Positions 1 through 64,000 of a DNA stretch of 64,000 nucleotides are shown here, one piece after another. The position numbers were made by a program, and so were the translations under genes. Source of the DNA: Rahnella victoriana (GTDB lineage: Bacteria; Pseudomonadota; Gammaproteobacteria; Enterobacterales; Enterobacteriaceae); the NCBI RefSeq assembly GCF_004330295.1, contig NZ_SJOJ01000004.1:124001-188000 (forward strand). Reading direction: 5' to 3'. Below the pieces are notes generated by a model. That model searched no databases. It had not been told where the DNA came from and saw nothing but the letters and a program-made list of their open reading frames with translations. Positions within the stretch are counted from its first letter, which is position 1, and every line of letters begins with the position of its first letter.

Positions 1-896
1 TTGATGCTGACCGTGCGGCGCAACAGGCCACGCCGGACCGGAAAACCGACATCCAGATTTTTCACCTCCAGCAGAACGGGCTGTTCGCCATTCAGCGGCT
101 GTGGGCGTCCCTGAGGTTCGGCCAGTAACAGCTGGCGGGTGTAGGGATGCTGAGGCTGGCTGAACAGCGTGCTGCGCGGTTGCTGCTCAACAACGCGTCC
201 GTGTTGCATTACCGCCACGGTGTCCGCCAGACGGCGCACAATGCGCAGGTTATGGGTGATAAACAGCATCGCCATGCCCATTTCCTGCCTGAGTTCGGCA
301 AGCAGCGATAAAATCTGCGCCTGAACGGAGACGTCCAGCGCGGTGGTCGGTTCGTCAGCAATCAGCAATTTTGGCCGCGTCAGCACCGCCATCGCAATCA
401 TCACGCGCTGCCGTTCACCGCCGGAAAGCTGATGCGGAAAATCCCGCAGACGCGAGGCGGCCTGACGGATACCCACGCGGTCCAGACAGCGGAGAATTTC
501 GCCGCGCGCTGCTTCTCCGCGCAGATTGCGGTGCAGCGTCAGCACTTCGGTCAGCTGTTTTTCAATGGTATGCAGCGGATTGAGCGACACCATCGGTTCC
601 TGAAAGATCATCGAAATCTGATTGCCGCGGATCTGCCGCAATGTCATGGCGTCGGCCTTCAGCAGCGACTGCCCGGCAAAAAGGATATCGCCCTGCGGCC
701 AGACCACGGAAGAGGGCAGCAGGCGCAATACCGACAGTGCGGTGACGCTTTTACCGGAACCGGATTCGCCGACCAGCGCCAGCGTTTCTCCCGCATGGAT
801 ATTCAGCGACACGTCGCTGACCACTTCGCGCTGTTCGTTCCCCTGACGGAAAGCGACGCTGAGGTTTCTGATCTGCAATAACGCGGCGTCTGTCAT
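1..896 (-). CDS. yejF: YejF, oligopeptide ABC importer ATPase (partial, C-terminus off the left edge)
   Basis: This is the start of a double-ATPase ABC protein that powers the YejABEF peptide importer at the cytoplasmic face. It reads from an ATG at 896 and stays open to the window edge, giving about 298 residues. The visible part is one complete nucleotide-binding domain: Walker A GESGSGKS at residues 43-50, signature LSGGERQ and Walker B LLIADEP. The beginning of a second domain follows (LEVKNLDVGFPVRRG). E. coli YejF is about 530 residues with two such domains, so a little under half is missing. The ATG lies one base after the yejE stop, so translation is probably coupled. The call rests on sequence and on the yejABEF order. 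Confidence 0.93.
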   Translation of the reverse strand, partial: MTDAALLQIRNLSVAFRQGNEQREVVSDVSLNIHAGETLALVGESGSGKSVTALSVLRLLPSSVVWPQGDILFAGQSLLKADAMTLRQIRGNQISMIFQEPMVSLNPLHTIEKQLTEVLTLHRNLRGEAARGEILRCLDRVGIRQAASRLRDFPHQLSGGERQRVMIAMAVLTRPKLLIADEPTTALDVSVQAQILSLLAELRQEMGMAMLFITHNLRIVRRLADTVAVMQHGRVVEQQPRSTLFSQPQHPYTRQLLLAEPQGRPQPLNGEQPVLLEVKNLDVGFPVRRGLLRRTVSI

Positions 897-897
897 G

Positions 898-1950
898 TCA
901 GAGTGCCTCACTGTTGTGGTGTGCGGACGGATTGAAGGCGTCGCGAACCGCTTCACCAATGAAAATCAGCAATGACAGCAGGGTGGCCAGCACCACGAAC
1001 GCACTGATCCCAAGCCAGGGCGCCTGCAAATTATTCTTGCCTTCCATCAGCAGCGTACCCAGCGACGGAGAACCCAGCGGCAGACCGAAGCCGAGGAAAT
1101 CCAGCGACGTCAGGGTGGTGATGGAGCCACAAAGGATAAACGGCAGATAGGTCAGGGTCGCAACCATTGCATTCGGCAACATATGTCGCCACATAATGGC
1201 GCGGTCACTGACGCCCATCGCCTGTGCAGCGCGGATATAATCGAAATTACGGGTGCGCAGGAATTCCGCGCGCACTACGCTGACCAGCGTCATCCAGCCG
1301 GAAAGTACGGTTATCAGCAGCAGCCACCAGAAATTCGGCTGCACCACGCTGGCCAAAATGATGATTAAAAACAGGGTCGGGATACTCGACCAGACCTCAA
1401 TAAAGCGTTGCCCCAGCAGGTCGGTCAGCCCGCCGTAATAACCCTGCGTGGCCCCGACCATAATGCCCATCACCGAGGTCAGCACGGTCAATAAAATCCC
1501 GAAGAACAGTGAAATGCGCAGGCCATAGAGGATCTGCGCCAGCACGTCGTGACCGTTGCTGTCGGTGCCCAGCCAGTTCTGCGTGGAAGGCGGCGAAGGG
1601 AAGGGCTGCGTGGTGGAAAAATTGATGGAGTGGTAACTGCTGCGGATCGGTGCCCACACTGCCCAGCCGTGGTCTTCAATCTGGCGCAGGACAAAGGGAT
1701 CCTGATAATCGGTCGGGGTTTCCAGTTCTCCGCCAAACGTGGTTTCGCTGTAATTCACCATAAAGGGCACGTACAGATGTCCCTGATAGCGTGCCAGCAG
1801 CGGTTTATCATTGGCCAGCACATTGGATAACAATACAAGAATCAGCATCGCCATGAATATCCACAGTGACCAGAAGCCCCGCCGGTTCTGGCAAAAACGC
1901 GCCCAGCGCGCCTGATTGACGATGTTCAGCTTAAAGAGACTCACGCTCAT
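898..1950 (-). CDS. yejE: YejE, oligopeptide ABC importer permease
   Basis: Inner-membrane permease subunit (350 aa) of the YejABEF importer, which in E. coli and Salmonella imports peptides including microcin C. A first membrane segment (about residues 30-47) is followed by a large periplasmic loop. A cluster of transmembrane helices then follows, with an EAA-type loop (AAQAMGVSDRAIMWRHMLPN) that docks on the ATPase. Its start codon at 1950 shares a base with the yejB stop and its stop is one base before the yejF start, so B, E and F read as one tightly coupled operon. Length agrees with the family. Confidence 0.95.
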   Translation of the reverse strand: MSVSLFKLNIVNQARWARFCQNRRGFWSLWIFMAMLILVLLSNVLANDKPLLARYQGHLYVPFMVNYSETTFGGELETPTDYQDPFVLRQIEDHGWAVWAPIRSSYHSINFSTTQPFPSPPSTQNWLGTDSNGHDVLAQILYGLRISLFFGILLTVLTSVMGIMVGATQGYYGGLTDLLGQRFIEVWSSIPTLFLIIILASVVQPNFWWLLLITVLSGWMTLVSVVRAEFLRTRNFDYIRAAQAMGVSDRAIMWRHMLPNAMVATLTYLPFILCGSITTLTSLDFLGFGLPLGSPSLGTLLMEGKNNLQAPWLGISAFVVLATLLSLLIFIGEAVRDAFNPSAHHNSEAL

Positions 1951-3044
1951 CAGTGGCGGCCCTCAAAATCGATACGCGGGTCAACCAGCGTGTAAGTGAG
2001 GTCACTGATGATATTCAGCAGTAAACCGATCAGGGTAAAGACGTACAGCGTGCCGAAAATGACCGGGAAATCGCGCTGCACGATCGCGTCGTAGCCCAGC
2101 AACCCCAGCCCCTGCAAGGAGAACATCACTTCAATCAGTAAGGAACCGGTGAAAAACATGCTGATAAAGGTGGCCGGAAAACCGGCGATCACCAGCAGCA
2201 TGGCGTTGCGGAAAACGTGGCGGTACAAAATCTGTTTCTCGTTCAGCCCCTTGGCGCGTGCAGTCACCACATATTGCTTACCGACTTCATCCATAAACGA
2301 GTTTTTGGTCAGCATCGTCAGCGTGGCGAACCCGCCGATGACCGTCGCCAGCACCGGCAACGTAATGTGCCAGAGGTAATCGGTCACTTTGCCATACCAG
2401 GGTAACGTATCAAAATTCGGTGAGGTGAGACCACGCAGCGGGAACCAGTCGAGGTAGTTGCCGCCGGTAAACAGCACGATCAGTAAGATGGCGAACAAAA
2501 AAGAGGGCACGGCGTAGCCGACGATAATCACCGAACTGCTCCAGGTATCGAATTTCGAGCCGTTGCGGACGGCTTTGCGGATCCCAAGCGGGATCGACAC
2601 CAGATAGATTATCAGTGTGCTCCATAAGCCGAGGGTAACCGACACCGGCAAGGCACTTTTCACCAGCCCCATCACGGAAGAACCGCGGAACAGACTGTCG
2701 CCGAAATCAAAGCGAACGTAGTTCGATAACATCTCAAAATAGCGTTCATGCAGGGGTTTATCGAAACCGAAGCGGTGGGTGATTTCCGCAATGACTTCCG
2801 GATCCAGACCGCGTGCGCCACGGTACTGGCCTTCACTGAACTGCGCCAGTCCCGGAGACGCCTTGCCATTTCCGCTGCCGCCTCCCGCACCGGGTAAGCC
2901 GCCGGATTGTCCCATTTCTATCGCCGCGATGGCCTGATCCACAGGACCGCCGGGGGCGATCTGCACGATAAAAAAGTTAATGGTGATGATCGCCCATAAT
3001 GTCGGGATCACCAGCAGCAGTCGTCTTAACAGATAGGCGGCCAC
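1950..3044 (-). CDS. yejB: YejB, oligopeptide ABC importer permease
   Basis: Second permease (364 aa) of the peptide importer. The N-terminal membrane helix ([20 protein letters not shown]) and following periplasmic loop are typical of DppB/OppB-type permeases. The EAA loop is visible as [20 protein letters not shown]. The periplasmic loop carries a glycine-rich stretch ([14 protein letters not shown], about residues 47-60), which is also found in E. coli YejB as I recall it. It follows yejA by 10 bases and overlaps yejE, so it belongs to the same transcript. Confidence 0.95.
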
Positions 3045-3054
3045 AATGTGCTCC

Positions 3055-4860
3055 TCAGCGACGTTGCGCAGGTAAGCGGGCTGCGCGGTTCATGTCATAC
3101 CACCAGGTATCGAGTTCCATACCATTAGACGGCGTGACCGCGGGCATCGAGAATTTATCCCAATAGGCATAGCGTTCGTGGTGGGTGTACCACATCGGGA
3201 TCATCAGCATGTTCCAGGTCAGCACGCGGTCGAGCGCATGGCCCAGCGACAACAGCGCCTCAGGTTTGCCCTGATTCGCGGCAATTTCATCGGTCAGCTT
3301 ATCAATGGCCGGATCGCTGACACCGGATTTGTTGTAAGTGGAATCGAGATACCGGGTGTTCCAGTAAATGCGTAAATCACTGCTGGGGTACGAAGTGGCG
3401 GGGTAAACGGTCGGCAGCATATCGTAATCACGCTGGCGCATACGGCGGACAAACTGGGAGTTGTCCACCTCACGGATCGACATCTTAATGCCAAGCCGCT
3501 GTAAATTATGCTGGAACGGCAGAACATACTGCGAGTTACCCCCGCTTGGCAGCAGCAGTTCAAAGGTCAACGGCTTGCCGGTTTTGCTGTTCACCAGCAC
3601 CTGATTTTTGATTTCCCAGCCCGCTTCTTTCAGCAAAGCGGTGGCTTTTAGTAAATTCGTCCGGTCGTTACCGCTGCCGTCCGAAGCGGGAGGCTGATAC
3701 AACGTGGTGAAGACTTCCGGCGGAACCTTGCCTTTCAGCGGCCCCAGCCACGCCAGTTCGGCAGAGTTGGGATAATCTGTTGCCGCATATTCCGTATTCT
3801 GAAAATAGCTGTTCACGCGCTGGTATGCGCCGAAATACAGCGCCTTGTTCATCCAGTCAAAATCAAAGGCCAGCGTGATGGCTTCACGCACCTTACGGTC
3901 GGCAAACTGCGGGCGATGGATATTAAATGCCAGCCAGCGGGTGTCCTGTGCCGCCTGATTTTCCTCGTCAGCTTTGACGATAAAGTTTTTGCTGAAATTA
4001 CCGCCCTGATATTGCGTCGCCCAGTTTTTCGGCGAGGACTCCATGCGGAAATCGAATGCGCCAGATTTGAATGCTTCCAGCGCGACGTTATCGTCGAGGT
4101 AATAATCGTAGCGGATGGTGTCGAAATTATAGCGTCCCCGGTTGACCGGCAGATTGGCCGCCCAGTAATCCGTGACCCGCGAATAGGTGACGTACTGACC
4201 CAGTTTGTAATCGCTGATGCGGTAAGGCCCGCTGCCCGGCGGCGGCGTACTCAGCGGTTCGTTGAATTTATGCTTTTCCCAGAATGTCTGCGGCAAAATC
4301 GGTAAACCGAGCAGGCCGAGCATCATGTCTTTATCCGGTTTCGGCAGTACCATGCGTACCGTCAGTCGTGAAATGGCTTTCACTTCCACGCCTTTATAGA
4401 CCACGCGGAACTGCGGCACGCCTTCGGTCATGAATTTTTTGAAGGAGAACGCCACGTCGCTGGCGGTAATCGGCGTGTTGTCGTTGAATCGTGCGCGGGG
4501 ATTAATATCCACTTCAACCCAGCGGTACTGGCTGTCATAGCGGGCAGAATCGGCGATCAGCGGGTAGTAGCTGCCGATTTCATCGCTGGAGGTGGTGAAC
4601 AGGCTGTCGTAAAGCGAACCGCTGCGTGCGGCCGGATTGCCACGGGTCGCGAAGCGGTTGAAGTTGTCATACGTGCCGATTGCTGCCAGCGTGATCTGTC
4701 CGCCTTTCGGGGCAGCCGGATTCACATAGTCAAAACTGGTGAAGTTAGAGACGTACTTAGGCTCGCCCAAAATGGCGAACGCATAACTGTCCTGTATGAC
4801 TTCAGCCTGTGTGCTGAAACTCAGCAGACAGAGCACAACGGCGAACGCACGGGAAAACAT
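3055..4860 (-). CDS. yejA: YejA, periplasmic oligopeptide-binding protein
   Basis: Extracytoplasmic solute-binding protein (family 5, DppA/OppA type) that delivers peptides to YejBEF. I place the start at the ATG at 4860 rather than 4893. The later ATG is preceded by an AGGAG/GGAG ribosome site and immediately opens a signal peptide ([19 protein letters not shown]) with cleavage after AQA-type residues. The mature protein begins [17 protein letters not shown] and has the long SBP_bac_5 layout, with motifs such as [21 protein letters not shown]. About 601 residues in this form, close to E. coli YejA. First gene of the yejABEF operon. Confidence 0.94.
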
Positions 4861-5057
4861 CCTGAATCTCCACTCCTGTGATGACGACAGCATGAGTCGG
4901 ACAGGGCCGCAGCCGAATGTCCGGTATTAATCAATTGAAAGCTAAGATGTTGTAACCTGCAAATCTTAGATCCCGCCCCTGATTTCGGCCTTTTTATCAC
5001 AACCGGATGCAGACGCCTAAGAGAAAAATGGAACAAAAGGTGCGGGGCTGATGCAGG

Positions 5058-6641
5058 TCAAATCTGCCAGGTGGCTTCTTTCTCATTGAAATCGCGGATA
5101 AAGTCCAGCAGTTCGGGCACGCCCAACGGCTTACTGTACAGATATCCCTGCAAATAGGTCACCCCGTGATTGCGCAGATATTCCGCCTGCGTCTCCGTCT
5201 CGACGCCTTCCGCCACGGTTTTCAGCTTCAGCTCTTCCGTGAGTTTAAGAACAGTGTCCAGCACCGGTGCGATCAGGGTTTTCTGATCAATCGACATCAC
5301 GAAGCCGCGGTCAATTTTCAGATAATCCAGGGTAAACTTCTCAAGATAAATCAGCGCGCTGTGGCCGGTGCCAAAATCGTCGATGGCGATTTCGATCTTA
5401 TGGCGGCGCAGCCAGTTAAATTCACGCAGCGCCCCTTCGGTATCAATCATGCCGCGTTCGGTGATTTCAAACACCACCTGAAACGCATTCTCCGGCAATG
5501 CTTCGATAAAATTCATCACATCGTCATGAAAACTGACTTTACCCATATGATGAGGAGAAATGTTGATGCTCAGTTTTCCCTTTTCGGCAAACGCATGCTG
5601 TAATTTATGCGCATCCGCCGCCACCATCGACATCATGTGCTGCGTCAGTTCGACAATCAGCCCCTGATTTTCCGCGTAGCCAATAAAGACATCCGGCGGA
5701 ATACGTCCCTCGATAGGATGCTGCCAGCGCAGCAAGGCTTCCACGCCGATGACTTTCAGGTTTCTGGCGTCGATCACCGGTTGGTATTCGACAAAGAACT
5801 CTTTATTTTTCAGTCCGCGCAGAATTTCACGTTCGACATTGTGGCGGTTGAGCAGGCTGTGATAAATCAGCGCGCATACCAGCAGGCTGAGCAGCAGACC
5901 GCCGGAGAGGGTAAAAAGTACGTTATCGCGGGTCAGGGAAGGGGAGTAGAGGCGGATATTAAACGGATAACTGTCGATTTTGACTTCGGTAAAATGACTG
6001 CGCGGTAAATTTTTGACAGGCACCAGCCCGGCCTGCGAGGAAATCAGCGCGGTATCCCCCACCAGCAGGGCAAAACCCCGGTAGCCGGAACCGGGCTGCG
6101 CAAAAAGCATGTAGGGTGACAGGGTGAGTTCAAGCGTGGCAATCACACCGTCATCGGAAGCACCGGGATTACGCTGCCACACAATGATCACCGCGCGGTT
6201 AGGCACGGCGGGTGTGCCCATTTGCAGATCAATACTCATCGGTTTGTCGAAATCGATATCGTGCAGCGAGCTGTTGGCAGCAATATGCTGGTTTCCTGAG
6301 GCCGAAGAGCAAAAGACCATGCCGTTGCGCACCAGCTGAAAATCACGCACACCGATACTGAATGCCGCGTCGCGGTTTAACTCCCCGGCAATGGAATCAC
6401 AGGACTCTGCCGTGAGCAGTCCGATCCGCCGCATGGTGTCGGTTAACTGATCTAAATAGTCGGAAGTAAACTTTGCGGTGCGCTGCGCAATTTCATTTTG
6501 TTCACGAAGCGTGTTGGTTTTAATGACGGTGAGAGTGACAGCGGTAAATAAAATAAAAAACAGGGCGGAGAAAAGGACACTTCTTTTCAAATAACGGCGC
6601 TTGGGTAATACGGTGTGTGTGAGCGCCGTTTTTAAACCCAT
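5058..6641 (-). CDS. pdeN: PdeN (Rtn), membrane CSS-motif c-di-GMP phosphodiesterase
   Basis: EAL-domain phosphodiesterase that hydrolyses c-di-GMP, with a periplasmic CSS sensing domain. From the preferred ATG at 6641 (527 aa; AAGGG upstream) it has a transmembrane helix near residues 21-39. A periplasmic region follows with two cysteines (C81 in ESCDS, C111 in FCSSASG), then a second helix near 242-260. The EAL domain is complete: EALLRWQHP from about residue 301, EITERG, IDDFGTGHS, LKIDRGF and AEGVETE. It therefore should be catalytically active. The two cysteines fit the CSS family, whose redox state is known to control activity. Its place between mepS and yejA is the E. coli position. 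Confidence 0.92.
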   Translation of the reverse strand: MGLKTALTHTVLPKRRYLKRSVLFSALFFILFTAVTLTVIKTNTLREQNEIAQRTAKFTSDYLDQLTDTMRRIGLLTAESCDSIAGELNRDAAFSIGVRDFQLVRNGMVFCSSASGNQHIAANSSLHDIDFDKPMSIDLQMGTPAVPNRAVIIVWQRNPGASDDGVIATLELTLSPYMLFAQPGSGYRGFALLVGDTALISSQAGLVPVKNLPRSHFTEVKIDSYPFNIRLYSPSLTRDNVLFTLSGGLLLSLLVCALIYHSLLNRHNVEREILRGLKNKEFFVEYQPVIDARNLKVIGVEALLRWQHPIEGRIPPDVFIGYAENQGLIVELTQHMMSMVAADAHKLQHAFAEKGKLSINISPHHMGKVSFHDDVMNFIEALPENAFQVVFEITERGMIDTEGALREFNWLRRHKIEIAIDDFGTGHSALIYLEKFTLDYLKIDRGFVMSIDQKTLIAPVLDTVLKLTEELKLKTVAEGVETETQAEYLRNHGVTYLQGYLYSKPLGVPELLDFIRDFNEKEATWQI

Positions 6642-6728
6642 ATGTTTTGCCCTTTTTCTCGCCGAAGAAATAAAAGTATAACCCAGTAAAAAAAACAACA
6701 GACTCTAAATACACTTTATTACGGGCAT

Positions 6729-6760
6729 AAAAAAACGCCATCCGAAGATGACGTTTTTTT
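6729..6760 (-). terminator. Rho-independent terminator after mepS
   Basis: Stem AACGCCATC / GATGACGTT (one G-U type mismatch) around a short CGAA loop, flanked by A-runs and T-runs on both sides. It lies about 50 bases past the mepS stop on the minus strand and upstream of pdeN. Confidence 0.8.
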
Positions 6761-6807
6761 ATTCGCTTGGCACAGGACAACAAGAACTAAATCATAGGGT
6801 AACGTAC

Positions 6808-7383
6808 TCAGCCGTTAGCCAAAACTCGTCTTGCTTCACGATAACGCGCATTCCAGTAGGATTCTTTCAGATTTGAAATCATCACACCGTTGCTGGTGGA
6901 TGCATGAACAAACTGATCATTACCTAAATAAATACCGACGTGACGTCCCGTGGAACCTGCGCGGAACAGAACCAGATCGCCCGGACGCAGTTTCGTGCGC
7001 TGAACTTTCTTGCCTTTCTCTTCCTGTTCATAGGTTGAACGAGGTAAATCCATACCAAATTGTTCGCGGAATGTTACCTGAACGAAGGCTGAGCAATCGA
7101 TACCACGCTTGCTGTCACCGCCTAACCGATAACGAACGCCTTTCCAGCCAGCGTACTGATCCATAATTTTGGATTTAACGTTGACGTTGCGAACCATTGC
7201 TTCGAATTCATCCTGAGAGGCTTGCAGTAGAAGGCCATCATTGCCATTTACTGCACGCATATCAGTTTGTGCGTTTTCTGTGTTCGAAGAATGTGTACCA
7301 CTACACGCAGAGAGAATAATTGCTGCGCCAATCGCGGGGATCATCCGCGTGATATATCTCAGAAACGGTTGAGACTTGACCAT
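6808..7383 (-). CDS. mepS: MepS (Spr), NlpC/P60 murein DD-endopeptidase lipoprotein
   Basis: Outer-membrane lipoprotein (191 aa) that cleaves mDAP-D-Ala cross-links so that new peptidoglycan strands can be inserted. The signal peptide ends in the lipobox LSAC, making C27 the lipidated residue. The NlpC/P60 domain has the catalytic Cys in GIDCSAF (C97) and the two histidines in GRHVGIYL (H148) and QFVHAS (H160). Length and neighbourhood (pdeN and lpxT) match E. coli, where MepS levels are set by NlpI/Prc proteolysis. It is monocistronic, with a terminator just downstream. Confidence 0.96.
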
Positions 7384-7811
7384 TATTGTTGTTATCCCTT
7401 GCTGTCCTTAACGATGAAATCGTTATTAAAATTGCCAAACGAAGCGAGACTACCTGCCACTCACACGGTGGACAAACACCTCTGGGGTAAAATGTGCGTC
7501 AGAGCACGTTTTTTCCTTCAACACGGGTGTTTTTGCCACAATTGTGTGCGGGCGTTTTGGAGAGTACCGTAATGAATAGGGGATTGCGAGAGGTATTATG
7601 AGATTTTTTATAAGAAATTGTGATGTAAGGTGATGTAAGTAAACATGTTAAAAATGATGGGTGATTTTTATACTTATTTGGCTTAAAACCGCATCACAAG
7701 CGGGTTGCAGGCACATAATACAGCACAGACGCCCTGAGAAACCTCTCAAAAAAAGGCCCGGCAGATCATCAACATCTGTCGGGCCATAACTTTTCTGTAT
7801 ATATCTAAAAA
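7384..7811. other. Intergenic region mepS-lpxT (428 bp)
   Basis: Holds the mepS promoter and leader on the minus strand and the lpxT terminator at its right end. A perfect tandem duplication of the 10-mer GTGATGTAAG lies at 7620-7639 in an AT-rich tract. I see no convincing open frame or known RNA. Confidence 0.5.
7748..7785 (-). terminator. Rho-independent terminator after lpxT
   Basis: A 12-bp stem GGCCCGGCAGAT / ATCTGTCGGGCC with one mismatch around a 7-base loop, followed on the minus strand by seven T residues (A-run at 7748-7754). It lies 27 bases past the lpxT stop. Confidence 0.9.
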
Positions 7812-8525
7812 TCAGACCGGCGTCTTAGGATTTTTGGTGCCGGGTAATTTTTTCTCCAGCCAGTTAATCAGCGCATCGCTGGCGGGGGTCATCAGCCACC
7901 AGCTGGCACCGACCAGCACGACAGACATCGATCCGACCGCGATATCGGTGAACCAGTGCGCGCCAATCATCACACGCGGTAGCGAGAAGATAATGGTGAT
8001 GAGCACGGCGATAGCAAACGCAGACTTGCTCAGGTAGCGCAGCATAAAGCACGAGAAAATAATCAGCATCATGCCGTGGTCACCGGGGAAGCTGTCACTG
8101 GAGGCATCTTTTGTCGGAATGCCGGTCAGTTCGCTCACGCGGTTTACGCCAGGGAAGCTCAGCGACGGGCTTTTATGGCTGACAGGCAACAAATGCCCGA
8201 GCTGGTTCAGCACCACGGCGGTGAGCAGCATCACCACGCCGATCACAATATAGCGGCGGCGCCCGGCGGTATCCTGCTTCAGGAAGTAGCTCAGATAGAG
8301 CAATCCCATCGCCAGCAGCGAAATCAGGTCAAAAGCCCGGTTATTGGTCACTGCGACGAGATGCAGGAACCAGGCGTCAGTCGCCAGATGCTGGTTAAAG
8401 AAGAAGAAAATCGATTTATCAATCGGGAACCAGAAACCATGATTCGCCGGCAGATAGAAAGATAAAAACAAGGCAACACCCAATACATTGAGTATCAGGA
8501 TTGCGGGAATATTTCGGCGCCACAT
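7812..8525 (-). CDS. lpxT: LpxT-like PAP2 membrane phosphatase/phosphotransferase
   Basis: Inner-membrane protein (237 aa) of the PAP2 superfamily. In E. coli, LpxT (YeiU) transfers phosphate from undecaprenyl pyrophosphate to lipid A 1-phosphate on the periplasmic side. Several hydrophobic helices are visible. The PAP2 catalytic signatures are HKSPSLSFPG (motif 1 region), SFPGDHG (motif 2, histidine) and LPRVMIGAHWFTD (motif 3, Arg/His/Asp). Its position between mepS and yeiR is the same as in E. coli, which favours LpxT over another PAP2 enzyme. Substrate specificity is inferred from synteny, not from the motifs. Confidence 0.85.
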   Translation of the reverse strand: MWRRNIPAILILNVLGVALFLSFYLPANHGFWFPIDKSIFFFFNQHLATDAWFLHLVAVTNNRAFDLISLLAMGLLYLSYFLKQDTAGRRRYIVIGVVMLLTAVVLNQLGHLLPVSHKSPSLSFPGVNRVSELTGIPTKDASSDSFPGDHGMMLIIFSCFMLRYLSKSAFAIAVLITIIFSLPRVMIGAHWFTDIAVGSMSVVLVGASWWLMTPASDALINWLEKKLPGTKNPKTPV

Positions 8526-8585
8526 AAAGGAAGACCTATTCTTAGCAGGATAAGGAATAATTTATTCAGCGTTAACTTAATCCGT

Positions 8586-9560
8586 TTAACCTAAACGAAC
8601 CTTCAACAAGGATGATTGTATTGTATTCCATTGTGCCTCATTTTGAGTAATCAGCTCAATCCGGCTGTCTGACGGCGCCACCGGTTTGGTTTCGATATGC
8701 AAATCGTTGCCCTGACGGTTAATCAGTATCGTGCCTTCTTTAATACGAATAATGCCTTTCACCCGGTCAACCGGCACCGCCCGCGCCCAGTCGAGAATGC
8801 CTGCGGTATCAAATTGCGTGTCACCATCAAATATCCAGCCACAACTGGTGTAACCGTCCGCCTGATTGAGGGCACGACGCCAGCGCTGATTCCCCGGCAG
8901 GCTCAGTGCCGCCAGCCCCTGTTTCGCCGCATGCGCATGATGATGTTTCCCTTCCGGTAAGTCGGCAAGATTCAGGCGGGGTAAATCGAGCAGGGCCGGA
9001 TCAATCACGCCCTGTGAGGCTGTCACCAGACGACGCTCGCGACCTTGACGTTGATACCACTCTTCCAGTTTCTGCCTGTCCTGGGGCTGAGCCACATCCG
9101 ACTTATTGGCGACAATAATGTCAGCTGCCGCCAGCTGATCGCGGAAGTTTTCGTTTTCAGTTACCCGCTGATCGCTCAGCTGACGCGCATCCACCAGGCA
9201 CAGGGTAGCGTTCAGCGTCAGCCAGTTGCGGTAAACGTCGGAGGTTAACAAAGACAGGATCTGTTTCGGATGTCCGAGACCGGTGGGTTCAATCAGCAGA
9301 CGGTCAGGTTTGGCCTGCTGCAGTAACATATTCAGACCAACCTGCATCGGCAAACCATTCACGCAACACATGCAACCGCCGGGAATTTCTTTCAGGACTG
9401 CGCCACTGTCGGCCAGCAATGCTCCGTCAATTCCGACTTCACCGAATTCATTGACCAGCACGGCCCATTTCTCACCTTCAGGTTTCTGAGCCAGCAGATG
9501 GCGCACCGTCGTGGTTTTGCCGCTTCCCAGAAAGCCGGTGATCAGGTTGGTTTTCGTCAT
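8586..9560 (-). CDS. yeiR: YeiR, COG0523 zinc-binding GTPase
   Basis: G3E-family GTPase (324 aa) of the CobW/COG0523 group, thought to act as a metal chaperone. Walker A is GFLGSGKTT at residues 9-17. The diagnostic CxCC metal site is GGCMCC (C63, C65, C66), and the base-recognition motif NKSD is present. A histidine-rich insert (EGKHHHAHAAKQG) near the middle could hold extra zinc. The C-terminal CobW_C domain is present (IRIKEGTILINRQG). E. coli YeiR has the same length and neighbours. No clear Zur box is visible upstream, so zinc regulation is not supported here. Confidence 0.9.
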   Translation of the reverse strand: MTKTNLITGFLGSGKTTTVRHLLAQKPEGEKWAVLVNEFGEVGIDGALLADSGAVLKEIPGGCMCCVNGLPMQVGLNMLLQQAKPDRLLIEPTGLGHPKQILSLLTSDVYRNWLTLNATLCLVDARQLSDQRVTENENFRDQLAAADIIVANKSDVAQPQDRQKLEEWYQRQGRERRLVTASQGVIDPALLDLPRLNLADLPEGKHHHAHAAKQGLAALSLPGNQRWRRALNQADGYTSCGWIFDGDTQFDTAGILDWARAVPVDRVKGIIRIKEGTILINRQGNDLHIETKPVAPSDSRIELITQNEAQWNTIQSSLLKVRLG

Positions 9561-9774
9561 GGTTGCCGATCCTTTTTGAAAAATTCACCCGCCAATGTGC
9601 AGCGACTCATTAAGAAAATCCAGCATTGTGCCGATGAATAACATGGATTGCTTATTTCTGCCCGCCGCGACGGCAAAATATTTTGCCGGAGAGCGTGAAA
9701 ATTTAATTAGATGTATTAATGTTAAATTGCGGTTACGTGAAGTTTAAAATTTACAACAATGATGAGGTGTCACC

Positions 9775-10086
9775 ATGAACAGAACAACCTGCTTACTGTT
9801 TTTGGGAGTCATGGCCTCAGGGACGATTCAGTTTGCCAATGCCGCCGCTTCAGGCGGAATAATTCATATTACGGGTTCGATTGTTGAAGCAGGATGTAAC
9901 TTCAATACCGCGCGCAACAAGGTGATCAGCGACTGTGACCACGGTGGGAAACAGGTGCGGCAGGTGCATGCGCTGAGTGTGGATAATCCTTCCTCATTCT
10001 CGCTGCCGATGTCACTCGGACATGTCACCACGAAGCAGGTCAACAATAATCCTCATCTCGCCGTCATGACCGTGAGCTACAACTAA
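9775..10086 (+). CDS. Small secreted fimbrial-subunit-like protein
   Basis: A 103-residue protein with a clear Sec signal peptide ending FANA-A. The start of the mature part (GGIIHITGSIVEAGCNF) resembles the N-terminal strand of type 1 pilins, which usually read G-x-I/V-x-F/I-x-G-x-I-V-x-x-x-C. A second cysteine (SDCDHGG) could close the usual pilin disulfide. At about 80 mature residues it is roughly half a normal pilin, and no usher or chaperone is nearby. It could be a degenerate pilin or an independent secreted protein. GAGGTG ahead of the ATG is a good ribosome site. It lies in an insertion relative to E. coli between yeiR and yeiQ. Confidence 0.7.
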   Translation: MNRTTCLLFLGVMASGTIQFANAAASGGIIHITGSIVEAGCNFNTARNKVISDCDHGGKQVRQVHALSVDNPSSFSLPMSLGHVTTKQVNNNPHLAVMTVSYN

Positions 10087-10179
10087 GCTCACGAAAAAGA
10101 TTAACAGGACTGATAAGTTTCAGGCCGGTCACGCTAGGTGCGGCGTAACACCCGCCACAGGTGGCCGGACAACTTCACA

Positions 10180-10216
10180 AACTGGCTGGCCCAATTTTGA
10201 TCGGGCCGTCAGTTTT
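10180..10216 (+). terminator. Possible terminator after the fimbrial-like gene
   Basis: Imperfect stem AACTGGCTGGCCC / GGGCCGTCAGTT around AATTTTGATC, followed by TTTTCTATT. It lies about 95 bases past the stop at 10086. The same bases contain a TGG-N5-CCA element that could instead be an operator for the regulator downstream. Confidence 0.5.
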
Positions 10217-10335
10217 CTATTCCCGTCCTTTCCCTTTCTGCCGACATGTTATAATTTCCTCTCTTATTTCAGGCATCAGAACCCGTAATCAGGTGTCGGA
10301 CCAATTGCGTGCGTGTCACAGACAGGGGCAACATT

Positions 10336-11067
10336 ATGCGACTTTATCAGGAAATTGGCGGCCATCTGCGTCGTGATATCCATGCCGGGAAATATGCCCC
10401 TGGCGATCGTCTTCCGCCGGAACGTGATATTGCCGAGTCTTACTCGGTGAGCCGCAGCGTGGTGCGTGAAGCGCTCATTATGCTGGAGCTGGAAAAAGTG
10501 GTCGAGGTGCGCAAAGGCTCCGGTGTGTATGTTCTGCATCAGCCGGAAAACAGCCAGCCGGAAGGCGCGGACAGCGGATACGGGCCATTCGAACTGTTAC
10601 AGGCGCGGCAATTGCTGGAAAGTGAAGTGGCCGCCTTTGCGGCGATGCAGGCCACCAAAACCGATATTCTGCAAATGCGTGATGCGATTGATGCTCAGCG
10701 GGAATGCATTGCGCGGGGCGTATCGGACGACGCTGAGGATCAGCGGTTTCATGCCCTGCTGGCGCAGGCGTCTCAAAACAGCGTGCTGGTTAAACTGGTG
10801 GATGATTTATGGCAGATCCGTCAGCGCAGCCCGATGTGGCTGGGAATTCATCAGCATGTCGGTGATAAAAATTACAGCCAGATCTGGTTGCAGGATCACC
10901 AGACCATCTTGCAGGCCGTGCTGCGGCGGGATCCGAAAGCCGCCAAGCAGGCGATGTGGCAGCATCTGGAAAATGTGAAGGATATGCTGTTGCAGGTGTC
11001 TGACGCGGATGACCCGTCTTTTGACGGATTCCTTTTTTCATCGGTGCCTTCCGAACTGAACGACTGA
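10336..11067 (+). CDS. GntR/FadR-family regulator, UxuR/ExuR type
   Basis: DNA-binding transcription factor with an N-terminal winged helix-turn-helix (about residues 1-70; PPERDIAESYSVSRSVVREA) and a C-terminal FCD ligand domain. GPFELLQARQLLES and AMWQHLENVKDMLL match E. coli UxuR and ExuR closely. The tail DPSFDGFLFSSVP is more UxuR-like. I prefer the ATG at 10336, preceded by AGGGG, over the GTG at 10309, giving 243 aa. UxuR and ExuR sense hexuronate catabolic intermediates. This one converges on yeiQ, a fructuronate-reductase-like gene, which is the likely target. It is absent at this position in E. coli. Confidence 0.87.
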   Translation: MRLYQEIGGHLRRDIHAGKYAPGDRLPPERDIAESYSVSRSVVREALIMLELEKVVEVRKGSGVYVLHQPENSQPEGADSGYGPFELLQARQLLESEVAAFAAMQATKTDILQMRDAIDAQRECIARGVSDDAEDQRFHALLAQASQNSVLVKLVDDLWQIRQRSPMWLGIHQHVGDKNYSQIWLQDHQTILQAVLRRDPKAAKQAMWQHLENVKDMLLQVSDADDPSFDGFLFSSVPSELND

Positions 11068-11108
11068 TTTCTCCGCTGCTGATTTTCCCCGTGATTTTCC
11101 ACGCTAAT

Positions 11109-11145
11109 AAAAAAACGGCTGCCTGTGAGCAGCCGCTTTCTATTT
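11109..11145. terminator. Bidirectional terminator between the regulator gene and yeiQ
   Basis: Stem CGGCTGC / GCAGCCG with loop CTGTGA at 11116-11135. A run of seven A on the left gives a T-tract on the minus strand (yeiQ side), and CTTTCTATTTT on the right serves the plus strand. Confidence 0.85.
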
Positions 11146-11168
11146 TCCGTATAACCTGTCGGGCTTAA

Positions 11169-12638
11169 TTAACCGACATATTTCGCGACGGTTTTCTTCG
11201 CGCCGATCCTTTGCAGGTCCGCATAAGCATTGAGGATCGCCTGCACGACTTTTTCTTCCTGCGGCAACTGCTCGCCAAATACGCCATTCAGCGCCAGCAG
11301 GGCTTTCACGCGCGGTTCGCCATCTTCCGTTGACGCCACAATTTGCGCCACCGTGTCTGCCATCGGGTCTTTAATCTCGATAGCCTGACCGGCATCGTCG
11401 GTGCCGCCGACATAGCGCATCCAGCCAGCCACGCCCAGCGCCAGCAGTTCATACGAACCGCCATTTTTTACGTGCCAGCGGATGGAGTCGAGCATACGTT
11501 GCGGAAGTTTCTGCGTACCGTCCATGGCGATTTGCCAGGTGCGGTGTTTCAGTGCCGGATTGCTGTAACGCGCAATCAGGCTGTCGGCGTAGGCGCTGAG
11601 ATCGACACCTTCAACGCTCAGCGTCGGTGCCTGTTCATGCAGCATCAGCTGGTGAGCCGCGGCTTTATAGTTGGCATCTTCCATGCAGTCGTTAATGTGC
11701 TGATAACCCGCCAGATAGCCGAGGTAGGCCAGGAAAGAGTGGCTGCCGTTCAGCATGCGCAGTTTCATCTGCTCGAAAGGCAGAACGTCAGACACCATCT
11801 GCGCACCGGCTTTTTCCCAGTCAGGACGACCGGCAACAAAATGATCTTCCACCACCCACTGGATGAAGGGTTCGCAGGCAATACCGCACGGATCTGTCAC
11901 GCCACCCAGCGCCTCGGTGATTTCTTCCAGCGTATTTTCCGTCGCGGCAGGCACAATGCGGTCAACCATGGTGCTTGGGAAAGAGACATTGCCGGTGATC
12001 CATTCCGTCAGTTCGGCGGAACGGGCTTTCGCCATGCCCAGCACGGCATTTTTTACCACCAGACCATTTTCCGGAATGTTATCGCAGCATAAAACAGTAA
12101 AGCCCGGCAGACCGCGCTCATGGCGCAAACGCAGTGCTTCTACTAACACCCCCGGCGCGGTGCAAGGTGCTTGTCCGCCCGCCAGATCCTGCTGAATTTT
12201 CGGGTTCTGCAGATCCAGTTCGCCAGTGCCCGGTTCAATGCAGTAGCCTTTTTCGGTAATGGTCAGCGAGACAATCGCCACCTGCGGTTCGGTGAGTTTT
12301 TCAAGCACGGCATCCAGACCGTCAATGCCGCCGTGCACGGATTCGTGCGCCGAACCGATAATAATGGCCTGATTGCCGTCTGCGCCTTTTTCCAGCACGG
12401 TGAACAGATGGTTTTGCTCGCGCAATTGTTTGATCAACGCTTCATTGCCAAACAGGCTGATTTCGCAGATACCCCAGTCGCCGCCCTGCTGATTCAATAC
12501 GCGGTTGGTCAGCAACGCCTGATGGGCGCGGTGGAAAGCGCCGAATCCCAGGTGAACAATACGGCTTTTCAGTGCATCGCGATCATAAGCAGGCAATGAC
12601 ACTTCTGCAGGCAGGGACGCTGTGGCAATAGTTTTCAT
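11169..12638 (-). CDS. yeiQ: YeiQ, mannitol-dehydrogenase-family oxidoreductase (fructuronate reductase-like)
   Basis: NAD(P)-dependent polyol/hexuronate oxidoreductase of the long-chain mannitol dehydrogenase family (489 aa), related to UxuB, which reduces D-fructuronate to D-mannonate. The Rossmann domain is N-terminal (IVHLGFGAFHRAHQALLTN). The family's catalytic K-x5-N-x2-H motif is seen as MKLRMLNGSHSF. Length and position beside yeiP match E. coli YeiQ, whose physiological substrate I do not know. The convergent UxuR/ExuR-type regulator supports a sugar-acid role. A TTGG-N5-CCAA palindrome lies about 30 bases upstream of the start. Confidence 0.88.
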   Translation of the reverse strand: MKTIATASLPAEVSLPAYDRDALKSRIVHLGFGAFHRAHQALLTNRVLNQQGGDWGICEISLFGNEALIKQLREQNHLFTVLEKGADGNQAIIIGSAHESVHGGIDGLDAVLEKLTEPQVAIVSLTITEKGYCIEPGTGELDLQNPKIQQDLAGGQAPCTAPGVLVEALRLRHERGLPGFTVLCCDNIPENGLVVKNAVLGMAKARSAELTEWITGNVSFPSTMVDRIVPAATENTLEEITEALGGVTDPCGIACEPFIQWVVEDHFVAGRPDWEKAGAQMVSDVLPFEQMKLRMLNGSHSFLAYLGYLAGYQHINDCMEDANYKAAAHQLMLHEQAPTLSVEGVDLSAYADSLIARYSNPALKHRTWQIAMDGTQKLPQRMLDSIRWHVKNGGSYELLALGVAGWMRYVGGTDDAGQAIEIKDPMADTVAQIVASTEDGEPRVKALLALNGVFGEQLPQEEKVVQAILNAYADLQRIGAKKTVAKYVG

Positions 12639-12665
12639 GCAATACTCCAGGCAAGTCAGAAATTA

Positions 12666-12687
12666 GTAATTGGTCAGGCCAAATTGG
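12666..12687. promoter_or_regulatory. Candidate UxuR/ExuR-type operator upstream of yeiQ
   Basis: The palindromic core AATTGGTCAGGCCAAATT (12668-12685) has half-sites TTGG and CCAA separated by five bases. It resembles GntR/FadR-family operators (FadR: TGG-N5-CCA). The textbook UxuR/ExuR site has a four-base spacer, so the assignment is tentative. Confidence 0.45.
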
Positions 12688-12866
12688 GGCTGTTTACCCG
12701 TCAGTTGAATTTTATGCTGGATAAAGCGACGATTTAAGCCGAAATCAGGGCTTAGAGTGTAAAGTCATATGATAGAAAGGGGAATTGGTAAGTCCAGACA
12801 GCCACTCATTTTGTGATGCAGATCCACAGTCTGTGGAATTAATGGCAAAAAGCAGACAATAAAAAA

Positions 12867-12884
12867 GGAACGCCGGAGCGTTCC
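12867..12884 (-). terminator. Rho-independent terminator after yeiP
   Basis: Perfect 7-bp stem GGAACGC / GCGTTCC with a four-base loop and six A on the left, giving a T-tract on the minus strand, 23 bases past the yeiP stop. Confidence 0.9.
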
Positions 12885-12907
12885 TTTCGCAGAGCAGGGC
12901 GGTCTGA

Positions 12908-13480
12908 TTAATCCGCACGGCCCATATAACGACGTTCCGCGATATGAATGCGGATTTTATCGCCAGAGCTGAGGTATTCAGGCACCTGGATGCTCAGGCC
13001 GGTAGCCATGACCGCAGGTTTGGTTCGGGAGCTGGCGGAAGCGCCTTTGATGCCCGGTGCCGTTTCCACGATTTCCAGATCCACCGTCTGTGGCATTTCC
13101 AGCGCCAGTAACTGGCTGTCCAGTGTCAGCACCTGCATACCCTGCAAACCTTCCTCAGGGATGAACAACAGTTCGTCTTCGATCTGCGCCTTATTAAAGG
13201 TGTACGGCGTGAAGTCCTCATCATCCATAAAGATGTACTCATCGCCATCGACGTAAGAGAAGTTCACTTTACGACGGGTCAGGCTGACGGTATCGAGAAT
13301 ATCGTCGCCTTTGAAGCGTTCTTCCACTTTGCCGCCAGTGCGTACGTCAGCGAAACGCATTTTGTACAGGGTGCTGGCACCACGGGCGCTTGGGCTTTGA
13401 ACATCGATGTCTTTTACCAGCAGCAATTTGCCGTCGTAGTTCACGACGAAGCCGCGTTTAATTTCGTTAGCACGTGCCAT
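12908..13480 (-). CDS. yeiP: EfpL (YeiP), EF-P-like translation factor
   Basis: Elongation factor P paralogue (190 aa) with three EF-P domains, binding the ribosome E/P region to relieve stalling. It is told from canonical EF-P by the domain I loop [12 protein letters not shown], which has an arginine at the tip instead of the lysine that EpmA modifies. The YeiP-like C-terminus ([23 protein letters not shown]) also fits. Recent work on E. coli YeiP (EfpL) describes it as helping at polyproline and other stall motifs. It sits between yeiQ and yeiW as in E. coli and has its own terminator. Confidence 0.95.
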
Positions 13481-13724
13481 ATAAATAACCTGTCAGCAGA
13501 GAGATAAATAATTTGCGACACGTTACCCGCGCCGCTGAATTCAGGCAAGCGGATAGCGTAAAAAGAGTCGCGAAAACCCGCTTTATGACCCATTTTTTGC
13601 GCCTGTTCTGTCCGCGTGAAAAATGTTCGGTATAGCCTGTTAAAGGATAGTAAATATTTCGCTGGTGGCGCATAACGCCGCCTGCTATTGTCGCGCCTCA
13701 AAATGAGGCCTGAGGAGGCTGTTG

Positions 13725-13979
13725 ATGGACTGTCGTACCGATTGCGGAGCCTGTTGCATCGCGCCTTCAATTTCCAGCCCGATCCCGGGGATGCCAGACG
13801 GCAAACCGGCGAATACCCGCTGTGTTCAGCTGGCGGATAATTTCCTGTGTAAGATTTTCACCTCACCGCTGCGCCCGAAAGTGTGCGCCAGCCTGCAGGC
13901 CAGCCGCGAGATGTGTTTCACCCATCGCGACCAGGCCCTGACGTACCTGATTAAGCTGGAAGCGGATACCGCGCCTTAA
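13725..13979 (+). CDS. yeiW: YeiW, YkgJ-family cysteine-cluster protein
   Basis: Small protein (84 aa) of the UPF0153/YkgJ family of putative metal-binding cysteine-cluster proteins. It opens with the signature [15 protein letters not shown] and has further cysteines in NTRCVQL, FLCKIF, KVCASL and EMCFTH. A strong AGGAGG six bases before the ATG at 13725 fixes the start in preference to the TTG one codon earlier. Its TAA overlaps the setB stop codon from the opposite strand with no terminator between, so the two transcripts must run into one another. Function is unknown. Confidence 0.88.
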
Positions 13980-15190
13980 ACCACCGCAGCCGGAATTTCT
14001 TCCGCCGGTTTATCGACGTTTTTCACATTCCAGATACACAGCACGGAACCGACCACCATCGCCAGCGCGGCATAAAACACAGCATGATAAGTCCAGAACT
14101 GCGCAATCACACCCGCCAGCGAACCGGCAAGGATCCAGCCCGCACGCGTTGAATTGGTAAACAGCGTGGTGGCCGCACCGGCCTGACCCGGCATCAGATC
14201 CTGAAAATACAACATGCCGATCCCGGCCAGAATGCCGATGAAAATCGCGTTCAGCAGCTGTAAAGCAATCAGCATGGCCGCGCCGGTGGTAAACAGAATA
14301 CAACCGTAGAAAATCACCCCTGCGACTACCGCAAACCGCATCAGGAAGCGTTTCCCCAACTGCTTCGCCAGATACCCGGCAATCAGCATGGTGGGGATTT
14401 CCAGACAAGCCGCACTGCCCATCAGCACGCCCGCCAGTTTCTCCGGCAAGCCCAACTCACGCACCACATACAACGGCATATTGATCAGATAAATACTGTT
14501 CGCCGCCCACATCAGGGAACACGCGATAAACAGCATCAGCGTATCGCGGCGGTTACGGCGGGGGGCTTCCAGCGTGGCGGTGGTCTTGATGTGCGCTTTA
14601 GGCATTGAAGGCAGGAACATCCACACCATCACCCCGCACAGCAGGAAGGCCAGGGTGGCGGCGCAATACATAAAGGTAAAGCCAAAGCCCATAGAAAGGG
14701 CGAAAGCCAGCGGCGGACCCACCACCCAGGCGAGTGACACCTGCGCACGCAAAATAGAGCTGAACATCACGGCTTCACGGCCGGTTTTTTCGGAATGCTC
14801 CCGTGCCAGCGCGAACATCTGCGGGTTCGCCGTGGAGCCAAAACTCGACAGCAACACGCCGATGAACAGCAGAATAAAGTAGTTGCGGTTGAAGGCGAAA
14901 AGCACGCACGCCAGAGCGCCGAGAATGCAGCAATACAGGATCAGCGTTTTGCGATCGCCGCGTTTATCTGACCATGTCGCCAGCAACTGACTGACGAAAA
15001 TGCCAATCACGGCACTGCCGGTGAAGAAAATGCCGACCATGAACGGGCTGACATGGACCTGCGATGTCAGAAACAGGCTGAGCGTCGGGGTCTGTAAGGC
15101 GCCTGCAATACCGGTAAGAAAGGCGATGATCAGAAAAGCCGTTGACGTCATGTCGGGTAAACGGCGGGCTGACGTTGTAGAAATTCGCAT
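13976..15190 (-). CDS. setB: SetB, sugar efflux MFS transporter
   Basis: Inner-membrane major facilitator protein (404 aa) with about twelve hydrophobic helices in two halves. The central loop carries ARRNRR-like charge ([20 protein letters not shown]). It matches the SET family (SetA/SetB), which exports glucosides, lactose and sugar analogues. Conserved segments include [16 protein letters not shown] after the second helix and [12 protein letters not shown]. It lies between yeiW and fruB, divergent from the fructose operon, exactly as in E. coli. Natural substrate not known from sequence. Confidence 0.9.
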
Positions 15191-15551
15191 TAGCTAAGTG
15201 AACCAGAGATAAGGAAGGGGACAAAATTTGCGCGAATGTTACGTCAGTTTAAAAAAAACAAAAACAGGTTTTGATCATCAAAAATGTAAACCCGAGTGAA
15301 TTTGCCATACTGAATAATAAAACCGCACGTTGTGCCAAAAACAACCCACCGGAGGGTCGCTCATTCACGCCGTAAAAACCACGACGCTGACGGTCAGCTT
15401 GCGTCAGCATTTTCCGTCAGCCTGACTTCAGCATTTGCGTTAAGTTATTCGTTTCAGAAAGCGCTTAGAAAGGAAACTGTGCGTAGCATCAAAAAATTGT
15501 TACGCAAAATCAGGGAAAGCTTGCTTTAAAAACAGGCCGGATTGAGACTCC

Positions 15552-15565
15552 CTGAAACGTTTCAG
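15552..15565. promoter_or_regulatory. Cra (FruR) operator 1 of the fruBKA operon
   Basis: Perfect 14-base palindrome CTGAAACGTTTCAG, matching the Cra consensus. It lies about 100 bases upstream of the fruB ATG. Cra represses fruBKA until fructose-1-phosphate accumulates. Confidence 0.9.
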
Positions 15566-15617
15566 CGTTGTCAGCTTTTCTCCTGAAATCTGACGGCGCT
15601 CCTTTTTTCTCAGTAAA

Positions 15618-15631
15618 GCTGAAACGATTCA
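15618..15631. promoter_or_regulatory. Cra (FruR) operator 2 of the fruBKA operon
   Basis: GCTGAAACGATTCA, a strong match to the asymmetric Cra consensus, 23 bases before the fruB start. Centre-to-centre distance to operator 1 is about 66 bases. A paired arrangement is known for E. coli fruB. Confidence 0.88.
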
Positions 15632-15653
15632 ATTTCAGCAGGAGAGGAGAATT

Positions 15654-16784
15654 ATGTTCCAACTGTCACAGCAAGATATTCATCTCGGTGCGGCTGCCAG
15701 CGATAAGCAGGACGCTATTCGTCAGGTTGCAGCAGCACTGACACAGGCCGGTCGCGTCAGCGAAGGCTATGTAGACGGCATGCTGGCGCGTGAGCTGCAA
15801 ACCTCTACGTACCTTGGCAACGGCATCGCCATCCCGCACGGCACCACCGATACCCGTGATCTGGTGCTCGACACCGGCGTACAGGTTTTCCAGTTCCCAC
15901 AGGGTATTACCTGGGGCGAAGGCCAGACGGCGTATGTCGTTATCGGCATTGCCGCGCGCTCTGACGAACACCTTGGTTTGCTGCGTCAGCTGACGCACGT
16001 ACTGAGTGACGACAGCGTGGCCGATCGTCTGGCAAAAACAGATTCAGCTGAAGAATTACGCAGCCTGCTGATGGGCGAAAAGAATGCCGCTGAATTCCTG
16101 TTTGATACCCAGCTGATCGCGGTTGACGTGGCGGCTGAAAGCCTGATCACGTTACAGGCGCTGAACGCCGGTCGCCTGAAAGAAATTGGCGCGGTCGACA
16201 CGGCGTTTGTCAGCGACGTCATCAGCCGTCAGCCGCTGAATCTGGGGCAGGGCATCTGGCTCAGCGACAGCACCGAAGGCAATCTGAAAAGTGCCGCCAC
16301 GGTCAGCCGTGCAAAGCAGGCCTTTGATCTGAATGGCGAAAAAGTTTCCATGCTGCTGACGATTTCCGTCGCAGATGACCAGCCGCTCGATGTGCTGAAT
16401 TATCTCAGTGATTTACTGATTGCCAACAAAGCTGAACGCTTGCTGACGGCAGATTCCGTCGGTGTGCTGGCATTGCTGACCAGTGAAGTGGAAGAACAAG
16501 CCAACGTGCTGACTGCGGAATACGTTATCCGTAACGAACATGGTCTGCATGCGCGTCCGGGTACTGCGCTGGTGAACGTGATCAAACAGTTCAGCAGCGA
16601 AATTACGGTCACCAATCTGGATGGCAGCGGTAAACCGGCTAACGGCCGCAGCCTGATGAAAGTCGTGGCGCTGGGCGTCAAAAAAGGTCATCACCTGCGC
16701 TTTACTGCCAGCGGTGAAGATGCCGAACTGGCATTAAAAACCATCGGTGAAGCCATTTCTGAAGGTCTTGGGGAGGGCGCATGA
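15654..16784 (+). CDS. fruB: FruB, fructose PTS diphosphoryl transfer protein (EIIA-FPr)
   Basis: Cytoplasmic phosphocarrier (376 aa) that passes phosphate from Enzyme I to the fructose permease FruA. The N-terminal EIIA domain has its active histidine in GIAIPHGTT (H62). A middle connector (about 150-280) follows. The C-terminal HPr-like domain (about 285-376) has its histidine in [10 protein letters not shown] (H299). Both match E. coli positions. GGAGAGGAG precedes the ATG. It overlaps fruK by four bases (ATGA), so translation is coupled. First gene of fruBKA. Confidence 0.97.
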
Positions 16785-17716
16785 GCCGCAGAGTTGCCAC
16801 TATTACGTTAAACCCGGCGTACGATTTAGTCGGCTATGTGCCTGAAATCGAGCGCGGTGAAGTCAATCTGGTGCAAACCACCGGTCTGCACGCCGCAGGT
16901 AAAGGCATCAACGTGGCGAAAGTGCTGAAAGATCTCGGCATCGACGTCACCGTGGGCGGTTTCCTCGGGAAAGAAAATCAGGACGGCTTCCAGCTGTTAT
17001 TCAGCGATCTGGGCATTGCTAACCGCTTCCAGGTGGTCAATGGCCGTACACGTATTAACGTCAAACTGACCGAAAAAGACGGCGAAGTCAGCGACTTCAA
17101 CTTCTCCGGTTTCAACGTCACTCCTGCCGACTGGGAACGTTTCGTGACCGATTCCCTGTCATGGCTCGGTCAGTTCGACATGGTTGCCGTCAGCGGCAGT
17201 CTGCCTGCTGGCGTTGATCCTGACGCGTTCACCGACTGGATGAAACGTCTGCGTGCTCAATGCCCGTGCATCATCTTCGACAGCAGCCGTGAAGCACTGG
17301 TTGCCGGTCTGAAAGCCGCGCCGTGGCTGGTGAAACCAAACCGCCGTGAGCTGGAAATCTGGGCTGGCCGTAAATTGCCGGAACTGAGTGATGTGGTCGA
17401 AGCCGCGCACGCCTTGCGTGATCAGGGTATCGCCCACGTGGTGATTTCTCTGGGCGCTGAAGGTGCCTTGTGGGTTAACGCATCCGGTGCGTGGATCGCC
17501 AAACCGCCAGCCTGTGAAGTCGTCAGCACCGTGGGTGCCGGTGATTCCATGGTCGGTGGTCTGATCTACGGTTTGCTGATGCGCGAATCCAGTGAACATA
17601 CGCTGCGACTGGCCACTGCCGTTGCCGCCCTGGCTGTCAGCCAGAGTAATGTCGGCGTCACCGATCGTCCGCAGCTCGCGGCGATGATGGCCCGTGTTGA
17701 TCTGAAACCCTTTTAA
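16781..17716 (+). CDS. fruK: FruK, 1-phosphofructokinase
   Basis: PfkB-family sugar kinase (311 aa) converting fructose-1-phosphate to fructose-1,6-bisphosphate. Family signatures are visible: TLNPAYDL at the start, [16 protein letters not shown] (substrate side) and [12 protein letters not shown] near residues 247-258, which holds the catalytic aspartate and anion hole. In E. coli, FruK also interacts with Cra. It lies between fruB (4-base overlap) and fruA (15-base gap with AGGAGG). Confidence 0.97.
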
Positions 17717-17731
17717 TCCGCAGGAGGCAGA

Positions 17732-19432
17732 ATGAAAACGCTGCTGATGACAGACAGTTCGCTGGGACAAGCTCGCAGCCAACTGGCGAAAAAATTACTC
17801 GCTGCTGCTGCGGCGAAAGCCGGACACCAGCTGACCGAACAGATCGCTGAGGCTGATGTGGTGATCGTTGCCGGTGAAACCGTGCCAGATGACGCGGCAC
17901 TGACCGGCAAAAACATGTATACCGGCGATGTGGCTGAGGCCGTTCGTGAGCCGGAAGCTTTCCTGCAACGCGCACTGGCCGAAGCCAAACCTTATGTTGC
18001 ACCGGTTGCGACCGCCGTTGCTGCTCCGGCTGCCAGCGGTCCGAAACGTATCGTTGCAATCACCGCTTGCCCGACCGGTGTGGCTCACACCTTTATGGCT
18101 GCGGAAGCGATTGAAACTGAAGCGAAAAAACGTGGCTGGTGGGTCAAAGTTGAAACCCGCGGTTCTGTGGGCGCAGGCAATGCCATCACGCCGGAAGAAG
18201 TCGCAGCGGCCGATCTGGTGATCGTCGCGGCAGATATCGAAGTGGATCTGGCGAAATTTGCCGGTAAGCCGATGTACCGCACTTCTACCGGTCTGGCACT
18301 GAAAAAGACCAAACAGGAACTGGATAAAGCCCTGGTCGAAGCAGAAGTGTTTTCGCCGGCCTCTCAGGGTGCAGCGACAGGCGCGAAGAAAAAAGAAGCA
18401 GGCGGTACGGGCCCTTACCGTCACCTGCTGACCGGCGTGTCTTACATGCTGCCGATGGTGGTGGCGGGCGGTCTGTGTATCGCGCTGTCGTTTGTCTTCG
18501 GTATCAAAGCGTTTGAAGTCAAAGGCACACTGGCGGCGGCACTGATGCAAATCGGTGGCGCATCCGCCTTTGCCCTGATGGTTCCTGTGCTGGCAGGCTT
18601 TATTGCCTTCTCCATCGCTGACCGTCCGGGTCTGACCCCGGGTCTTATCGGCGGCATGCTGGCGGTGAGCACGGGCGCAGGTTTCCTCGGCGGTATCATT
18701 GCCGGTTTCCTGGCGGGTTACGTGGCGAAAGCCATCAGCGGCAAGCTGAAGTTACCGCAAAGTATGGAAGCGCTGAAACCTATCCTGATCATTCCGCTGG
18801 TGGCGAGTCTGATTACTGGTCTGGTGATGATTTATGTTGTCGGTACGCCGGTGGCGAAAATCATGGCAGGTCTGACCGCATGGCTGCAATCTCTGGGCAC
18901 TGCGAATGCGGTACTGCTGGGTGCTATCCTCGGTGCGATGATGTGTACCGACATGGGCGGCCCGGTGAACAAAGCGTCTTACGCCTTTGGTGTCGCACTG
19001 CTGAGTTCTTCCGTCTATGGTCCGATGGCCGCCATCATGGCAGCCGGTATGGTGCCACCGCTGGCCATGGGTCTGGCAACGATTCTGGCGAGCAAGAAGT
19101 TCGAGCAGGGTGAACGCGAAGGCGGTAAAGCGGCGCTGGTTCTGGGTCTGTGCTTTATCTCTGAAGGGGCGATCCCGTTCGCGGCCCGTGACCCGATGCG
19201 TGTTCTGCCTTGCTGTATCGCCGGTGGCGCGCTGACAGGTGCACTGTCTATGGCGTTCCATGCGCAACTGATGGCGCCGCATGGTGGTCTGTTCGTGCTG
19301 CTGATCCCGGGTGCAATTACCCCAATCCTCGGTTATCTGGTGGCGATTATCGCCGGTACCGTGCTGGCGGGTGGTGCATACGCGATTCTGAAACGTTCAG
19401 ATGCAGCGGTCGCGGCAAAAGCGGCGGCATAA
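17732..19432 (+). CDS. fruA: FruA, fructose PTS permease EIIB'BC
   Basis: Membrane transporter (566 aa) that imports fructose and phosphorylates it at C1. The order is a degenerate N-terminal EIIB' domain without the active cysteine (1-95), an Ala/Pro linker and the catalytic EIIB domain with the cysteine in AITACPTGVAHTF (C113). A linker (about 215-225) and the EIIC membrane domain follow. EIIC contains ADRPGLTPG and the conserved SEGAIPFAARDP motif. Last gene of fruBKA, followed by a strong terminator. Confidence 0.97.
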   Translation: MKTLLMTDSSLGQARSQLAKKLLAAAAAKAGHQLTEQIAEADVVIVAGETVPDDAALTGKNMYTGDVAEAVREPEAFLQRALAEAKPYVAPVATAVAAPAASGPKRIVAITACPTGVAHTFMAAEAIETEAKKRGWWVKVETRGSVGAGNAITPEEVAAADLVIVAADIEVDLAKFAGKPMYRTSTGLALKKTKQELDKALVEAEVFSPASQGAATGAKKKEAGGTGPYRHLLTGVSYMLPMVVAGGLCIALSFVFGIKAFEVKGTLAAALMQIGGASAFALMVPVLAGFIAFSIADRPGLTPGLIGGMLAVSTGAGFLGGIIAGFLAGYVAKAISGKLKLPQSMEALKPILIIPLVASLITGLVMIYVVGTPVAKIMAGLTAWLQSLGTANAVLLGAILGAMMCTDMGGPVNKASYAFGVALLSSSVYGPMAAIMAAGMVPPLAMGLATILASKKFEQGEREGGKAALVLGLCFISEGAIPFAARDPMRVLPCCIAGGALTGALSMAFHAQLMAPHGGLFVLLIPGAITPILGYLVAIIAGTVLAGGAYAILKRSDAAVAAKAAA

Positions 19433-19454
19433 CGGTAAATCGTTAAAAGCCAAA

Positions 19455-19486
19455 AGGCGCGACATGTGAATGTCGCGCCTTTTTTA
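19455..19486 (+). terminator. Rho-independent terminator of fruBKA
   Basis: Eleven-pair stem AGGCGCGACAT / ATGTCGCGCCT with a GTGA loop, followed by TTTTTATT, 22 bases after the fruA stop. Confidence 0.95.
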
Positions 19487-19490
19487 TTGC

Positions 19491-19618
19491 GCCTCCCCCT
19501 GCGAAGGGGGAGGCGGGGAGGGGGGTTTAAGGACTCACATCCTTGCCCATGCACACTTCAGCTTTCGTTTTTGACCTTAATACCCCACCCCAACCCTCCC
19601 CTTCGCAGGGGAGGGAGC
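19491..19618. repeat. REPIN-like intergenic element, copy 1
   Basis: A hairpin CCTCCCCCTGCGAAGGGGGAGG opens the element and an inverted hairpin CCCTCCCCTTCGCAGGGGAGGG closes it, about 80 bases apart. Inner arms are GGGAGGGGGGTTTAA and TTAATACCCCACCCC. It lies between the converging fruA and nfo genes, in opposite orientation to copies 2-5 (same as copy 6). The loop reads TGCGAA at the left hairpin and TTCGCA at the right, so the two hairpins are inverted copies of one unit. Confidence 0.85.
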
Positions 19619-19640
19619 CGACCGGAATTTACGGTACAAA

Positions 19641-20507
19641 CTACGCGGCGGCTTCGTCATTCTCCGACTTCTGCTGCGCTTTCAGCCAGGCGATTTCATC
19701 TTTCCAGATATCCGGATCCACCGTTTCGAGGATCATCGGGATGCCCTCGAAACGGGCATCTTTCATCATCCAGCTGAACACCGTGTTGCCGATATTCCCT
19801 TCGCCGAGGCTGTGGTGGCGGTCGACGCGGCTGTTGAACTCGCTTTTCGCGTCGTTGAGGTGCATACCGCGCAGGTATTTAAAGCCCACGACATCTTCAA
19901 AGTGTTGAAAGGTTTTCTCGCATTCTTCTACCGTGCGCAGATCGTAGCCCGCGGCAAAAGCGTGGCAGGTATCGATGCAGACGCCGACACGGCTTTTGTC
20001 TTCCACGCCGTCGATGATTTTCGCCAGATGCTCGAAACGAAAGCCCAGATTGCTGCCCTGACCGGCGGTGTTTTCGATCACAGCGGTCACGCCTTGGGTT
20101 TTATCCAGCGCGATGTTCAGGGATTCAGAAATCCGCTCAAGGCATTTATCTTCTTCGATTTGCATCAGGTGGCTGCCCGGATGGAAATTCAGCAGCGACA
20201 GGCCAAGCTGTTCACAACGTTGCAGCTCATCGAGAAACGCCTCGCGGGATTTCTCCAGCGCCTCAGTCACCGGGTGCCCGAGGTTAATCAGATAGCTGTC
20301 ATGCGGCAAAATCTGGTTGCTCTTGTAACCGTATTTTTCACAGGCCGCTTTGAATTTTTCGATGACATCTTCCGGCAAGGCTGCCGCTTTCCACTGCCGC
20401 TGATTCTTGGTGAAAAGCGCAAAAGCCGTGGCTTCCAGTTCGTGTGCCCTCAGAACCGCCTGATCGACACCCCCGGCTGCACTCACGTGTGCTCCCACAA
20501 ACTTCAT
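19641..20507 (-). CDS. nfo: Nfo, endonuclease IV
   Basis: AP endonuclease (288 aa) that incises at abasic sites and removes 3'-blocking groups in base excision repair. It is a TIM barrel with a tri-zinc site. Metal-ligand motifs are visible: [40 protein letters not shown] and the [11 protein letters not shown] segment. The start at 20507 ([14 protein letters not shown]) has the family's invariant opening. The order nfo-yeiH-yeiE-lysP is that of E. coli. In E. coli, nfo is under SoxRS; no SoxS site was recognised here. Confidence 0.97.
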
Positions 20508-20597
20508 TTTTGCTCCTCAGTTATTCATCGCGTTTATGGACGAATGATAGCGCCTCCGGGCAGGAGGCGCAGCACCGAAGTGTTAAAAGTCGCAACA

Positions 20598-21704
20598 TCA
20601 GCCAAAAAGACGCTGAACCAGCTGGTTGATACCGGCACCGCCGACAATCAGCCAGATGAACAGCACAGCCGCCAGCAGCATGGGTTTCAGACCTGCCTGA
20701 CGCAATGCGCTCATGTGAGTGGTCAGACCGAGAGCCGCCATCGCCATCGCCAGCAACACGGTATCGAGCGTGATCAGCGCCGGGATCCAGCTGTGCGGCA
20801 GAATATCCAGCGAGTTAAATGCCGCCACCAGAATAAACAGCAGGGCAAACCACGGAATGGTGATGTTGCGCATGCCTGCATTCTGACCACCTTGCTGCAC
20901 CACTTTGCGAGATTTCCAGCCAGAGAGCAGCAGCAGGAACGGTGCCAGCATCATCACGCGGATCATTTTGGCGATCACCGCTGCATTTTCTGCATCCGGG
21001 CTGACACCCTGACCCGCCGCGACGACCTGCGCCACTTCATGCACCGTTGAACCGGTATAGATGCCGAACTGGGCAGCGGTTACGCTCAGCCAGTGGTATT
21101 GCGCATTCAGATGCCACAGCCACGGATACAGGAAGATTGCCGCTGTACCGAAGATAACCACGGTCGCCACCGCGACAGTGACCTTCTCGGCTTTGGCTTC
21201 CAGCACGGGTTCTGTCGCCATGACCGCCGCCGCGCCGCAAATGCTGCTGCCCGCGCCGATCAGCATGGACGTGTCGCGGTCGAGCTTAAACACCCGCTGA
21301 CCGAGCCAGCAGGCGAGGGTGAAGGTGGAACACAGCATCAGGGCGTCGATCAGAATACCGGTGGCACCGACATCGGCGATTTGCGCGAACGTCAGCCGCA
21401 AGCCGTAAAGAATAATCCCCAGACGCAGCAGCCGCTGTTTCGCCAGTGTCACGCCTTCCTCACACCAGGGTTTTGCCGCCGGATACAGGGTGTTGCCGAT
21501 CACCATACCGATGACAATCGCCATCGTCAGCGCGCTGAGACCCAGATGGTTCAGCGCCGGAATGTCGCTCAGCCAGACCGCCAGCGCGGTGATCACGCCG
21601 GTCAGTGCCAGGCCGGGTAACACGCGGCGCAAAGCTGACAGAAGTGAAGCATCGTGTTTATCCGTCGTCTTTCTCTCTTCGCGTTTAAGCGCAAATGTAT
21701 TCAT
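20598..21704 (-). CDS. yeiH: YeiH, UPF0324 membrane protein
   Basis: Polytopic inner-membrane protein (368 aa from the preferred ATG at 21704, which follows GAGGAACGGACG; an earlier in-frame start at 21734 lacks a good site). The UPF0324 signature is visible as GAGSSICGAAAVMATEPVL and GIYTGSTVHEVAQVVAAG, with about ten hydrophobic helices. The biochemical function is not established to my knowledge. It is divergent from the LysR gene yeiE, which probably controls it. Confidence 0.9.
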   Translation of the reverse strand: MNTFALKREERKTTDKHDASLLSALRRVLPGLALTGVITALAVWLSDIPALNHLGLSALTMAIVIGMVIGNTLYPAAKPWCEEGVTLAKQRLLRLGIILYGLRLTFAQIADVGATGILIDALMLCSTFTLACWLGQRVFKLDRDTSMLIGAGSSICGAAAVMATEPVLEAKAEKVTVAVATVVIFGTAAIFLYPWLWHLNAQYHWLSVTAAQFGIYTGSTVHEVAQVVAAGQGVSPDAENAAVIAKMIRVMMLAPFLLLLSGWKSRKVVQQGGQNAGMRNITIPWFALLFILVAAFNSLDILPHSWIPALITLDTVLLAMAMAALGLTTHMSALRQAGLKPMLLAAVLFIWLIVGGAGINQLVQRLFG

Positions 21705-21894
21705 CGTCCGTTCCTCGTTCAGGAGTGATGACATAAGGCTACGCCGCGCTTATATAAAAATGAAATTGATTATTACTTTATAACCTATCGATAAAACTGG
21801 TATAAAACAGCCATTCAAAAGAGGCCTGCAAGGCGAGGGTCTATACTAAAAAGAACGGGCGTGCAGTCAGGCGCAGGAGAATAGCGGGACATTT

Positions 21895-22767
21895 ATGCAC
21901 ATAACATTGCGACAACTTGAAGTTTTCGCCGAAGTGCTGAAAAGCGGTTCGACCACGCAGGCATCGGTTGTGCTCTCCTTATCACAATCGGCAGTCAGTG
22001 CGGCGCTGGCCGATATCGAAGGTCAACTGGGCGTGCAGTTATTTGACCGTGTCGGTAAGCGGCTGGTCATTAATGAACACGGGCGTTTGTTGTATCCGAA
22101 GGCGCTGGCCTTGCTTGAACAGGCCGGTGAAATCGAGCGTCTGTTCAATCACGATAACGGTTCGCTGCGCATCGGTGCCAGCAGCACGATCGGCAACTAT
22201 ATGTTACCGGCGATGATCGCCGATTACCGGCTGGATTATCCGGCGACACCGCTGGAGCTGAACGTCGGTAACACCAATGACGTCATTAACGCGGTGGCGG
22301 ATTTTCGTGTTGACCTCGGTTTGATCGAAGGCCCCTGTCAGGTTCCGGAACTGATCACCCAGCCCTGGCTGGATGACGAACTGGTGGTGTTTGTCGCGCC
22401 GGAAAATCCGCTGGCGGGCAAAGTGGCATCGCTCGAATCGCTGGCGCGGGAACCCTGGATCCTGCGTGAGCGCGGCTCCGGTACGCGCGAGGTGTTGGAT
22501 CATCTGCTGTTACCGCAGTTGCCGGATTTTAATCTGGTCATGGAACTGGGGAATTCCGAAGCGATCAAGCACGCGGTACGTCATGGCATCGGCATCAGCT
22601 GTCTGTCGCGTCGGGTCATTGCCGAACAACTGAGCAGCGGTTCACTGGTGGAAATTCCGTTGCCGGTGACCCCGCTGGTGCGCAAACTTTATCTGATCCA
22701 TCACCGCCAGAAACATATCTCCGGTGCATTATCACGGTTTCTTACGTATTGCCGTGAAACCCGATAA
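21895..22767 (+). CDS. yeiE: YeiE, LysR-family transcriptional regulator
   Basis: LysR-type regulator (290 aa) with an N-terminal helix-turn-helix (residues about 1-60: [39 protein letters not shown]). The C-terminal effector domain is of periplasmic-binding-protein fold ([16 protein letters not shown] onward). Divergent from yeiH and immediately upstream of lysP, as in E. coli. The 190-base yeiH-yeiE interval is the expected site of autoregulation, but I could not settle on a single T-N11-A box. Confidence 0.93.
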
Positions 22768-22898
22768 TGGTCTTTCACTAATGATCGGCGGCCTGTTATG
22801 AAGGTGTCTTATAACAGGTCGTTCCTGCTATTCAGAGCGGCAGGTTTTGCTACAATCCGCGCTTAAATTTCCACATGACGAGCGGATATAGGGTAAAA

Positions 22899-24374
22899 AT
22901 GGCTCAACAACCTACAAAAAATACGCAGGTGGCTCCCACACTGCGTCGCGAGCTGAAGGCACGTCACTTAACGATGATCGCCATCGGCGGTTCAATTGGT
23001 ACGGGTTTATTTGTCGCCTCCGGCGCGACGGTTTCTCAGGCAGGCCCGGGTGGGGCGCTGCTCTCCTACGCATTAATCGGCATCATGGTGTACTTCCTGA
23101 TGACCAGTCTCGGTGAGCTGGCGGCGTTCATGCCGGTCTCCGGTTCATTCTCTACCTACGGCTCACGCTATGTTGAAGAAGGCTTCGGTTTCGCACTGGG
23201 CTGGAACTACTGGTACAACTGGGCCGTCACCATCGCGGTTGACCTGGTGGCCTCGCAACTGGTGATGAACTACTGGTTCCCGGACACGCCGGGCTGGATC
23301 TGGAGCGCCTTGTTCCTCGGTCTGATCTTCCTGCTCAACTACATTTCCGTGCGCGGTTTTGGCGAAGCGGAATACTGGTTCTCGCTGATCAAAGTCGTGA
23401 CGGTCATCATCTTTATCGCCGTCGGCGTCCTGATGATCACCGGCATTATGCGCGGTGCGGAAACAGCGGGCTGGCACAACTGGACCATCGGTGATGCGCC
23501 GTTTGCGGGTGGTTTTGCCTCGATGATTGGGGTGGCGATGATTGTCGGCTTCTCCTTCCAGGGCACTGAACTGATCGGTGTCGCGGCGGGCGAATCGGAA
23601 AATCCGGGTAAAAATATTCCGCGCGCCGTGCGTCAGGTTTTCTGGCGTATCCTGCTGTTCTATATTCTGGCGATTCTGGTGATCAGCCTGATCATCCCTT
23701 ATACCGATCCAAGCCTGTTGCGTAATGAAGTGGGCGATATCTCCGTCAGCCCGTTCACGCTGGTGTTCCGCAATGCCGGTCTGCTGTCAGCTGCGGCGGT
23801 AATGAATGCGGTGATCCTGACGGCGGTATTGTCTGCCGGTAACTCCGGGATGTACGCCTCAACCCGTATGCTGTTTACGCTGGCAAGTGAAGGCAAAGCG
23901 CCGCGCATGTTCGCCAAACTGTCGAAAGGCGGTGTGCCGCGTAACGCACTGTACGCCACCACCATCGTGGCTGCGCTGTGCTTCCTGAGTTCAATGTTTG
24001 GTAATCAGACCGTGTACCTGTGGCTGCTGAACACCTCGGGCATGACCGGTTTTATCGCCTGGCTGGGCATTGCTGTCAGTCATTACCGCTTCCGTCGCGG
24101 TTACGTCTCTCAGGGACGTGATCTGAAGAAACTGCCTTATCTGTCTGGCTTCTTCCCGTTCGGTCCGGTCTTTGCCTTTGTGCTGTGTCTGATCATCACG
24201 CTGGGTCAGAACTATCAGGCCTTCCTGAAAGACACCATTGACTGGGGCGGCGTGGCAGCGACTTACATCGGCCTGCCTCTGTTCCTGATCATCTGGTTCG
24301 GCTACAAGCTGAGCAAAGGCACCAAAGTGGTGAAATACAGCGAAATGGAATTCCCGGAACACGTTGATAAATAA
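22899..24374 (+). CDS. lysP: LysP, lysine-specific amino-acid permease
   Basis: Inner-membrane lysine:proton symporter (491 aa from the ATG at 22899) of the APC family, with twelve predicted helices. The sequence is nearly superimposable on E. coli LysP: LRRELKARHLTMIAIGGSI, SFQGTELIGVAAGESENPGK and GMYASTRMLF. In E. coli, LysP also holds the CadC regulator inactive when lysine is low. I prefer this ATG over the one at 22875 because it is preceded by AGGGT and better fits the family length. Confidence 0.96.
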   Translation: MAQQPTKNTQVAPTLRRELKARHLTMIAIGGSIGTGLFVASGATVSQAGPGGALLSYALIGIMVYFLMTSLGELAAFMPVSGSFSTYGSRYVEEGFGFALGWNYWYNWAVTIAVDLVASQLVMNYWFPDTPGWIWSALFLGLIFLLNYISVRGFGEAEYWFSLIKVVTVIIFIAVGVLMITGIMRGAETAGWHNWTIGDAPFAGGFASMIGVAMIVGFSFQGTELIGVAAGESENPGKNIPRAVRQVFWRILLFYILAILVISLIIPYTDPSLLRNEVGDISVSPFTLVFRNAGLLSAAAVMNAVILTAVLSAGNSGMYASTRMLFTLASEGKAPRMFAKLSKGGVPRNALYATTIVAALCFLSSMFGNQTVYLWLLNTSGMTGFIAWLGIAVSHYRFRRGYVSQGRDLKKLPYLSGFFPFGPVFAFVLCLIITLGQNYQAFLKDTIDWGGVAATYIGLPLFLIIWFGYKLSKGTKVVKYSEMEFPEHVDK

Positions 24375-24400
24375 GTGACGGAACGTCCTTGCTGCTGATA

Positions 24401-24427
24401 AGCGGAGCCACGGCTCCGCTTTTTTTA
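24401..24427 (+). terminator. Rho-independent terminator after lysP
   Basis: Nine-pair stem AGCGGAGCC / GGCTCCGCT with a two-base loop followed by TTTTTT, 26 bases past the lysP stop. Confidence 0.93.
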
Positions 24428-24516
24428 TGTCCGGGATCCACGGTGGGGAGACACCACGTCATGTTTTGTTACCCCGCCGTTTAATCTGAACGCCTGATAG
24501 GTTTTGCAAAACACAT

Positions 24517-24531
24517 TGATAATTATTATCA
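24517..24531. promoter_or_regulatory. Fur box upstream of the siderophore-type permease
   Basis: TGATAATTATTATCA is a perfect 7-1-7 inverted repeat (TGATAAT-N-ATTATCA), the core of the Fur operator. It lies 76 bases before the permease ATG, so iron-dependent repression of the two-gene unit is expected. Confidence 0.9.
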
Positions 24532-24606
24532 TTTCTTTCCTTCCTACGGGAACCGCAGAGCACGTCTCCCGCCGTAAGTTCTTAACTTAATGAGATTGAA
24601 GCGAAA

Positions 24607-25689
24607 ATGAGTGCAACTATCGAACCCGCTCTGGCGGTGAAAGGCAATGCCGAACACAGCGTGATGGGGCGATATCAGAATATTGTGCGCCGCCGTCTGT
24701 TGATCATGCTGGTACTGGTTCTGGCGATTGTCGTCTCACTGGTGATTGATTTTGTGATGGGGCCTTCGGGGTTGTCACTGGGCACGCTGTGGAAAACGCT
24801 GTTTGACGCCGCGTCGGCAGATCCGGGTACGCGGGTCATTGTCTGGGATATCCGCCTGCCGTACGCGCTGATGGCGGTGGCGGTCGGGATGTCGCTGGGT
24901 CTGGCGGGCGCTGAAATGCAAACCATCCTGAACAACCCGCTGGCCAGTCCGTTTACTCTCGGTGTCTCCTCGGCGGCGGCGTTTGGTGCCGCGCTGGCGA
25001 TCGTGCTCGGTATCGGTATTCCGGGCATTCCCGACCAGTGGTTTATCTCCGCCAACGCCTTTATTTTTGCGCTGTTAGCGGCACTGATGCTCGACGGCAT
25101 TACCCGCTGGACGCGCGTCGCCAGTTCCGGCGTGGTGCTGTTTGGTATCGCGCTGGTCTTTACGTTCAACGCACTGGTTTCGCTGATGCAATTCATCGCC
25201 ACCGAAGACACCTTACAGGGGCTGGTCTTCTGGACGATGGGCAGTCTGGCGCGGGCGTCGTGGGTAAAACTCGGCGTGATGGTGCTGGCCTTCCTGATTT
25301 TGCTGCCGTGGTCGATGATGAGCGCGTGGAAACTCACCGCGCTGCGTCTGGGTGAAGATCGCGCCGTCAGCTTTGGTATTGATGTCCGTCGTCTGCGCCT
25401 CGGCACCTTACTGCGTATCAGTATTCTTTCCGCGCTGGCGGTGGCGTTTGTCGGGCCGATTGGCTTTATCGGTCTGGTCGCGCCGCACATCGCCCGCCTG
25501 ATGTTTGGTGAGGATCACCGTTTCTATCTGCCTGCCAGTGCGCTGATTGGCGCGCTGGTGTTATCCATGGCGTCGGTGGCGTCGAAAAATCTGGTGCCGG
25601 GCGTCATTATTCCTGTCGGTATCGTGACCTCGCTGGTCGGCGTGCCGTTCTTCCTGAGTATTATTCTTCGTCACCGGGGGAACGTCTGA
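24607..25689 (+). CDS. FecCD-family iron-siderophore ABC permease
   Basis: Inner-membrane permease (360 aa) of the BtuC/FecCD/FhuB family that imports ferric siderophores or haem with an ATPase partner. About ten helices are visible. Family signatures are RLPYALMAVAVGMSLGLAGA and QTILNNPLASPFTLGVSSAA, plus the cytoplasmic coupling region FVGPIGFIGLVAPHIARLMFG. Only one FecCD domain is present, so it should work as a homodimer. The TGA overlaps the next gene's ATG. No binding protein or outer-membrane receptor is adjacent. The gene takes the place occupied by cirA next to lysP in E. coli. Substrate unknown. Confidence 0.92.
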   Translation: MSATIEPALAVKGNAEHSVMGRYQNIVRRRLLIMLVLVLAIVVSLVIDFVMGPSGLSLGTLWKTLFDAASADPGTRVIVWDIRLPYALMAVAVGMSLGLAGAEMQTILNNPLASPFTLGVSSAAAFGAALAIVLGIGIPGIPDQWFISANAFIFALLAALMLDGITRWTRVASSGVVLFGIALVFTFNALVSLMQFIATEDTLQGLVFWTMGSLARASWVKLGVMVLAFLILLPWSMMSAWKLTALRLGEDRAVSFGIDVRRLRLGTLLRISILSALAVAFVGPIGFIGLVAPHIARLMFGEDHRFYLPASALIGALVLSMASVASKNLVPGVIIPVGIVTSLVGVPFFLSIILRHRGNV

Positions 25690-26525
25690 TGTCAGCTATG
25701 CCGGAAATACAGCCTGAGGATCTCCTGAACGCCGCCACTCAGGGGCTGCAAATTCGTGATTTCAATGCCGGTTACCCGAAGCGTCATGTGATCCGCCATC
25801 TCAATGTGCCGATGCTGCCGCGCGGAAAAATTACCGTTCTGCTCGGGCCAAACGGCAGCGGGAAATCGACGTTACTGCGTTCGCTTGCCGGTCTTAATCG
25901 TGCGGAAGGGCAGTTACTGCTCGACGGCCACGACTTAATGCCGATGCCGTTTGCCCGCCGTGCGGAGCAGGTCGTTTACCTGCCGCAAACTCTGCCAGCG
26001 GGTGTCCATCTGCATGTGCTGGAATCCATTATCGTGGCGCAGCGCGCGTCCGGTGGGAAAGGCAAACAGGCGGAGGGCACTGATAAAGTGATGGCGCTGC
26101 TGCGTCAGTTGGGAATCGAACATCTGGCGCTAAGTTATCTCGATCAGCTTTCCGGCGGGCAGAAACAGCTGGTGGGTCTGGCGCAATCGCTGATCCGCCA
26201 GCCTTCGCTGTTACTGCTCGACGAACCGCTCAGTGCGCTGGATCTCAACTATCAGTTCCACGTCATGGATCTGGTGCGCAAGGAAACGCAGAAACGCCAT
26301 ATCGTGACCGTGGTTGTTGTGCATGACATCAACATCGCCCTGCGTCATGGCGATCGGGTGCTGATGCTCAAGGACGGTAATCTGATCGCCGATGGCGCGC
26401 CGGAAGACGTGATCACCCCCGACAGTCTGGCGCGGGTTTACGGCGTACGCGGAAGGATTGAGCGCTGCTCGCAGGGGACACCGCAGATACTGATTGACGG
26501 GCTAGTGGGGGATCCGGAGATGTAA
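25689..26525 (+). CDS. Iron-siderophore ABC ATPase (FepC/FecE type)
   Basis: Cytoplasmic ATPase (278 aa) pairing with the preceding permease. Walker A is LGPNGSGKST (about residues 54-63), then a Q-loop (YLPQTLPAG), signature QLSGGQKQL, Walker B SLLLLDEPLSALD and H-loop VVVVHDINIAL. The C-terminal DGAPEDVITPDSLARVYGV matches FecE/FhuC-like proteins. Its start overlaps the permease stop by one base, so the pair is co-translated. It is followed by a REPIN-like element rather than a simple terminator. Confidence 0.93.
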   Translation: MSAMPEIQPEDLLNAATQGLQIRDFNAGYPKRHVIRHLNVPMLPRGKITVLLGPNGSGKSTLLRSLAGLNRAEGQLLLDGHDLMPMPFARRAEQVVYLPQTLPAGVHLHVLESIIVAQRASGGKGKQAEGTDKVMALLRQLGIEHLALSYLDQLSGGQKQLVGLAQSLIRQPSLLLLDEPLSALDLNYQFHVMDLVRKETQKRHIVTVVVVHDINIALRHGDRVLMLKDGNLIADGAPEDVITPDSLARVYGVRGRIERCSQGTPQILIDGLVGDPEM

Positions 26526-26574
26526 CGTTATGTCCTGACAAAAGGCAGACATTACTCAGGCGTTCACCGATCCG

Positions 26575-26704
26575 CTCCCTCCCCTGCGAAGGGGAGGGCC
26601 GGGGTGGGGTATTAACGCAAACACATTGGGTGACGTTTCCGCTCAGGCCATTGATCTACAGTCTAAAACCCCCTCCCAACCTCCCCCTTCGCAGGGGGAG
26701 GAGC
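26575..26704. repeat. REPIN-like intergenic element, copy 2
   Basis: Opens with CCCTCCCCTGCGAAGGGGAG and the arm GGGGTGGGGTATTAA. It closes with an inverted hairpin CCTCCCCCTTCGCAGGGGGAGG preceded by AAAACCCCCTCCC. It is placed between the converging siderophore ATPase and acid phosphatase genes. About 70 bases of less conserved sequence lie between the arms. Confidence 0.85.
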
Positions 26705-26718
26705 AAACCGCAACGGGC

Positions 26719-27525
26719 TTACTTCCCGTTCCACGCCTTCAGATTCTGATCCCGCGCAGACAATTTCTGCTCAGGCGTCAGCTTGTTGTAATCCTTCGCC
26801 AGACCGCTCTCCCAGTCGCCGTATAACGGGTTCGGCAGCACGATATATTGGGTGCCAAAGTGCTGATGATTCTGGTTCACAAACGCACGGCGCTGCTCGT
26901 TGCCCTGATGATAGGTCGCGGCACCAAAGTCATTCAGGTTGTCACCGATGTAAATCACCACGTGATAACCGGCGGCTTTAATGGAATCAAAACGCGCCTG
27001 TTTATTCGAGGTGTCTGAACTCAGCAGCATGGTTTTTTCATTGGCACCGGTGAAGCCCAGACGGTTCATGTTGTCGAGGGTAGCGGCGTATTCACTGGTT
27101 TTACGGTTAGACACGTAGAACATGGTGCCGCCGTGGGAATTGACATAGTTAGCGAACTCAACAGCGCCGGGAATGGCCGTGGCCTGACGTGCAGCGGTCC
27201 ATTGCGACCAGGTTTTGCTGTCAAACGGCTGATTGGCTTTGACCTGCCAGGCGCTGTAGGCACTGTTATCCAGCATGGTTTCATCCAGATCCACCACCAC
27301 CGCTTTCTTCTGACCTGCCAGCGGCTGCGCCTGATCGTAAGCCATCTTCGCTGTATTAAACGCCTGATACGCCAGCGCCTGATATTCACCAGATTGCTGG
27401 AACCAGTTCAGCGCCATCACCGACTGATCATTGAGTTTCTGCTGGGCATCAGGTTTTTGCTGCGCACAGCCGCTGAGGGCCAGCATGATTAAGGCACTGG
27501 TGGTGCAAAGTGTCATTTTATTCAT
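26719..27525 (-). CDS. Class C acid phosphatase / 5'-nucleotidase, lipoprotein e(P4) family
   Basis: Outer-membrane lipoprotein (268 aa) related to Haemophilus e(P4), a HAD-type acid phosphatase that dephosphorylates nucleotides such as NMN. The lipobox is LSGC (C20). The DDDD-superfamily catalytic motif VVVDLDETMLDN (D79, D81) is present, with later acidic residues in YIGDNLNDFG and a serine loop FYVSNRKTSEY. The family uses Mg2+. E. coli K-12 has no gene of this type here. Standing alone, it probably salvages nucleosides or phosphate. Confident about family, less about substrate. Confidence 0.88.
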   Translation of the reverse strand: MNKMTLCTTSALIMLALSGCAQQKPDAQQKLNDQSVMALNWFQQSGEYQALAYQAFNTAKMAYDQAQPLAGQKKAVVVDLDETMLDNSAYSAWQVKANQPFDSKTWSQWTAARQATAIPGAVEFANYVNSHGGTMFYVSNRKTSEYAATLDNMNRLGFTGANEKTMLLSSDTSNKQARFDSIKAAGYHVVIYIGDNLNDFGAATYHQGNEQRRAFVNQNHQHFGTQYIVLPNPLYGDWESGLAKDYNKLTPEQKLSARDQNLKAWNGK

Positions 27526-27651
27526 TGGTCATCCCTATGCTTGTTAAGAAAGATTCGCATTTATGAAAATCGTTAAAACTGTAGCAGATTCAGCGGGATG
27601 TGAAACAAGAAATAACGGGTTACGCGAGATGTCGCGGAAAATCATAAAAAT

Positions 27652-27678
27652 AAAAAAGGCCGGAGGGTGAGTCCGGCC
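27652..27678 (-). terminator. Rho-independent terminator after the porin gene
   Basis: Seven-pair stem GGCCGGA / TCCGGCC with a seven-base loop, and a six-base A-run on its left giving a T-tract on the minus strand. About 60 bases past the porin stop. Confidence 0.9.
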
Positions 27679-27740
27679 GAAGAAAATCAAGACAGAGAAT
27701 AATAATGAGGTGGTAAAGCGCCTGTTTTAATAACGGATTG

Positions 27741-28850
27741 TCAGAACTGATAAACCAGGCCGACAGCCGTCACGTCGTCGTTATTCAGACCGAGTTTGTT
27801 GTCGTCGTCCAGCTGGTTGATTTTATAATCAACATAGGCAGACATATTTTTGTTGAAATAATAGGTCGCGCCGACGTCGATATATTTAACCAGGTCAACA
27901 TCACCGATGCCTTCAATATCTTTGCCTTTGGTCTGCACATAACCCAGAGAAGGACGAAGACCAAAGTCAAATTGATATTGTGCGACCGCTTCCACGGTCT
28001 GTGTTTTATTTGCAAAACCGCTGCCTGCTGGCGCGCTGGCAATACCTGCCGGCACAGTAATGGCGATCATATTACGGGTTTCCGCATACATCGCGGCTAA
28101 ATATACCCCGTTGTCATCATATTTCAGGCCGCCGGTCCAGGCGTCTGCTTTATCGCCTTTGCCGTACGCGGAGGTGCTCTGGCCGATAGTGCGGTCAGAG
28201 GACGCGTAGGCGCCACCGATGCTCACGCCGGTATCGCCGAGTGCGTAAGTGGTGGAAAGGGCGTAACCGTCGCCGTTCGCGGTGCTGTTGCCGCGACCAT
28301 CATTTTCGTTTTTACCCTGATACTGAACGGCCACATTCAGGCCATCAACCAGACCGAAGAAGCCACGGTTACGGTAGGTGGCCACGCCGTTGGTACGGCC
28401 CGTCATGAAGCGGTCTGCCTTGGTGTAGCCGTCGCCGCCGAACTCAGGGAACATATCGGTCCAGGCTTCGACGTCATACAGTGCGCCGTAGTTACGACCG
28501 TAGTCGAAAGAGCCGTACTGACCGAATTTCAGACCGGCAAAGCCCAGACGGGTTTTGGTGCCGGTGGTGCTGGCTGTCTTGCTGTCGGATTCAGCATGGT
28601 TAGCCATGATGTTGTATTCCCACTGGCCGTAACCGGTGATCAGGTCGTTAATTTGCGTCTGACCTTTAAAACCGAAACGCACATAACTCTGGTCGCCGTC
28701 GTTGCTGTCAGAATCAGAGAAATAATGCAGACCTTTTACTTTACCGTACAGGTCAAGTTTATTGCCGTCTTTATTATAAATTTCCGCTGCGTGTGCGCCT
28801 GATGCCATCAATAAACCAGGAATTAAAAGTGCCAGAATGTTACGTTTCAT
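27741..28850 (-). CDS. OmpC/OmpF/PhoE-family general porin
   Basis: Outer-membrane trimeric porin (369 aa from the ATG at 28850). The signal peptide [21 protein letters not shown] is followed by the classical start [20 protein letters not shown]. The constriction-loop signature is visible ([20 protein letters not shown]-like, loop 3), and the last strand ends in F ([11 protein letters not shown]) as the BAM machinery requires. It is not adjacent to the usual ompC/micF or ompF neighbours, so I leave the symbol empty. Direct repeats AAAAGCTTT 13 bases apart lie just upstream. Confidence 0.92.
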
Positions 28851-29175
28851 CAATTTTTACCCTGCATTCTTTTATTAAAAGCTTTTCATAAAAGCTTTAT
28901 ATGAAGTCTTGTGAAAAGACGCTGTTCATCATTGTTTGCTGTGCATTCCGTATGGACTCGGATTTTTCTCAGCGAGAGTTTTTTACCGTATATTTGTGAT
29001 CAATTTATGACAGGCAGAAATGAACTTTTTCTTTTTTTACACGTCCTCCGTTTTTTCTGCACAATTTTCATTCAGGCAAAAAGCCCGGAATTAAGATTTC
29101 GGGCTGCGCCCGATGCCGGTCTGTGTGACAATAGCGGCCACATTCCGGTCACGACCTTCAACCAAAAAGAGATGC
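28851..29175. other. Divergent control region, porin / dinG (325 bp)
   Basis: Next to the porin are two AAAAGCTTT direct repeats (28877-28885 and 28890-28898). At 29085-29105 a hairpin GCCCGGAA / TTTCGGGC has an A-run on its left, so it could terminate leftward transcription toward the porin. No CTG-N10-CAG LexA site is visible ahead of dinG. Confidence 0.5.
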
Positions 29176-31350
29176 ATGGCGCTTTCCCCCGCAGTTAAAA
29201 ATCAGATAAGCCAGTGGTACAAAGCCCTGCAACAGCAAATCCCGGACTTCATTTCCCGCGCTCCGCAACGTCAGATGATTGCCGAGGTGGCGAAAGCGTT
29301 CTCGGGGGATTCCGCACGGCATCTGGCCATCGAGGCGCCCACCGGCGTCGGGAAAACGCTGTCTTATCTCATTCCTGGCATTGCCGTCAGTCGCGAAGAA
29401 GAAAAGCCGCTGATCGTCAGCACCGCCAACGTGGCGTTGCAGGATCAGATTTACAGCAAAGATTTACCGCTGCTGAAAAAAATCATTCCCGATCTGAAAT
29501 TCACCGGCGCGTTCGGGCGTGGCCGTTATGTCTGCCCGCGTAATCTGGCGGCGATGAGTAATGAAAATGCACAGGGCGATCTCGGGTTATTTCTCGGCGA
29601 TGAACTGGCGCCCTCGAGCGGTGAAGAACAAAAGTTCTGTAAAACGCTGGAAACCGCGCTTTCCCGTTACGAATGGGACGGACTGCGCGATCACTATCAG
29701 AAAACGATCGACGATCCGCTGTGGATCAAAATCAGCACTGACAAAGCCAACTGCCTCAGCCGCAACTGTCACTATTTCCGCGAATGCCCGTATTTCGTGG
29801 CGCGCAAAGAGATTGAAAGCGCCGACGTGGTGGTGACCAACCACGCGCTGGTGATGGCCGCGCTGGAATCCGAATCGGTACTTCCGCCCGCGAAAGACTT
29901 GCTGCTGGTGCTCGACGAAGGCCATCATCTGCCGGAAGTGGCGCGCGATGCGCTGGAAGTCGATGCGGAAATTACCGCTGTGTGGAATCACCTGCAACTC
30001 GACAATTTTGTGCGTCAGATTGAGCAATGTCTGGCGCTGTTTACCCCGAAAAATCCGCCGCCGCTGACCAATGCTGAACGTCTGCACAATCATTGCGCTG
30101 AAATGCGCGAATTGCTGCTGCTGGTCGAGCAATCCGTCAGCCAGTATCTGCCGCCTGCGGAACCGGAAGCCGAATACCGTTTCGAACTGGGCGCCTTGCC
30201 GCCGGAACTGACTGAACAATGCAGCCGCCTGTTCAAGCTGACCGACGGCCTGCGCAGTCTGGCGGAATATATGGTGAATGATCTCAGCGAAAAGACCGGC
30301 AAACACGACATTATGCGGCTGCACCGCGCCATTTTGCACATGAGCCGGATGCAGGGTTATCTCGAAACCATGAGCAAACTGTGGCGGCTGGCGGCGCTGG
30401 ATAAAGCCTCGAACGCGCCGATCGGTAAATGGGTGACGCGTTCCTATTTCGATAACCAGACGCATCTGGTGTTTCACTGCGCCGGGATCCGCGTCAGTGA
30501 GCAGCTGGAAAAAATGCTCTGGCGTAAAGTGCCGCATGTGGTGATCACTTCCGCCACGCTGCGGTCGCTGAACAGTTTCTCGCGGTTGCAGGAAATGAGC
30601 GGGCTGACGGAAAAAGCCGGTGACCGTTTCGTCAGTCTGGATTCGCCGTTTAATCACGTCGAACAGGGCAAACTGGTCATTCCGCAAATGATCCACGAAC
30701 CGCTGATGGCTAACGAAGCGGCACATATTCAGGAAATGGCGGATTTTTTCCGCACCGAACTGGCGAAAGGCGGACACACTGGGCAACTGGTGCTGTTTGC
30801 CAGCAACCGCGCGCTACAGCAGTTTGTGTCCCTGCTGCCGGACCTGCGGCTGATGCTGCTGGTGCAGGGCGATCAGCCTCGCTACCGGCTGGTAGAAGAG
30901 CACCGCAAGCGGGTGGCGGCGGGCACGACCAGCGTGCTGGTGGGGCTGCAATCGTTCGCCGAGGGGTTAGATCTGAAAGGCGAACTGCTGACGCAGGTGC
31001 ATATTCATAAGATCGCGTTCCCCCCTATCGACAGTCCGGTTATTCTGACGGAAGGCGAATGGCTGAAAACACTGAAACGTTATCCGTTTGAAGTGCAGAG
31101 TTTGCCGAGTGCGTCATTCAATCTGATCCAGCAGGTCGGGCGGCTGATCCGCAGCCATGAATGCACCGGCGAAATCGTCATTTACGATAAACGTCTGCTG
31201 ACAAAAAACTATGGCGCACGCCTGCTGGCGGCGTTGCCGGTGTTCCCGATTGAGCAGCGTGAAATGCCCGCGCCCGGTTCGGTGAAACGCCCCGATATTC
31301 TTAACACCGCGAAGAAAGATCCGGTTCGTCGCCGTGCACGCAGACGATGA
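29176..31350 (+). CDS. dinG: DinG, Fe-S ATP-dependent 5'-3' DNA helicase
   Basis: XPD-like superfamily 2 helicase (724 aa) that unwinds R-loops, D-loops and forks during replication-transcription conflicts. I set the start at the ATG at 29176 (MALSPAVKNQISQWYKALQQ), which matches E. coli, instead of the upstream ATG at 29113. Walker A is EAPTGVGKT (about residues 53-61). The Fe-S cysteines are in RGRYVCPRN and CLSRNCHYFRECP. The DEAH-like box is VLDEGHH. Later motifs include ITSATLRSL and QQVGRLIRS. It is followed by ybiB 30 bases downstream, as in E. coli. Confidence 0.96.
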   Translation: MALSPAVKNQISQWYKALQQQIPDFISRAPQRQMIAEVAKAFSGDSARHLAIEAPTGVGKTLSYLIPGIAVSREEEKPLIVSTANVALQDQIYSKDLPLLKKIIPDLKFTGAFGRGRYVCPRNLAAMSNENAQGDLGLFLGDELAPSSGEEQKFCKTLETALSRYEWDGLRDHYQKTIDDPLWIKISTDKANCLSRNCHYFRECPYFVARKEIESADVVVTNHALVMAALESESVLPPAKDLLLVLDEGHHLPEVARDALEVDAEITAVWNHLQLDNFVRQIEQCLALFTPKNPPPLTNAERLHNHCAEMRELLLLVEQSVSQYLPPAEPEAEYRFELGALPPELTEQCSRLFKLTDGLRSLAEYMVNDLSEKTGKHDIMRLHRAILHMSRMQGYLETMSKLWRLAALDKASNAPIGKWVTRSYFDNQTHLVFHCAGIRVSEQLEKMLWRKVPHVVITSATLRSLNSFSRLQEMSGLTEKAGDRFVSLDSPFNHVEQGKLVIPQMIHEPLMANEAAHIQEMADFFRTELAKGGHTGQLVLFASNRALQQFVSLLPDLRLMLLVQGDQPRYRLVEEHRKRVAAGTTSVLVGLQSFAEGLDLKGELLTQVHIHKIAFPPIDSPVILTEGEWLKTLKRYPFEVQSLPSASFNLIQQVGRLIRSHECTGEIVIYDKRLLTKNYGARLLAALPVFPIEQREMPAPGSVKRPDILNTAKKDPVRRRARRR

Positions 31351-31380
31351 CTTTTTTCGGACAGACAAGGTAAGGCTACG

Positions 31381-32343
31381 ATGGATTACACCAAACTTAT
31401 CAAAGAAGTGGGGCGCGGAAAAAATCACGCCCGGGATCTGGATCGGGAACAATCGCACGCGCTGTATCGCGAGATGCTGGCAGGTGAAGTGCCGGATTTA
31501 CAGCTGGGGGCGCTGCTGATTGCGTTTCGTATTAAAGGCGAAGCGGAAGAAGAAATGCTGGGTTTTTATCAGGCGATAGAAGAAAGCGTCATGCGCCTGC
31601 AGGCCCCGACAGACCGTCCGCTGCCGGTGGTGATCCCCACCTATAACGGCGCGCGTAAACAGGCGAACCTGACGCCGCTGCTGGCCATCTTGCTCAGCCG
31701 TCTGGGGCTGCCGGTGCTGGTGCATGGCGTGGATGAAGATCCGACCCGGATCACCAGTGCCGAGATTTTCCGCGCGCTGGGTATACCCGCCACACAAAAC
31801 CAGCAGGAAGCGCAGCAGCAGCTGGATGCCGCCCGCGGACCGGTCTTTTTGCCGATCTCCGTGCTGTGTGCGCCCATTGAGAAACAGCTCGCCCTGCGCT
31901 GGCAGATGGGGGTTCGCAACAGCAGCCATACGCTGGCGAAACTGATCACACCGTTTACCGGTCAGGATTGCCTGCGCTTATCGAGCGTTTCGCACCCGGA
32001 ATATGTGCAGCGCGTTTCCTCGTTCTTCCGCCAGATCGATGGCCGCGCCTTACTGACGCAGGGCACCGAGGGCGAAGTGTATGCTAACCCGTCACGCTTC
32101 CCGCAGACGCACCTGATCGCCGCCGGAGTTCAGCAGGTGCTGGCAGAAAAAGAAGAGATTTTCGCCGCGGACGTGCCTGCCTCGAAAGACGTGGCGACCA
32201 CCGTCGAATACATCAATCAGTGTCTGAATGGCGGGCGCGCGATCCCGCAGGCGATCATCACGCAACTGGCGTGTTGTCTGGTGGCCGCAGAGGTTTGTGC
32301 CGATATGGCCGAGGCCAGAATGATTGTGGATCAGATATTTTAA
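31381..32343 (+). CDS. ybiB: YbiB, TrpD2-family nucleic-acid-binding protein
   Basis: Protein of 320 aa in the glycosyltransferase family 3 fold (TrpD2/YbiB). It resembles anthranilate phosphoribosyltransferase but is reported to bind nucleic acids rather than act in tryptophan synthesis. Visible features are the helical N-domain (MDYTKLIKEVGRGKNHARDL, LQLGALLIAFRIKGE) and the fold's glycine-rich region (VVIPTYNGARKQANLTP). It sits 30 bases after dinG, consistent with one transcript and with the DNA-damage link known for the E. coli pair. Confidence 0.9.
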   Translation: MDYTKLIKEVGRGKNHARDLDREQSHALYREMLAGEVPDLQLGALLIAFRIKGEAEEEMLGFYQAIEESVMRLQAPTDRPLPVVIPTYNGARKQANLTPLLAILLSRLGLPVLVHGVDEDPTRITSAEIFRALGIPATQNQQEAQQQLDAARGPVFLPISVLCAPIEKQLALRWQMGVRNSSHTLAKLITPFTGQDCLRLSSVSHPEYVQRVSSFFRQIDGRALLTQGTEGEVYANPSRFPQTHLIAAGVQQVLAEKEEIFAADVPASKDVATTVEYINQCLNGGRAIPQAIITQLACCLVAAEVCADMAEARMIVDQIF

Positions 32344-32654
32344 AAGCCGGGAATGAGCTAAGTTAGCTCCTCCCCCTGTGAAGGGGGTGGGGTATTAAGG
32401 TCAAAATCAGGCGTTTAAGTGTGCTTAAGCATGGGTTTCGCCTTTAATACTCCCTCCCGGCCTCTCCCTTCGCAGGGGGAGGAGTTAAAAAACTGCCTGT
32501 ATTCCTCTAAAAATCCTGCGTTTAAGTCCGGATCAGCTCCCCAAAATCTCCGTTACCCTGTTCAAAAGTGTGGTTAAAGGCTAAAATAAAGGAACTACGA
32601 AATCTATTCACTGATTTCATTCGTTTTTTTATAAAGTTTTATGGAGATTTAACT
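32344..32654. other. Intergenic region ybiB-yjdM (311 bp)
   Basis: Mostly occupied by REPIN-like copy 3 (32367-32484). The rest contains the yjdM promoter region, with AT-rich sequence just ahead of its GGAG site. No further gene is seen. Confidence 0.5.
32367..32484. repeat. REPIN-like intergenic element, copy 3 (decayed left arm)
   Basis: The right hairpin is CTCTCCCTTCGCAGGGGGAG. The left hairpin is shortened, with loop TGTGAA, and runs straight into GGGGTGGGGTATTAAGGTC. The middle keeps AGTGTGCTT, shared with copies 4 and 5. This is the one of only two full copies lying between tandem genes. Confidence 0.8.
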
Positions 32655-32996
32655 ATGGAAACGTTACCAGCTTGCCCGGCATGTCAATCTGAATTCACCT
32701 GGCAGGACGGCGAAATGCTTAACTGCCCTGAATGTGGACATGTCTGGTCGATGAACAGCGATGCAGCGGGTGAAGATGACACGCTGAAAGTGGTGGATGC
32801 CAATGGCAATCTGCTGGCGGATGGCGATTCTGTCACGGTGATCAAGGACCTGAAAGTCAAAGGCAGTTCTTCGATGCTGAAAATCGGCACCAAAGTGAAA
32901 GGCATTCGTTTAGTCGAAGGCGATCACAATATTGACTGCAAAATTGACGGTTTCGGCCAGATGAAACTCAAATCCGAGTTCGTTAAGAAAAACTGA
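32655..32996 (+). CDS. yjdM: YjdM (PhnA), zinc-ribbon protein
   Basis: Small cytoplasmic protein (113 aa). It has an N-terminal zinc ribbon ([10 protein letters not shown] ... NCPECGHVW, four cysteines) and a C-terminal PhnA domain ([39 protein letters not shown]). Despite the name phnA, it is not the phosphonoacetate hydrolase, and its role is unsettled. The start at 32655 follows GGAG by eight bases and is preferred over an in-frame upstream start at 32568. In E. coli the gene is far from dinG, so its place here is lineage-specific. Confidence 0.93.
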
Positions 32997-33023
32997 TCTC
33001 CGCACGATCCTGCCTGACGTTCA

Positions 33024-33056
33024 AAAGCGGTTCTGCCATATCGACATAACCGCTTT
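33024..33056 (+). terminator. Likely terminator after yjdM
   Basis: Nine-pair stem AAAGCGGTT / AACCGCTTT with a 15-base loop, 27 bases after the yjdM stop. The T-tract is short (TTTG), so efficiency is uncertain. Confidence 0.5.
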
Positions 33057-33108
33057 GCGAACATACACTCAATGCATAATCTCGTTAACTTTCAGCAGAG
33101 AAGAATGC

Positions 33109-34971
33109 ATGAAACAGGCTCAGGACTATTTTAACGCGCTCAATCGCGACTACCTCAACGTGCATCAGGACAAAGAGAATTTGTTCTGGCAACACTATAT
33201 GGGCACGGGTGATGAAAACGTCTCCGACGCATTCTCCGCTGCCGAAACCGCCTACAAACGCTTTATCGCCGAACCCTCCCGTCCGAAAGAAATCCGCGAT
33301 GCCATTGCCGCCGCAGAGAAAGAACCTGCCGGTGAAGCGCGTGATGCGTTGCTGCATGGCCTGCGCGGCTGGCTGAGTTTCTTCGACTGCAACGTGATTG
33401 AAGATCCACAAGCGCAGGCGCTGATGGATGAAATCATTCAGGCCGAATCCGTGCTGTTTGGTAAACGCAAACAGTACCGGATGACCCACATCAACAGCAA
33501 AGGCGAGCGCGTTAATGCCTCCCTCGGCGAGCTGCTGACCAATCAGGCCAATAACGAAAATGAAGCCTACCGCCGCAGTTCGCAAAATGCGTTGCGTGAA
33601 CTGGAAGAGTGGCTGCTGCATAACGGTTTGCCGCAACTGATCGGCCTGCGTAACCGTTTTGCGCGCCAGCTCGGTTACCGTAACTATTTCGATTATAAAG
33701 TGAATAAAACCGAGCGCATGACGCCGGAACAACTGTTCGCCATCCTTGACCGGTTTGAAGAGCAAACGCGGGAAAGCAACACGCGCAGCCTCAATGAACT
33801 GGTGGCGCGGGAAGGCGATGCCGCGCTGCTGCCGTGGAATATCCGCTTTGCCAGCGCCGGTGACGTGACCCGTCAGCTTGATCCGTATTTCCCGTTTGCC
33901 GATTCCCTGCGTCGCTGGATCGACAGCTTTAAGCGCCTGAATATCGGCTTTAACGGCGCAGAAATGCAGCTGGATTTACTGGTGCGCGAAGGCAAATACG
34001 AGAATGGTTTTATGCACGGGCCGGTGCCGCCGTTTTATGACAACGGCAAATGGGTGCCCGCGGTGATTAACTTCACCAGCCTGGCGAAACCGGATCAGAT
34101 TGGCAGCGGTGCGAGCGGCCTGAATACGCTGTTCCACGAAGGCGGTCACGCGGCGCATTTCGCCAATATCCGTCAGAACGCGCCTTGCTTCTCGCAGGAA
34201 TTCCCGCCGACCTCGATGGCTTACGCCGAAACCCAGTCGATGTTCTGCGACAGTTTGCTCGACGATGCCGACTGGCTGAAGCGTTATGCGAAAAATACCG
34301 CCGGAGAGCCGGTGCCGGATGAACTGATCCACGCCAGCATCGAAGCCCGTCAGCCGATGCGCTCTTTCAACGAGCGTCATATTCTGCTGGTGCCGTATTT
34401 TGAATGGCAGCTTTATCAGTGGCCGGATGAGAAACGCACGCCGGAAGCCATGATCGCGCTGGCGCGTGATGTCGAAACGCACATTTTAGGCGTGACCGGC
34501 AGCCCGCGCCCGACGCTGGCTATTCCGCATCTGCTTTCCATGGAATCCGCCTGTTCCTATCAGGGCTATCTGCTGGCGATGATGGCCGTAGAACAGACCC
34601 GCGCATTCTTCCTGAAACGCGACGGCTACCTGACCGATAACCCGGCCATTGGCCCGGATCTGGCGAAACATTACTGGACGCCGGGCAACAGCGTCAGTCA
34701 TGACGATACGTTGCGCAGCCTGACCGGTGAAGGCTTCAATCCGGATTATCTGGCGCAGGCCTGCAACCAGACGATTGAAGCCGCGTGGCAGGATGCAAAG
34801 CAGACGATCGAAAAGGCCTCCGCACGCGAGCAGCCGGCAGCCGATTTTGACCTGAATGTGCATATCCGGGTGGTGGACGGCAGTCTGATCCTCGCGGACA
34901 GCGCCGACGGTGATGATGCCATGTGTCAGGATTTTGCGGATTTCGTTGAGCAGAACTACGGAAGTAAATAG
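33109..34971 (+). CDS. M3-family zinc metallopeptidase (oligoendopeptidase-like)
   Basis: Cytoplasmic peptidase (620 aa) of the thimet/oligoendopeptidase F group, degrading short peptides. The zinc motif is FHEGGHAAHF, with HEGGH at residues 343-347. The third ligand glutamate is expected in the downstream helix (SMAYAETQSMFCDSL). The N-terminal helical half is long, as usual in M3. The ATG at 33109 (MKQAQDYFNALNRDYLNVHQ) follows AGAGAAG and fits better than the start at 33055. It is not PrlC, Dcp or PepF by position. No signal peptide. Monocistronic, with a strong terminator. Confidence 0.85.
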   Translation: MKQAQDYFNALNRDYLNVHQDKENLFWQHYMGTGDENVSDAFSAAETAYKRFIAEPSRPKEIRDAIAAAEKEPAGEARDALLHGLRGWLSFFDCNVIEDPQAQALMDEIIQAESVLFGKRKQYRMTHINSKGERVNASLGELLTNQANNENEAYRRSSQNALRELEEWLLHNGLPQLIGLRNRFARQLGYRNYFDYKVNKTERMTPEQLFAILDRFEEQTRESNTRSLNELVAREGDAALLPWNIRFASAGDVTRQLDPYFPFADSLRRWIDSFKRLNIGFNGAEMQLDLLVREGKYENGFMHGPVPPFYDNGKWVPAVINFTSLAKPDQIGSGASGLNTLFHEGGHAAHFANIRQNAPCFSQEFPPTSMAYAETQSMFCDSLLDDADWLKRYAKNTAGEPVPDELIHASIEARQPMRSFNERHILLVPYFEWQLYQWPDEKRTPEAMIALARDVETHILGVTGSPRPTLAIPHLLSMESACSYQGYLLAMMAVEQTRAFFLKRDGYLTDNPAIGPDLAKHYWTPGNSVSHDDTLRSLTGEGFNPDYLAQACNQTIEAAWQDAKQTIEKASAREQPAADFDLNVHIRVVDGSLILADSADGDDAMCQDFADFVEQNYGSK

Positions 34972-35000
34972 CGACGGCAGCGAATAACCGTCATTGATGA

Positions 35001-35040
35001 AAAAGCCACCGGCAGCGAACACTGTGCGGTGGCTTTTTTT
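35001..35040. terminator. Bidirectional terminator, M3 peptidase / flavin-reductase-like gene
   Basis: Stem AAAAGCCACCG / CGGTGGCTTTT with a T-run of seven on the right and A-run on the left. It serves both converging genes. Confidence 0.92.
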
Positions 35041-35057
35041 ATCGCAAGATTGTTAAC

Positions 35058-35687
35058 TCAGCGGGCGTCGGGGCGCGTCAGGTCGAAACGTAAGTCTTCG
35101 GAAATGGCGTAATACGCCGACGGGCCGCCCGCGCGTAAAACCGGCTCGGCGAGGGCGGTCTGATAAATCCCGTCCACCAGCAGATGTGGCGCGATATGCA
35201 CGGCGACCACTTCACCCAGCACCAGCCAGGTATCGATATCGCCGCCGGCGGCGGTTTTCAGCTGGATGCATTGCGTGAGTTTGCATTCAAAATTGACCGG
35301 ACTTTCCAGCACACGGTCGGCAGCCACCAGCGTGCCGGGTTGCGCGGTCAGTCCTGCAAATTCAAATTCATCCACGCCGCGCTCCAGAGAGGCCGAGCTT
35401 TCATTCATTTTGACCGCCAGCGAGCGGGTGGTCAGGTTCCAGACGAATTCGCCGGTTTCCACAATGTTTGCCACGCTGTCTTTCCAGCCGCTGCTGGCGA
35501 AACCGATGATCGGTGGCCGGTAATTGAAGCAGTTAAAGAAACTGTAGGGCGCGAGATTGCGTTGTCCGGCAGCATTGCGGGAGGAAATCCAGCCGATCGG
35601 GCGCGGGCCGACAATGGCGTTCAGCGGGTCATGGGGCAGGCCGTGGCCTTTTGTTGGTTCGTAGTAATAGCGATCATCAGCGGTCAT
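35058..35687 (-). CDS. Flavin-reductase-like (FMN-binding split barrel) protein
   Basis: Predicted FMN-binding protein (209 aa) of the DIM6/NTAB flavin reductase family. The N-terminal NAIVGPRPIGWISSRNAAGQRNLAPYSFF-type region (about residues 23-50) is the family's flavin-binding signature, followed by the split barrel (ETGEFVWNLTTRSLAVKMN). The start at 35687 is chosen because GAGG precedes it and the family motif begins soon after. Longer in-frame starts would run into the rlmF upstream region. Substrate and partner oxygenase unknown. Confidence 0.82.
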   Translation of the reverse strand: MTADDRYYYEPTKGHGLPHDPLNAIVGPRPIGWISSRNAAGQRNLAPYSFFNCFNYRPPIIGFASSGWKDSVANIVETGEFVWNLTTRSLAVKMNESSASLERGVDEFEFAGLTAQPGTLVAADRVLESPVNFECKLTQCIQLKTAAGGDIDTWLVLGEVVAVHIAPHLLVDGIYQTALAEPVLRAGGPSAYYAISEDLRFDLTRPDAR

Positions 35688-35893
35688 GATTTTCCTCAGC
35701 AAATAATTCATAAAGACTATGATTTGTACATTACCGGATTTCATCCCCCGTTGAGCGTTTTTATGTGCCCGTCTGCGACAGGATGCTTCCGGCAGGCGGC
35801 GGCGCTTTGTGGTATCTTGTGCGCCATTCATGAATATCCAACGCCTCATCGCATGTTTTATGCGTCGCGCACACCTTTCGGAGAGTCAATCAG

Positions 35894-36862
35894 GTGGAAA
35901 AAAAGAAAGTCTTCCCTCAGGAAAAAAGCGGTCTTCACCCGCGAAATCGTCATCGCAGCCGCTATGATTTCCCGGCCCTGATTGCCAGCAGCCCGGAACT
36001 GGCACCGTTCGTTACCGAAAACAAATGGGGCGATTTATCGGTAGATTTCGCCAATCCTCAGGCGGTAAAAGCCCTGAACCGTGCGTTGCTGCGCGACTGC
36101 TATCAGATTGAACACTGGGATATCCCGGCTGACTATCTGTGTCCGCCGATCCCGGGACGTGCCGATTACATTCACCATCTGGCCGATTTACTGGCCAGCA
36201 GCAACCAGGGCAATATTCCGCAGGGCAAAGACATTTCCGTGCTGGATATCGGCGTCGGCGCGAACTGTATTTACCCGATCATTGGCCTGCGCGAATATGG
36301 CTGGCGTTTCACAGCCAGCGAGATTGATGCGGTTTCTATGGCTGCGGCCAAAAAAATCGTGGCGACCAATCCGCTGCTGACCAATCAGGTGCGTTTCCGT
36401 TTACAGGCCAAACCGCAGCGCATTCTCGACACCATTATCCGTCACGATGAGCGTTACGACGCGGTGCTGTGTAATCCGCCATTCCACGCCTCTGCGGCGG
36501 ATGCGGCGTCCGGCAGTCAGCGCAAACGTCAGAACCTCGGTCTTGATCGTCGTGCAGGCACGGCTGAACTGAACTTCGGCGGTCAGCACAACGAATTGTG
36601 GTGTGAAGGCGGCGAAGAAGCCTTTGTGGTCCGCATGGCGGAAGAGAGTGCCGGTAAGGCGCAGAACTGTTTCTGGTACACCGTTCTGGTGTCCAAAAAA
36701 ACCACACTGCCGCTACTGTATGACGCGCTGAGTGAAGAGGGTGCCACCGATGTCCGCACCATCGAAATGGTGCATGGTAATAAGATCAGCCGCTTCGTCG
36801 CCTGGACTTTCCTGACTCCCTCGCAGCAAAAAAGCTGGGCAATCAAACGCTGGTCAGTTTGA
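35894..36862 (+). CDS. rlmF: RlmF, 23S rRNA adenine-1618 N6-methyltransferase
   Basis: SAM-dependent methyltransferase (322 aa; E. coli YbiN) that makes m6A1618 in 23S rRNA. The SAM-binding motif is SVLDIGVGANCIYPI (about residues 114-128). The catalytic N6-adenine motif is CNPPFHASA. A basic N-terminus (LHPRNRHRSRYDFPAL) is family-typical. It starts with GTG at 35894, eight bases after GGAGAG. The E. coli order ybiN-ybiO is interrupted here by the chemoreceptor gene. Confidence 0.95.
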   Translation: MEKKKVFPQEKSGLHPRNRHRSRYDFPALIASSPELAPFVTENKWGDLSVDFANPQAVKALNRALLRDCYQIEHWDIPADYLCPPIPGRADYIHHLADLLASSNQGNIPQGKDISVLDIGVGANCIYPIIGLREYGWRFTASEIDAVSMAAAKKIVATNPLLTNQVRFRLQAKPQRILDTIIRHDERYDAVLCNPPFHASAADAASGSQRKRQNLGLDRRAGTAELNFGGQHNELWCEGGEEAFVVRMAEESAGKAQNCFWYTVLVSKKTTLPLLYDALSEEGATDVRTIEMVHGNKISRFVAWTFLTPSQQKSWAIKRWSV

Positions 36863-37204
36863 TCACGGGGTGAATTGCCTTAGTCCAGCGCGTTCATCTG
36901 ACAGTGAACGCGCCGGAAAAAATAGTCCGGCATCCCCCTTTCTTTTTCAGTGGAATAAATTATGATTAATTCACTATAAGAAAGTTGATTAATTATCTGA
37001 GTAATGATTTTGCGCGTGACTTTATTTTTCACCGCATGCTGTTGTTTTTGTACGTTCCTGCCTGCAACCCACCCAGGGGTCATACTAATGTTACGCCGGT
37101 TATTATCAGCATTATTAATAACCTGTGAAACTTAGCACGTGTTTAATTCAGTTAATTGCCTTTTGTGCATTAATTCACGTTATCTGCCACAGGGTGTCTG
37201 TCCT
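36863..37204. other. Intergenic region rlmF-chemoreceptor (342 bp)
   Basis: A perfect 9-bp hairpin GCGCGTTCA / TGAACGCGC at 36888-36913 lies after rlmF but lacks a T-tract on the plus strand. The remainder is AT-rich and should carry the receptor gene's promoter. No RNA gene recognised. Confidence 0.5.
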
Positions 37205-38515
37205 ATGCAATTATTTTCTCATCAATTTAGTACGGCATGGCGTGATAAGTTCGCGGCTATCCAGCAGGCAGTCCCGATGATTGCCTTCTCGCCAGAGGGC
37301 GTGGTGCTTGAGGTCAACGATCTGTTTCTCAGCAGCATGGGTTACAGCAGAAACGAAGTGATAGGCCAGCCTCACCGGATGTTCTGTACCCCGGAATTTG
37401 TTGCCAGCGATGCGTATCGCCTGCACTGGGAGGGTTTACGGCAGGGGAAGTCCGTCAGTGGAAATATTAAACGTGTGCAAAAGAATGGAAACTTAATCTG
37501 GCTGGAAGCCACTTACATTCCGGTAAAAAATAAACAAGGCAAAGTCACTGAAATAATTAAAATTGCCAGTGATGTCTCCGAAAGAATTAACGAATCGCAC
37601 GAACACCAGGGAATTCTACAAGCACTTGAACGTTCTATGGCGCTGATTACTTTCACGCCTGATGGTCATGTCATTTCTGCAAACAATAACTTCATGAAAG
37701 TCATGGGGTATTCGTTGCAACAGATTAAAGGCCATTCCCACGCGATGTTTTGTCTTCCGCAATACCGTGACTCTCACGAATACCGCAATCACTGGCAGCG
37801 CCTGCGTAACGGCGAGTTTATTCTTGGCCGTTTTGAGCGGGTGAATGGCCGGGGTCAGTCCATCTGGCTGGAAGCCAGTTACAACCCGGTGATTGATGAC
37901 GACGGCAAAGTGGTGAAGGTTGTCAAAATCGCGCAGGACATCACGGCGCAGATGGATCAGCAGCGTCAGCAGGAAAGCATGATGACGCATGTGCATGAGT
38001 TGTCGCTGACCACCGATAAAACGGCGGCTGAAGGTGTGACCATCGTGCAGAAAGCGGTGGAAGATATGCAGGAAGTGGAAGCGCTGGCGCGCCGTACCTC
38101 TGAGATTATCGGGCAACTGGGACAGACCTCTGAACGTATTGGCGAAATGGTGGATACCATCCGCCGGATTTCATCCCAGACCAATCTGCTGGCCATCAAC
38201 GCGACGATTGAAGCGGCACATGCCGGAGAACAGGGCAGGGGATTCGCGGTGGTCGCCGGAGAAGTCCGCTCACTTGCCGATCAGTCCCGCAAAGCGGCGG
38301 TTGAGATTGATCAGCTGACCCAGAATATCCGCGACGGCGTCATGGCCGCCATCGACGGCATGGGCAACTGCGTTAACCGCGCAGGCGGCGGTGTCGCGCT
38401 GAGCCGCAATGCCGGTGATGTCATCAATCAGGTCAACCTCGGCATGCAGGATCTGGTGCGGATGATGGCGGAGTTTTCCGTTGTCGCGAGGGACCAGGGG
38501 CAGACGAGGCATTAG
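37205..38515 (+). CDS. Soluble PAS-PAS methyl-accepting chemotaxis-type receptor (BdlA-like)
   Basis: Cytoplasmic receptor (436 aa) with no transmembrane segment. Two tandem PAS domains occupy about residues 15-135 and 140-255. Each has the PAS/PAC pattern and a near-repeated core ([17 protein letters not shown] and [17 protein letters not shown], then [10 protein letters not shown]-type strands). A short MCP signalling domain follows, with the conserved tip [20 protein letters not shown] then [18 protein letters not shown]. There is no C-terminal CheR-tethering pentapeptide. The architecture equals Pseudomonas BdlA, a biofilm-dispersal regulator. The start at 37205 is preferred over 37139. 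Confidence 0.88.
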
Positions 38516-38526
38516 TTGTCGTTTTG

Positions 38527-38653
38527 CTCCCTCCCCTGCGAAGGGGAGGGTTGGGGTGGGGTATTAAGGTCAAAATCCGCCGTTAAAGTGTACTTTTACC
38601 AAGGCTTAATCTTTAAAACCTCCTCCCGGCCTCCCCCTTCGCAGGGGGAGGAG
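38527..38653. repeat. REPIN-like intergenic element, copy 4
   Basis: Left hairpin CCCTCCCCTGCGAAGGGGAG with arm TTGGGGTGGGGTATTAAGG; right inverted hairpin CCTCCCCCTTCGCAGGGGGA. Lies 11 bases after the chemoreceptor stop and 11 bases from the ybiO stop, between converging genes, where it replaces a normal terminator. Confidence 0.87.
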
Positions 38654-38664
38654 CAGGTCAAAAC

Positions 38665-40887
38665 CTAAGAAACAGCCATTTTCCCCGGATTTTCTGGCGG
38701 CAAGCCTTCATCTTTATAAATCTGCACTGCCTGCCTCGGCATCGCCATGCCGGCTTTCTCGAAGTGGATTTTCACCAGCCTGTCCAGCGCGTACTGCACC
38801 GTCCATTGCTCCAGCGCTTTGGTGCGCACCAGCACGCGGATAGTGAAGAACTGGTCGCCTAATCCCACCACACCCTGGAAGGTCGGTTCGCCAAGCAACA
38901 GCGGTTTGATTTTCTCGTCCTGCTGCAGTTCTTCCACGGCCTGACGCAGGACGTCATTGGCTTTATCCACGTCTTCGTCGCGGCTGATGTTATAGCTGGC
39001 GCGGTAGACGCCAAATTCACGCTCGTAGTTGGACAGGGTGGTGATCGACGAATAAGGCACGATATGGAAGACGCCGTAAATGTCGCGCAGGCCGATTGAG
39101 CGGATGGTCATGCTTTCGACCGTGCCGGTGATCCCCATGACGGTGACGTACTCGCCGGTATTCATGCCGTTTTCAAACTGGATGAAGATCCCGGTGATGA
39201 CGTCTTTCACCAGCGTCTGGGCACCGAAGCTGACCGCCAGACCCAGCGCACCGGCACCGGCGAGCAGGGGCGCGATATTCAGCCCGATTTGCGAAAGCAT
39301 AATCATCACGGTAATAGTGCAAATTACGATGGCGAGCACGTTACGGAACAGCGTCAGTAACGTGCGTTCGCGGGCGCTCGGGCGTGCGCCGTTGCTCAGT
39401 TCCTGCCCCAGACGGTGTTCAATCATGCTGGCCAGCAGCGTCCAGCCGACAATCGCAAAGCACAATATAAACAGGATATGCCCCAGCCCGCTGATCACTT
39501 TCTCACCGGCGTCGGTCATAAACCATTTATTGAGGTTGAAGATGTGCCAGGCATCCAGCAGCGACAGGGTGACGCTGAGCACCACCAGCACGCGGATGAT
39601 TTTCAGACCCGCCGGAATGTACGAGTTGATGCGTTTTTGCAGCAGGGGATAACGGCGGTTAACGTCGTCGGGCAGGGTAATGCGGCGGTTGATCCAGCGC
39701 GAAAGCAGACCGGAGAGCAGGGCGCCGAGGGCGATCACCACCAGACTTTTCAGCGTGGCCGTCATCATAAACCGCAGGCTGCCCGCAAAATCAAACTGTG
39801 ACAGGAAAAACAGCACCACAAAATAACTGACAGCCAGCAGATGCCAGACATGCCCGAGGGCGCGCAGGATCACGCTGAAAAAGGCCATTGAGCGTTCGGC
39901 CAGCAAATTGAATTCGCGGTGGATGGTGCGCCGGTTATGCATAATCAGCCAGCTGGCATACACCGTCAGCGCAAGCATCACCACGAAATTGACTACCGCC
40001 GCCGTGGTGTAATTGATTTGCGTGGCAACGACCGGCACGCCGACCATCAGCGCATAGCCAATCAGGCCGCTGACCCATGCCAGACGGGTATTCCAGTAGC
40101 GTGCGGTCATGTCGGTCAGCGGGAACGGACGAAGATAGCTGAAGCCGGGCGCAAAAATCAGCCGCAGTACGGCTTTGAAAAATTCAATGACGGCAAAGGC
40201 GCTGAGAAACAACGCCTGCTGGCGTGCAATGAGTGCGCTGCCACCGTTCACATATTGGGTGAACAGGTTTCCGGCGGCGACAGTCAGCAGCAAAATGACC
40301 ACATCAATGGCAAACGCGCCCAGAATGCTGGCGGGCAACTGATACCAGTGCGCCTGTTTCAGGCGGGCGTTATTTCCCCAGCGCCCCAGACGGACATACA
40401 GCGGGCCGACAAGTTTACGAATCAGATGAAACAGGGCAAACGTCACGGCAACGGTTAACAGAAAATATCCCAGCGCCGGAAAAAAACGATCGGCGCGAAA
40501 ATGATGCTGCGGGCCGGAGTCGATGGTCTCTTTCAGTTTTTCTACGCGCTGTCTGAACTGCGCGACAGTCTCTTGCGTGGTATCGACCAGCTCGTCGATC
40601 AGGGAAAGCTGTTGCGGCTTAGGTTCGCTCTTTTCAGCGGCGGGAGCAGGCGCTGGCGTTTCGCTTTTGGCCGCTTCACGCAGATGTGAAATCAATTCAG
40701 CCCTGGCTTTATCATCCTGAAGAATATCGGCCAGCGCGGTGTAAGAGGCTTTTTGCTGATCGGCACCGGCGGGTTTTTCTGCCGCGTGGCTGAAGGCACT
40801 GAACAGAGCCAGCATGATAAACAGCAAGGTGAAAAGTAAATGTGTCTGGATGCGGTGAGCCAACGGAGTCCTGTCGTTATGCGGCAT
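38665..40887 (-). CDS. ybiO: YbiO, MscS-family mechanosensitive channel
   Basis: Large MscS-type channel (740 aa) releasing solutes on osmotic down-shock. N-terminal signal-like segment, a periplasmic helical region rich in Ala/Pro/Glu, then about ten or eleven transmembrane helices. The MscS core is APLLAGAGALGLAVSFGAQT (pore helix), then VKDVITGIFIQFENGMNTGE and the C-terminal beta/alpha vestibule (HIVPYSSITTLSNYEREFG). Length agrees with E. coli YbiO (741). It sits between rlmF and glnQ as in E. coli and is flanked on both sides by REPIN-like elements. Confidence 0.94.
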   Translation of the reverse strand: MPHNDRTPLAHRIQTHLLFTLLFIMLALFSAFSHAAEKPAGADQQKASYTALADILQDDKARAELISHLREAAKSETPAPAPAAEKSEPKPQQLSLIDELVDTTQETVAQFRQRVEKLKETIDSGPQHHFRADRFFPALGYFLLTVAVTFALFHLIRKLVGPLYVRLGRWGNNARLKQAHWYQLPASILGAFAIDVVILLLTVAAGNLFTQYVNGGSALIARQQALFLSAFAVIEFFKAVLRLIFAPGFSYLRPFPLTDMTARYWNTRLAWVSGLIGYALMVGVPVVATQINYTTAAVVNFVVMLALTVYASWLIMHNRRTIHREFNLLAERSMAFFSVILRALGHVWHLLAVSYFVVLFFLSQFDFAGSLRFMMTATLKSLVVIALGALLSGLLSRWINRRITLPDDVNRRYPLLQKRINSYIPAGLKIIRVLVVLSVTLSLLDAWHIFNLNKWFMTDAGEKVISGLGHILFILCFAIVGWTLLASMIEHRLGQELSNGARPSARERTLLTLFRNVLAIVICTITVMIMLSQIGLNIAPLLAGAGALGLAVSFGAQTLVKDVITGIFIQFENGMNTGEYVTVMGITGTVESMTIRSIGLRDIYGVFHIVPYSSITTLSNYEREFGVYRASYNISRDEDVDKANDVLRQAVEELQQDEKIKPLLLGEPTFQGVVGLGDQFFTIRVLVRTKALEQWTVQYALDRLVKIHFEKAGMAMPRQAVQIYKDEGLPPENPGKMAVS

Positions 40888-40989
40888 TGTTCCTCTCTCA
40901 AATAAGGCGTTTTCGAAGGTGGGTAGTGTAGGAAATTGTGGCGAGCGATGTGTAGGGTGACGTGCGATAAGCAGGCAGCGTTACAAAAA

Positions 40990-41116
40990 CTCCCTCCCCT
41001 GCGAAGGGGAGGGTTGGGGTGGGGTATTAAGGTCAAAAACCAAATTCAAAGTGTGCTTTAACTCGGATTTTATCTGCTAAACCCCCTCCCTGCCTCCCCC
41101 TTCGCAGGGGGAGGAG
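40990..41116. repeat. REPIN-like intergenic element, copy 5
   Basis: Very similar to copy 4: CCCTCCCCTGCGAAGGGGAG, TTGGGGTGGGGTATTAAGG, a middle with AGTGTGCTTT, then CCTCCCCCTTCGCAGGGGGA. It begins 17 bases past the glnQ stop and lies between two genes read in the same (minus) direction. It may end or partly end the glnHPQ transcript. Confidence 0.87.
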
Positions 41117-41132
41117 AACGGCCGCGTCACGC

Positions 41133-41855
41133 TTAAGATACGTGTTGCAGGAACTCGCGCAGACGCTCGCTCGGCGGATTGTTTACCAGATCCGACGGTT
41201 TACCGTCTTCTGCAATGCGGCCTTTATCGATGAAGATCAGGCGAGAGGCCACTTTCTCGGCAAAGCCGACTTCGTGGGTCACGATCACCATCGTCATGCC
41301 TTCTTCTGCCAGTTGCTTCATGACGGTCAGCACTTCATGACGCAGTTCAGGATCCAGCGCAGAGGTTGGCTCATCAAACAGCATCAGTTTAGGCTTAACT
41401 GCCAGTGCACGGGCAATTGCCACGCGCTGCTGCTGGCCACCGGAAAGCTCTGACGGATAGTGGTTGGCCCGTTCGGACAGACCCACTTTCGCCAGCAGTT
41501 CTTTCGCCAGTTTATTGGCTTCATCTTTCGACGCGCCACGCACACGGATCGGGCCGAACGCCACGTTTTCCAGTGCGGTCATGTGCGGGAACAGATAGAA
41601 CTGCTGGAACACCATACCGGCTTCCTGGCGGATCAGACGTTCGTCGACTTTCGGATCGTTGACTTTCAGGCCATCAACAATCAGTTCGCCGGAAGTGATT
41701 TCTTCCAGCTTGTTGATGCAACGCAGCAACGTGGATTTACCGGAGCCGGACGGCCCGATGATAACCACGACTTCACCCTGAGAAATGTTCAGATCGATGT
41801 CGTGGAGCACCTGGGTTTTACCAAAGTGTTTTGAGACGTTCTTGAATTCAATCAT
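41133..41855 (-). CDS. glnQ: GlnQ, glutamine ABC importer ATPase
   Basis: ATPase (240 aa) of the high-affinity glutamine importer. Walker [10 protein letters not shown] (about residues 34-42), Q-loop [13 protein letters not shown], signature [15 protein letters not shown], Walker [15 protein letters not shown] and H-loop VTHEVGFA are all present. The ATG at 41855 ([16 protein letters not shown]) overlaps the glnP stop by four bases and is the right start. The longer frame reaching 42050 merely runs through glnP in another phase. Last gene of glnHPQ. Confidence 0.97.
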
Positions 41856-42511
41856 ATAATTTTCAGTTTGCGTTCTAAGCGGCGCAGAACAAAGCTCAGA
41901 GCCAGCGTGATGATCAGATAGATAACAGCCACCGCACTCCAGATTTCCATGGCGCGGAAGTTGCCGGCGATGATTTCCTGGCCCTGACGGGTCAGCTCGG
42001 CGACACCGATAACGATAAACAGGGACGTGTCTTTGATACTGACAATCCACTGGTTACCCAGGGGTGGCAGCATGCGGCGCAACGCCAGCGGCATGATGAT
42101 GTAACGCAGGGTCGCACGGCGGGATAAACCCAGTGCCAGACCGGCTTCACGGAAACCGTTGTGAATAGACAACACCGCGCCACGCGTAATTTCCGCGATA
42201 TACGCACCGGAGTTGATGATGATTGTCACCACCGCCGCGCTGAACGGATCGATCCGCAGATCGGGCACCATCATCGGCAGTGCGAAATAAATGAACATTA
42301 CCTGTACGACAATAGGCGTACCGCGAATAAGCTCGATAAAGACCAGTGCGACGTTGCTGCTGAACCAGCCACCAAACGCGCGGGCAAACCCCGCAATCAC
42401 ACCAATAATCAGACCGCCAACCAGACCGAGGACCGAAATCCACAGGGTCATTTTAGCGCCTTCGAGCAGGATAGGCAGAGCGGGCCAAATTACGCTCCAG
42501 TCAAACTGCAT
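41852..42511 (-). CDS. glnP: GlnP, glutamine ABC importer permease
   Basis: Inner-membrane permease (219 aa) of the His/Glu/Gln/Arg type with about five helices. It has the cytoplasmic EAA loop seen as [20 protein letters not shown] followed by [15 protein letters not shown]. It begins [20 protein letters not shown], as in E. coli. Separated from glnH by about 110 bases holding a stem-loop, and overlapping glnQ by four bases. Confidence 0.97.
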
Positions 42512-42539
42512 GGATTATCTCCTGGTAAAACAACAAACT

Positions 42540-42570
42540 GCGCCTGTCCGGATCACTTTCCGGCAGGCGC
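42540..42570 (-). other. Intercistronic stem-loop between glnH and glnP
   Basis: GCGCCTGTCCGG / CCGGCAGGCGC, eleven pairs with one bulged base and an eight-base loop, no strong T-tract. A hairpin here may protect glnH mRNA and partly terminate, making more binding protein than membrane subunits. Confidence 0.6.
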
Positions 42571-42620
42571 TTCTTATCAAGTGCTCTTTCTGAAAAGGAA
42601 CGACTTAAATGAAAAATGAC

Positions 42621-43364
42621 TTATTTAGGTTCGGTATCAAACCATTTTTTGTAGATGGCTGCGTAAGTACCATTCTCTTTGATGGTTTTCAGCGCGGCGT
42701 TGGCTTTTTCACGCAGGTCGCTGCCCTGAGGGAAAGCGATACCGTATTGCTGACCCGCCAGTGAATCACCGACCGCTTTGAACTGACCTTTACCGGCAGT
42801 TTTGATGAAGTACAGAATGTTTGGCGTGTCGTGCATCACCGCATCAGCACGGCCTGTGCCCAGTTCCATATAGGCGCTGTCGATGTTCGGGAACTGACGC
42901 AGATCTTTGGTCTGCACGTTGGCTTTCATGTAATCCACGGAGCTGGTGCCGCTTTTCACTGCCACGGTTTTGCCTTTCAGATCAGCAACGCTTTTGATCG
43001 CGTCGTTGTTGCTCTTAACCATCACCATCAGGCCGCTGTTGTAATAGCCGTCAGAGAAGTCGATCGCTTTTTTACGTTCCGGCGTGATGGTGATACCCGC
43101 CAGCGCCAGATCGATGTTATGTGTTTGCAGGGCAGGAATGATGCCGCCGAAATCCATTGGTTTCAGTTCATAAGAAACTTTCATCTCTTTGGCGACCGCG
43201 TCCCACAGGTCAATGTCGAAGCCGACGTACTTGTCGCCTTGTTTGAATTCAAACGGTACAAACGCAGTGTCGGTAGCTACGATCAGTTTTTTATCTGCTG
43301 CGTGGGAGCTAACGGCAAAGGCCAGGGTTAACGCGGCCAGGGAAACTTTTAAGAGTGACTTCAT
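42621..43364 (-). CDS. glnH: GlnH, periplasmic glutamine-binding protein
   Basis: Solute-binding protein (247 aa from the ATG at 43364, preceded by AAGGAA). The signal peptide is [22 protein letters not shown], followed by a family 3 binding domain. [34 protein letters not shown] and [16 protein letters not shown] correspond closely to E. coli GlnH. First gene of glnHPQ, driven by the sigma-54 promoter listed upstream. Confidence 0.97.
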
Positions 43365-43418
43365 CAGTGAATTTCCTTTGTACATATTATGGGAACGACT
43401 TTATATTACGGCCTGTTT

Positions 43419-43436
43419 ATGCAATATTCATGCCAA
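43419..43436 (-). promoter_or_regulatory. Sigma-54 (RpoN) promoter of glnHPQ
   Basis: On the minus strand the sequence reads TTGGCATGAATATTGCAT. The -24 GG and -12 GC dinucleotides are exactly ten bases apart, as sigma-54 requires. The predicted transcription start is about 45 bases upstream of the glnH ATG. Confidence 0.85.
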
Positions 43437-43508
43437 AAACGATGCATATTAAAATTCAATGGTTTAACGTCGTGCTGAACCGATCAAGCTGACATTTACG
43501 GCAGCAAG

Positions 43509-43523
43509 GCACCATTATGGTGC
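43509..43523. promoter_or_regulatory. NtrC-binding site 1 upstream of glnH
   Basis: Perfect GCACC-N5-GGTGC palindrome (GCACCATTATGGTGC), the NtrC enhancer consensus core. It is centred about 105-110 bases upstream of the predicted sigma-54 start, a typical NtrC position. Confidence 0.85.
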
Positions 43524-43729
43524 GTTGTTACAGGTTGTCATGTTCTCTCATGGTGCACAGCCTCATCATTAACCAGATGTTGTCTTTTAAACAATCATTA
43601 ATTAACAAATGCGCTGCTCAAATGATAACTCGCTCTAACTTTCCCGGAACATGGGGAAAACGAGTGCTCAGTTTTGAAGCAGATGTAAAGGAAGGGAAGG
43701 GAGTATTCACGCAGGAAATAGCTTTCGTT

Positions 43730-43744
43730 GAACCATAATGGTGC
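43730..43744. promoter_or_regulatory. NtrC-binding site 2 (distal)
   Basis: GAACC-ATAAT-GGTGC differs from the NtrC core at one base and mirrors site 1 about 221 bases further out. As sigma-54 enhancers act at a distance, it could contribute to glnH activation. Confidence 0.6.
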
Positions 43745-43765
43745 ATGGGTATATAAGAAAAAGTG

Positions 43766-44032
43766 CTAGCGTAACTGGCTGTCTTTGCTGCCACGACGAT
43801 TATATCCGGCATGATCCTGCTGTTTTTTGTCCAGTGCGGCCTGACAGTTCACACAATACTGAACGCCCTGAAGTGCTTTTCTGCGGGCCTCGGGGATCGG
43901 CTCTCCGCACTCTTTGCAATAGTGCGCACTGTCGCCATGTCCGAGGGACTGACGTGCGCGTTCGACGGCATCGCTGACTGTCGAATCGATCTGATCCTGA
44001 ACGGCGCCATCTTGCGCCCAACCGCTTGCCAT
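43766..44032 (-). CDS. ybiI: YbiI, DksA/TraR-type zinc-finger protein
   Basis: Small cytoplasmic protein (88 aa) of the DksA/TraR C4 zinc-finger family. The finger is HYCKECGEPIPEARRKAL then VQYCVNCQAALDKK, and the ending GYNRRGSKDSQLR matches E. coli YbiI. It lacks the long DksA coiled coil. The start at 44032 (MASGWAQDGAVQDQIDST) follows GGAGG and replaces a longer frame from 44101. Function unknown; possibly an RNA polymerase or metal-responsive accessory protein. Confidence 0.93.
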   Translation of the reverse strand: MASGWAQDGAVQDQIDSTVSDAVERARQSLGHGDSAHYCKECGEPIPEARRKALQGVQYCVNCQAALDKKQQDHAGYNRRGSKDSQLR

Positions 44033-44118
44033 GACTGACCTCCGGAATGACCTCAGAAAAAGTAAAAACGGGCCGGTGATCTCCACCCGCCCGCTTCGCA
44101 TTGATCTTCATACATGTT

Positions 44119-44140
44119 GCCGCAGCCTAATCACTGCGGC
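44119..44140 (-). other. Stem-loop between dps and ybiI
   Basis: Seven-pair stem GCCGCAG / CTGCGGC with an eight-base loop, 14 bases past the dps stop. No T-tract follows on the minus strand, so it may be an inefficient terminator or mRNA-stabilising hairpin. Confidence 0.4.
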
Positions 44141-44153
44141 TACCGAGTCCTGA

Positions 44154-44657
44154 TTACTCGATATTGGATTCAATGAACCACAGGAATTTATCCAGGTCGC
44201 GCGATGCGGCAGTGAAAATATCTGCGGTATCTTCATCTTCAACTTCGCCGATGGCTTTACGGGTGTCGTTCGCGACCACGCCATAACGCTCAGCCAGTGC
44301 TTTCAGATGTTCCTGCACGGTGTGGATATTGGTCGGGTAGCTTTTCAGCGGGGTTTTATCATTCACCACCTGCACGGTACCCAGTGCCACGCCGCCTAAT
44401 TGCACCACACGTTCTGCGATGGTGTCCTGATGATCAATAATCGCAGTACGGAAACCATCAAGCATTTCATGGACGGCAATAAAGTTTGCGCCACGCATAT
44501 TCCAGTGAGCCTGTTTGGTGATCAGCGATAAATCGATATATTCCGTCACCAGACGGTTCAGCACCTTGATAGTATTCAGTTTAACGCTTTCATCTAAATC
44601 GTTGCGTGTGTAGATAAGTTCAGAAGATTTCGTTTTGACCAGTTTAGCGGTACTCAT
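44154..44657 (-). CDS. dps: Dps, DNA-protecting ferritin-like protein
   Basis: Starvation-induced mini-ferritin (167 aa) that forms dodecamers, oxidises and stores iron and coats DNA. The ferroxidase signature is [19 protein letters not shown], with D/E ligands in the next turn ([11 protein letters not shown]). The lysine-containing N-terminus ([20 protein letters not shown]) fits the DNA-binding tail of E. coli Dps. The order ybiI-dps-rhtA would be standard, but here an ECF sigma/fasciclin cassette separates dps from rhtA. Confidence 0.97.
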
Positions 44658-45071
44658 ATTTAGATCTCCTTGTTTCGCTTACTGTTAATTAATAGGTATT
44701 TCAGAACTGCATACAGTATAGCAATAAATGGGCATTTTGCCGGGCAGTCATTCCTATCACTATGATAGCTCCCGCCATGTGATGCGTCACACCACACAGG
44801 TATTTACCGTATCACACTGTTTTCAAAGTGAGATAGGAATGTTCCTGAACGGGCGTCATGTTTTTTGTGGTTTTCATTTTTTACGGGTGAAGTATTAATG
44901 AATGTAACATGAAATATCGGGATATATATTCGCCGGGGGAGGGTTGCGGTATATCCAGACTGGAATGAGACATATTAACAAATAAGAATGATTACAGTGT
45001 TAATCCGCAAAGATTATTATCCCGGCAGAAATGACGCCGCCGGGATAATAAGCCCACTACGATATTCTCAG
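44658..45071. other. Intergenic region, dps upstream / anti-sigma downstream (414 bp)
   Basis: Contains the dps promoter region and, at its right end, the stem-loop following the anti-sigma gene. I could not assign a specific OxyR, IHF or RpoS element by eye. No further gene is seen. Confidence 0.5.
45014..45051 (-). terminator. Stem-loop terminator candidate after the anti-sigma gene
   Basis: Perfect 13-pair stem TTATTATCCCGGC / GCCGGGATAATAA with a 12-base loop, 20 bases past the anti-sigma stop. On the minus strand only a short T-rich stretch (TCTTTG) follows. Confidence 0.65.
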
Positions 45072-45749
45072 CTACATTCTCAGCGCGCCACTGTAGAGTA
45101 CGGCACCGGTCGGTTGTCCGGTCGGCGACCCCCCGCGCGGCTCAAGGCTTATCGCCAGCGTATAGCCCGGATCAGGCATCTTCGCGGCCAGCGTCAGTTG
45201 CGTCGGTTGTTGGGTGTTCAGCAAGCCGAGCGAGCGGGGTTTGCCGCCCGGCGGAATGGCCCACAGTTCGAGGCTGCGGTCCGTGGCAATACTCTGCGCA
45301 TTCAGCGGCGTCAGCATCAGGCTGCGGGTGCTTTTATCGACACTGACCACCCACTGGCCGCTTTGCGCACCGGCGTTGCTGGCCAGAATCGCCACCGGTG
45401 TCGGTGCTTCTGGCTGCACCAGCAGGCGCGGGATCAGCAGCAATGCGGCAAGCCCGGCGGCCAGCGCCCAGCCAACATAACCGCGCACCGGTCTTTTAGA
45501 TGCCGGCAACAGGCGCACAGGCTGGAGCGCGAGGCTATGCTGAATACGCTTCCACACCGACGCGGGGGGGATCACCGGCACAATCTGATTATCCAGTTGG
45601 GTGAAGGCTTCCTGCCAGCGGGCAACTTCCGCCGCCAGTTCAGGATCCGCCTGCATTTTTTGCTCGAACTGTCTCCGGGCTGCGCCGCGCAACGTGCCGA
45701 GCGCATATTCAGCCGCGAGGGCAGCATGATAATGGCTTCTGCTTTTCAT
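45072..45749 (-). CDS. RskA-type anti-sigma factor
   Basis: Membrane anti-sigma factor (225 aa). The N-terminal cytoplasmic part (HAALAAEYALGTLRGAARRQ, residues about 8-27) is a zinc-less anti-sigma helix region. One transmembrane helix follows at about residues 91-110 (YVGWALAAGLAALLLIPRLL). The periplasmic RskA domain (SLELWAIPPGGKPRSLGLL) closes the protein. It would hold the adjacent ECF sigma factor inactive at the membrane until a periplasmic signal, through proteolysis in known members. Start overlaps the sigma gene stop by four bases. Confidence 0.85.
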   Translation of the reverse strand: MKSRSHYHAALAAEYALGTLRGAARRQFEQKMQADPELAAEVARWQEAFTQLDNQIVPVIPPASVWKRIQHSLALQPVRLLPASKRPVRGYVGWALAAGLAALLLIPRLLVQPEAPTPVAILASNAGAQSGQWVVSVDKSTRSLMLTPLNAQSIATDRSLELWAIPPGGKPRSLGLLNTQQPTQLTLAAKMPDPGYTLAISLEPRGGSPTGQPTGAVLYSGALRM

Positions 45750-46327
45750 AGTCCGACGCAGCTCTTTAAGTGATCCAGGGCGCGACGGATCCAGCTTTTG
45801 ATCGTCCCCAGAGGTTGTTGCAGATGGGATGACACCTCGCCGTGCGACAGGCCCTGATAATAGGCAAGGATCAGGCTTTGTCGTTGTTCGGCGGGAAGGT
45901 GCGCGAGGCAGGCGGCGAGAATTTTGGCGTCGCTGTCCTGTTGCAGCCGTTGCAAGGGTTCATCGTTGTCGCTGGCATCGCTGTCGCCCATTGTGTCATC
46001 CAGTTCATCTAACTGGTTGTCGCTCCCGCGCATCCAGTCGATAGCGCGGTTGCGGACAATGTGCGTGAGCCAGGTCATCGGGGAACTGAGCGCCGGATTA
46101 TAAGAGGCGGCGCGGTTCCACGCGGTGATATAGCTGTCGTGTAACACTTCTTCTGCCCAGGCATGTCGCCGCAACATGCGTAATGCGACGGCGAACAGCC
46201 GGGGGGACGTCAGACGATATAACTGCTCAAATGCCTGACGATCGCCAACGGCCATGGCGCTCATCAGTTCGCGCTGGATTTCCGGCGCTTTCTCTGGTGT
46301 TGGCTTAACTAAAAAATTGTCATGCAT
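45746..46327 (-). CDS. ECF sigma factor (SigK-like)
   Basis: Extracytoplasmic-function sigma-70 family factor (193 aa). Region 2 is visible as RLFAVALRMLRRHAWAEEVL then HDSYITAWNRAASYNP and WLTHIVRNRAIDWMRG. Region 4 is LPAEQRQSLILAYYQGLSHG then GTIKSWIRRALDHLK. It directs RNA polymerase to a small regulon and is paired with the RskA-type anti-sigma factor encoded next to it (four-base overlap). It lies 65 bases after the fasciclin gene on the same strand, so the three are probably co-transcribed. Absent from this site in E. coli. Confidence 0.9.
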   Translation of the reverse strand: MHDNFLVKPTPEKAPEIQRELMSAMAVGDRQAFEQLYRLTSPRLFAVALRMLRRHAWAEEVLHDSYITAWNRAASYNPALSSPMTWLTHIVRNRAIDWMRGSDNQLDELDDTMGDSDASDNDEPLQRLQQDSDAKILAACLAHLPAEQRQSLILAYYQGLSHGEVSSHLQQPLGTIKSWIRRALDHLKSCVGL

Positions 46328-46392
46328 TCGCCCGTCCTGACTTACTGAGGTGCTGTTTCATAAGAGAAATCATGCCCTCAGTATAGTCGGTA

Positions 46393-46956
46393 TTATTTTG
46401 GCATCAGGACGGTATCAATGACGTCGATCACACCGTTCTTCTGCTGGACGTCATAAGTGCTGATATTGGCGATATTTCCTTTGCCATCTTTGAGCTGAAT
46501 ATTGTGCGGACCGTTATTCATGATCCACAGTGGCTGGCCGTTAACGGTTTTCAGTTCCGCCGTGCCGTTGCCTTTTTTCAGCAGTTTTTCCAGATCTTTC
46601 ATTTCATATTTACCCGCCACCACGTGATAGGTAAGGATGCTGGTCAGCGTGGCTTTGTTTTCCGGTTTCACCAGATTGTCGACAGTCCCGGCTGGCAATT
46701 TAGCGAAAGCGGCGTTGGTCGGCGCAAACACAGTGAACGGACCTTTGCCCTGCAACGTATCCACCAGACCGGCGGCTTTGACTGCTGCCACCAGCGTGGT
46801 GTGGTCTTTTGAGTTCAGGGCATTTTCGACGATATTTTTGGAAGGATACATTTCAGCGCCACCGACCATGGTGGTGCTTTGAGACATCATTGCAGCCATT
46901 GACGCGGTGCTCAGCAGAAGAGATGCACAGATAGCGGTACGGAGTAATGTTTTCAT
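46393..46956 (-). CDS. Secreted fasciclin (FAS1) domain protein
   Basis: Periplasmic or surface protein (187 aa): signal peptide (MKTLLRTAICASLLLSTASMA) and one FAS1 domain spanning about residues 38-187. H1 is visible as GPFTVFAPTNAAFAKLP, the YH motif as LTYHVVAGKY, and H2 as NGVIDVIDTVLMPK. FAS1 domains usually mediate adhesion or ligand binding. Grouping with an ECF sigma factor and RskA protein parallels mycobacterial MPT70/MPT83 with SigK/RskA. Here it is the first gene of the three, and it is likely the sigma factor's main output. Confidence 0.9.
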   Translation of the reverse strand: MKTLLRTAICASLLLSTASMAAMMSQSTTMVGGAEMYPSKNIVENALNSKDHTTLVAAVKAAGLVDTLQGKGPFTVFAPTNAAFAKLPAGTVDNLVKPENKATLTSILTYHVVAGKYEMKDLEKLLKKGNGTAELKTVNGQPLWIMNNGPHNIQLKDGKGNIANISTYDVQQKNGVIDVIDTVLMPK

Positions 46957-47006
46957 GATGGTGTCCTGCGTAAGTTAAGTAGGTAAGGTCTTGCCTCACA
47001 TCTATA

Positions 47007-47035
47007 CATACGAATGACCCCCTGCGTTTGGATGC
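47007..47035 (-). promoter_or_regulatory. Possible ECF-type promoter ahead of the fasciclin gene
   Basis: On the minus strand GCATCC (47030-47035), 17 bases, then CGTATG (47007-47012). This has the form of an ECF promoter with an ATCC-like -35 and a CGT-type -10. It is about 50 bases upstream of the fasciclin ATG. It is a hypothesis only: the -35 also forms part of a small CCTGC/GCAGG hairpin. Confidence 0.35.
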
Positions 47036-47095
47036 AGGAAAAGATGAAAAAAAGGGAAATAAATGAACGTTATTTTTAATGCCTTGATACCAAAG

Positions 47096-47126
47096 AAAAA
47101 AGCCACGTTCTGATCACGTGGCTTTT
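47096..47126 (-). terminator. Rho-independent terminator after rhtA
   Basis: Stem AAAAAGCCACGT / ACGTGGCTTTTT with a seven-base loop, 18 bases past the rhtA stop. T-runs exist on both strands. Confidence 0.93.
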
Positions 47127-47144
47127 TCGCAAAAAGGGGCGGGA

Positions 47145-48113
47145 TTATTTACCGGAAGGCGTATTGCCGGGAATATCCACCGTTTCGATTTTGGTTTTAC
47201 GTTGCAGGGTCAGCGTGGAACCGGCAGAGGCCGCGATAATCGCCGCCAACCCGAGCCACTGGGTTGCCGTCAGGAATTCACCGAGGAAGATAATGCCGGA
47301 AAGGGCGGCCATCGCCGGTTCCATGCTCATCAGCGTCCCGAAGGTTTTGGCAGGCAGTTTGGTCAGCGCCATCATTTCAAGTGAATAGGGGATGGCGGAA
47401 GTGAGCAGGGCGATCAGCAAGCCCAGCGGTAAAATTTCCCAGCTGAAAATCGAGGTATGCGCCTGAACGGCACCGATCGGGAAGAAGATTAACGCGGCAA
47501 TCAGGGAACCCATCGCGGCGGTCCCCGGCCCGTAACTGCTGCCTGCGCGCTGTCCGGCCAGAATATACACCGCCCAGCAGGCCCCGGCGATCAGCGCAAA
47601 ACACGCCCCTTTCAGATCGACGCCACCGGCACTTTGCCCGAGCGGCAACAGGAAAAACAGGCCGAGCACCGCCAGCACCACCCAGATGAAATCGACCGGA
47701 CGGCGTGAGGAGAACATCGCGACCGCCAGCGGGCCGGTGAATTCCAGTGCAACGGCAATGCCCAGCGGCACCGTCCGCAGCGCCAGATAAAACGAATAGT
47801 TCATACAGCCGAGCGCCAGCCCGTACATCAGCAGCGCCCGCAAATTACCGCCGCGCATTTTCAGGCGCCACGGACGAAAATAGAGAAGCAACAGGATCGA
47901 GCCGATACCCAGACGCAGCGCCGTGACGCCTTGCGGGCCAACCACGGGGAACAGGGTTTTTGCCAGTGACGCGCCCCCCTGCAGGGAAAGCATGGCGATC
48001 AGTAACAACAGAATCGCAATCAGCGGAGAGGCTTTTTTCGGTAATGCGGGAACCGGAGGGCTGTTGTTATGCGTCGCAGATTCCTGCGGCTTATGTTGTC
48101 CTGACTGTGTCAT
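47145..48113 (-). CDS. rhtA: RhtA, threonine/homoserine exporter (EamA family)
   Basis: Inner-membrane exporter (322 aa) with ten predicted helices in two EamA repeats. Conserved segments include LSLQGGASLAKTLFPVVGPQ, TVPLGIAVALEFTGPLAVAM and TFGTLMSMEPAMAALSG, nearly as in E. coli RhtA (295 aa). The extra length is an N-terminal hydrophilic tail of about 25 residues. I choose the ATG at 48113, preceded by AAAAGG, over that at 48140, which lacks a ribosome site. The order dps...rhtA-ompX is conserved apart from the inserted cassette. Confidence 0.93.
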   Translation of the reverse strand: MTQSGQHKPQESATHNNSPPVPALPKKASPLIAILLLLIAMLSLQGGASLAKTLFPVVGPQGVTALRLGIGSILLLLYFRPWRLKMRGGNLRALLMYGLALGCMNYSFYLALRTVPLGIAVALEFTGPLAVAMFSSRRPVDFIWVVLAVLGLFFLLPLGQSAGGVDLKGACFALIAGACWAVYILAGQRAGSSYGPGTAAMGSLIAALIFFPIGAVQAHTSIFSWEILPLGLLIALLTSAIPYSLEMMALTKLPAKTFGTLMSMEPAMAALSGIIFLGEFLTATQWLGLAAIIAASAGSTLTLQRKTKIETVDIPGNTPSGK

Positions 48114-48513
48114 CCATTGCGCCTTTTGAGGTGATCCCATGAATCCGGAACTTCAGATTTATAGTTTTGAAAAGAAAGGTAAAGAGCAGTCAGTGTAGTG
48201 GGAAATCAGGAGAGAAAAAATCTCTGAAAAAAAGTTTTTTTTGGAGCGGCTTTCTGAAAAAATGGCTGAAAATAGTTCATTTTTTGTCCAAAACTTTAGG
48301 ATTTATCTGCTAATCTTAAAAAGTTCAATAAGTTTACCTTATAGTTTTTGTGGCAAAAATCACAATAAAATTATAAGGATACACTATGTTGGAAACTTTC
48401 TGTTACACCATATGATGCTTTGGACATCTATAATCAGGCAGAGTTTCACACTGCTTTTTGTTATATTTTCAAACGTGAAGGTTACTTTGGTTTCTCTTTT
48501 TGAGGTGGTTATT
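48114..48513. other. Divergent region rhtA / ompX (400 bp)
   Basis: Strongly AT-rich, carrying the ompX promoter and a long leader. It includes a possible nine-codon open frame (48386-48415) with AAGGAT six bases upstream, listed separately. Confidence 0.5.
48386..48415 (+). CDS. Possible nine-codon leader peptide ahead of ompX
   Basis: ATG at 48386 (MLETFCYTI, TGA at 48413-48415) with AAGGAT at a correct distance. The TGA overlaps an ATG (48415) that begins an open frame running in phase into ompX, adding 33 codons before its own start. No family is recognised. It may be chance in AT-rich sequence. Confidence 0.25.
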   Translation: MLETFCYTI

Positions 48514-49047
48514 ATGAAAAAAATCGCATGTCTTTCCGCATTAGCTTGCGTTGTTGCACTGGGCGTTTCTACAAGCGCATTCGCTGATACCAGCACCGTT
48601 ACCGCTGGCTACGCACAGGGTGATATGCAAGGCGTTGCTAACAAAGCAAACGGCTTCAACTTAAAATACCGCTACGAACAAGATAACAACCCACTGGGCG
48701 TTATCGGTTCTTTCACTTACATTGAAGACGACAGCACTCCGGCTTCTGGTGACTACCGTAAAGGTCAATACTACGGCATCACTGCAGGTCCTGCTTACCG
48801 TCTGAACGACTGGGCTTCCATCTACGGTGTTGTAGGTGTGGGTTACGGTAAATCTCAGTACACCGAATCAGCAGCATCTACCGCTGGCCGTGAAAAATAC
48901 GATTCAAGCGATTACGGTTTCTCTTACGGTGCTGGTCTGCAGTTCAACCCAATCGAAAACGTTGCTCTTGACGTTTCCTACGAACAGTCCCGCATCCGCA
49001 GTGTTGATGTTGGCACCTGGATCGCAGGCGTGGGTTACCGCTTCTAA
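48514..49047 (+). CDS. ompX: OmpX, small outer-membrane beta-barrel protein
   Basis: Eight-stranded outer-membrane barrel (177 aa; E. coli 171) of the OmpX/Ail/Lom family, linked to adhesion, serum resistance and envelope stress. The signal peptide is MKKIACLSALACVVALGVSTSAFA. The mature protein begins DTSTVTAGYAQGDMQGVANK. The family signatures GFNLKYRYEQDNNPLGVIGS and the final SVDVGTWIAGVGYRF, ending in F, are present. GAGGTGG precedes the ATG at 48514. In Ail-type members extended loops bind host factors, but the loops here are short and OmpX-like. Confidence 0.97.
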   Translation: MKKIACLSALACVVALGVSTSAFADTSTVTAGYAQGDMQGVANKANGFNLKYRYEQDNNPLGVIGSFTYIEDDSTPASGDYRKGQYYGITAGPAYRLNDWASIYGVVGVGYGKSQYTESAASTAGREKYDSSDYGFSYGAGLQFNPIENVALDVSYEQSRIRSVDVGTWIAGVGYRF

Positions 49048-49095
49048 TTCTTCGCTTTTGCGTAACGTCTCGTCGTTACACGAAAACGAAAGCAA

Positions 49096-49123
49096 AAACC
49101 GCTCAGCTGAGCGGTTTTTTTAT
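49096..49123 (+). terminator. Rho-independent terminator after ompX
   Basis: Perfect palindrome AAACCGCTCAGCTGAGCGGT followed by TTTTTTTA, 49 bases past the ompX stop. Confidence 0.95.
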
Positions 49124-49151
49124 GCCTGAAATCTGATATCAAGGAAAAAAA

Positions 49152-50162
49152 TCACCGCTTCTGAATATACGTCAGCGCCAGCGCCACTGCCAGCACCAGC
49201 CCTTTAATGATATCCATCGCATAATACGGCACCGATAACATCACCAGCCCGTTCGACAACACGCCTAAAATCACCGCGCCGAGCAGGGTTCCCAGCGCAT
49301 TCGGCTTACCGGAACCGGCCAGTGAGAAACCGATATACGCGGCGGCAACGGCGTCCATCAGATAACCGCCGCCAGCATTGACCTGAGAAGAACCAATGCG
49401 CGAAGCCAGCAATATTCCGCCCGCACCGGCAAGCACCGATGACATCACATAAGCAATCACCCGGTAGCGCGCGGTGCGGATCCCCGCCAGACGTGCGGCC
49501 AGCGGGTTGCCGCCGATGGCGTACATGCGGCGGCCATGCTTGGTCAGCGACATAAACAGTTGCACCGCAATGGTCACGACGGCCATCACGATCACAATCA
49601 CCGGCACCTGACCGAGCAGGCTGAACACCGCAGGGACCGTGCCTTCGGCCATGTCACCGCTTGGCAGCAGCATGTTTTCAGTGATCGAGCCGCCGTAGCT
49701 GTAAGTCATCGCTGCGCCCTGAATCACAAACAGACTGGCGAGGGTGGCCAGCATGTCAGGAATTTTCAGGATCACGATCAGAAAGGCGTTGAACAGGCCG
49801 ACCAGCGTACACAGCGCCAGCGTGATCAGAATGGCTTCGGTGGTACCGAATCCGTGCCAGACGAACATCGAAATCACCAGCGCATTGGCAAGCGATGCCG
49901 TTGAGCCGACGGATAAATCGAAGCCGCCGACGGCCAGTGAGATCGACACGCCGATGGCAATCACCGTGACGATGGCAATCGAGCGCAGAATATTGATGAT
50001 ATTCGAAGGTTCGAGGAAGTTATCGGAGGCGATGCCAAACGCGGCGATCAGCAATACCACGGTCAGTAACATGCCCCATTTATACAAAAACTCGAACAGC
50101 TGATGACGCCACGGTTGTGGGGCGTCGGGCACGTTTTCTTTACTCACCACGGCTTTGTTCAC
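49152..50162 (-). CDS. RbsC-type sugar ABC permease
   Basis: Inner-membrane permease (336 aa) of the BPD_transp_2 family (RbsC, XylH, LsrC type), with about ten helices. It carries the conserved GGFDLSVGSTASLANAL and AYIGFSLAGSGKPNALGTLL segments. I choose a GTG start at 50162, whose GTGA overlaps the ATPase stop by four bases. The longer frame to 50270 runs inside the ATPase gene. It partners the ATPase just upstream. No periplasmic binding protein lies beside the pair. Substrate cannot be read from sequence; class members carry ribose, xylose, autoinducer-2 and other sugars or nucleosides. Confidence 0.88.
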   Translation of the reverse strand: MNKAVVSKENVPDAPQPWRHQLFEFLYKWGMLLTVVLLIAAFGIASDNFLEPSNIINILRSIAIVTVIAIGVSISLAVGGFDLSVGSTASLANALVISMFVWHGFGTTEAILITLALCTLVGLFNAFLIVILKIPDMLATLASLFVIQGAAMTYSYGGSITENMLLPSGDMAEGTVPAVFSLLGQVPVIVIVMAVVTIAVQLFMSLTKHGRRMYAIGGNPLAARLAGIRTARYRVIAYVMSSVLAGAGGILLASRIGSSQVNAGGGYLMDAVAAAYIGFSLAGSGKPNALGTLLGAVILGVLSNGLVMLSVPYYAMDIIKGLVLAVALALTYIQKR

Positions 50163-51661
50163 GCGGGGATTCCTCCGGTTGAATAGGTTAATAAGGTTTC
50201 TTCGTCGACGTCTGCGGCGTTCAGTTCGGCGACAATCCGGCCGTCCCATAACACCAGAATGCGGTCGCATAAACCGACCAGCTCGGCGAACTCACCGGAA
50301 GCATAAATAATGCCTTTTCCCTGTTGCGCCAGGCCGTCGATCAGCCTGAACACGTCCGTTTTGGCCTTGATGTCTACGCCTTTGGTCGGTTCGTCAAAGA
50401 TCAACACCTGACTCTCACTGCGCAGCCATTTTCCGATGGCGACCTTTTGCTGGTTGCCGCCGGAAAGCCGGGCCAGCTTCTGCATCGGCCCGGAAGCGCG
50501 AATGCCCAAGCGGCTGATAATGTCTTTTGCCCACGACAACGACTGACGCCCGCTGAAAATGCTCCAGCGCGAAAAGGTGTCGTCGGCGGTGACGCTGAGG
50601 TTCATCGGGATATTTTCGTCAATGAAAATCCCTTCCTTGCGCCGTTCTTCCGGTACCAGCGCCAGTCCCTGTTCCACGGAAAGATGCGGTTCTTTCGGCT
50701 TCCACGGTTTGCCGTTCAGCTCACCGCTGTCGACCTGACTCGGCGTCGCACCAAACAGCGCCTTGCACAGTTCGGTTTTCCCGGCACCGGCCAGCCCGGC
50801 AATACCGAGGATTTCCCCGCGATGCAAACGCAGAGAGATATCACGCAGTTTGTCTTTATCGTGCATACCCTGAATGCTCAGCAGGGTTTCACCGCTGTGC
50901 GGCGGGCGGCGCGGCGGATAAATATCGTCGAGCTGATGGCCGATCATTTTCTCGATAATGTGCTCATTGCTCAGGCCGTCCATACTGTCATCACTCACCA
51001 GACGCCCGTCGCGCAATACGGTCATGCGATCGCAGATATCGCGCAGTTCATGAATACGGTGCGAGATAAACACAATCGCCATTCCGGCGGCTTTCAGCTT
51101 GCGTACCAGCGCGAACAGTCGTGCGCTTTCCGCCTGATCCAGCGGGGCGGTGGGCTCATCGAGGATCAGAAAACGACATTTATGCGATAACGCCCGCGCC
51201 AGCAAAATCAGCTGTTTTTCTGCCAGCGTACAGCTGTCGATGCGCGCCCGCAGGCTGATGTTCAGCCCGAGTTGTTCGGTCAGCAACTGCGCCTGACGAT
51301 AAAGCTGCGGCCAGTTGTGCAGATGACCCGGTTCGGCAAGGCGATCGAGCATGATGTTTTCGGCGACGTTAAGCGTCGGCACCAGCGCGACATCAACCTC
51401 CTGCTGAACCAGATGAATACCGTGCTCGCGGGCATGATGCGGCAGACGGATGTTAACCGCCGTGCCGTCGATGCTGATTTGCCCGCTGTAATGGTCATGT
51501 GTGCCGGAAAGCACCGCCATCAGGGTCGATTTTCCCGCACCGTTCGCGCCGACTAATGCGTGGACGGATCCGCCTTCCAGCGTGAAATCCACCTGGCGCA
51601 GGGCAGGGAAACCGGCAAAGGAAATCGAGATGTTGCGCATCTCAAGGAGGGAGGAGGTCAC
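50159..51661 (-). CDS. RbsA-type sugar ABC ATPase with two nucleotide-binding domains
   Basis: Tandem ATPase (500 aa) of the RbsA/XylG/MglA class. Domain 1 has Walker A VGANGAGKST (about residues 38-47) and Walker B LILDEPTAPLD. Domain 2 has a degenerate Walker A GLAGAGKTE, signature LSGGNQQKVAIGKWL and LIFDEPTKGVD. It starts at GTG 51661, or possibly the ATG at 51640; neither has a perfect ribosome site. Met-box-like repeats lie 39-54 bases upstream. First gene of a two-gene unit that lacks a binding protein. Confidence 0.9.
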   Translation of the reverse strand: MTSSLLEMRNISISFAGFPALRQVDFTLEGGSVHALVGANGAGKSTLMAVLSGTHDHYSGQISIDGTAVNIRLPHHAREHGIHLVQQEVDVALVPTLNVAENIMLDRLAEPGHLHNWPQLYRQAQLLTEQLGLNISLRARIDSCTLAEKQLILLARALSHKCRFLILDEPTAPLDQAESARLFALVRKLKAAGMAIVFISHRIHELRDICDRMTVLRDGRLVSDDSMDGLSNEHIIEKMIGHQLDDIYPPRRPPHSGETLLSIQGMHDKDKLRDISLRLHRGEILGIAGLAGAGKTELCKALFGATPSQVDSGELNGKPWKPKEPHLSVEQGLALVPEERRKEGIFIDENIPMNLSVTADDTFSRWSIFSGRQSLSWAKDIISRLGIRASGPMQKLARLSGGNQQKVAIGKWLRSESQVLIFDEPTKGVDIKAKTDVFRLIDGLAQQGKGIIYASGEFAELVGLCDRILVLWDGRIVAELNAADVDEETLLTYSTGGIPA

Positions 51662-51699
51662 TGGAGGTTCGGCCTTATTAAATAGACGGATGGGGATTC

Positions 51700-51715
51700 A
51701 GACGTTTAGCCGTCT
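51700..51715. promoter_or_regulatory. Two tandem MetJ-box-like 8-mers upstream of the sugar-type ABC genes
   Basis: AGACGTTT and AGCCGTCT adjoin directly, each matching the met box AGACGTCT at seven of eight bases. In the same eight-base register a weaker AGACGGAT occurs 16 bases away (51684-51691). MetJ binds two or more tandem boxes. The position just ahead of the ATPase gene would suit repression. Confidence 0.5.
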
Positions 51716-51935
51716 AATACTCTTTAGCAGAGTTTTAACATATCGGCTGATTTTCGCAACCAATTAAATAATCTAAGCCCGCGTCAAAAAAGCATAAGCT
51801 GTCGCATGGAAAAAGTTCACGGTGATTTCAGAACAAAAAAGTGTCATCAGGCAGTCAACTTTTATACTATCTGGTCGCCCGTTCAGGGCGGACAAAAAAC
51901 AGGGTTAACCCCTGACATATAAAGGGATGTTATTT

Positions 51936-52628
51936 ATGGATCTGAATTTAAAAGACCGGCGGCCGATTACCACGCGGGATAAGCGTTGGGCGAAAGACAG
52001 TGCGCGCTGGCTGAAAAATAAGGGTGTGACGCCCAACCAGATTTCGGTCGCCAGCATGGCGTTTGCGCTGGTGTCCGGGCTGAGTTTTCTGCTGGCATTT
52101 TATGTCGGGTCAGCCGTCGGGCGGGGGATTTTCCTGCTGCTGGCCGCGCTGATGATTCAGGGGCGGCTGATCTGCAATCTGCTCGACGGCATGGTGGCGG
52201 TCGAAGGCGGCATGGGCAGCCCGGCGGGGCCGGTGTATAACGAGTTGCCGGATCGCGTTTCCGATACGCTGATTTTACTCGGCGTCGGTTACAGCCTGAC
52301 GGCCTGGCCGGAGGCGGCCATCCTCGGCTGGGCAGCGGCATTGCTGGCGCTGATGACGGCGTATCTGCGTCTGCTCGGCGGGACCTGCGGGCTGAAACAG
52401 CAATTTCTCGGGCCGATGGCGAAACAGCACCGTATGGCGATCTTGTGTGCCGGTGCGGTAGTGGCGATCTTCCTGCCCGTCCAGTGGGGGCAACTGCTGT
52501 TGCTGACCTGCCTGATCATAATCTGCCTCGGCGCGCTGGTAACCTGCTGGCGTCGTGGTGCAGGGATTTTGCGTGACCTGCATACGCAGGCTGACAAACA
52601 AGGAAATGATGATGGATTATCAGACTAA
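51936..52628 (+). CDS. CDP-alcohol phosphatidyltransferase-family protein (YnbA-like)
   Basis: Membrane enzyme (230 aa) of the CDP-alcohol phosphatidyltransferase family, which joins a CDP-activated lipid to an alcohol. The signature (DGxxAR-x8-GxxxDxxxD) is present but altered from about residue 84. It reads LDGMVAVEGG then GPVYNELPDRVSD, with Val for Arg and Asn for the third Asp. E. coli YnbA has a similarly altered motif as I recall it. Several hydrophobic helices follow. The ATG at 51936 after AAGGGA is preferred over 51927. It overlaps the acyltransferase gene by 17 bases and heads a three-gene operon. Confidence 0.82.
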   Translation: MDLNLKDRRPITTRDKRWAKDSARWLKNKGVTPNQISVASMAFALVSGLSFLLAFYVGSAVGRGIFLLLAALMIQGRLICNLLDGMVAVEGGMGSPAGPVYNELPDRVSDTLILLGVGYSLTAWPEAAILGWAAALLALMTAYLRLLGGTCGLKQQFLGPMAKQHRMAILCAGAVVAIFLPVQWGQLLLLTCLIIICLGALVTCWRRGAGILRDLHTQADKQGNDDGLSD

Positions 52629-53262
52629 ATTACCGCTGGATGGCCGTCTGGTGGCGGGTTTTCTGGTGCGCTTATGCCGTTTGCTGACGGGCATCCGCGC
52701 CCGCTGGCTGGCACCCTTGCCGGGAAAACAGGCGCGGATTTACTACGCCAATCACTCCAGCCATCTTGACGGCATGGTGATCTGGGCCAGTCTTCCCGCG
52801 CGGTTACGCGGCAACGTTCGTCCGGTGGCGGCTGCCGATTACTGGCTTTCCTCAAAATTGCGCCGTTACATCGCCCGCCGCGTGTTTAACGCGGTGCTTA
52901 TCAAACGTCGCCCTGCCGAAAAGCAGACCGAACAGCCGAATAACGCGCTGGAGCTGATGAATGACCCGCTGCGCAAAGGCCAGTCGCTGATTATTTTCCC
53001 CGAGGGCACACGCGGCAACGGTGAAGAAATCTCTCCTTTCAAAAGCGGGATCTGGCATTTGGCGAAAATGAATCCGGATGTGGAACTGGTGCCGGTGTAT
53101 CTCGAAAACCTTAACCGTGTGTTGCCGAAAGGCTCACGGCTGGTGGTGCCGATCCTGTGTTCCGCCACCTTTGGTGAACCGGTAGAAGGGATCAGGGAAG
53201 GGGAAGACAAAACGGAATTCCTGCTTCGTGCAAGGACGGCTCTGGAGGCACTGGCATCATGA
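52612..53262 (+). CDS. PlsC-like 1-acylglycerol-3-phosphate acyltransferase
   Basis: Membrane-associated acyltransferase (216 aa) of the PlsC/LPLAT family. The catalytic HX4D is in YYANHSSHLDGM (H48 to D53), and the substrate motif is IIFPEGTRGNGEE near residue 128. Such enzymes acylate lysophosphatidate. I place the start at the last of three successive in-frame ATGs (52612), seven bases after AAGGA. It overlaps both neighbours, so the operon is translationally coupled. This is a second PlsC-like gene, not the housekeeping plsC beside parC. Confidence 0.85.
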   Translation: MDYQTKLPLDGRLVAGFLVRLCRLLTGIRARWLAPLPGKQARIYYANHSSHLDGMVIWASLPARLRGNVRPVAAADYWLSSKLRRYIARRVFNAVLIKRRPAEKQTEQPNNALELMNDPLRKGQSLIIFPEGTRGNGEEISPFKSGIWHLAKMNPDVELVPVYLENLNRVLPKGSRLVVPILCSATFGEPVEGIREGEDKTEFLLRARTALEALAS

Positions 53263-54194
53263 ATTTTCAGGATAAATCATTAGTTTATTTACTGTGCGGA
53301 TTGTTCGGTCTGTTACTGATCGCCAGCATTCTGGGGTATCTGATTGCGCTGGTAAAAGGCAATACGCCGGTCGTCGCTAACCTGAATGCCCGCATCCGCG
53401 CCTGGTGGATGATGTGTATTTTATCCGTGATGGCGATGTGGTTCGGGCCAGTTGGCTCGACGCTGCTGTTTGCGGTGATGTCGTTTCTGGCGCTGCGCGA
53501 ATGCATCACGCTGACCCCGACGCGACGCGGCGACCACGAGGCGCTGTTCTGGTGTTTCTTCATCATGCTGCCGCTGCAATATCTGCTGGTGGGCGAACGC
53601 TGGTACGGCACTTTTGCCATTTTCATTCCGGTGTATGCGTTCCTGTTTATTCCGACCCGTATGGCGCTGGCTGGCGATACCGTGAATTTCCTCGAGCGCA
53701 GCGCGAAAATTCAGTGGAGCATGATGCTGGCGGTGTATTGCATCAGCCATGCACCGGCGCTGCTGATGCTGAATATTCCGGGCTATGAGAATCAGAACAT
53801 CAAGCTGCTGCTGTTCCTGATGATTGTGGTGCAGATTTCGGACGTGTTGCAGTACGTGTTTGGCAAACTGTTCGGTAAACGCCCGATTGCGCCGCGTCTC
53901 AGCCCGAATAAAACCCTCGAAGGCTTTGTCGGCGGTATCCTCAGCGCCACGCTGGTGGGGACACTGCTGTGGTGGATCACGCCGTTCGCTCCGTGGCAGG
54001 CGGCGCTGATTTCCCTGATTATCACCCTGCTCGGATTCGCAGGTGGCCTGTGCATGTCGGCGATCAAACGCGACCGGGGTGTTAAAGATTTTGGCGCCAT
54101 GATCGAAGGGCACGGCGGCATGATGGATCGCATCGATTCCCTGTGCTTCGCCGCCCCGGTGTTCTTCCACATTATCCGGTTCTACTTTACGTAG
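53259..54194 (+). CDS. CdsA-family phosphatidate cytidylyltransferase (YnbB-like)
   Basis: Polytopic membrane enzyme (311 aa) that would make CDP-diacylglycerol from phosphatidate and CTP. The C-terminal CdsA signature is clear: MSAIKRDRGVKDFGAMIEGH followed by GGMMDRIDSLCFAAPVFF. The upstream segment LSPNKTLEGFVGGILSA is also conserved. It resembles E. coli YnbB. With the two preceding genes it forms acyltransferase, cytidylyltransferase and CDP-alcohol transferase steps, a complete potential branch for an alternative phospholipid. Confidence 0.88.
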   Translation: MNFQDKSLVYLLCGLFGLLLIASILGYLIALVKGNTPVVANLNARIRAWWMMCILSVMAMWFGPVGSTLLFAVMSFLALRECITLTPTRRGDHEALFWCFFIMLPLQYLLVGERWYGTFAIFIPVYAFLFIPTRMALAGDTVNFLERSAKIQWSMMLAVYCISHAPALLMLNIPGYENQNIKLLLFLMIVVQISDVLQYVFGKLFGKRPIAPRLSPNKTLEGFVGGILSATLVGTLLWWITPFAPWQAALISLIITLLGFAGGLCMSAIKRDRGVKDFGAMIEGHGGMMDRIDSLCFAAPVFFHIIRFYFT

Positions 54195-54202
54195 TTTCCC
54201 GC

Positions 54203-54232
54203 TTGCACCTCCCCTGCGAAGGGGAGGTGCAA
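54203..54232. repeat. Single REPIN-like hairpin (solo copy)
   Basis: Perfect 12-pair inverted repeat TTGCACCTCCCC / GGGGAGGTGCAA with loop TGCGAA. It has the same stem core and loop as the longer elements but lacks the arm and the second hairpin. It lies between the converging ynbB-like and dehydrogenase genes and may serve as a terminator. Confidence 0.8.
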
Positions 54233-54237
54233 GGAAA

Positions 54238-55617
54238 TCAGGACTTCGCGGCCAGCACCACCAGTTTCTGGTTCACAAATTCTTTGATACCGAGATCAGA
54301 GAGTTCGCGGCCAAAACCGGAGCGTTTAACGCCGCCGAACGGCAGTTCTGCTGCGGTATCCGTCGGGGAATTGACGTATACCATGCCGGTCTCAATCTGG
54401 CTTGCCAGCTTACGGGCGCGGGTCAGATCGGTGGTGAACAGGGAACCGCCGAGGCCGTAATGGGAGTCGTTGGCAAGTTTCACCAGCTCCTCATCATTTT
54501 TCACCACATACACCTGTGCAACCGGGCCAAAGAACTCTTCGAAATAGGCCGGGTTATCGCGGGTGATGTGCGTCAGGATCGTAGGCTCATAAAAATTACC
54601 CGGATTGTTTTCGACTTTTTTACCGCCAAAGTGCAGTTTCGCCCCATGTTTCACGGCGTCATCGACCTGTTTGCTGAGGGTTTTCAGGGCTTCTTCTGAC
54701 GACAGTGGCCCCAGCGTGGTGGACGTATCCAGCGGATCGCCAATCTTCAGCGCCTTAAAGTGTTCGGTGAATTTTTTAAGGAACTCATCGGCGATTTTTT
54801 CATGAACAATGAAACGCTTGGCGGCGGTACAGACCTGACCGGCGTTGGAAACACGCGCCTGCGCACCCGCTTTCGCAGCCTTGTCGATATCCGCATCATC
54901 AAGCACGGCAAACACATCGTTGCCGCCCAGTTCCAGCGTCGATTTTTTCAGCTTACTGGCAGCGCGTGAGGCCACTACGGCACCGGCTTTTTCCGAGCCG
55001 GTGAGCGCGACACCCTGAACGCGATCATCATCGATGATGGCACTGACCTGATCCTGAGAGATAAACAGATTGGTATACGCCCCTTTTGGCGCGCCCGCTT
55101 CGGTAACCAGTTTCTCAAATGTTTGGGCACAATGCGGCACGATGCTGGCATGTTTCACCACCACACTGTTACCGGACGCCAGATTCGGTGCCAGCACGCG
55201 CATCAGCTGATAGAACGGGAAGTTCCACGGCTCGACGGCCATGATGATCCCTATCGGATGATGCTCAACCCAGGCTTCGCCGAGATCGGATTTATAAGGC
55301 ACAGGTTTGAGAAATTCTTCGGCGTTTTCCGCGTAGAATTTCGCAATATCTGCGCAAATTTGTACTTCGCCGCGGCTCTGACCGATGAGTTTCCCCATCT
55401 CAACACTGACCACTTCCGCCAGTTCATCGACGCGGGAAGCCATCAGTTCAGACAATTTATGCAGTACGTTAACGCGCTGCTTAATATCGCCCTGGCCCCA
55501 GTCAGATTTGTACAGGGCGTGGGCGGTGGAGAGCGCTTCTTCAACCTGCTGATCATTATGTGTTTGATATTCTTTGATGAGCTTATTGTTGAACGGATTG
55601 ATTGTTTGATATGGCAT
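54238..55617 (-). CDS. NAD(P)-dependent succinate-semialdehyde-type aldehyde dehydrogenase
   Basis: Aldehyde dehydrogenase (459 aa) closely like the Sad/YneI type that oxidises succinate semialdehyde. The nucleotide-binding region is MAVEPWNFPFYQLMRVLAPN. The general base is in TLELGGNDVFAVL, and the catalytic cysteine is in VSNAGQVCTAAKRF. The C-terminal GGVKRSGFGRELSDLGIKEF is typical. The shortness (about 460) fits the Sad subgroup better than GabD (about 480). Preceded by a GGAGC ribosome site. Exact substrate is inferred. Confidence 0.85.
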   Translation of the reverse strand: MPYQTINPFNNKLIKEYQTHNDQQVEEALSTAHALYKSDWGQGDIKQRVNVLHKLSELMASRVDELAEVVSVEMGKLIGQSRGEVQICADIAKFYAENAEEFLKPVPYKSDLGEAWVEHHPIGIIMAVEPWNFPFYQLMRVLAPNLASGNSVVVKHASIVPHCAQTFEKLVTEAGAPKGAYTNLFISQDQVSAIIDDDRVQGVALTGSEKAGAVVASRAASKLKKSTLELGGNDVFAVLDDADIDKAAKAGAQARVSNAGQVCTAAKRFIVHEKIADEFLKKFTEHFKALKIGDPLDTSTTLGPLSSEEALKTLSKQVDDAVKHGAKLHFGGKKVENNPGNFYEPTILTHITRDNPAYFEEFFGPVAQVYVVKNDEELVKLANDSHYGLGGSLFTTDLTRARKLASQIETGMVYVNSPTDTAAELPFGGVKRSGFGRELSDLGIKEFVNQKLVVLAAKS

Positions 55618-55957
55618 ATGTTGCTCCTTGTTTTGTGGCGCGCTGTGAATAAATGAACAACGCGTTGGAATTGAGGTGCGTGCGCCTGTCTGTGTTCTTT
55701 CTCAACAGAACATTAAGCATAGTCGATAAAATGTGAACTCTGTCCCAGAGACACCTCATGCAACACAACCGTTTTAAGCACTCAGCCTGCTTTCTCAGCA
55801 GCCCCGCCATACGCGGGCTGTCGTCTGTCTCTCAGAAAAGTCGGCTTTACGTAACTTTGCGGCAGACTGTTAATGATTTGTTTTCAGCAAGCGATTGATA
55901 AATTTACCGCTCACTTTTATGCTGGCTTTCCTTCCATTTTCCGACTTTGAGAAACTC
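55618..55957. other. Divergent region, dehydrogenase / cupin gene (340 bp)
   Basis: Contains the two outward promoter regions. An imperfect hairpin AGCCCCGC / GCGGGCT occurs near 55800-55819 without a T-tract. I recognise no operator or further gene. Confidence 0.5.
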
Positions 55958-56287
55958 ATGAAACTTGAGGCGATTCCCTTTTGCACGACTGACTGGAGCG
56001 ACGTCACACCGACGCAGCATCCGGGTGATGCTGGTATGGCGCTGTGGCGTACGCAAAAATTTGGCGATATCCGTGTGCGTATCGTCGAATACTCCGCAGG
56101 TTATGAAGCCGATCACTGGTGCAGTAAAGGGCACGTTTTGTTTTGCCTTGAGGGAGAGCTTCACACGCGTCTTGAAGACGGGCGTACTTTTACCCTGTCG
56201 CCGGGCATGAGTTATCAGGTGGCGGACAACGCCGAAGCGCATCGTTCATCCACACCGGTTGGCGCGAAACTGTTTGTTGTTGATTAG
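55958..56287 (+). CDS. DHCW-motif cupin-fold protein
   Basis: Small single-cupin protein (109 aa). The segment [20 protein letters not shown] gives the DH(C/W) motif of the DHCW cupin group, and [17 protein letters not shown] is the second cupin strand pair. Metal binding is probable from the D/H and E positions, but no activity is established. The ATG at 55958 ([15 protein letters not shown]) matches the fold start and is preferred over 55895. It lies 70 bases before ddlA on the same strand. Confidence 0.82.
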
Positions 56288-56357
56288 TCGTGGTGGTTTA
56301 GCAGGATTGTTTACAGAAAATTGGCCGTCCGCTGAGGCGGGCGACAAGGAGCAGCAG

Positions 56358-57455
56358 GTGAGTAAATTACGGGTTGGTATTATTTTTGGCGGTAAATCGG
56401 CAGAGCATGAAGTGTCACTGCAGTCGGCAAAAAACATTGTGGATGCGATTGATAAACAGCGTTTTGAGGTGACTTTGCTGGGCATTGATAAGAAAGGTGA
56501 GTGGCACATTAACGATGCCAGTAATTATCTGATCAACGCTGAAAATCCGTCGCTGATTGCCCTGAACCGCTCGAATAATCAGGTCGCGCTGATCCCCGGT
56601 CAGACTGAAAATCAGCTAATCGAAACCCACAGTGCCAGCGCGCTGTCGCAGGTGGATGTGATCTTCCCGATCGTGCACGGCACGCTGGGCGAAGATGGTT
56701 CATTGCAGGGGTTGCTGCGCATGGCCAACATCGCCTTTGTTGGCTCCGGCGTGCTGGGGTCGGCAGTCAGCATGGATAAAGATGTCACCAAACGTTTGCT
56801 GCGTGATGCAGGTTTATCCGTGGCGCCCTTTGTCTGTCTGACCCGCGCCAACCGTCAAAAAAATACCTTTGCCGATGTGTCGAAAAAACTCGGTGTACCG
56901 CTGTTTATCAAACCGGCCAATCAGGGTTCTTCCGTGGGCGTCAGTAAAGTCAGCGATGAAGCGGGCTTTGTACGCGCCCTGGATCAGGCGTTCAGTTTCG
57001 ATCATAAAGTGCTGGTGGAATCGGCAATCAAAGGGCGTGAAATTGAATGTGCGGTGCTGGGTAATGATTTCCCGCAGGCCAGCGTGTGCGGCGAGGTGAT
57101 CCTGCACGACGATTTTTATTCCTACGATACCAAATACATCAATGAATCCGGTGCATCGATTGCCGTTCCGGCGGATCTACCGCAGGAAACGCACGACCGT
57201 ATCCGTGCTATCGCTTTACAGGCATTTCAGGTGCTGGAATGTCGCGGTATGGCGCGCGTTGATGTGTTCCTGACGGAGCAGGGGGAAGTGATCATTAATG
57301 AGATCAATACTCTGCCGGGCTTCACCAATATCAGCATGTATCCGAAACTCTGGGCCGCCAGCGGTGTAGGTTACAGCGAACTGATCACGCGCCTGATCGA
57401 ACTCGCACTGGAGCAACATCAGCAGGACAACCAGCTGAAAAGTTCGGCTCACTGA
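56358..57455 (+). CDS. ddlA: DdlA, D-alanine-D-alanine ligase A
   Basis: ATP-grasp ligase (365 aa) making D-Ala-D-Ala for peptidoglycan. The opening [20 protein letters not shown] is nearly identical to E. coli DdlA. The ATP-grasp motifs include [18 protein letters not shown], the omega-loop [12 protein letters not shown] and the metal-binding [14 protein letters not shown]. It starts with GTG at 56358, preceded by AAGGAG; the earlier ATG at 56259 lies within the cupin gene. E. coli ddlA lies elsewhere, so the neighbourhood is lineage-specific. Resistance-type ligase features (D-Lac specificity) are not apparent. Confidence 0.96.
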
Positions 57456-57481
57456 TTTTTTTGGTGTAAACCCCGGACACG

Positions 57482-57503
57482 AAAAAGGCGGCAAACGCCG
57501 CCT
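57482..57503. terminator. Bidirectional terminator between ddlA and the first YhcN-type gene
   Basis: Stem AGGCGGC / GCCGCCT with an AAAC-type loop, A-run on the left and TCTTCT on the right. Confidence 0.8.
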
Positions 57504-57537
57504 CTTCTGCTTACTGCTCTTTACTGCTTACATCAGC

Positions 57538-57795
57538 TTATTTATACAGCTCTGCAGTACCGTACAGGTGGTTTTCACCGGATGCGCCGATGATGCGGTA
57601 TGAACTTGCACCGGCGTCATTGGCTTTGGCATTCAGTTTATTCTGCAGGCTGGACAGGTCATTGCTGGATGTCGCACTGACCACACCGATTGCTTGCTGA
57701 CCAGCAGGCGCAGACTGAACTTCTGTTGCCGCCAGGGTAGAGAATGAAGCGGTTGCCAGCGCAATGGCGGCGAGAGTCATAGTAATGTTTTTCAT
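57538..57795 (-). CDS. YhcN/BhsA-family (DUF1471) secreted stress protein, paralogue 1
   Basis: Periplasmic protein (85 aa): signal peptide (MKNITMTLAAIALATASFSTLA) and a single DUF1471 domain ending ASSYRIIGASGENHLYGTAE with LYK at the C-terminus. E. coli members (YhcN, BhsA, McbA, YdgH) respond to acid, peroxide, copper or biofilm conditions. It is the leftmost of three tandem copies and differs from paralogue 2 at only two residues (positions 4 and 5). ATG at 57795 is preferred over the longer frame from 57852. Its upstream region carries only degenerate versions of the boxes found ahead of the other copies. Confidence 0.92.
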   Translation of the reverse strand: MKNITMTLAAIALATASFSTLAATEVQSAPAGQQAIGVVSATSSNDLSSLQNKLNAKANDAGASSYRIIGASGENHLYGTAELYK

Positions 57796-57940
57796 GATGG
57801 TTTCCTCAATTCGATTTTTTAAGCTTTGCCAGGCGTTGTCATCAACGTTCATTTAATGGGCAAAGCTGTCTTCTGTCCGATACAACATTCAGTTTTTTAA
57901 TCGTCAACTCAATGTCGTTTTACCCTTAAAAACTCAGTGC

Positions 57941-58198
57941 TTATTTATACAGCTCAGCTGTGCCGTACAGGTGATTTTCACCGGATGCACCGATGATGCG
58001 GTATGAACTTGCACCAGCGTCATTGGCTTTGGCATTCAGTTTATTCTGCAGACTGGACAGGTCATTGCTTGATGTTGCACTGACCACACCGATAGCTTGC
58101 TGACCGGCAGGTGCAGACTGAACTTCTGTTGCCGCCAGTGTCGAGAATGATGCGGTAGCAAGGGCGATTGCAGCTAATGTCATTTTTACGTTTTTCAT
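57941..58198 (-). CDS. YhcN/BhsA-family (DUF1471) secreted stress protein, paralogue 2
   Basis: Same architecture and length (85 aa) as paralogue 1: signal peptide ending STLA, then ATEVQSAPAGQQAIGVVSAT and the DUF1471 fold. The proteins share 83 of 85 residues, while by my count the DNA differs at about 28 of 258 positions. Duplication is therefore not very recent, or the protein is strongly constrained. It has a well-formed upstream pair of boxes (58256 and 58318). The 145-base gap to paralogue 1 suggests separate promoters. Confidence 0.92.
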   Translation of the reverse strand: MKNVKMTLAAIALATASFSTLAATEVQSAPAGQQAIGVVSATSSNDLSSLQNKLNAKANDAGASSYRIIGASGENHLYGTAELYK

Positions 58199-58255
58199 GA
58201 TGGTCTTCCTTATATCTCTTTATCAGCAGGTGATTTTTCAGTCCGACGTTATTTA

Positions 58256-58331
58256 TTAACGTTCGATAAGTAAATGTTAGACCTTGATCACAAACTGCGC
58301 AACTGATTTATTTATTAATCGTTAACTAATT
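58256..58331. promoter_or_regulatory. Two-box control region of paralogue 2
   Basis: Box A TTAACGTTCGATAA (58256-58269) and box B ATCGTTAACTAATT (58318-58331), starts 62 bases apart. The same pair recurs ahead of paralogue 3 and of the gene at 59042. Confidence 0.6.
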
Positions 58332-58365
58332 GTGCGGAACAATCTTCTAGCGGACCCCAGCGGGC

Positions 58366-58623
58366 TTATTTATAAAGCTCTGCGGTACCGTACAAGTGGT
58401 TTTCACCAGAAGCACCGATGATGCGGTAAGACGTTGCACCGGCTTCTGTCGCTTTCGCATTCAGTTTTGACTGCAGGGTGCTCAGGTTGCCGTTTGAAGA
58501 AGCACTGATGGTCCCGATGGTTTGTTCACCTGCCGGAGCGGACTGAACTTCAGTAGCTGCCAGGGCAGAGAAAGAAGCGGTAGCCAGTGTCAGTGCTGCG
58601 AGTGTCATTGCGATGTTTTTCAT
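58366..58623 (-). CDS. YhcN/BhsA-family (DUF1471) secreted stress protein, paralogue 3
   Basis: Third tandem copy (85 aa), more diverged: signal peptide MKNIAMTLAALTLATASFSALA, mature ATEVQSAPAGEQTIGTISAS, then the invariant ending SYRIIGASGENHLYGTAELY. The C-terminal 19 residues are identical in all three copies, marking the functional surface or fold core. Its own upstream two-box region lies at 58705 and 58767. Function inferred only from the family: envelope stress or biofilm-related small periplasmic proteins. Confidence 0.92.
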   Translation of the reverse strand: MKNIAMTLAALTLATASFSALAATEVQSAPAGEQTIGTISASSNGNLSTLQSKLNAKATEAGATSYRIIGASGENHLYGTAELYK

Positions 58624-58704
58624 GATGTCTTGTCCTGTTCATTAATCTGTTGTTCGGGGATTCTTCTTTCGAACCCTCAGTGTCGGGTCAACGTTATTTA
58701 TTAG

Positions 58705-58780
58705 TTAACGTTCGATAAGTAAATGGTAAGGGGTGTTGAGAGTTCGTGCAAGATGTTTTTTTAATGAGCGTTAACTTATT
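58705..58780. promoter_or_regulatory. Two-box control region of paralogue 3
   Basis: Box A TTAACGTTCGATAA (58705-58718, identical to that of paralogue 2) and box B AGCGTTAACTTATT (58767-58780), again 62 bases apart start to start. Confidence 0.6.
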
Positions 58781-58967
58781 GTGCTGTGACACGCATCACA
58801 TCAAAACGGTATCTTGTTTTGGTTTTGTTAAATTTATGTTTTTAAAATGATTCACGAAACTCACAGGGATAGGGCTTATCTAAAAATGAGCTGAATGAAT
58901 CTTTAATGATCGCTAAGTTAATGGTTGGTTCTGACCGGAGAGGGTGATAAAACAGGGGTCGGCGACG

Positions 58968-58998
58968 AAAAAGATAAGGCGACACAGGCCGCCTTATC
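58968..58998 (-). terminator. Rho-independent terminator after the small Cys/Pro secreted-protein gene
   Basis: Nine-pair stem GATAAGGCG / CGCCTTATC with an eight-base loop and an A-run (58968-58972) giving T residues on the minus strand. Confidence 0.88.
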
Positions 58999-59041
58999 GT
59001 TATTTCTGCCCTGACAATCTGTCGTCAGGTGCCACTCTTCT

Positions 59042-59299
59042 TTAGTAATAGATAGAAGGGGGCTGATGACCAGAGGTCGAAGGTGCAGGTGGCTGAGTCG
59101 GAGAAGTTGGAATTCGGCCCTGTTCGACTTTTTTGTTCGCGCAGGTAGCCGGGTTACAAAAGTTACTGTCACCGGTCACATTGACCATGGCGACTTCCTG
59201 ACTCTGTAAAGGCATCATGATAACCTGCTGTGCGGCAACGTTGGCAACCGGTACAGCGGTCAATGCCAGAACTGCAAGAAGGATTTTGAAGTTACTCAT
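59042..59299 (-). CDS. Small secreted protein with two cysteines and a proline-rich tail, unknown
   Basis: An 85-residue protein that I do not recognise. Signal peptide MSNFKILLAVLALTAVPVANVAA. A short central part (VIMMPLQSQEVAMVNVTGDS) is followed by a two-cysteine loop (NFCNPATCANKK). The Pro/Ser/Thr-rich end is TSPTQPPAPSTSGHQPPSIY. It is unrelated in sequence to the DUF1471 proteins, yet it has the same length, strand and two-box upstream region. That suggests joint regulation. It could be a disulfide-closed surface peptide or adaptor. Confidence 0.78.
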   Translation of the reverse strand: MSNFKILLAVLALTAVPVANVAAQQVIMMPLQSQEVAMVNVTGDSNFCNPATCANKKVEQGRIPTSPTQPPAPSTSGHQPPSIYY

Positions 59300-59373
59300 G
59301 ATGTTACGTCCTGGGTTTATTGCTTATAAAAAGCGTCTTTAGCTGTGCTGCTTTGCGGGTGTGAGTGATTTTC

Positions 59374-59457
59374 TTATCGCTCGATAATTAAATGATAAAC
59401 TCCGCTGGACTTGTGCGCAACTATTTTTAATAATGATCGTTAACTTATTTCAACGAT
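59374..59457. promoter_or_regulatory. Two-box control region between the small secreted-protein gene and the TetR gene
   Basis: Box A TTATCGCTCGATAA (59374-59387; perfect arms TTATCG/CGATAA) and box B ATCGTTAACTTATT (59436-59449), 62 bases apart. Box B extends into an inverted repeat ATCGTT-N10-AACGAT (59436-59457), 45 bases from the TetR start, making it a candidate operator shared by both divergent genes. Confidence 0.6.
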
Positions 59458-59501
59458 AAGTTTTTATAACCATAATCACAATGGTGATGGAAGGAGGGTG
59501 T

Positions 59502-60161
59502 ATGAGCACTGAACAGACGGCTTTGGTCCGGAAAAGTCGCGGTCGCCCAAAACAGTTCGACCGTGGAACTGCTCTGAGCAAGGCCCTGAATTTATTCTGG
59601 CGCCATGGTTATGAGGCCACGTCATTAGCTGATTTGGTCGAAGCAACCGGTGCGAAAGCGCCTACTCTGTATGCCGAATTTGGCAACAAAGAAGGGCTTT
59701 TCCGCGCAGCCGTTGAACATTATCTGAAAAACTTTTACGAAAAGAGCTCATGTTTACTGAGCAGAACAGATTTGTCCGTCGAGGATACGGTCGGGCGCTA
59801 TCTGCGTGCCATCGTTGAGCTGTTTACCGACTGCGACACGCCAAGTGGCTGCTTTATGATCAGCGCATCATCCGGGATGTCTTCATCGTCTGCGGATATT
59901 GCCGAAATGCTGCGTGCACGCCACCTCTCGCAGGAACGCACTCTGTTTGAATATTTCGAGAAGAAAAAACAGAGCGGCGATCTGACCGCTGTAACCGACA
60001 GCGCCCTGCTGGCGAAATACCTCGCCTGCACCATTCAGGGCTTCTCGGTTCAGGCGCGTGATGGCGCAAGTTCGGATGAACTGAACCGGCTTATCGACGT
60101 GGTCATGAATATCTGGCCGCAACTGGCTAAAGCGACCGTTATCAGCACTGCTGCACATTAA
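59502..60161 (+). CDS. TetR/AcrR-family transcriptional regulator
   Basis: DNA-binding repressor (219 aa). The N-terminal TetR helix-turn-helix is at about residues 17-65 (RGTALSKALNLFWRHGYEAT, SLADLVEATGAKAPTLYAEF, GNKEGLFRAAVEHY). The all-helical ligand domain resembles the TetR_C group with a GCFMISASSG core. AGGAGG precedes the ATG at 59502. It is four bases from the MpaB-like oxygenase gene, so the two are one operon, and divergent from the small secreted-protein gene. Ligand unknown; the oxygenase may make or remove it. Confidence 0.9.
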   Translation: MSTEQTALVRKSRGRPKQFDRGTALSKALNLFWRHGYEATSLADLVEATGAKAPTLYAEFGNKEGLFRAAVEHYLKNFYEKSSCLLSRTDLSVEDTVGRYLRAIVELFTDCDTPSGCFMISASSGMSSSSADIAEMLRARHLSQERTLFEYFEKKKQSGDLTAVTDSALLAKYLACTIQGFSVQARDGASSDELNRLIDVVMNIWPQLAKATVISTAAH

Positions 60162-60164
60162 CGG

Positions 60165-61049
60165 ATGCCGGATTTCAGACAATTGTTGAGAAAGAGAATA
60201 GAACGCCAGGTGCTGAGTATTTCGGGCCTGGCGTCAGGCGGTATAGACTTTGAGAAACCGCCGGGCGACCCGGGATTATTCGGTCCGGAAAGCGTCACCT
60301 GGCGGATCCACGGCGATTTCTCCTCCATGCTTTGCGGCGGCGTCAGTGCGTTGCTGTTGCAAATGCTGCACCCGCTGGCGCTGGCCGGTGTCTGGGATCA
60401 CTCCTCGTTTCGTGACGATATGCTCGGCCGTTTGCGCCGTACCAGCCAGTTTATTTCTGCCACCACTTTTGCCCCTGTCGGTGAGGCCAACCTGTTAATC
60501 GACAAGGTCAAATCCATTCATCTGCGGGTCACCGGAACCGATGCCTGTGGCACGCCGTATGCCGCCAGCGACCCGGATCTCCTTGTCTGGGTGCATGTGG
60601 CCGAAGCCTACAGTTTCCTGCAATCTCACCTGCGTTACCGCAATCCTTCGCTCAGCCTGGCGGATCAGAACCGTTATTATCAGGAATTTTCCCGCGTGGC
60701 GAAAAGCCTCGGCGCGGTGAATGTGCCGGAAAGTGTCGCGGCAGTTGAAACCTATTTGCAGGCGATGCGCCCGCAGTTGCGCTGCGACGAACGTACGCTG
60801 GAAGTGGTCAAACTCTTGCGAAATGCGCCCGCGCCAAGCCGTCTGGCGAAACCGGTTGGCAGCCTGATGATTCAGGCGGGGTTTGAATTATTGCCTGACT
60901 GGGCCGCCACGCAACTGGGGATTTCCCATTCCCCGTCTAAACGTAAAATTGTGCGTTTCGGTACCCGCCGCATTGCAGGCGTGCTGCGCTGGTCGGTAAG
61001 AAACGGCTCATGGCATCGCGCCATGCGGCGGATGGGGCGTCTTCGCTGA
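60165..61049 (+). CDS. MpaB/latex-clearing-protein-like oxygenase (DUF2236)
   Basis: Protein (294 aa) of the oxygenase MpaB / DUF2236 family, which includes haem b-containing latex clearing protein. Conserved parts are WRIHGDFSSMLCGGVSALLL, QMLHPLALAGVWDHSSFRDD, RRTSQFISATTFAP and LLVWVHVAEAYSFLQSH. The histidines in these segments are the probable haem ligands and active site. No signal peptide is seen. Starts four bases after the TetR stop. Substrate unknown. Confidence 0.85.
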   Translation: MPDFRQLLRKRIERQVLSISGLASGGIDFEKPPGDPGLFGPESVTWRIHGDFSSMLCGGVSALLLQMLHPLALAGVWDHSSFRDDMLGRLRRTSQFISATTFAPVGEANLLIDKVKSIHLRVTGTDACGTPYAASDPDLLVWVHVAEAYSFLQSHLRYRNPSLSLADQNRYYQEFSRVAKSLGAVNVPESVAAVETYLQAMRPQLRCDERTLEVVKLLRNAPAPSRLAKPVGSLMIQAGFELLPDWAATQLGISHSPSKRKIVRFGTRRIAGVLRWSVRNGSWHRAMRRMGRLR

Positions 61050-61265
61050 TCGTTAACGCTGCGGATATGCGCCCGGCCCGGTCGGCGCTCAACTGATTCT
61101 CCCAGTGTGCGACTTATCCGTAAGTCTTGCCGCTTAGGTAAAAAAGCGCGTGTTTTAAAGCCTTATCGGAGATTTTTGGGAATATTGCCCGTTATCGGGC
61201 TGGCATAACCGTTCTACACTGACCATCACAGGGAATAATAAGCTTCCTAATCTTGCTGAGGTCAT

Positions 61266-62372
61266 ATGCGCCAGTCCGACATTGTTGCTGAAGTCAGTAA
61301 CGACAAACAAACCCTGACCGCGCTGGTCGAGCAGGATAACCGCGTGGTGTATTTCTACATTTTCGCCCGTGAAGATTTGCGCGACCGTTTTCCGAAAATG
61401 CGTGCCTGCTGGGTGCGTAATCTGGTGCCCGCGCCGGTGAAAGATGATACCGATGCGATGGAGCAGGGGATGGCTCCGATGCTGGCGGCGCAGTATTGCC
61501 GTAATCTGGAAGGCGAAGCGCCGCTGGATCCGGCACAAATCCAGATTTTATGGAACGAGAGCGATGACGGCGCGGCACTGTGGTATCAGGGATTGTTACT
61601 GGCGGTGATCCCCGGCTGGAGTTTGTATATCGACCATTCGGTGTGTTATTCCGCCGGATGCATTAAACAGAATCCGCTGACCTTCCCGCTGGGTTCTGCC
61701 TCAACGAACACGCAATGTGAGCTGGCGGAAAAGACCCGTTTGTTCTGGCGTGACTGGCAAAATGAGTTTAGTAATCCGTGGCCGAGAATTCAGCGCAAGC
61801 TGCTGGAATCCTACGAAGATCGTTTTGGTCCCTCGCTGAAATATTATCTGATCAATCAGGGCAGCTGGCCGCCGATGGCGATATCCCAGCATGAAGATGA
61901 AGAAAATTACTACTTCTTCACGGTCGGCATGAGCATCCGCCCGATGCCGCAAATCGACATTGTTTTTAATGACGAAGCGGAAAAACACCGCCGCATAGAG
62001 CTGGCTTTTTCGGTCGGCAAGGAATACGTCACTGAAGAGAATGCGGTGCAGATGGCCAGCGCGTTATCCGGTTACGCACAAGTTCCCTGGACCACCCTCA
62101 GCTGGCTCGGCGAAGGCCACACGCTGATGTCACCGATGGCACCGCTTGGTTTTGAAGGACACGTCATTTCCTCCGCCCTGTGCGGACCCGCAGACAAAAT
62201 GCAACTGCCGAAAATATACGGGGATCCGGTGAATCAGTTCTGGGTCAGCCCGGTATTCACCAGCGAACTGGAATTTGCGCAGGCCAAACCGAACGGCGGA
62301 TTTGAACTGGTCGCCGCAATGATCGAGAACGACATCGGGTATGTGTTTGCGCCGAGAAGCGCGGTGGTCTGA
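61266..62372 (+). CDS. Suppressor-of-fused (SUFU)-domain-like protein, tentative
   Basis: Cytoplasmic protein (368 aa) without signal peptide or membrane helices. Segments such as LALGxxx-free acidic strands, WNESDDGAALWYQGLLLAVI, PWTTLSWLGEGHTLMSPMAP and FTSELEFAQAKPNGGFELVA recall bacterial SUFU-domain proteins. These are known as toxin immunity or regulatory proteins, but I rely on memory and would not exclude another family. GAGG lies six bases before the ATG. Isolated gene, followed by REPIN-like copy 6. Confidence 0.6.
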   Translation: MRQSDIVAEVSNDKQTLTALVEQDNRVVYFYIFAREDLRDRFPKMRACWVRNLVPAPVKDDTDAMEQGMAPMLAAQYCRNLEGEAPLDPAQIQILWNESDDGAALWYQGLLLAVIPGWSLYIDHSVCYSAGCIKQNPLTFPLGSASTNTQCELAEKTRLFWRDWQNEFSNPWPRIQRKLLESYEDRFGPSLKYYLINQGSWPPMAISQHEDEENYYFFTVGMSIRPMPQIDIVFNDEAEKHRRIELAFSVGKEYVTEENAVQMASALSGYAQVPWTTLSWLGEGHTLMSPMAPLGFEGHVISSALCGPADKMQLPKIYGDPVNQFWVSPVFTSELEFAQAKPNGGFELVAAMIENDIGYVFAPRSAVV

Positions 62373-62398
62373 TGTCAGGGATCGGCGCGGAGTGCTTG

Positions 62399-62497
62399 CT
62401 CCTCCCCCTGCGAAGGGGGAGGCCGGGAGGGGGTTTAGCAGGCAACTCAGATGCCATTAATACCCCACCCCAGCCCTCCCCTTCGCAGGGGAGGGAG
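62399..62497. repeat. REPIN-like intergenic element, copy 6 (short)
   Basis: Left hairpin CCTCCCCCTGCGAAGGGGGAGG with arm GGGAGGGGGTTTA; right inverted hairpin CCCTCCCCTTCGCAGGGGAGGG preceded by TTAATACCCCACCCC. Same orientation as copy 1. The middle is about 30 bases shorter than in other copies. Lies between converging genes. Confidence 0.86.
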
Positions 62498-62515
62498 CAA
62501 ACTAAAAATCTGCCG

Positions 62516-64000
62516 TTATTTACTCATTTCCGGCTGAAAATCCTCAGCATCCACATCATATCCCGACGGTTCCCACCGTACCGCTGTCAGCACGATTAAG
62601 CCTGCCAGTGGCGCTAACGCGATCACCCAGAACACGCCGGTGCCGAGCGCCGCGGAAAGGACCGGGAACAGGAACAACGAGACCGTGGAGCTGCCGCGCA
62701 TCAGCGTCTGGTTGAAGCCGACACCCATGCCGCGCAGCGACGTCGGATAGCTCAGTGACGCAAATGTCATGGTGTGCGAACCCGGACCGAAGCCCTGACC
62801 GAACAGGAATAACGCCAGCATGGCGATGGAAATCGCCGCTTCTCCGCCGTCGGCCGGTCGGCCCACCAGCGCCAGGCCGATCATCGCGACCAGCTGGCAG
62901 GCGTAACCGGCGTAGGTCATTTTCCATGCGCCAAATTTCGAGACATAACGCACCGCAATCAGGCCGCCGACAAAGGCGAAGCACAGGTTCAGGCCGAGTG
63001 AGAACAGAATGGTGCTGATCATCGACTGTTGCAGGAAGCTGGATAAGATCACCGGCAGCCCGAACGCCACGGCGTTATAGGCAAAGGACGAGGCCACGGC
63101 AGTGACGGTCGCCAGCACGGTGCGGCGCAGATAAACGCCCTGCAACAGCGTGCCGTAGTTGCGCCATGCGGCTTTACGTACTTTCACCTGCGGTGTCTTA
63201 TCGGCATCGTCTGCCACGACGGCATTGATGTTATAGGATTTTCTCAGGATCGCCGCCGCACTTTGCAGGTCGCCCTGATTGGCTGCCCAGACCGGCGATT
63301 CATTCATATAACGGTGGCGGATAGCGATAATCAGGATCGCCGGTACTGCGCCGAAACCGAGGATCAGACGCCATAACCAGTCGGTATGGGTAGCCGGCAG
63401 CACCGCGTAAAGCAGCAGAACCAGCAGATACGACACGCTGATCGCCGCATACCACGTCGGACACCACATCGCCACGCGCGAGGCTTTATTGCCGCGTCCC
63501 TGAAGTTTTGAGAACTCCGCCAGAAACGCCATGGCGACCGGTAAATCGATACCGACCCCCAGACCCATCACAAAGCGTGAGCCGCCCAATACCCATTCGT
63601 TTGGCGCAAAGGCGCAGGCCAGCGCGGCAATCACGAAGAAGAACATATCGGCCATAAATACGCGGTAACGGCCGATTTTGTCGGTCAGATAGCCGCCGAA
63701 CAGTGCGCCGACAATCGCCCCGAAGGTGATGGCCGATGCCACAAAGCCCGCGCCGGAAGGCGTCAGGCCGAACTGGCGGGTAATATCTTTCATCCCGAAA
63801 GCCAGCGCACCGAGGTCGTAGGCGTCGAGGAAAACGCCGCCCAGTGCGATAGCAATCACGATGCGCGCGTCGCTGATTTTGGCCGCGCCACGGTTCACTA
63901 ACTGAGTAATATCGGCAGCGGAACGAATCACCACCGGCTGGTCAGACGCAGTGTCGGCTGCGCTGTAATCCCCTGAAGAGGCGGCCTGAGAGGCCGCAAT
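62516..64000 (-). CDS. MFS transporter (partial, N-terminus off the right edge)
   Basis: Major facilitator superfamily transporter of the sugar/organic-acid porter type with about twelve helices. The first MFS signature is GGYLTDKIGRYRVFMADMFF. A sugar-porter-like segment is RFVMGLGVGIDLPVAMAFLA, and a later one is SYPTSLRGMGVGFNQTLMRG. The frame is open from 63934 through 64000 (…AASQAASSGDYSAADTASDQ), so the GTG at 63934 is probably internal and the true start lies outside. At least 494 residues. Substrate unknown. Confidence 0.85.
   Translation of the reverse strand: MAASQAASSGDYSAADTASDQPVVIRSAADITQLVNRGAAKISDARIVIAIALGGVFLDAYDLGALAFGMKDITRQFGLTPSGAGFVASAITFGAIVGALFGGYLTDKIGRYRVFMADMFFFVIAALACAFAPNEWVLGGSRFVMGLGVGIDLPVAMAFLAEFSKLQGRGNKASRVAMWCPTWYAAISVSYLLVLLLYAVLPATHTDWLWRLILGFGAVPAILIIAIRHRYMNESPVWAANQGDLQSAAAILRKSYNINAVVADDADKTPQVKVRKAAWRNYGTLLQGVYLRRTVLATVTAVASSFAYNAVAFGLPVILSSFLQQSMISTILFSLGLNLCFAFVGGLIAVRYVSKFGAWKMTYAGYACQLVAMIGLALVGRPADGGEAAISIAMLALFLFGQGFGPGSHTMTFASLSYPTSLRGMGVGFNQTLMRGSSTVSLFLFPVLSAALGTGVFWVIALAPLAGLIVLTAVRWEPSGYDVDAEDFQPEMSK

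Follow-up and report, generated by a model that had tools for sequence, protein, structure and literature searches.

The window considered here is a stretch of 64,000 nucleotides from Rahnella victoriana (NCBI RefSeq assembly GCF_004330295.1, contig NZ_SJOJ01000004.1, positions 124,001 to 188,000), and it contains a cassette of three adjacent genes on its (-) strand. The first gene, which is the predicted target of the other two (46393..46956, 187 aa), encodes a protein with a fasciclin domain (FAS1; PF02469 Fasciclin, E 5.4e-34). It is followed by a sigK-type sigma factor gene (45746..46327, 193 aa; Sigma70_r2 PF04542, E 5.3e-14; Sigma70_r4_2 PF08281, E 2.4e-14) and by an rskA-type anti-sigma factor gene (45072..45749, 225 aa; RskA_C PF10099, E 7.7e-20). 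FAS1 and sigK are separated by a gap of 65 bases (46328-46392), and sigK and rskA overlap by 4 bases (45746-45749). When the open reading frames were rechecked, these positions agreed exactly with a preliminary description of this DNA, which had reported three same-strand genes with this gap and this overlap.

The gene order in the window is ompX, rhtA, FAS1, sigK, rskA, dps, where the names dps (Ferritin), rhtA (EamA) and ompX were assigned from position and family. As had been claimed at the outset, the cassette breaks an E. coli-like order: the E. coli DSM 103246 record reads ompX-rhtA-dps-glnH, with rhtA and dps adjacent and no gene listed between them. A blastn search with short words, whose reach extends to about 65-70% DNA identity, returned no match to the cassette in 5,426 E. 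coli genomes. The window also holds a DksA/TraR-family zinc-finger gene (NF008243, 43766-44101) between dps and glnH, and the E. coli DSM 103246 record lists no gene of this family at that place. After rhtA, and 5' of the FAS1 promoter, lies a terminator-like hairpin with 13 pairs and a T run (47096..47128, (-) strand). This hairpin, which is weak taken alone (4 terminator-like sites in the region vs 3.0 in shuffles), suggests that the cassette may form a transcription unit separate from rhtA.

Across 392 genomes of the family, we found the sigma gene in 50 and FAS1 in 47, with all 47 falling among the 50 (Fisher p 1e-57, ignoring relatedness). The three genomes with the sigma gene only (G472, G576 and G646) carry remote versions (39-40% identity), and the cassette counts do not include them. 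For a comparison of neighbourhoods, 60 loci were fetched, 49 from sigma-bearing genomes of the family (the window's own excluded) and 11 from other families, the latter drawn from a search with a match in 59 of 394 genomes; the Y. enterocolitica locus itself is absent from this set. In 46 of the 49 family loci (46/60 of all those fetched), the sigma gene is immediately preceded by FAS1 on its own strand, which argues that the arrangement is not due to chance. RskA follows in 45 of these 46 FAS1 cassettes (45 alignable), none being found in L091, so that the linkage, put forward earlier as something to check across relatives, is indeed conserved. The L096 contig stops within rskA or close to it. 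The 11 loci from other families and the three remote loci have sigma and RskA genes and no FAS1. For the three cassette proteins, pairwise distances correlate with an r of 0.88-0.94 (46 rows).

The window FAS1 is the sole PF02469 match at E <= 0.001 in its own genome (5.31 Mb assembly), and among the three cassette proteins it is much the best conserved, with a mean column identity of 80% vs 60% and 51% for the sigma and anti-sigma proteins (21 rows each). Judged by eye from the sequence, it starts with a signal peptide with a probable cut after ...STASMA. An AlphaFold model has a mean pLDDT of 73 and a pTM of 0.70, with low confidence over the first 32 residues. MPT83 is lipid-anchored (PMC7509140), whereas the mature part of FAS1 has no cysteine to carry such an anchor, either in the window protein or in the 20 relatives listed. 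A link to copper or hypochlorite through N-terminal methionines was also considered: Met30, 36 and 119 are present in 46/46 rows, but mature FAS1 has only 5-8 Met per 163-170 residues (21 rows listed).

Among solved structures, the best matches of FAS1 were human TGFBI (7asg, E 9.6e-39) and, for bacteria, 1w7d (E 1.2e-38). By sequence, the window FAS1 is nearer to 1w7d than to MPT70 (E 1.2e-17). The 1w7d entry carries the name Beta-Ig-H3/fasciclin, and we take it to be Fdp of Rhodobacter sphaeroides. Fdp, which is RSP1409 of R. sphaeroides, shares this name in UniProt and is described as a secreted protein whose knock-out lowers adherence 100-fold (PMC7561615), and higher levels of RSP_1409 have been listed for photo-oxidative stress (PMC7074977). 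Fdp differs, however, in being subject to negative regulation by Prr, and the passages on it mention no sigK-rskA neighbour (PMC7561615).

The possibility that the window FAS1 is phage cargo was discarded, as it matched no phage record at E 1e-10 and no PHROG. A second, solitary FAS1, 72% identical to the window protein, lies beside L241 1363-2562 (genomes G597 and G719, genus g223; L242 has the same ORF layout). It adjoins a phage tail-fibre gene and a gene for a phage 'moron' membrane protein (tested in L241 only), has no SigK box or TATACT box, and in L241 and L242 is perhaps carried as prophage cargo. Two lone FAS1 copies away from sigK, in two genomes, have neither the promoter box nor the TATACT box described below. 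In Yersinia thracica (L125), FAS1 is split into two partial frames, so that either the gene is broken or the assembly is at fault; other species have intact copies.

For the sigma factor, the best PDB match was M. tuberculosis SigK (4nqw_A, E 1.2e-21), and the closest named relatives come from Rahnella species (90-96% identity over the sigma factor). Its score against the NCBIfam SigK model NF007228 was 141 bits, below the cut-off of 226; we therefore file it as SigK-type only, not within the NCBIfam SigK subfamily, and count the shortfall as a point against a SigK/RskA circuit. In the alignment, Cys140 and Cys190 of the protein correspond to the cysteines of M. tuberculosis SigK (4nqw) that PMC7509140 numbers 133 and 183. 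In the other FAS1 cassettes, Cys140 is present in 46/46 and Cys190 in 45/46, and both are kept in 14/14 FAS1-less relatives. According to PMC7509140, the cysteines of M. tuberculosis SigK influence the interaction with RskA when oxidised, and the pair occurs in 94% of ECF18 and 56% of ECF19, the group in which the Y. enterocolitica sigma relative is placed. In one locus, L091 (5983-6591; genus g6, that of a Pantoea ananatis genome), the C-terminus of the sigma factor, including the second cysteine, is replaced and no rskA was found, which looks like the result of a deletion; this locus still has the promoter box and a hairpin.

The anti-sigma protein scored 72 bits for RskA_C (PF10099; Pfam cut-off 29.4) and reached the cut-off of the NCBIfam anti-sigma model NF052375 (106.6 vs 100). 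It has one hydrophobic segment at about residues 90-112, judged by eye. When its N-terminal domain was compared with solved anti-sigma domains in PDB searches, only 3hug_B was returned, at E values of 0.048 and 0.068; this result is not significant and was likewise counted against the circuit reading. For Y. enterocolitica RskA, the published inhibition of the adjacent sigma factor, and its activation by truncated RskA, were reported as activity, not as binding (PMC7509140).

Upstream of FAS1 we identified a predicted SigK promoter, GCATCC-N17-CGTATGTA (47005..47035, (-) strand), which begins 79 bases before the FAS1 start codon. The corresponding box, GCATCC-N16/17-CGTA, is found 5' of FAS1 in 47/47 cassettes (the window plus 46 loci), at a distance of 73-93 bases from the start except in L080 (154) and in L086 (123, owing to a late choice of start). 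The box is kept while the intervening spacer sequence changes, and the pattern has one further match elsewhere in the same loci, in 1,130,904 strand-bases. Together with the response of the homologous Yersinia promoter to SigK/RskA (PMC7509140), these counts uphold the earlier reading of FAS1 as a target gene placed first in its operon. In 7/14 FAS1-less relatives, and in 2/14 remoter loci (no shuffled control), sigK itself is directly preceded by a similar box (GCATCC..CGT), which suggests that FAS1 was inserted between a self-activating promoter, of an autoregulatory type, and sigK.

The 65-base gap between FAS1 and sigK is itself organised. From the FAS1 stop codon onwards, it contains a TATACT box just past the stop (46380..46385), a hairpin (46347..46379) and the sigK ribosome-binding site. 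In the window, this inner hairpin is part of a two-tier fold (46336..46390), the outer stem of which extends over two bases of the sigK ribosome-binding site (AGGA); all these features lie on the (-) strand. Folding of the whole window gap gave -24.9 kcal/mol with a z of -5.1. Over 47 gaps the mean z was -3.8, and 41/47 were below -2, the six above it being L056, L064, L077, L079, L080 and L081. In 43/47 gaps, TATACT is found no more than 28 bases from the FAS1 stop, and TATAAT takes that place in L060 and L061; in two longer gaps the box lies farther down, as TATAAT at 64 bases (L080) and as TATACT at 98 bases (L056). L056, from one Rahnella genome, has about 90 extra bases between the FAS1 stop and TATACT, with box and hairpin kept.

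The loci are related, so the following box and stem counts are not independent: CTATACT occurs in 41/47 gaps, the expectation from these loci being 0.004 per gap; in 45/47 a stem of at least 7 pairs begins no more than 8 bases from the box, vs 21 in the shuffled expectation, and the 5' arms are of 29 different kinds; and an outer stem of at least 3 pairs, joining bases before the box to bases after the hairpin, is found in 37 of 44 distinct gaps vs 25 expected. Of the 44 loci for which a start was found (L057-L059 had none by the rule applied), 24 have a ribosome-binding-site-like base within this outer stem. In an RNAalifold analysis of 9 of the 47 sequences, hand-chosen for good alignment, CCU was paired with AGG of the sigK site and two compensatory columns were seen in the inner stem. 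RNAalifold predicted no pair at all on an alignment of 37 sequences, from which 10 of the 47 had been left out as near copies or for box placement. An arm-swap test favoured a gap's own arms, with a bias in that the arms had been picked by their own fold. In the Pantoea-genus gaps L077 and L081, and in that of a Pantoea plasmid, the box is kept with little or no hairpin. No intrinsic terminator (a GC-rich stem followed by a T run) was called in the window gap. In Yersinia L063-L065, a T run after the outer stem makes the gap look like an intrinsic terminator, unlike that of Rahnella; L080 also has a T run after its stem. A search of 46328-46392 against Rfam gave no match up to E 5, and an Rfam family was therefore dismissed as the identity of the gap element.

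Turning to the number of promoters served, FAS1 is probably the sole target of SigK in Rahnella. A strict form of the box, GCATCCR-N15/16-CGTATRTA, occurs exactly once per genome in 14/14 Rahnella genomes, the window's own included, with 0 for the backward control, so that the circuit looks single-target there. The wider GCATCC-N16/17-CGTA has 15 matches in the window's own genome. The 14 others lie inside open frames of 108-1008 codons; the two shortest of these (108 and 138 codons) are not surely genes, and one of these two lies 170 bases before a 452-aa ORF. SigK of M. tuberculosis differs in that it controls a regulon of eleven genes (PMC7509140), and the sigma factor studied here could instead be a broader regulator, with FAS1 as one target of several and the other promoters missed by our patterns. 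In line with this, a looser pattern, GCATCCR-N15/16-CGTAT, returned 181 sites in 46 family genomes (more than one per genome) vs 44 for the backward control. However, the extra loose sites examined, 20 in number and hand-picked, many because they recur, fall within stop-to-stop frames of 170-408 codons, those of L221, L222 and L228 at the frame's edge. Given this and the single strict box in each Rahnella genome, we regard a broader regulator as unlikely.

The origin of the cassette had at first been left as either an acquisition or a local retention. Of the 46 cassettes, 15 are flanked by rhtA and dps, and the remaining 31 are spread over a number of other neighbourhoods. When 67 named sigma factors were placed in a tree, those encoded beside dps or rhtA, 24 in number, grouped as one clade (support 95/88, 1 change), with members from Rahnella, Ewingella, Rouxiella and Yersinia as well as a record labelled Serratia sp. 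M24T3 and an uncultured one. Since all 24 named dps-rhtA cassettes belong to this clade, the cassette appears to have been retained at this site and not freshly acquired; retention thus gained support, and a recent acquisition at dps-rhtA was rejected. One might still argue for a recent horizontal arrival in Rahnella from the 31 cassettes in other neighbourhoods, from the lack of a match in E. coli, and from the two separate Serratia versions, since the sigma factors of Serratia silvae and S. marcescens/nevei fall apart in the tree. The argument could be extended to plasmids, as a sigma match is present in 72 plasmid records, of which 52 are from Pantoea, and the one Pantoea megaplasmid that was opened carries FAS1, sigma and anti-sigma genes with the promoter box as well as the TATACT box. 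Against such an arrival stand the single clade, in which Rahnella, Ewingella, Rouxiella and Yersinia share the same site, and the strict box in all 14 Rahnella genomes searched, which together make it very improbable. We favour the view that the cassette is an old, portable unit that would have been kept vertically at dps-rhtA.

For the gap, we tentatively propose a new conserved regulatory RNA element, comprising an inner hairpin whose sequence varies, an internal loop containing a near-invariant UAUACU and an outer stem that pairs with the sigK ribosome-binding site. Such an element would hold back sigK translation (in Yersinia also transcription) until FAS1 is translated, and would thereby keep a private sigma factor with a single target from running away via its own positive loop. 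Its main rival is a weak promoter: TATACT could be the -10 of a housekeeping promoter for sigK-rskA, the hairpin being incidental or a 5' stabiliser. The presence of TATACT or TATAAT within 140 bases of the FAS1 stop in 47/47 gaps, and within 28 bases in 45, would fit this, as would the persistence of the box where the hairpin is weak (L077, L079, L081 and a Pantoea plasmid). Yet there is no -35 signal at 16-18 bases, where the mean score was -0.17 vs -0.22 at control positions (with -35 weights taken from general knowledge), the distance from FAS1 to the box varies, and no consensus promoter was called at TATACT in the window. Moreover, the hairpin arm begins directly after the box, and a transcript starting 5-9 bases past TATACT would lose part of the 5' arm. 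For lack of a -35 signal, a sigma-70 promoter was set aside as the leading reading of TATACT and stays on as a rival, one that we hold to be rather doubtful. An RNA element that would limit sigK output is favoured over it.

The SigK/RskA system of M. tuberculosis, with MPT70 and MPT83, resembles the window in that its SigK is the best solved match, both cysteines align and the targets are FAS1 proteins. In M. tuberculosis, mpt70 and mpt83 are located apart from sigK. Nearer at hand, an mpt83-sigK-rskA cassette with a SigK site has been described in Yersinia and the Y. enterocolitica version tested (Veyrier et al. 2020, PMC7509140), the authors using the name mpt83 for the Yersinia gene too. 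Y. enterocolitica SigK and RskA were reported to control the mpt83 promoter in both E. coli and Y. enterocolitica, and a change of SigK Cys181 to abolish activation in E. coli (PMC7509140). The window has the same make-up, with FAS1, sigK and rskA adjacent on one strand and a candidate SigK-type site before FAS1. The enterobacterial FAS1/SigK/RskA combination is thus already published, and the Rahnella cassette is a further member. The Y. enterocolitica cassette is like that of Rahnella in its three genes, their order, the SigK site before FAS1, the SigK cysteines and the RskA-type anti-sigma factor, and in other Yersinia species the cassette occupies the same dps-rhtA site. It differs in belonging to another genus and in having been put to experimental test. 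With the box conserved in 47/47 cassettes and the Yersinia promoter test of PMC7509140, the analogy to SigK, RskA and fasciclin drawn in the preliminary description holds. The main text of PMC7509140 makes no mention of a hairpin, stem-loop, terminator, attenuat- or intergenic, and a search of open-licence papers for further literature on enterobacterial fasciclin cassettes gave nothing among the matches listed. As far as the open-licence literature reaches, the single-target evidence, the one-clade history at dps-rhtA and the gap element are new here.

Taken together, these data make it very likely that the cassette is an envelope stress circuit of the SigK/RskA type, complete in itself and probably serving a single target. 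Judging by its family, RskA would span the inner membrane and hold SigK in the cytoplasm. A periplasmic or redox signal would change RskA, and SigK would then be released, or else actively switched on by the altered RskA as published for Yersinia; the SigK cysteines, whose need is published for Yersinia and which are kept in Rahnella, would be required. SigK-RNA polymerase would start at the GCATCC-N16/17-CGTA box observed before FAS1, and the FAS1 protein would be made and exported to the periplasm or surface, where it would probably help to protect the envelope or to mediate adhesion, like Fdp in Rhodobacter. Read-through into sigK-rskA would close a positive loop, and the box and hairpin in the gap would keep sigK output below that of FAS1, with either read-through or sigK translation held back.

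ECF sigma factors often serve regulons, and one that seemingly serves a single adjacent gene would provide a clean model of the path from signal to output. Rahnella would be a host in which the signal for SigK, RskA and fasciclin could be screened with one reporter, and the conservation of box and hairpin suggests a further layer of control in a cassette that is already in laboratory use.
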